This document shows positions 1-15,209 of a stretch of DNA of 15,209 nt, piece after piece (the stretch's first letter is position 1; every line of letters starts with the position of its first letter). The stretch is from contig CAKMOY010000079.1 in assembly GCA_927911235.1 (NCBI GenBank), forward strand, positions 1-15,209, in the 5' to 3' direction. The stretch is from an uncultured Moraxella sp. (GTDB lineage Bacteria; Pseudomonadota; Gammaproteobacteria; Pseudomonadales; Moraxellaceae). The notes beneath the pieces are model-generated. The model saw only the letters and a list, made by a program, of their open reading frames with translations. It did not search any database and had not been told where the DNA came from. The translations under genes were made by a program, and so were the position numbers.

Positions 1-43
1 AAACAAAATGTAAATAACGCTTGAGGTTCTTACAAATTAACAA

Positions 44-73
44 TAAAAAAAGAGCGTTCACCACGCCCTTTTT
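44..73 (-). terminator. Rho-independent terminator of fabI
   Basis: On the minus strand the arms 73-64 and 56-47 form a 10-bp stem (AAAAAGGGCG with CGCTCTTTTT, one G-U pair) around a 7-nt loop. The 3' arm runs into a T-rich tail. It lies about 40 nt past the fabI stop codon. Confidence 0.75.
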
Positions 74-110
74 GCCCTTTTTGTCAAATATTAACAAACA
101 TTCACAGCGG

Positions 111-914
111 TTATTCTTCGTTATCCATTAACATTTGTTCGCTCATGCCAACGGTGTTAAAACCACAATCCACAAACAAAATCTCTCCTGTAATGCCACT
201 CGCCCAAGGCGATAACAAAAACAAACTCGCATTGCCGACTTCTTCTTGAGTAACATTGCGGTGTAACGGTGCGATTTTTTCGTTCATGTCTAACATTTTG
301 CGAAAGGACTTGATGCCACTTGCCGCAAGCGTTCGGATTGGGCCTGCCGAAATCGCATTGACACGAATGCCGTCCGCACCCAATGAACTTGCCAAATAAC
401 GCACGCTTGCTTCTAGGCTTGCTTTTGCCAAGCCCATGACGTTGTAATTTGGCAATACCGAAATACTGCCCTCATAAGTCAAAGTCAAAAGCGAACCTTG
501 ACGTTTTTTTAACAATTCACGACTTACCTTTGCCAGTGCCACAAAGCTGTAACTGCTAATATCATGGGCAATAGCAAAGCCTTCACGTGTGGTAACTTCG
601 GTAAAATCACCGTCCAACTGCTCGGCTGGGGCAAAACCAATGGCATGAACCACGCCATCAATGCCATCGCCCCAAATTTCGGCAATTTTATCAAAACACG
701 CCACAATATCACTATCGCTTGCGACATCGCATGGCAATACGGCAACGGCATTAAACGCCTCGCCTGCCATGTCCACACGTTTTTTGATTTTGTCATTTGG
801 GTAGGTCAAAATCAGCTCTGCCCCCTCTCGGTGCAGACTTTCGGCGATTGCCCATGCGATAGACAATTTGCTGGCGATACCTGTTACGACAAAGCGTTTT
901 CCTTTTAACAACAT
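111..914 (-). CDS. fabI: Enoyl-[acyl-carrier-protein] reductase (NADH), FabI
   Basis: FabI catalyses the last step of each fatty-acid elongation cycle in the cytoplasm, reducing trans-2-enoyl-ACP with NADH. The 267-aa product is the usual FabI length (about 260). The N-terminal nucleotide-binding segment [13 protein letters not shown] (residues 12-24) is the divergent Rossmann loop of enoyl reductases. The FabI catalytic arrangement is present, with Y147, Y157 and K164 matching Tyr146, Tyr156 and Lys163 of the E. coli enzyme. The C-terminal [14 protein letters not shown] is also typical of the family. The ATG at 914 follows a good ribosome-binding site (AAGGA). The gene stands alone, divergent from folE, with a terminator behind it. 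No lesion is visible. The divergent Rossmann loop and active-site spacing argue against a generic short-chain dehydrogenase. Confidence 0.96.
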
Positions 915-967
915 GGATTTTTCCTTATAAATTTGGTAAAATTGTCCGTTTTAGATTTAGCGGTAAA

Positions 968-997
968 TTAATATTAAAAATCAATATTAAAAATCAA
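968..997 (-). promoter_or_regulatory. Candidate sigma70 promoter of fabI
   Basis: Reading the minus strand, TTGATT (997-992) and TATTAA (973-968) are separated by 18 nt and lie about 55 nt upstream of the fabI start. The match to consensus is moderate and the region is very AT-rich, so this is a candidate only. Confidence 0.3.
971..996. repeat. Two tandem copies of a 13-bp unit
   Basis: The unit ATATTAAAAATCA occurs at 971-983 and again at 984-996 without a gap. It overlaps the candidate fabI promoter spacer. It could be a doubled regulator site or a simple duplication in AT-rich DNA. Confidence 0.6.
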
Positions 998-1134
998 AGC
1001 TAATGTTTAAAAACAAACAAGGGTTGAGTTTTAGGCAATTGATAATTTTTTCATATTATCTTTAGCAAAAATCACTTTACAAATTTTTTTAAAACGTTAA
1101 GCTATGCCTAATTTTTTGAAAGGTTATATTGTAC

Positions 1135-1686
1135 ATGAATAATGCAGAAGTTTACAGTCATTTAATCGCTTCAACGGGCGAAGACTTGAACCGTGCGGGT
1201 TTGTTAGATACGCCAGAGCGTGCGGCAAAGGCGTTTTCGTTTTTGACACAAGGCTATCATCAAAGCCTTGAAGAGATTACCAATGGGGCGATTTTTCCGA
1301 CTGATAATAATGAGTTGATTTTGGTAAAAAATATTGAGTTTTACTCTATGTGTGAGCATCATATGTTACCGTTTTATGGGGTGGCTCATGTGGCGTATTT
1401 GCCAAATGATAAGGTGATTGGTTTGTCAAAAATGGCTCGGATTGTGGATATGTACGCTCGCCGTTTGCAAATTCAAGAAAATCTGACCAAGCAAGTCGCT
1501 CAAGCTGTGATGGATATGACAGGGGCAAGGGGCTGTGCGGTGGTGATGGATGCGGCACATATGTGCATGATGATGCGTGGGGTGATGAAACAGCAGTCTA
1601 GCACTCGCAGTATTTCGCTGTTGGGTGAGTTTAAGGATAATGCTCAAGCTCGGCAAGAGTTTTTGATGACGATTCCAAATCCTTAA
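1135..1686 (+). CDS. folE: GTP cyclohydrolase I, FolE
   Basis: FolE converts GTP to 7,8-dihydroneopterin triphosphate, the first committed step of folate synthesis, in the cytoplasm. From the ATG at 1135 the product is 183 aa. The zinc and active-site residues are visible: C73, H75 and H76 in [12 protein letters not shown], and C144 in [11 protein letters not shown]. The C73-C144 spacing of 71 equals that of Cys110-Cys181 in the E. coli enzyme. The helix [17 protein letters not shown] is a family signature. An in-frame TTG at 1129 sits 5 nt after AAAGG, while the ATG is 11 nt after it, so a start two residues further upstream is possible. I prefer ATG. The gene is single and followed by a strong terminator. 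It appears intact. Confidence 0.95.
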
Positions 1687-1714
1687 ATGCCAAATTAAAT
1701 TGATTTTGATTATC

Positions 1715-1748
1715 AAATAGCTAAATAGTCACGATTTAGCTATTTTTT
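1715..1748 (+). terminator. Rho-independent terminator of folE
   Basis: A perfect 12-bp stem (AAATAGCTAAAT at 1715-1726, ATTTAGCTATTT at 1734-1745) with a 7-nt loop runs into a six-T tail. It lies 28 nt after the folE stop codon. Confidence 0.85.
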
Positions 1749-1805
1749 ATTGCCAAAAAATCGGTTATAGTGCTATTCACACATTCACCAAAAAAGGAAA
1801 ATATC

Positions 1806-2862
1806 ATGTCAAAAAACTTATTAAACCTACTACACCATCACAACGCCAAACCCATTATCCAAGCTCCGATGGCAGGCGTGCAAGACAGCAAACTTGCCAT
1901 CGCCGTCTGTCAATCTGGCGGTGTTGGTTCGCTACCGTGTGCGTTGATATCACTTGAAAAAGTAGAACAAGAAATCAACGCCATTCGCACCGCTACCGAT
2001 ATGCCGTTTAACGTCAATTTTTTTTGCCCATAAAAACCCAGAATACACCGACAGCGTTCACCAAAATTGGCTAAAAACCTTACAACCGTATTATGACAAA
2101 TTACAAGTTGATAACCAAAATATCCCTTTAACAGGCGGTCGCAAACCGTTTGACAAAGCCCAAGCCGAACTGATTGCCGAGTTAAAAGTTCCGATTGTCA
2201 GTTTTCATTTTGGCTTGCCTGATGATAATTTGTTAAATATCGTTAAACAATCAGGTGCAAAAATCTTATCAACCGCCACCACGATTAACGAAGCCAAATT
2301 TTTAATCAGTAAAGGCGTGGACGGCATTATTGCTCAAGGGCTAGAATCTGGCGGACATCGTGGCATTTTCTTGGATAAGGATTTAACCACGCAAACAGGC
2401 ACATTTAGCCTTTTGCCAAACATTGCTAAATTGTTAAAATCTAGCAACAGCGATATTATGCTGATTGGTACAGGCGGGATTAGCGACTCGGCGACAGTAA
2501 CATCGGCATTTGAGTTGGGGGCGGATTTGGTGCAGGTTGGCACAGCGTTTTTGCTCGCTGATGAGTGCCTTACCACGCAAGCCCACAGAGCCATGCTCCA
2601 AAGTGAACAAGCACAGCATACCGCTTTAACCAATATTTTTAGCGGTGGTATTGCTCGTGGTATCGTTACGCCGTTGATGGCAGAGTTAGGTTTTATCAAT
2701 AATACGGCTCCCGATTTTCCCAATGCGTCTTTTGTGTTAAATCCGCTAAAAAATGCGGATAATCAGACGTTTTCATCATTTTGGGCAGGGCAAAATGCAC
2801 CACTTGCCAAAACAGGCTCGGCAAAACAGATTATTGAGAATTTATTCACAAATAATAACTAA
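1806..2862 (+). pseudogene. Nitronate monooxygenase (2-nitropropane dioxygenase-like), one frameshift
   Basis: This is an FMN-dependent TIM-barrel enzyme of the nitronate monooxygenase family, which oxidises toxic alkyl nitronates such as propionate 3-nitronate. The ATG at 1806 follows AAGGAAA. The first frame (1806-2033) has the N-terminal strand IIQAPMAGVQ and SGGVGSLP. It stops just after an eight-T run (2018-2025). Reading resumes one frame over (HKNPEYTDSVHQNW...) to 2862. The second part holds QGLESGGHRG with the expected catalytic histidine, the phosphate-binding GTGGI, and GADLVQVGTAFL. Removing one base, either from T8 or from the CCC at 2028-2030, restores a protein of about 351 aa, normal for the family; the CCC repair gives NFFCHK, which I recall as the more usual family sequence. 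Convergent with rluD. Either a read error or a genuinely inactivated gene. Confidence 0.87.
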
Positions 2863-2865
2863 ATG

Positions 2866-2891
2866 TTTAACAAATTAAGTTTTTTGTTAAA
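2866..2891. terminator. Weak bidirectional hairpin between convergent genes
   Basis: TTTAACAAA (2866-2874) and TTTGTTAAA (2883-2891) form a perfect 9-bp but AT-rich stem with an 8-nt loop. It overlaps the 3' end of rluD and follows the monooxygenase stop codon. The location suits a shared terminator, but the stem is weak. Confidence 0.4.
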
Positions 2892-3959
2892 TTTTGCTCA
2901 AACATTTCAATCAACGCCAACATATCATCTGGCATAGATGCTTGAAAAATCATCTCTTCGCCTGTTTTTGGGTGAACAAAACCCAACTCAAAAGCGTGCA
3001 ACGCCTGTCTGCCAAAGTTTTGTACTTGCGATTTTTCATCGTCATTTAAATATTTTAACAGCATGGCGGTACGTCTCGCCGAACCATAAACAGGGTCGCC
3101 AATCAACGAAAAGCCAAGATTTGACAAATGTACACGAATTTGGTGCGTTCGCCCTGTTTCAAGGCGTACGCTTACCAAACTGACCCCTTCAAAAATTTCA
3201 TCAATATTATCAAGATGAGTAACGGCAGGCTTGCCTGTCGCCACGACTGCCATTTTGGTGCGTTGCGTTGGGTGGCGACCGATTGAGCCTGTGATAGTTT
3301 TATGCTTTATCAATTCACTTTTGCTCGCCAACACCAACGCTTGATAATGGCGGAATACCGATTTATCTTTTAATTGATTGGTTAAATGAAGTTGACTTTG
3401 GCTGTCTTTGGCAACGACCATTAAGCCTGTGGTTTCCTTGTCAATACGATGAACAAGCCCTGCTCTCGGCAATAGTCGGCTATTTGGATAATGATAAAGC
3501 AAGGCATTGACCAACGTCCCCGAATAATTGCCCGCCCCTGCGTGAACCACCATGCCCGCAGGCTTGTTAATTACCAATACTTGTTCATCTTCATAGACAA
3601 TATCAAGCGGAATGTTCTCTGGTAAATCGGCTTGTTGTTCGGCAGGCGTGGCATTTAATTGTAAAATATCGTTTGGTTTTAGACGGTATTTTGGTTTTTC
3701 GGTTTTGCTGTTTACCGTTAATTCACCTGTGGCAAGCCATTCTTTGATTTGTTCTCGTGAAAACTCGTCAAAAGCTGATGTGGCGATTTTATCAATGCGT
3801 TCTCCCACGTCTGTGTCGGTTACGTGGTAATTTTTGGATTGCTTGGGCTTGATGGTTATCAATGTCATTATTTTCATCATTTTCATCATCATTGTCAAAA
3901 AAATTGTCAAAATCATTTGTGTTATTGTTAAAATTTTGTTGAAAATTGTCATTTTGCAT
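2867..3959 (-). CDS. rluD: 23S rRNA pseudouridine synthase, RluD family
   Basis: RluD isomerises uridines in helix 69 of 23S rRNA (1911, 1915 and 1917 in E. coli). An S4 RNA-binding domain (VGERIDKIATSAF...VNSKTEKPKYRLK) is followed by the synthase domain with LVHRIDKETTGL, whose Asp is the catalytic residue, then GRTHQIRVHL and IGDPVYG. The open frame of the synthase runs back to an ATG at 3952 with no ribosome-binding site, and its first 40 residues are an odd Met/Ile-rich string. The ATG at 3959 has GGA 8-10 nt upstream but is in another frame, where it encodes an Asn/Asp-rich leader up to about 3830. Removing one A from the A5 run near 3833 would join the two (NHQAQAIQNYHVTD) into about 363 aa. 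I therefore place the start at 3959, with a probable indel. RluA or RluC are alternative family members, but the long form fits RluD best. Confidence 0.87.
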
Positions 3960-3995
3960 GGTTTTTTCCAAAAGGTTTTTAAAAATAGATTTAAA

Positions 3996-4025
3996 AGTAT
4001 AACGTATCATGATAAACTTAGCGAA
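3996..4025 (-). promoter_or_regulatory. Candidate rluD promoter
   Basis: The minus strand shows TATACT (4001-3996) about 37 nt upstream of the ATG at 3959, with a poor -35 (TTCGCT) 18 nt further upstream. A 10-bp palindrome TATCATGATA (4005-4014) sits in the spacer. Evidence is weak. Confidence 0.25.
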
Positions 4026-4099
4026 ATTTTTTTACGATATTTTTTACAACACTTAATTTTTTAAGATGTTAGGGTAATTTTTTACCAACGAGGTTATTT

Positions 4100-5155
4100 A
4101 TGCGTGCAATGATAAAAGTAACAAGTTTGTCGTTATTAACAGTGGCAATGATTGGCTTAAACGGTTGTCAATCGTTAAAATCCAAACCATTATTTGGCAA
4201 AAAAGACGAAGTAAAAGCCGTCAAAGCCGAAAACAGCGAACAAGGCTACTATAACGAAGCCCAAAATAATCTAAGCAAAGGCAACTATGCCAAAGCGACC
4301 GCCAATCTAAACGATTTACGCACCTTTTACCCTGTTGGCGAATACAGTGAGCAAGCCCTGCTTGACTTGATGTATTCACAATACCAACATGGCGACTATT
4401 TGGACGCTGTTGCCAGTAGCGAAAAATTTATTCAGCTATATCCGACCAATCCACAAGTTAGCTATGCTTACTATGTGCGTGGCGTTGCCAATATGCAAAC
4501 GGCATCTTCAGGCGTGTTAAAATATGCCAAATTAAACCCTGCACACCGTGATACAGGCTATTACAAATTGGCATTTAGCAACTTTCAAGAACTGATTGCC
4601 AAATACCCAAGTAGCCAATACGCCCCCGATGCCGCCCAACGTATGCGTTATATTTATAACCAATTTGCCGAAAGTGAAATGCAAGCGGCTCGTTGGTATA
4701 TCAAACGAAAAGCCTACCTTGCATCGGCAAATCGTGCCACATGGGTATTCCAACACTATCCACAAACCCCAGTCGTGCCAGAGGCGATTGCCACCATGGC
4801 ATATAGCTATGACAAACTTGGTATGACCGATACCGCCAATCAGTACAAACAATTATTAAAAATCAACTATCCAGACTTGTTATCAAGTGATGGCAACGTT
4901 TTGTTGGAAAATACTCGCAGTGCAGGTGATTGGCTCAACAAATTAAGTTTTGGTGTATTGGGTAAAAGCGAAAAAAATCAAGTAAACGACAGCAATACAA
5001 CAGGCAATACCGCAACCAAACCGCAAGTCATTCAATTAGTGCAACAAGCCATGCAGCTACAATTAGCCACCACGCAAGCAGAAAATGAACAATTGCCAGA
5101 AATGACCCATCCTAAAAAAGTCAATCTTGGTTTAGGCTTGCCAGAAGAGCAATAA
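4100..5155 (+). CDS. bamD: Outer membrane protein assembly lipoprotein BamD (ComL family)
   Basis: BamD is the essential lipoprotein of the BAM complex, which folds beta-barrel proteins into the outer membrane from the periplasmic face. The N-terminus is a lipoprotein signal peptide with lipobox LNGC, acylated Cys at residue 23. Five TPR-like helical repeats follow, starting with YYNEAQNNLSKGNYAKATANL and including YPVGEYSEQALLDLMYSQY and YPSSQYAPDAAQRM, all hallmarks of the family. At 351 aa it is about 100 residues longer than E. coli BamD; the extra part is a C-terminal Gln/Asn-rich tail (about 290-351) with no domain I recognise. The ATG at 4100 is 6 nt after ACGAGG; an ATG at 4109 is a less likely alternative. 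The gene is intact and transcribed divergently from rluD. Confidence 0.93.
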   Translation: MRAMIKVTSLSLLTVAMIGLNGCQSLKSKPLFGKKDEVKAVKAENSEQGYYNEAQNNLSKGNYAKATANLNDLRTFYPVGEYSEQALLDLMYSQYQHGDYLDAVASSEKFIQLYPTNPQVSYAYYVRGVANMQTASSGVLKYAKLNPAHRDTGYYKLAFSNFQELIAKYPSSQYAPDAAQRMRYIYNQFAESEMQAARWYIKRKAYLASANRATWVFQHYPQTPVVPEAIATMAYSYDKLGMTDTANQYKQLLKINYPDLLSSDGNVLLENTRSAGDWLNKLSFGVLGKSEKNQVNDSNTTGNTATKPQVIQLVQQAMQLQLATTQAENEQLPEMTHPKKVNLGLGLPEEQ

Positions 5156-5180
5156 TTTTAACGGATTGTTTTAATAATCT

Positions 5181-5203
5181 TTCGACAAGCTCAGTGCGAA
5201 CGG
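5181..5203. repeat. Dispersed REP-like sequence
   Basis: The 23-nt sequence begins TTCGACAAGCTCAGTGCGAA and ends CGG. It has short complementary ends (TTCG/CGAA) and stands out by base composition in an AT-rich spacer. From memory, very similar sequences recur in intergenic DNA of many bacteria. Only one copy is present in this window. Confidence 0.55.
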
Positions 5204-5249
5204 AAAACCTAAAATAATTTTGTCCAGTTACTTAAAAAAAATAAAAGGT

Positions 5250-5286
5250 AAATAAAAGGTGTGAACAATTCACGCCTTTATTTGTC
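5250..5286 (+). terminator. Terminator hairpin between bamD and dnaG
   Basis: GGTGTGAA (5258-5265) pairs with TTCACGCC (5269-5276) around CAA, with one G-U pair. Flanking A-rich and T-rich tracts (AAATAAAA / TTTATTT) extend the stem. The T-rich downstream side fits termination of bamD transcripts. An in-frame GTG at 5261 lies inside this stem, so it is unlikely to be the dnaG start. Confidence 0.65.
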
Positions 5287-5317
5287 TTTGTTTAATCTGA
5301 ATAACCAAATCATCACT

Positions 5318-7633
5318 ATGAGCAATAACCACATCATTGAACAAATTATCAAACAAGCGGATATTGTCAAAATCATCGGCAAACACGTTGAACTCAAAAA
5401 GTCTGGCAATGAGTTTAAAGGATGCTGTCCGTTTCATGGCGAAAAAACACCGTCTTTTTTTGTCAATCCAGATAAAGGTTTTTATAACTGTTTTGGCTGT
5501 GGGGTCAAAGGCAACGCTTTAACTTTTTTAAAAGAATACGAAAACATGACCGCAGGCGAGGCGTTAAAAGAACTCTCTCGTCAAACAGGTATTGAACTTC
5601 CCAAAGAAAAACTTGATAAAAATCTGACCTATCAACGAAAACCAAAACAAACAAATAATCAATCTGGTAATGGTTGGGGTAATAACTCAAACAACTCAAA
5701 CAACTTAAATAACCTAATAATAATCAACAAAATTTTATACAAAATTTCAATGATGAATATTATCAAAATTTTCCACCCAATGTAGACAATGATAATTTAT
5801 CATCACAAGATATTCACGAAAATTTTCACCATCATTTTGACAATCAATCTGTTGATAACGATGTTAATGGGCATTTTGCTGATAACTTTTCTGATAACAC
5901 TGCCAATTTTTTGATTGAAGAGCAATCGGACGGTTCAAGCAGTTTGTACGATTTATTGACACAAGTTGCGATTTTTTATCAACAACAGTTGACAAAGAAC
6001 AACTTGGCAATGAATTATTTTAAAACTCGTGGTTTGACGGATAACACAATTGCGGATTTTGCGTTAGGCTATGCCCCAAGCGGTTGGCAACATTTGGAAC
6101 AAGCATTTCCACGAGATATTGACGGTTTAAAAATTTTGGGTTTAATTCGCACATCAGAAAAAGGCAGGGATTATGATTTGTTACGCAATCGGGTGATTTT
6201 TCCGATTCGTGATAATCAAGGGCAAGTTATCGGCTTTGCAGGGCGTGCAATGAATGATGACGATATGCCAAAATACGTGAATTCTAGCGATTCGCCTGTA
6301 TTTCACAAACAGCAGATTTTGTACGGATTGTATGAAGGTCGCCAAGCTCGTGCCAAAAATTGGCTCGTGGTGGAGGGCTACATGGACGTGATTAGCCTAC
6401 ATCAAGCAGGCGTGTATGGGGCTGTTGCATCTATGGGAACGGCGATTGCCACCAATCAAATTGACAAATTATTGCAATTAAATCCAGTTTTGACCTTGAG
6501 TTTTGATGGCGACAGTGCAGGTCAAAAAGCGGCTTGGCGTGCGATGGAAATGGGTTTGCCTGTGTTAAACGATGGCAAAGAGTTGCGGTTTTTGACTTTG
6601 CCAAACAATCACGACCCAGACAGCTTTGTCAAAGCCCACGGTGCGACCGCTATGCAACAACAAATTCACAATGCCATTTCGTTGTCGCAATATTTATTTT
6701 CGGTATTAAGCCAAAAATATGACGTAAAAAGTGCCGAAGATAGAAGCAAATTTTTAAGAGATATCTATGATTTAACCAAAAAATTACCCAAAGGTACTTA
6801 TGGTTGGTTGTTGCGTGAAGACATGAAAAACCGCTTGGGACTTGGGTTTAACAAAACCCAAAAAAATAACTTTTCCCAAGACGCTCTGTTAAATTTTCAC
6901 AATGAATTAAACACCGTTGTTGTTGTTACAGATGTGCTTTTTGTATCAACCCGAATTGTTAATCAACAGCGATTCACAAAGCCAAGCCACACCTTTTTTA
7001 TTGGAATATATTTTACTCGCATCAGGTGCAAATAAAGTTCCACTTTTTCATTCAAACATCAAAAAATCCGATTTACAACCGATTTATGATGTGAATGATG
7101 AAAATTATCAACCCACCGATGACGAAAAAAAATCGGAATATGCCAGAGTTGAACGTTTATTAAAAGCCGAAAGTGAATTAGAAATTCGCACGCAACAATA
7201 TTTTCAACAAAATCCTTTGCCAAATTTGACATGGCAAAGCGTGGTTGATGAGCAAACTTTGTCGCTCATTCAATGGATTGAAAAAGTGCAAAAAAATATT
7301 GATGATTTGCAAACATCACTGACAAAAAGCAATGCCAATGCTTTTGAAATCATCAATGCCAAAGCTCATTTTATCATGGCAGGCGTGTCAGCGGAACATC
7401 AGCAGTTGCTAATATCGCACTGGGTGAAATTTTTTGATGAACTAAGTCGGCGTGAAGTGACTGATGTGTCAAGTTTGGTAACAGAAATTTTAGCCAAACA
7501 ATTGTTGGACTGGGCGGATAATCAAATGGCGATTTATAGCAAGGTGAATGTACTGTATGTCAATTTGTTTAACAAACGCCATCAAGCCATTTATGAATGG
7601 TTTCAAAAATGGTTACAACAAAAAGTTAATTGA
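5318..7633 (+). pseudogene. dnaG: DNA primase DnaG, frameshifted twice as read
   Basis: DnaG makes RNA primers at the replication fork and is essential. From the ATG at 5318 the CHC2 zinc domain has C37, H40, C58 and C61 (CCPFH...YNCFGC). An Asn/Asp-rich linker follows. The catalytic core carries VVEGYMDV and the TOPRIM motif DGDSAG, where DGDRAG is more usual. The C-terminal helicase-binding part ends at 7633. The first frame change is near 5713, where one base is missing: NSNNSNNLNN continues as PNNNQQNF in the next frame. The second is near 6938-6942, where removing one T from T5 gives VLLYQPELL. Repaired length is about 771 aa, long compared with 581 in E. coli because of the linker and a C-terminal expansion. 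No Shine-Dalgarno is evident at 5318; the start is chosen by family alignment. Because the gene is essential, read errors are the likeliest cause. Confidence 0.9.
5684..5719 (+). repeat. Degenerate 9-nt tandem repeat in dnaG linker
   Basis: Four units run in register with the reading frame: AACTCAAAC twice, then AACTTAAAT and AACCTAATA. They encode Asn-rich triplets (NSN, NSN, NLN). The first dnaG frame change falls in the last unit, so this is a plausible slippage site. Confidence 0.65.
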
Positions 7634-7646
7634 GCATTTTAAAAAT

Positions 7647-8961
7647 TTAGACTATCGTAATTTGTTTGTCTTGAAACATATTTAATTCAGGGGCAAGCAC
7701 CTTCATAAAACGGTCAAAATATAACAACTGTTTGGTTAAAAGGGTAAAATCTCGGGGAAAATGAATGCCGTGGCGTTTTCCCACTTCAAAAATTTCCAAC
7801 ATCATTTGATTAATTTCATCGGAATGGTCTTTTAACTTGGTCGTATCCAATTTATCAATGGTTTTGCCAATAAATAAACTGTCTTTGGCAAGTATTTTTT
7901 TCATTACCCGTTGTAAATCTGCGGACAAAACCGCTTTATTCACCAAATTTTGTTTATCTGTCATGCCTATTTCAATCATATAATGAGCCATGCTATCGTA
8001 ATCTTCTCGGCTAAAACTGTCCATCATCATCACGCACGCTTGCCACGCCTTTGGCTCAAGTTTGCCGACAATACCAAAATCAATAAAGCCAATGCGACCA
8101 TCGGTCAATAACATCAAATTGCCCGCGTGCAAATCTGCATGAAAACTTTCACACATCGTAAGGCTGGCAAGCCAAGTATTTAACGTATCCACCATGACTT
8201 CACTTGGACTTTTACAATACTGTCGCATGGCAACATCATCAATCATGGATACGCCAAATAATCGCTCCATCACCAGCACTTTTTGTGTGCTTAAATCATG
8301 ATAAACTTTTGGGGCAACGACTTTTTGATTGTTCGTTTTTTGCAGAAAATCTTGAAAATCATCAATGTTTTTGGCTTCTTGTAAAAAGTCAGTTTCTGCC
8401 GACATTCGCAGACGGATTTCATCAATAATCGGCGAAATACTGGCAAATTTTAAACTCGGTGCTAATGTATCCATGATTTTTGTCGCACCATACAACAAAC
8501 CCAAATCCGTTTCTATAATGGTATCAACATTGGGTTTTTGCACCTTTAATACCACATGGTCGCCATTTTTTAACACCGCAGAATGGACTTGGGCGATAGA
8601 TGCTGATGCCAAAGGCGTTTTGTCAATACTGATAAAAATATCCTCTAGCGTTTTTGCCTTTTTTTGCCAATTCATTATTTAGTATATCTTCAATATAACT
8701 GTATGGCAAAGGCGTGGTTTGGTCAAGGCAGGCTTGAAATACTTCCACATATTCTCGTGGAAAAAGTGATGGCGTACTTGCGATAAATTGCCCGATTTTG
8801 ATATAGGTCGTGCCAAGTTGCTCAAATGTATCTTTTAACAAATAAGCGTCCATTTTTTCGCCTTTGGCAACTTTTAAGCATGTTAAACCTGCAACAGTGG
8901 CGGTCTTGCCTACTCGTTGAATGACATTGAATGATTTTTTTAATAAAGTGGGTTTTAACAT
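7647..8961 (-). pseudogene. ABC1/AarF/UbiB-family atypical kinase, one frameshift
   Basis: This family has a protein-kinase-like fold with ATPase activity. UbiB supports ubiquinone synthesis, while other members have unclear roles. Repaired numbering gives the KxGQ motif at residues 55-58 (YIKIGQ), the Ala/Ser-rich loop ASASIAQVH (118-126), K139 in VVLKVQKP, HADLHAGN (D276, N281) and IDFG (D294). The reading frame breaks at a T7 run (plus strand 8659-8665). Removing one base joins NNELAKK directly to AKTLEDIF, giving about 437 aa. Canonical UbiB is about 546 aa and has two C-terminal membrane helices; this protein ends without them, so I leave the symbol blank. The ATG at 8961 follows AAAGAG. 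It is the last gene of a minus-strand operon behind a MoeB-like gene and a tiny ORF, convergent with dnaG. Confidence 0.86.
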
Positions 8962-8986
8962 TTTTTTACTCTTTAATTTTAAATAA

Positions 8987-9082
8987 TTAGGCGGTTAAAA
9001 ACTTGCCAATACGCTTGATAATACATTGGTCTAATTCTTGTTCGATTTTTTCAAGCTCATCATTCGGGTTGATTTGTATCAT
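8987..9082 (-). CDS. Putative 31-aa protein, translationally coupled to the MoeB-like gene
   Basis: A short ORF starts at the ATG 9082-9080. It overlaps the stop codon of the upstream MoeB-like gene as ATGA and is preceded by GGAGGTGAACT, the strongest ribosome-binding site in the window. It encodes 31 residues, starting MIQINPNDELEKIEQELDQ and ending RIGKFLTA. The sequence is charged, has one Cys, and is predicted to be helical with no signal peptide or membrane segment. It does not end in Gly-Gly, so it is not a MoaD/ThiS-like sulfur carrier substrate. The Shine-Dalgarno also encodes the last residues of the upstream protein (GGEL), so part of its strength could be chance. I do not recognise a family. 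It may be a real small protein or a coupling leader for the kinase gene 26 nt downstream. Confidence 0.5.
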   Translation of the reverse strand: MIQINPNDELEKIEQELDQCIIKRIGKFLTA

Positions 9083-9874
9083 AGTTCACCTCCACAAATT
9101 GAACAATTAAGGTCTTTTTTAAACTTTAACTTGCGTAACGACAGCGTTTCCCCTTGCCAAAGCAACAAGGTTTGAGCAATCGGATTTTTGTTTAACCCCA
9201 AAAATGTCAAAGCTACTTGTGCCTGTAAATTTCCCATAATCTGCGTGGTACTCGCAAGTACACCACTAGTCGCACACGTTCGGCTATCATCGCCTTCGCC
9301 ATGAAACAGACAATGATAACAACCTGAATTTTTATAAGGTTCAAATAATGCCAACTGTCCTACTTGTGCAATGCCTGAAGCGGATAAAAGTGGTAAATTT
9401 TGCTTGACAGCGATTTGGTTAATGTGGTCTCGTGTTTTGAAATTGTCTGTACAATCACAAATTAAGTTAAAATTGCTTAGGCTATTTTTATTAAATTGTT
9501 TTACAATCTCTTGGTAATTGTCTAATGTTAATCGCTCTTGAAAAGCAAATACTTCACAAAAATCATTGATTTTATTTAATTTTTCTTTAGCAATTAACGC
9601 TTTTGATTTACCAATATCATTTGGGGTAAATAGTGATTGGCGTTGCAAATTACTTTCATCAATCACATCATCATCAACGATAACCAACTGCCCTACTCCT
9701 GCTCGGCATAAGGTTTCAGCCAATGGACAACCCAGTCCACCCATACCGATAATTAACACGTTACTGTTTTTTTAAGTTAGTTTGAGCGTCAATATCCCAG
9801 CCATCAAGCAAAATTTGGCGGGCGTAACGAAGCATTTCTTGATCGTTTAAGGTGTTAAATGGTTGATTTAACAT
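9079..9874 (-). pseudogene. MoeB/ThiF/HesA-family E1-like adenylyltransferase, one frameshift
   Basis: Members adenylate the C-terminus of ubiquitin-like sulfur carriers (MoaD for molybdopterin, ThiS for thiamin). The N-terminal part (ATG at 9874) contains LNDQEMLRYARQILL, a family signature. It stops at an A7 run (T7 on plus, 9767-9773). Deleting one base gives NLKNSNVLIIGMGGLGCP and a 264-aa protein, close to the 249 of E. coli MoeB. Visible motifs: ATP loop GMGGLG (43-48), NLQRQ (R78), DCTDN (D142), zinc pairs C185/C188 (CYHC) and C257/C260 (CSIC), and C200 in TCATSGV. No moaD or thiS lies nearby, so the carrier cannot be named. It is the first gene of a minus-strand operon with the 31-aa ORF and the ABC1 kinase, behind a good extended -10 promoter. 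Confidence 0.87.
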
Positions 9875-9898
9875 TTGTTTGCCTGTATAAAAAAGCTA

Positions 9899-9927
9899 AT
9901 TATATCACAAAAAATGCACTATAAAAA
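9899..9927 (-). promoter_or_regulatory. Extended -10 promoter of the MoeB-like operon
   Basis: The minus strand reads TGATATAAT: a consensus TATAAT (9904-9899) with the TGn extension, 25 nt from the ATG at 9874. The -35 position (TTTTTA, 9927-9922) is weak, as is usual for extended -10 promoters. Confidence 0.6.
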
Positions 9928-9951
9928 ATGGGATAGATTGCCTACCCCATT
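9927..9951. terminator. Hairpin terminator, mainly minus strand
   Basis: AATGGGATAG (9927-9936) and CTACCCCATT (9942-9951) form a 10-bp stem with one G-U pair and a 5-nt loop. On the minus strand it is followed by six T. It ends transcription from the remnant genes upstream and insulates the MoeB-like operon. Confidence 0.7.
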
Positions 9952-9958
9952 CTTATTT

Positions 9959-10264
9959 TTAAGTGCTTCTGCACCGATTGGCATTGCCCCTTGCGTTGGT
10001 GCGTTTGGTAAGATGATTTGGCTTTTTGCATAAAGTAGCCGTCTGCCTTTGGCAGATATTGCTTGGGTTTAAAAACATGATATAAAGGTTCATGCCAAAA
10101 CGAGTGAACATCATGGTTTCTTCAAACAATATTGCCAAATCTTCTCGTGCATTATAAAAACTGTACAAATCCACGCCTTTGTCATTAAAGAACCATTGCC
10201 CCACTTGGCTTGATGTCAGACTTTTTTGGTAGCTGTTTGCGGTGCTACCTGCATAAGATACCAA
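9959..10264 (-). pseudogene. C-terminal fragment of an unrecognised protein, decayed
   Basis: A minus-strand open frame without a proper start encodes a plausible protein segment, including SQVGQWFFNDKGVDLYSFY and NAREDLAILFEETMM. It runs to about 10080 and then degenerates into low-quality sequence (NPSNICQRQTATLC). Another frame then looks more protein-like (ILPNAPTQGAMPIGAEALKN) up to the terminator, so at least one further indel is likely. The 5' end runs into the integrase stub at about 10260 in a different frame, which suggests a rearrangement joint. The acidic NAREDLAILFEE stretch might be part of a metallopeptidase-type helix, but I see no HExxH and do not assign a function. It has its own terminator, consistent with the tail of a once-complete gene. 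Confidence 0.5.
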
Positions 10265-10389
10265 GTTTTTGTGCCACTTGTTGCAACATTTAAAATTAAA
10301 CCGCCACCGTCATACAGGCGGTATGGCTTTTCTTTTGGTTTAGCCTTATCAACTTCTGTGGCTGTGAGTGGGCGAGTTGTGATAGACAT
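10216..10389 (-). pseudogene. Tyrosine-recombinase (P4-type integrase) N-terminal remnant
   Basis: The ATG at 10389 opens a 57-codon frame. Its first 44 residues match the arm-type DNA-binding N-terminus of P4-like integrases (DUF4102): PLTATEVDKAKPKEKPYRLYDGGG, then the strand LILNVATSGTKTW. After Trp43 the sequence (YLMQVAPQTATKKV) no longer looks like integrase and a TGA follows. The catalytic R-H-R-Y domain is absent, so the stub cannot recombine DNA. It lies about 130 nt from the 3' end of a tRNA-Leu gene, the classical target for this integrase class, and marks a former integrative element. Quoted runs are short excerpts; the identification rests on the KAKPKEKPY...LYDGGGL pattern. Confidence 0.75.
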
Positions 10390-10435
10390 GACAGTAAAAA
10401 TCCTGTGGATTGACAGTAAAAATTAAAATTACTGT
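10389..10435. repeat. Repeated TGACAGTAAAAA motif upstream of integrase stub
   Basis: TGACAGTAAAAA occurs at 10389-10400 and 10411-10422, a 22-bp period that places both copies on the same helix face. An inverted partial copy (TTACTGT) is at 10429-10435. The first copy overlaps the integrase start codon. This arrangement suits integrase arm sites or an autoregulatory operator, but that role is inferred. Confidence 0.5.
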
Positions 10436-10453
10436 AGACAAATTAAGATAATA

Positions 10454-10488
10454 AAAAACCCCAAAACCTTATAGGTTTTGGGGTTTTT
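10454..10488. terminator. Strong bidirectional terminator after tRNA-Leu
   Basis: A perfect 15-bp stem (AAAAACCCCAAAACC at 10454-10468, GGTTTTGGGGTTTTT at 10474-10488) encloses a 5-nt loop. The T tract on the minus strand terminates tRNA-Leu transcription about 32 nt beyond its CCA end. Confidence 0.9.
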
Positions 10489-10519
10489 AGACTATCCAAT
10501 ACAAGTTAAGATAGATTAG

Positions 10520-10606
10520 TGGTACCAGTGGTCGGACTCGAACCGACACGCTTTTAAAGGCATCGGATTTTGAATCCGACGTGTCTACCAATTTCACCAC
10601 ACTGGC
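10520..10606 (-). tRNA. tRNA-Leu (anticodon CAA)
   Basis: The minus strand folds as an 87-nt class II tRNA. The acceptor stem is GCCAGTG/CACTGGT with a G-U first pair. The D-loop contains TTGGTAGAC. The anticodon stem TCGGA/TCCGA encloses TTCAAAA, so the anticodon is CAA, reading UUG. A long variable arm follows, then the T arm with GGTTCGAGTCC, discriminator A and an encoded CCA. It has its own promoter and terminator and flanks an integrase remnant at its 3' side. Confidence 0.96.
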
Positions 10607-10640
10607 ATAAGTGGTTAAGCTTGTTTGCTTATGAGTGCGT

Positions 10641-10668
10641 ATTATAGCAGGTAAAATAAACTTTGCAA
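10641..10668 (-). promoter_or_regulatory. Sigma70 promoter of tRNA-Leu
   Basis: Minus-strand TTGCAA (10668-10663) and a consensus TATAAT (10646-10641) are separated by 16 nt. The -10 ends about 35 nt upstream of the mature tRNA 5' end. Confidence 0.8.
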
Positions 10669-10772
10669 GCATTATTTTTTTAAAAAAAGTGATTTTTTTT
10701 ATATTTTTTTGAATATTTTAATTTTTTCATGCCGATTCGTGCATTTGTATGGTATTTATTTTTGCCAAATTT

Positions 10773-10781
10773 TGCTATGAT
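10773..10781 (+). promoter_or_regulatory. Candidate extended -10 promoter of zapE
   Basis: TGCTATGAT combines a TGn extension with a 5-of-6 match to TATAAT, about 50 nt upstream of the zapE start codon. No good -35 is seen 17 nt upstream. Confidence 0.45.
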
Positions 10782-10831
10782 AGGGCGTTTCACAAACAAA
10801 TGACAAAATATTTTAAAAAATAGGATTTTAC

Positions 10832-11956
10832 ATGACCTTAAGCCCATTACAACATTATGAACAAGCCTTGCAATCAGGCAATTTTAGCGAAGACAGTCAG
10901 CAACGCCAAGCGATGACTTATCTTGACAATGTCTATCACCAAATTGTCCAAGGGCGTGAGAGCCAAAAAGGATTTTTTAGTTTTTTAAAACGTTATGAAG
11001 CGCCCAAAGGCTTGTATATGTGGGGCGGTGTCGGTCGTGGCAAGACGTGGATGATGGATATGTTTTTTGACAGTTTACCAAATGACCGCAAAATGCGACA
11101 ACATTTTCACCATTTTATGAAACGTGTTCATCATGAATTAAATCAGCTAAAAGGACAAGCCGACCCGCTACAAAAAGTTGCCGAAATTATTCATAACGAA
11201 GCGGACGTGATTTGTTTTGATGAATTTTTTGTGTCCAATGTGTCTGATGCCATGATTTTGGGCGATTTGTTTACCATGCTGTTTAACAAAGGCATTACGC
11301 TGGTCGCCACATCCAACATCGCCCCTGATGGCTTGTACAAAATGGGATTCATCGAGATAGATTTTTGCCTGCGATTGAAGAAGTCAAAAAAAAATACTAC
11401 CGTGATGAATATTGATGCTGGCATTGATTATCGTCTGCGTGTGTTGCAACAAGCTGAACTGTATCTGTCGCCTTTGACCGCTGATAATCAAAATTGGCTT
11501 AAAGAGCGATTTGAAGCGTTAAGCCAAAATCAAACCGTTCAACATACGCCGATTGTCATTAATGGGCGTAAAATTCCTGTGACTGCCAAAACCGAAACGA
11601 TTTTGCATTGTGATTTTAAAGCCTTGTGCATGACCCCACGTTCTGCAAGCGACTTTATTGAAATTGCCAATCAATTTTCTACCGTGTTGGTGGACAATAT
11701 TCCAGCTTTGACCGATATGATGGCAGACCCGACACGGCGTTTGATTTATTTGGTTGATGAATTTTATGACAGACGTGTTAAGCTACTCATGCGTGCCGAA
11801 CAGCCGATTTTAGAGCTGTATCAAGGGCAAAAATTGGCGTTTGAAATTGAGCGAACTCGCTCTCGTTTGTTAGAAATGCAGTCAAAAGATTATTTGGCAG
11901 AACCACACCGTCTTGATGAAAATTCTCATAATGACAAAGCCAACGATGAAATTTGA
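10832..11956 (+). CDS. zapE: Cell division protein ZapE (AFG1-like ATPase)
   Basis: ZapE is an AAA-type ATPase that associates with the FtsZ ring in E. coli and is related to mitochondrial AFG1/LACE1. The 374-aa product matches the family length (375 in E. coli). Walker A GGVGRGKT is at 65-72, Walker B VICFDE at 126-131, and sensor TSN at 160-162. The ATG at 10832 is 6 nt after AGGA. Residues 171-187 are anomalous: they replace the conserved NG..R.RFLPAI segment that carries the arginine-finger region. Reading one frame over gives KNGIHRDRFLPAIEEVKK. One A appears missing at 11339-11342 and one extra in A9 at 11386-11394, so the frame is lost and regained. The ORF stays open but would encode a damaged ATPase if real. 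Confidence 0.93.
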   Translation: MTLSPLQHYEQALQSGNFSEDSQQRQAMTYLDNVYHQIVQGRESQKGFFSFLKRYEAPKGLYMWGGVGRGKTWMMDMFFDSLPNDRKMRQHFHHFMKRVHHELNQLKGQADPLQKVAEIIHNEADVICFDEFFVSNVSDAMILGDLFTMLFNKGITLVATSNIAPDGLYKMGFIEIDFCLRLKKSKKNTTVMNIDAGIDYRLRVLQQAELYLSPLTADNQNWLKERFEALSQNQTVQHTPIVINGRKIPVTAKTETILHCDFKALCMTPRSASDFIEIANQFSTVLVDNIPALTDMMADPTRRLIYLVDEFYDRRVKLLMRAEQPILELYQGQKLAFEIERTRSRLLEMQSKDYLAEPHRLDENSHNDKANDEI

Positions 11957-12002
11957 CAAAATTTGCAATTTATAAAATTTAACAAACAAATAAAATCTTT
12001 GT

Positions 12003-12102
12003 AGAGAAAGTTTGCAAAATAAGCTAAAATAAACGGTTGTATTTCAACCTATTAATCATTTTGCAAACTTGCTCTTTTTTTGTTGATTTAAAACAAAAAA
12101 AG
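12003..12102 (+). promoter_or_regulatory. Nested inverted repeats upstream of metK
   Basis: AAGTTTGCAAAAT (12008-12020) and its exact complement (12058-12070) form a 13-bp stem. It is extended by AGAG/CTCT (12003-12006, 12072-12075) across one mismatch. The 37-nt loop holds a small hairpin GGTTG-TATTT-CAACC (12035-12049). A seven-T run follows, as in an intrinsic terminator. The T run can instead pair in CTTTTTTTGTT (12074-12084) with AACAAAAAAAG (12092-12102), an 11-bp alternative stem. This could be the zapE terminator, or an attenuator in a metK leader. A possible extended -10 (TGATAATAT, 12111-12119) downstream favours the terminator reading. The remaining 77 nt to metK show no other structure. 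Confidence 0.55.
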
Positions 12103-12196
12103 TGACTTTCTGATAATATTTTTAACTTATATATTTAAAAATTGTTAAGAGATAGGTTTGCAAAGCGATTAATTCTTTTTTTAAAGGAAAATTAAT

Positions 12197-13366
12197 ATGC
12201 GTGAATATTCACTCTTTACTTCTGAATCAGTGAGCGAAGGACACCCAGACAAACTGGCTGACCAAATTTCCGATGCGATTTTAGATGCGATTTTAGCCGA
12301 AGATTTGCATGCTCGTGTAGCGTGTGAAACTTTGACAAAAACAGGTGCGGTGGTGTTGGCAGGTGAAATTAGCACCACGGCAAATGTAGATTTTGAAAAA
12401 ATCGTGCGTGATACGGTCAATCAAGTGGGCTATAACCACAGTGATTTGGGCTTTGATGGTTCAACTTGTGCGGTGATTAATATGATTGGCAAACAATCAC
12501 CAGAAATCGCCCAAGGCGTTGATAGAACTAAACCAGAAGAGCAAGGGGCTGGCGACCAAGGTTTGATGTTTGGTTATGCCAGTCACGAAACGGACGTGTT
12601 AATGCCTGCCCCTGTGCAATTTGCCCATCGTTTGATGGAAAGACAAGCCGAATTGCGTAAAAATGGCAAATTAGCGTGGCTTCGTCCAGATGCCAAAGCC
12701 CAAGTAACTGTGCGTTATGATGGGGTAAAACCTGCTTTTATTGACGCATTGGTACTATCAACTCAGCACAATCCTGACATTTCCCAAAAAGATTTGCACG
12801 AAGCGGTGATGGAAGAAATCGTCAAAGCCGTCATTCCTAGTGAAATGCTTCACAAAGACACCCAATATCATATTAACCCAACAGGTTTATTCGTCATTGG
12901 GGGTCCTGTGGGCGATGCGGGTTTGACAGGACGTAAAATTATCGTAGATACTTATGGCGGTATGGCTCGTCATGGTGGCGGTGCATTCTCTGGCAAAGAC
13001 CCATCAAAAGTTGACCGTTCAGCGGCTTATGCAGGGCGTTACGTTGCCAAAAATATCGTGGCGGCAGGGCTTGCCGACCGCTGTGAAATCCAAGTCAGCT
13101 ATGCGATTGGCGTTGCCGAGCCGACTTCTATTTCGTTAAATACCTTTGGCACAGGCAAAATCGCTGATGACAAAATTATTGAACTGGTGCGTGCACACTT
13201 TGACTTGCGTCCATATGGCATTACCCGTATGCTAAATTTATTGCAACCGATGTATCAACAAACCGCCAGTTACGGGCATTTTGGACGTATTGGTTCAGAA
13301 ACTGCCTTTACATGGGAAAAAACTGACAAAGCCGAAATCTTACGAGCAGAAGCAGGTTTATTATAA
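12197..13366 (+). CDS. metK: S-adenosylmethionine synthetase, MetK
   Basis: MetK makes S-adenosylmethionine from methionine and ATP in the cytoplasm, releasing phosphate and pyrophosphate. At 389 aa it has normal length and appears intact. Visible signatures are SEGHPDK near residues 13-19 (active-site His16), GAGDQG at 117-122, and the P-loop-like GGGAFSGKD at 260-268. The C-terminus GHFGRIG...FTWEKTDKA is typical. The ATG at 12197 follows AAAGGA at a good distance. A DUF3144-type gene starts 15 nt after its stop codon with no terminator between, so the two are probably co-transcribed. Confidence 0.97.
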
Positions 13367-13381
13367 TTTTTAGGAAAAAAC

Positions 13382-13718
13382 ATGACTGACAAAAACCAAT
13401 CCCCAAGCCCAACACGACAACGAATTAACAGACGAAATGCACACTTTTTATGAACGTGCAGACGCATTTATCAACCTTGCCAATCAATTGCGTGATGACA
13501 AAAACCATGCAGGCAAGGTCAATGCGTCCATGCTTTACGCAGTCGCTCGCTTTAGTGCGTGGGTGGCGGCGACTGGTTTTGTCAAGGGCAGTGATTATGC
13601 CAAAGAAAAAGACGATATTATTGCACATTTCACCAAAAATTTTGAACGAATGTTGTCTGATAATATTGATGATTATGCTGAAAATTTTCAAACCTATATG
13701 CAAATTGGTAAAAAATAA
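13382..13718 (+). pseudogene. DUF3144-family protein, frameshift near the N-terminus
   Basis: The family has no established function. The ATG at 13382 follows AGGA 15 nt after metK, but its frame stops after 23 codons. From 13401 another frame gives QAQHDNELTDEMHTFYERAD, then FINLANQLRDDKN, VNASMLYAVARFSAWVAATG and a C-terminal DDYAENFQTYM. This pattern of two helices around an Ala-rich SA..YA.AR.(N/S)A.VAA stretch is what I remember of DUF3144. Removing one base from A5 (13391-13395) or C4 (13401-13404) gives a protein of about 111 aa. If the first ATG is not used, the ATG at 13437 would give 93 aa without a good ribosome-binding site. It is small and acidic, with no signal peptide or membrane segment. 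It probably shares a transcript with metK. Confidence 0.75.
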
Positions 13719-13767
13719 TACCTGTTTTGGTTAAACAAATCTTGGGTAAAAACAAAAGGAAAAGCCA

Positions 13768-14757
13768 ATGTTTATTCATGTTACCACACTCACCGACTAC
13801 CTAGCCGAACACCACACCACTCCTGCCGTCAAAAGTGTGATTGCCACCATCACCCACGCCTGTGAAGAGATTAGCGAGCTGTTAAAACGTGGGGCATTAG
13901 CAGACATTTTGGGCGAAGTCGGCAACCAAAATGTACAAGGCGAAGAGCAAAAAAAATTGGACGTGATTGCCAATGATTTATTATTAAACGCCCTAAGTAC
14001 CAACAAATATTGTGCAGGTGTGGCATCTGAAGAGCTTGATAACTCAACCCCTGCCAATCCAAATGGTGAAGTATTGGTATTGTTTGACCCACTAGACGGT
14101 TCAAGCAATATTGACATTAATATGGCGGTGGGGACGATTTTCTCAATTTTACCTTATAAAAATCAAGGCTTTACTGCAACTGACAATGACTTTTTGCAAA
14201 AAGGCACGGAGCAATTGGCATCAGGCTATGTGCTGTATGGCACGTCCACAATTTTGACTTTGACGACTGGCGAAGGCGTGGTGATGTTCACTTACGACCC
14301 AAATTTGCACCAATTTATCCTAATCCAAGAGGACGTAAAAATTAGCCCAGACACCAAAGAATATGCGATTAATGCGTCAAATTATCGTTATTGGTTGCCA
14401 CCGATGCAACGTTATATTGATGAGTGTAACGCAGGTGAAACAGGCGTGCGTGGCAAGGATTTTAATATGCGGTGGATTGCGGCGATGGTGGGCGATGTAC
14501 ATCGTATTTTGATTCGTGGTGGGATTTTTACTTATCCGTTTGACACCAAATTTGCCAATAAAGCAGGCAAGTTACGTTTGATGTACGAAGCCAATCCGAT
14601 GAGTTTTATCATTGAGCAAGCAGGTGGGGAGAGTACCGATGCCGTTAATCGTATTTTGGATATTGAACCGACTAACATTCACCAACGTGTGCCTGTGGTG
14701 TTGGGTGCGAAAAATGAAGTGGAGTATGTAAAAAAGTTGCATGAAGAAATGCAGTGA
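13768..14757 (+). CDS. fbp: Fructose-1,6-bisphosphatase class 1
   Basis: This enzyme hydrolyses fructose 1,6-bisphosphate to fructose 6-phosphate in gluconeogenesis, in the cytoplasm with Mg2+. The 329-aa length fits class 1. The metal-binding residues are visible: EE at 88-89 in ASEELD, and [10 protein letters not shown] from 107 (D107, D110). The C-terminal [20 protein letters not shown] region (split here for reading: KLRLMYE, then ANPMSF, then EQAGG) binds the sugar phosphate. The ATG at 13768 follows AAAAGGAAAA. The frame is intact. Moraxellaceae generally rely on non-sugar carbon sources, so a gluconeogenic role is expected. The next ORF overlaps its 3' end by 17 nt. Confidence 0.96.
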
Positions 14758-15170
14758 TTTCACGCCTTTTCAATGGGAACTTGCGATTACCGCTAGTCGT
14801 TTTGAACTCGGTTTATTAACTAATGATGAAATAATTGCCTTTACTCATAAACTTATGGATAAAGGCTTTTATGATGATGTCATGATTGATATTATTGATG
14901 TTAAACCTTTTAATGAAATTAAAGATAACTTTAAAAACCTAATTAACAAATGAAATCTACCAAAAATCAATCATAATGACAGCCGTTATTTTAATACACT
15001 TTATTTGATTTATCCTTTTACAATCCACCCTTTAAATCTTAATTATTTTGATAAAGATAATTTATTTTATTGGGAATATTATTTATCAAAAGAATATGCT
15101 GATAATGCCGTTTTTGATTTTTTTAATTGAATGCGAAAATTGGCTAAATCGTAACAAAAATAAATCCTAG
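14741..15170 (+). pseudogene. Unrecognised AT-rich gene with in-frame stop and frameshift
   Basis: The ATG at 14741 lies inside the end of fbp. The frame encodes a 70-aa helical-looking segment (FTPFQWELAITASRFELG, LLTNDEIIAFTHKLMDKG) and stops at TGA 14951-14953. The same frame then stays protein-like for 58 codons (NLPKINHNDSRYFNTLYLI, FYWEYYLSKEYADNAVFDF). Removing one base from the T7 run at 15118-15124 continues it as DFLIECENWLNRNKNKS and a stop at 15168-15170. The repaired reading is about 142 residues, interrupted once. GC content is far below that of fbp. No ribosome-binding site is clear at 14741. Size, helical character and composition recall small immunity-type proteins, but I cannot name a family. 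The remaining 39 nt hold no supported gene. Confidence 0.5.
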
Positions 15171-15209
15171 AAATTATGAACCAACTTTTTAACGGTAAAA
15201 AATGATAAT

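Follow-up and report, generated by a model that had tools for sequence, protein, structure and literature searches.

Conserved genes split by single-base insertions or deletions have been described both in sequence assemblies and in living cells. An uncorrected nanopore draft had fewer than 0.05% of its bases in error, most of the indels being false deletions, according to the available part of PMC12007338, and the accessible text of PMC8812927 describes residual homopolymer indels in long-read assemblies. In the living endosymbiont Blochmannia vafer, dnaG is frameshifted in a homopolymeric tract and slippage may correct the fault, as stated in the portion of PMC3017870 available to us. Transcription deletions in E. 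coli were reported to be independent of homopolymers (PMC5574713, from an extract).

The DNA analysed here (the window, 15,209 bases) consists of a series of ordinary genes: fabI, folE, nitronate monooxygenase (NMO), rluD, bamD, dnaG, an ABC1/UbiB-type kinase gene and a MoeB/ThiF-like adenylyltransferase gene, followed by tRNA-Leu, zapE, metK, a DUF3144 gene, fbp and a hypothetical gene. Seven robust frame breaks were located in these genes, and it is very likely that most or all of them are single-base consensus errors that stayed behind when a Moraxellaceae genome, ordinary in other respects, was assembled in draft form. The window resembles the uncorrected long-read assemblies, as far as PMC12007338 and PMC8812927 are represented by the available text, in its homopolymer-enriched single-base indels that split conserved genes, and the rate of 0.06% of coding bases is of the same order as that given for the draft in the extract of PMC12007338. 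However, that draft, in the same extract, contained mostly false deletions, whereas five of the seven breaks in the window are extra bases, and because of this difference in direction no sequencing platform is named. The likeness to B. vafer lies in frameshifted housekeeping genes, including dnaG, that are otherwise in frame; in contrast, the endosymbiont indels described in the available part of PMC3017870 occur within poly-A/T tracts, in genomes with an extreme AT bias, and more than one species carries some of them, while several breaks in the window involve short runs and the genomes examined share none of the window's breaks.

Judged from its sequence, the window comes from a Moraxellaceae species nearest to Moraxella boevrei (Faucicola boevrei in the taxonomy listing) and M. 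macacae. The DNA identity of metK was 84% to M. boevrei, 83% to M. macacae and 78–79% to the four other genomes of a small genus set (six genomes), and in a family-wide metK search, in which 344 of 348 genomes matched, none outscored these six. The GC content was 34–43% per kb across the window. No match was found between the whole window and plasmids, or between the dnaG region and E. coli genomes.

Frame breaks were called by two methods. A tblastn comparison of the window with 773 ORFs (at least 60 aa) out of 14 loci from the six relatives gave a frame change inside one protein for NMO, rluD (with one reference), dnaG (twice), the ABC1 kinase and the MoeB-like gene, and a single frame throughout in fabI, folE, bamD, metK and fbp. 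Protein-to-DNA alignment allowing frame steps matched this result and added two compensating steps in zapE. This alignment was rerun at frameshift penalties of 12, 18 and 30, with 31 reference proteins for the broken genes (NMO 2, dnaG 7, ABC1 7, MoeB-like 6, zapE 3 and rluD 6) and six for the unbroken genes (one each for fabI, folE, bamD and metK); the NMO of M. boevrei, itself broken, was excluded as a reference. The seven robust breaks, in five of the 12 mapped genes, were called with every reference at all three penalties, with exact placement differing among references, and their intervals were fixed with a near-identical protein where one exists. Five further mapped genes had no break, namely fabI (minus strand) and folE (plus strand) at 111..1686, and bamD (4100..5155), metK (12197..13366) and fbp (class 1 fructose-bisphosphatase, 13768..14757), the last three on the plus strand.

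NMO (1806..2862, plus strand) has one break at ∼2018–2026, with the Pfam NMO domain on both halves. The dnaG gene (DNA primase, 5318..7633, plus strand) has two, at ∼5713–5719 and ∼6909–6911, both set with protein P0243, described below. Placement of the first ranged from ∼5658 to 5775 among references because it falls in a linker that is not conserved, and at penalties 12 and 18 the distant reference L053 gave two steps in its place. The single break in the ABC1 kinase gene (7647..8961, minus strand) was set at ∼8648–8656 with protein P0121 and ranged from 8646 to 8664 among references. At penalty 12, three of the seven ABC1 references, together with two rluD references (L002 and L053), gave extra or shifted steps. 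The MoeB-like gene (9079..9886, minus strand), which matches Pfam ThiF, is broken at ∼9768–9773 with all six references. The two compensating breaks in zapE (10832..11956, plus strand) lie at ∼11338–11344 and ∼11385–11393, with the stretch between them out of frame.

The first-pass annotation had listed frame breaks in these five genes, which agrees with the present calls, and also in rluD, the DUF3144 gene and the last gene. For rluD (2867..4010, minus strand, with an NCBIfam RluA-family match), a possible N-terminal break at ∼3830–3842 was called with four of six references at penalty 18 and two of six at penalty 30; this N-terminus is poorly conserved and the alignments hint weakly at a break. 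In the DUF3144 gene (13382..13718, plus strand) the conserved domain is intact, the frame-step alignment called a break with none of three references, and an in-frame stretch 5′ of the domain lacks a usable start, so that the N-terminal start has no clear position; a break here is only likely. The last, hypothetical gene (14741..15170, plus strand) had no match in Pfam and matched one M. boevrei ORF at 31% identity across an in-frame stop that ends at 14953. A step near 15,065 in this gene was dismissed as noise at this 31% identity. Neither the DUF3144 gene nor the last gene is counted among the robust breaks.

Five of the seven robust breaks are of the extra-base kind and two of the lacking-base kind. 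The earlier statement that the frame is usually restored by removing a base is accurate as a count, but there is no significant bias in direction (P 0.45); at seven sites this non-significant excess of extra bases is an observation that runs counter to consensus error.

The association with homopolymers was likewise partial. Runs of at least seven bases contain three of the seven breaks (NMO, MoeB-like and one in zapE, in runs of 7–9), and runs of at least five are touched by four of the seven; with fixed-width windows the P values were 6e-5 to 3e-4 and 0.002 to 0.007 respectively. If rluD is included, three of eight lie in runs of at least seven (P 0.0003) and five of eight touch runs of at least five (P 0.001). 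When P0121 (99% identical) sets its position, the ABC1 break touches a run of five; reference L002 moves it closer to a run of seven. The enrichment expected of consensus errors is thus present, although three of the seven breaks lie in runs of four or fewer: the two in dnaG touch runs of two and three and one in zapE touches a run of four. The first-pass view that breaks are usually in homopolymers therefore applies to part of the set and does not hold at either site in dnaG or at one of those in zapE. Eleven of the 14 coding runs of at least seven bases have no break; these unbroken long runs, like the breaks in short runs, weigh against consensus error.

The density of breaks was compared with that in the relatives. 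The window contains seven breaks (eight with rluD) in 12,607 coding bases, while the same procedure gave one or two in 58,696 aligned bases from 55 orthologues of the six relatives (P 3.7e-5 for seven versus one and 3.1e-5 for eight versus two), a control that used one reference per orthologue, that covered the relatives unevenly, only regions around a few anchors having been taken from them (three relatives for fabI, folE and NMO, two for zapE and fbp and six for the other seven genes), and whose genomes are species representatives that may exceed average assembly quality. One of the two control steps lies in M. boevrei NMO and the other precedes the start of the rluD ORF in the same species; the latter, probably spurious, was counted in the comparison of eight with two and removed, together with the rluD call in the window, in that of seven with one. 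As would be expected of consensus errors, the breaks are isolated single-base steps in unrelated genes and are much denser than in relatives.

Near-identical proteins were sought among 5.8 billion clustered proteins, the best 120 matches per query being considered. P0121 (ABC1, 437 aa) is 99% identical (14 members, 18 contigs), P0243 (DnaG, 810 aa) is 98% identical over the main segment (22 members, one contig) and P0001 (ZapE, 374 aa) is 96% identical (10 members, one contig). These three proteins would belong to the same species as the window because of their 96–99% identity; among the matches listed, the next after P0001 and P0121 fell to about 79–82%. P0243 differs from the window at seven in-frame residues and four codons are absent just upstream, and it is therefore probably from another strain. 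P0001 differs from the window only in the out-of-frame stretch and at two single residues. These two residues are absent from the window and from P0002–P0004, and since they are odd and one lies in the ATP-binding loop, P0001 is an imperfect witness. P0121 had no relative found among viral contigs. The near-identical strains were compared as proteins, P0243 and P0001 each on one listed contig, which, together with the two odd residues of P0001 and the broken NMO of M. boevrei, stands on the side against consensus error.

All five break sites of the window in zapE, the ABC1 kinase gene and dnaG are read through in one frame by P0001, P0121 and P0243. The first-pass annotation had named the same indels in independent isolates as the finding that would overturn its reading, and the opposite was found. 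No break in the window was shared by any of the 55 orthologues of the six relatives or by these three proteins; dnaG and the ABC1 kinase gene are intact in all six relatives and the break in the MoeB-like gene is common to none of the six. No near-identical fragment ending at a break of the window was present among the matches listed, where clustering at 90% could mask one, and the length limits of the dnaG search would exclude the window's own dnaG pieces.

In NMO, dnaG, the ABC1 kinase gene and the MoeB-like gene, third codon positions diverge most on both sides of each break (compared with M. boevrei, or with another relative for NMO). The divergence by codon position was 18/13/38% and 17/9/38% on the two sides of the ABC1 break, and 45/26/56% in the less constrained C-terminal part of dnaG. 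The good conservation of both halves, put forward initially as contrary to real decay, is thus seen on both sides of the breaks tested, but the codon-position pattern records long-term divergence, and very recent breakage is compatible with it.

Taken together, the isolated steps of one base, the draft-like rate, the homopolymer excess and the intact near-identical copies point to consensus errors, and the original interpretation as read error is upheld by the density, the single-base steps, the homopolymer excess, the conserved halves and the intact copies. The base caller or consensus step would have miscounted bases, most frequently in A/T runs of 7–9 and also in short contexts, each miscount shifting the frame while both gene halves stay those of a working protein. 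We infer that the true DNA of the window strain agrees with the intact copies and that the breaks arose through read error.

A mixed case, which overlaps with consensus error, would attribute the NMO break to genuine decay and the other breaks to error; we consider this unlikely. The NMO break could be real, since the M. boevrei gene is also frame-broken, at a different position, and has gaps, and close homologues were found in only three of the six relatives. The NMO of the window is otherwise conserved on both sides of its break, with third codon positions differing most, and the break lies inside a long run, the type where consensus errors are common.

Real recent mutations, making the genes young pseudogenes, for example if indels arise at a high rate in this strain, are considerably less probable. 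Indels in A/T runs are a normal class of mutation as well, which counts for this explanation, and NMO, broken in M. boevrei and with close homologues found in only three of the six relatives, is dispensable. However, dnaG and zapE are intact in the near-identical proteins, and dnaG in all six relatives; five mapped genes are unbroken; and two independent breaks in dnaG with two compensating breaks in zapE are hard to square with a living lineage.

It is most improbable that the frameshifts are real and are corrected by transcriptional slippage, ribosomal frameshifting or phase variation. Slippage is known from AT-rich endosymbionts, including the B. vafer dnaG with its homopolymeric tracts (available part of PMC3017870), and since E. 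coli transcription deletions were not homopolymer-dependent in the extract of PMC5574713, short contexts are possible in principle. The long poly-A/T tract that marks genes tolerated through slippage is present at three of the seven sites, the NMO, MoeB-like and one zapE site in runs of 7–9, and lacking at the two dnaG sites, the ABC1 site and the other zapE site; both dnaG sites and that zapE site touch runs of only 2–4. No relative examined shares a break (six for each of dnaG, ABC1 and MoeB-like), and the GC content of the window differs from the extremely AT-biased composition of endosymbionts. Since neither break in dnaG lies in a long tract, slippage is unlikely here, and recoding or slippage was set aside on these breaks in runs of two and three and on the single dnaG frame of all six relatives. 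That the cell tolerates many shifted housekeeping genes, the primase doubly so, through recoding or polymerase slippage even at short runs, is scarcely credible. General genome decay was rejected on the five of 12 genes unbroken, the isolated single steps and the intact near-identical copies of three broken genes.

The first-pass annotation had also argued that no living cell can lose dnaG, but the B. vafer dnaG is frameshifted, as the available part of PMC3017870 reports, and the essentiality of dnaG alone is therefore without deciding force. Essentiality and homopolymer context are by themselves poor arguments; the stronger test is whether intact copies exist that are near-identical. With consensus error as the preferred explanation, claims of gene loss, pseudogenes or phase variation drawn from this contig are unreliable, and the breaks are most likely not a real biological feature of the organism.

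The nitronate monooxygenase (NMO) gene was also found to be interrupted in Moraxella boevrei, where the gene (locus L001, approximately 6046-7046) is divided by a frame break into two ORFs, one of 256 aa and the other of 88 aa. The position of this break differs from that of the break in the window NMO gene, and a close NMO homologue was not found in three of the six relatives.

Two residues in the N-terminal part of P0001, a near-identical ZapE protein from the clustered database, are unlike those of the window, one of them lying in the ATP-binding loop; at both positions the window has the same residue as P0002-P0004. From this sequence comparison, the two deviating residues may possibly represent errors in the P0001 sequence.

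Immediately 5' of dnaG, at 5228-5275, the window contains four codons, including a stop, which are absent from the near-identical database DnaG protein P0243; this is probably a small strain difference between the two. A 23-base motif, TTCGACAAGCTCAGTGCGAACGG, is located at 5181-5203 and is present as a single copy in the window, where none was expected. The motif, which we take to be a widespread short repeat, was found in none of the 61 loci searched.

A tRNA-Leu gene is located at 10520-10606 on the minus strand, and a terminator-like inverted repeat (10454-10488; 16 bases, perfect, with a 3-base loop) sits approximately 30 bases past its 3' end. Near this tRNA gene, and also on the minus strand, is a 57-aa ORF (10216-10389) matching the Pfam family Arm-DNA-bind_3, an integrase arm DNA-binding domain. 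This ORF is probably the relic of an integrated element.
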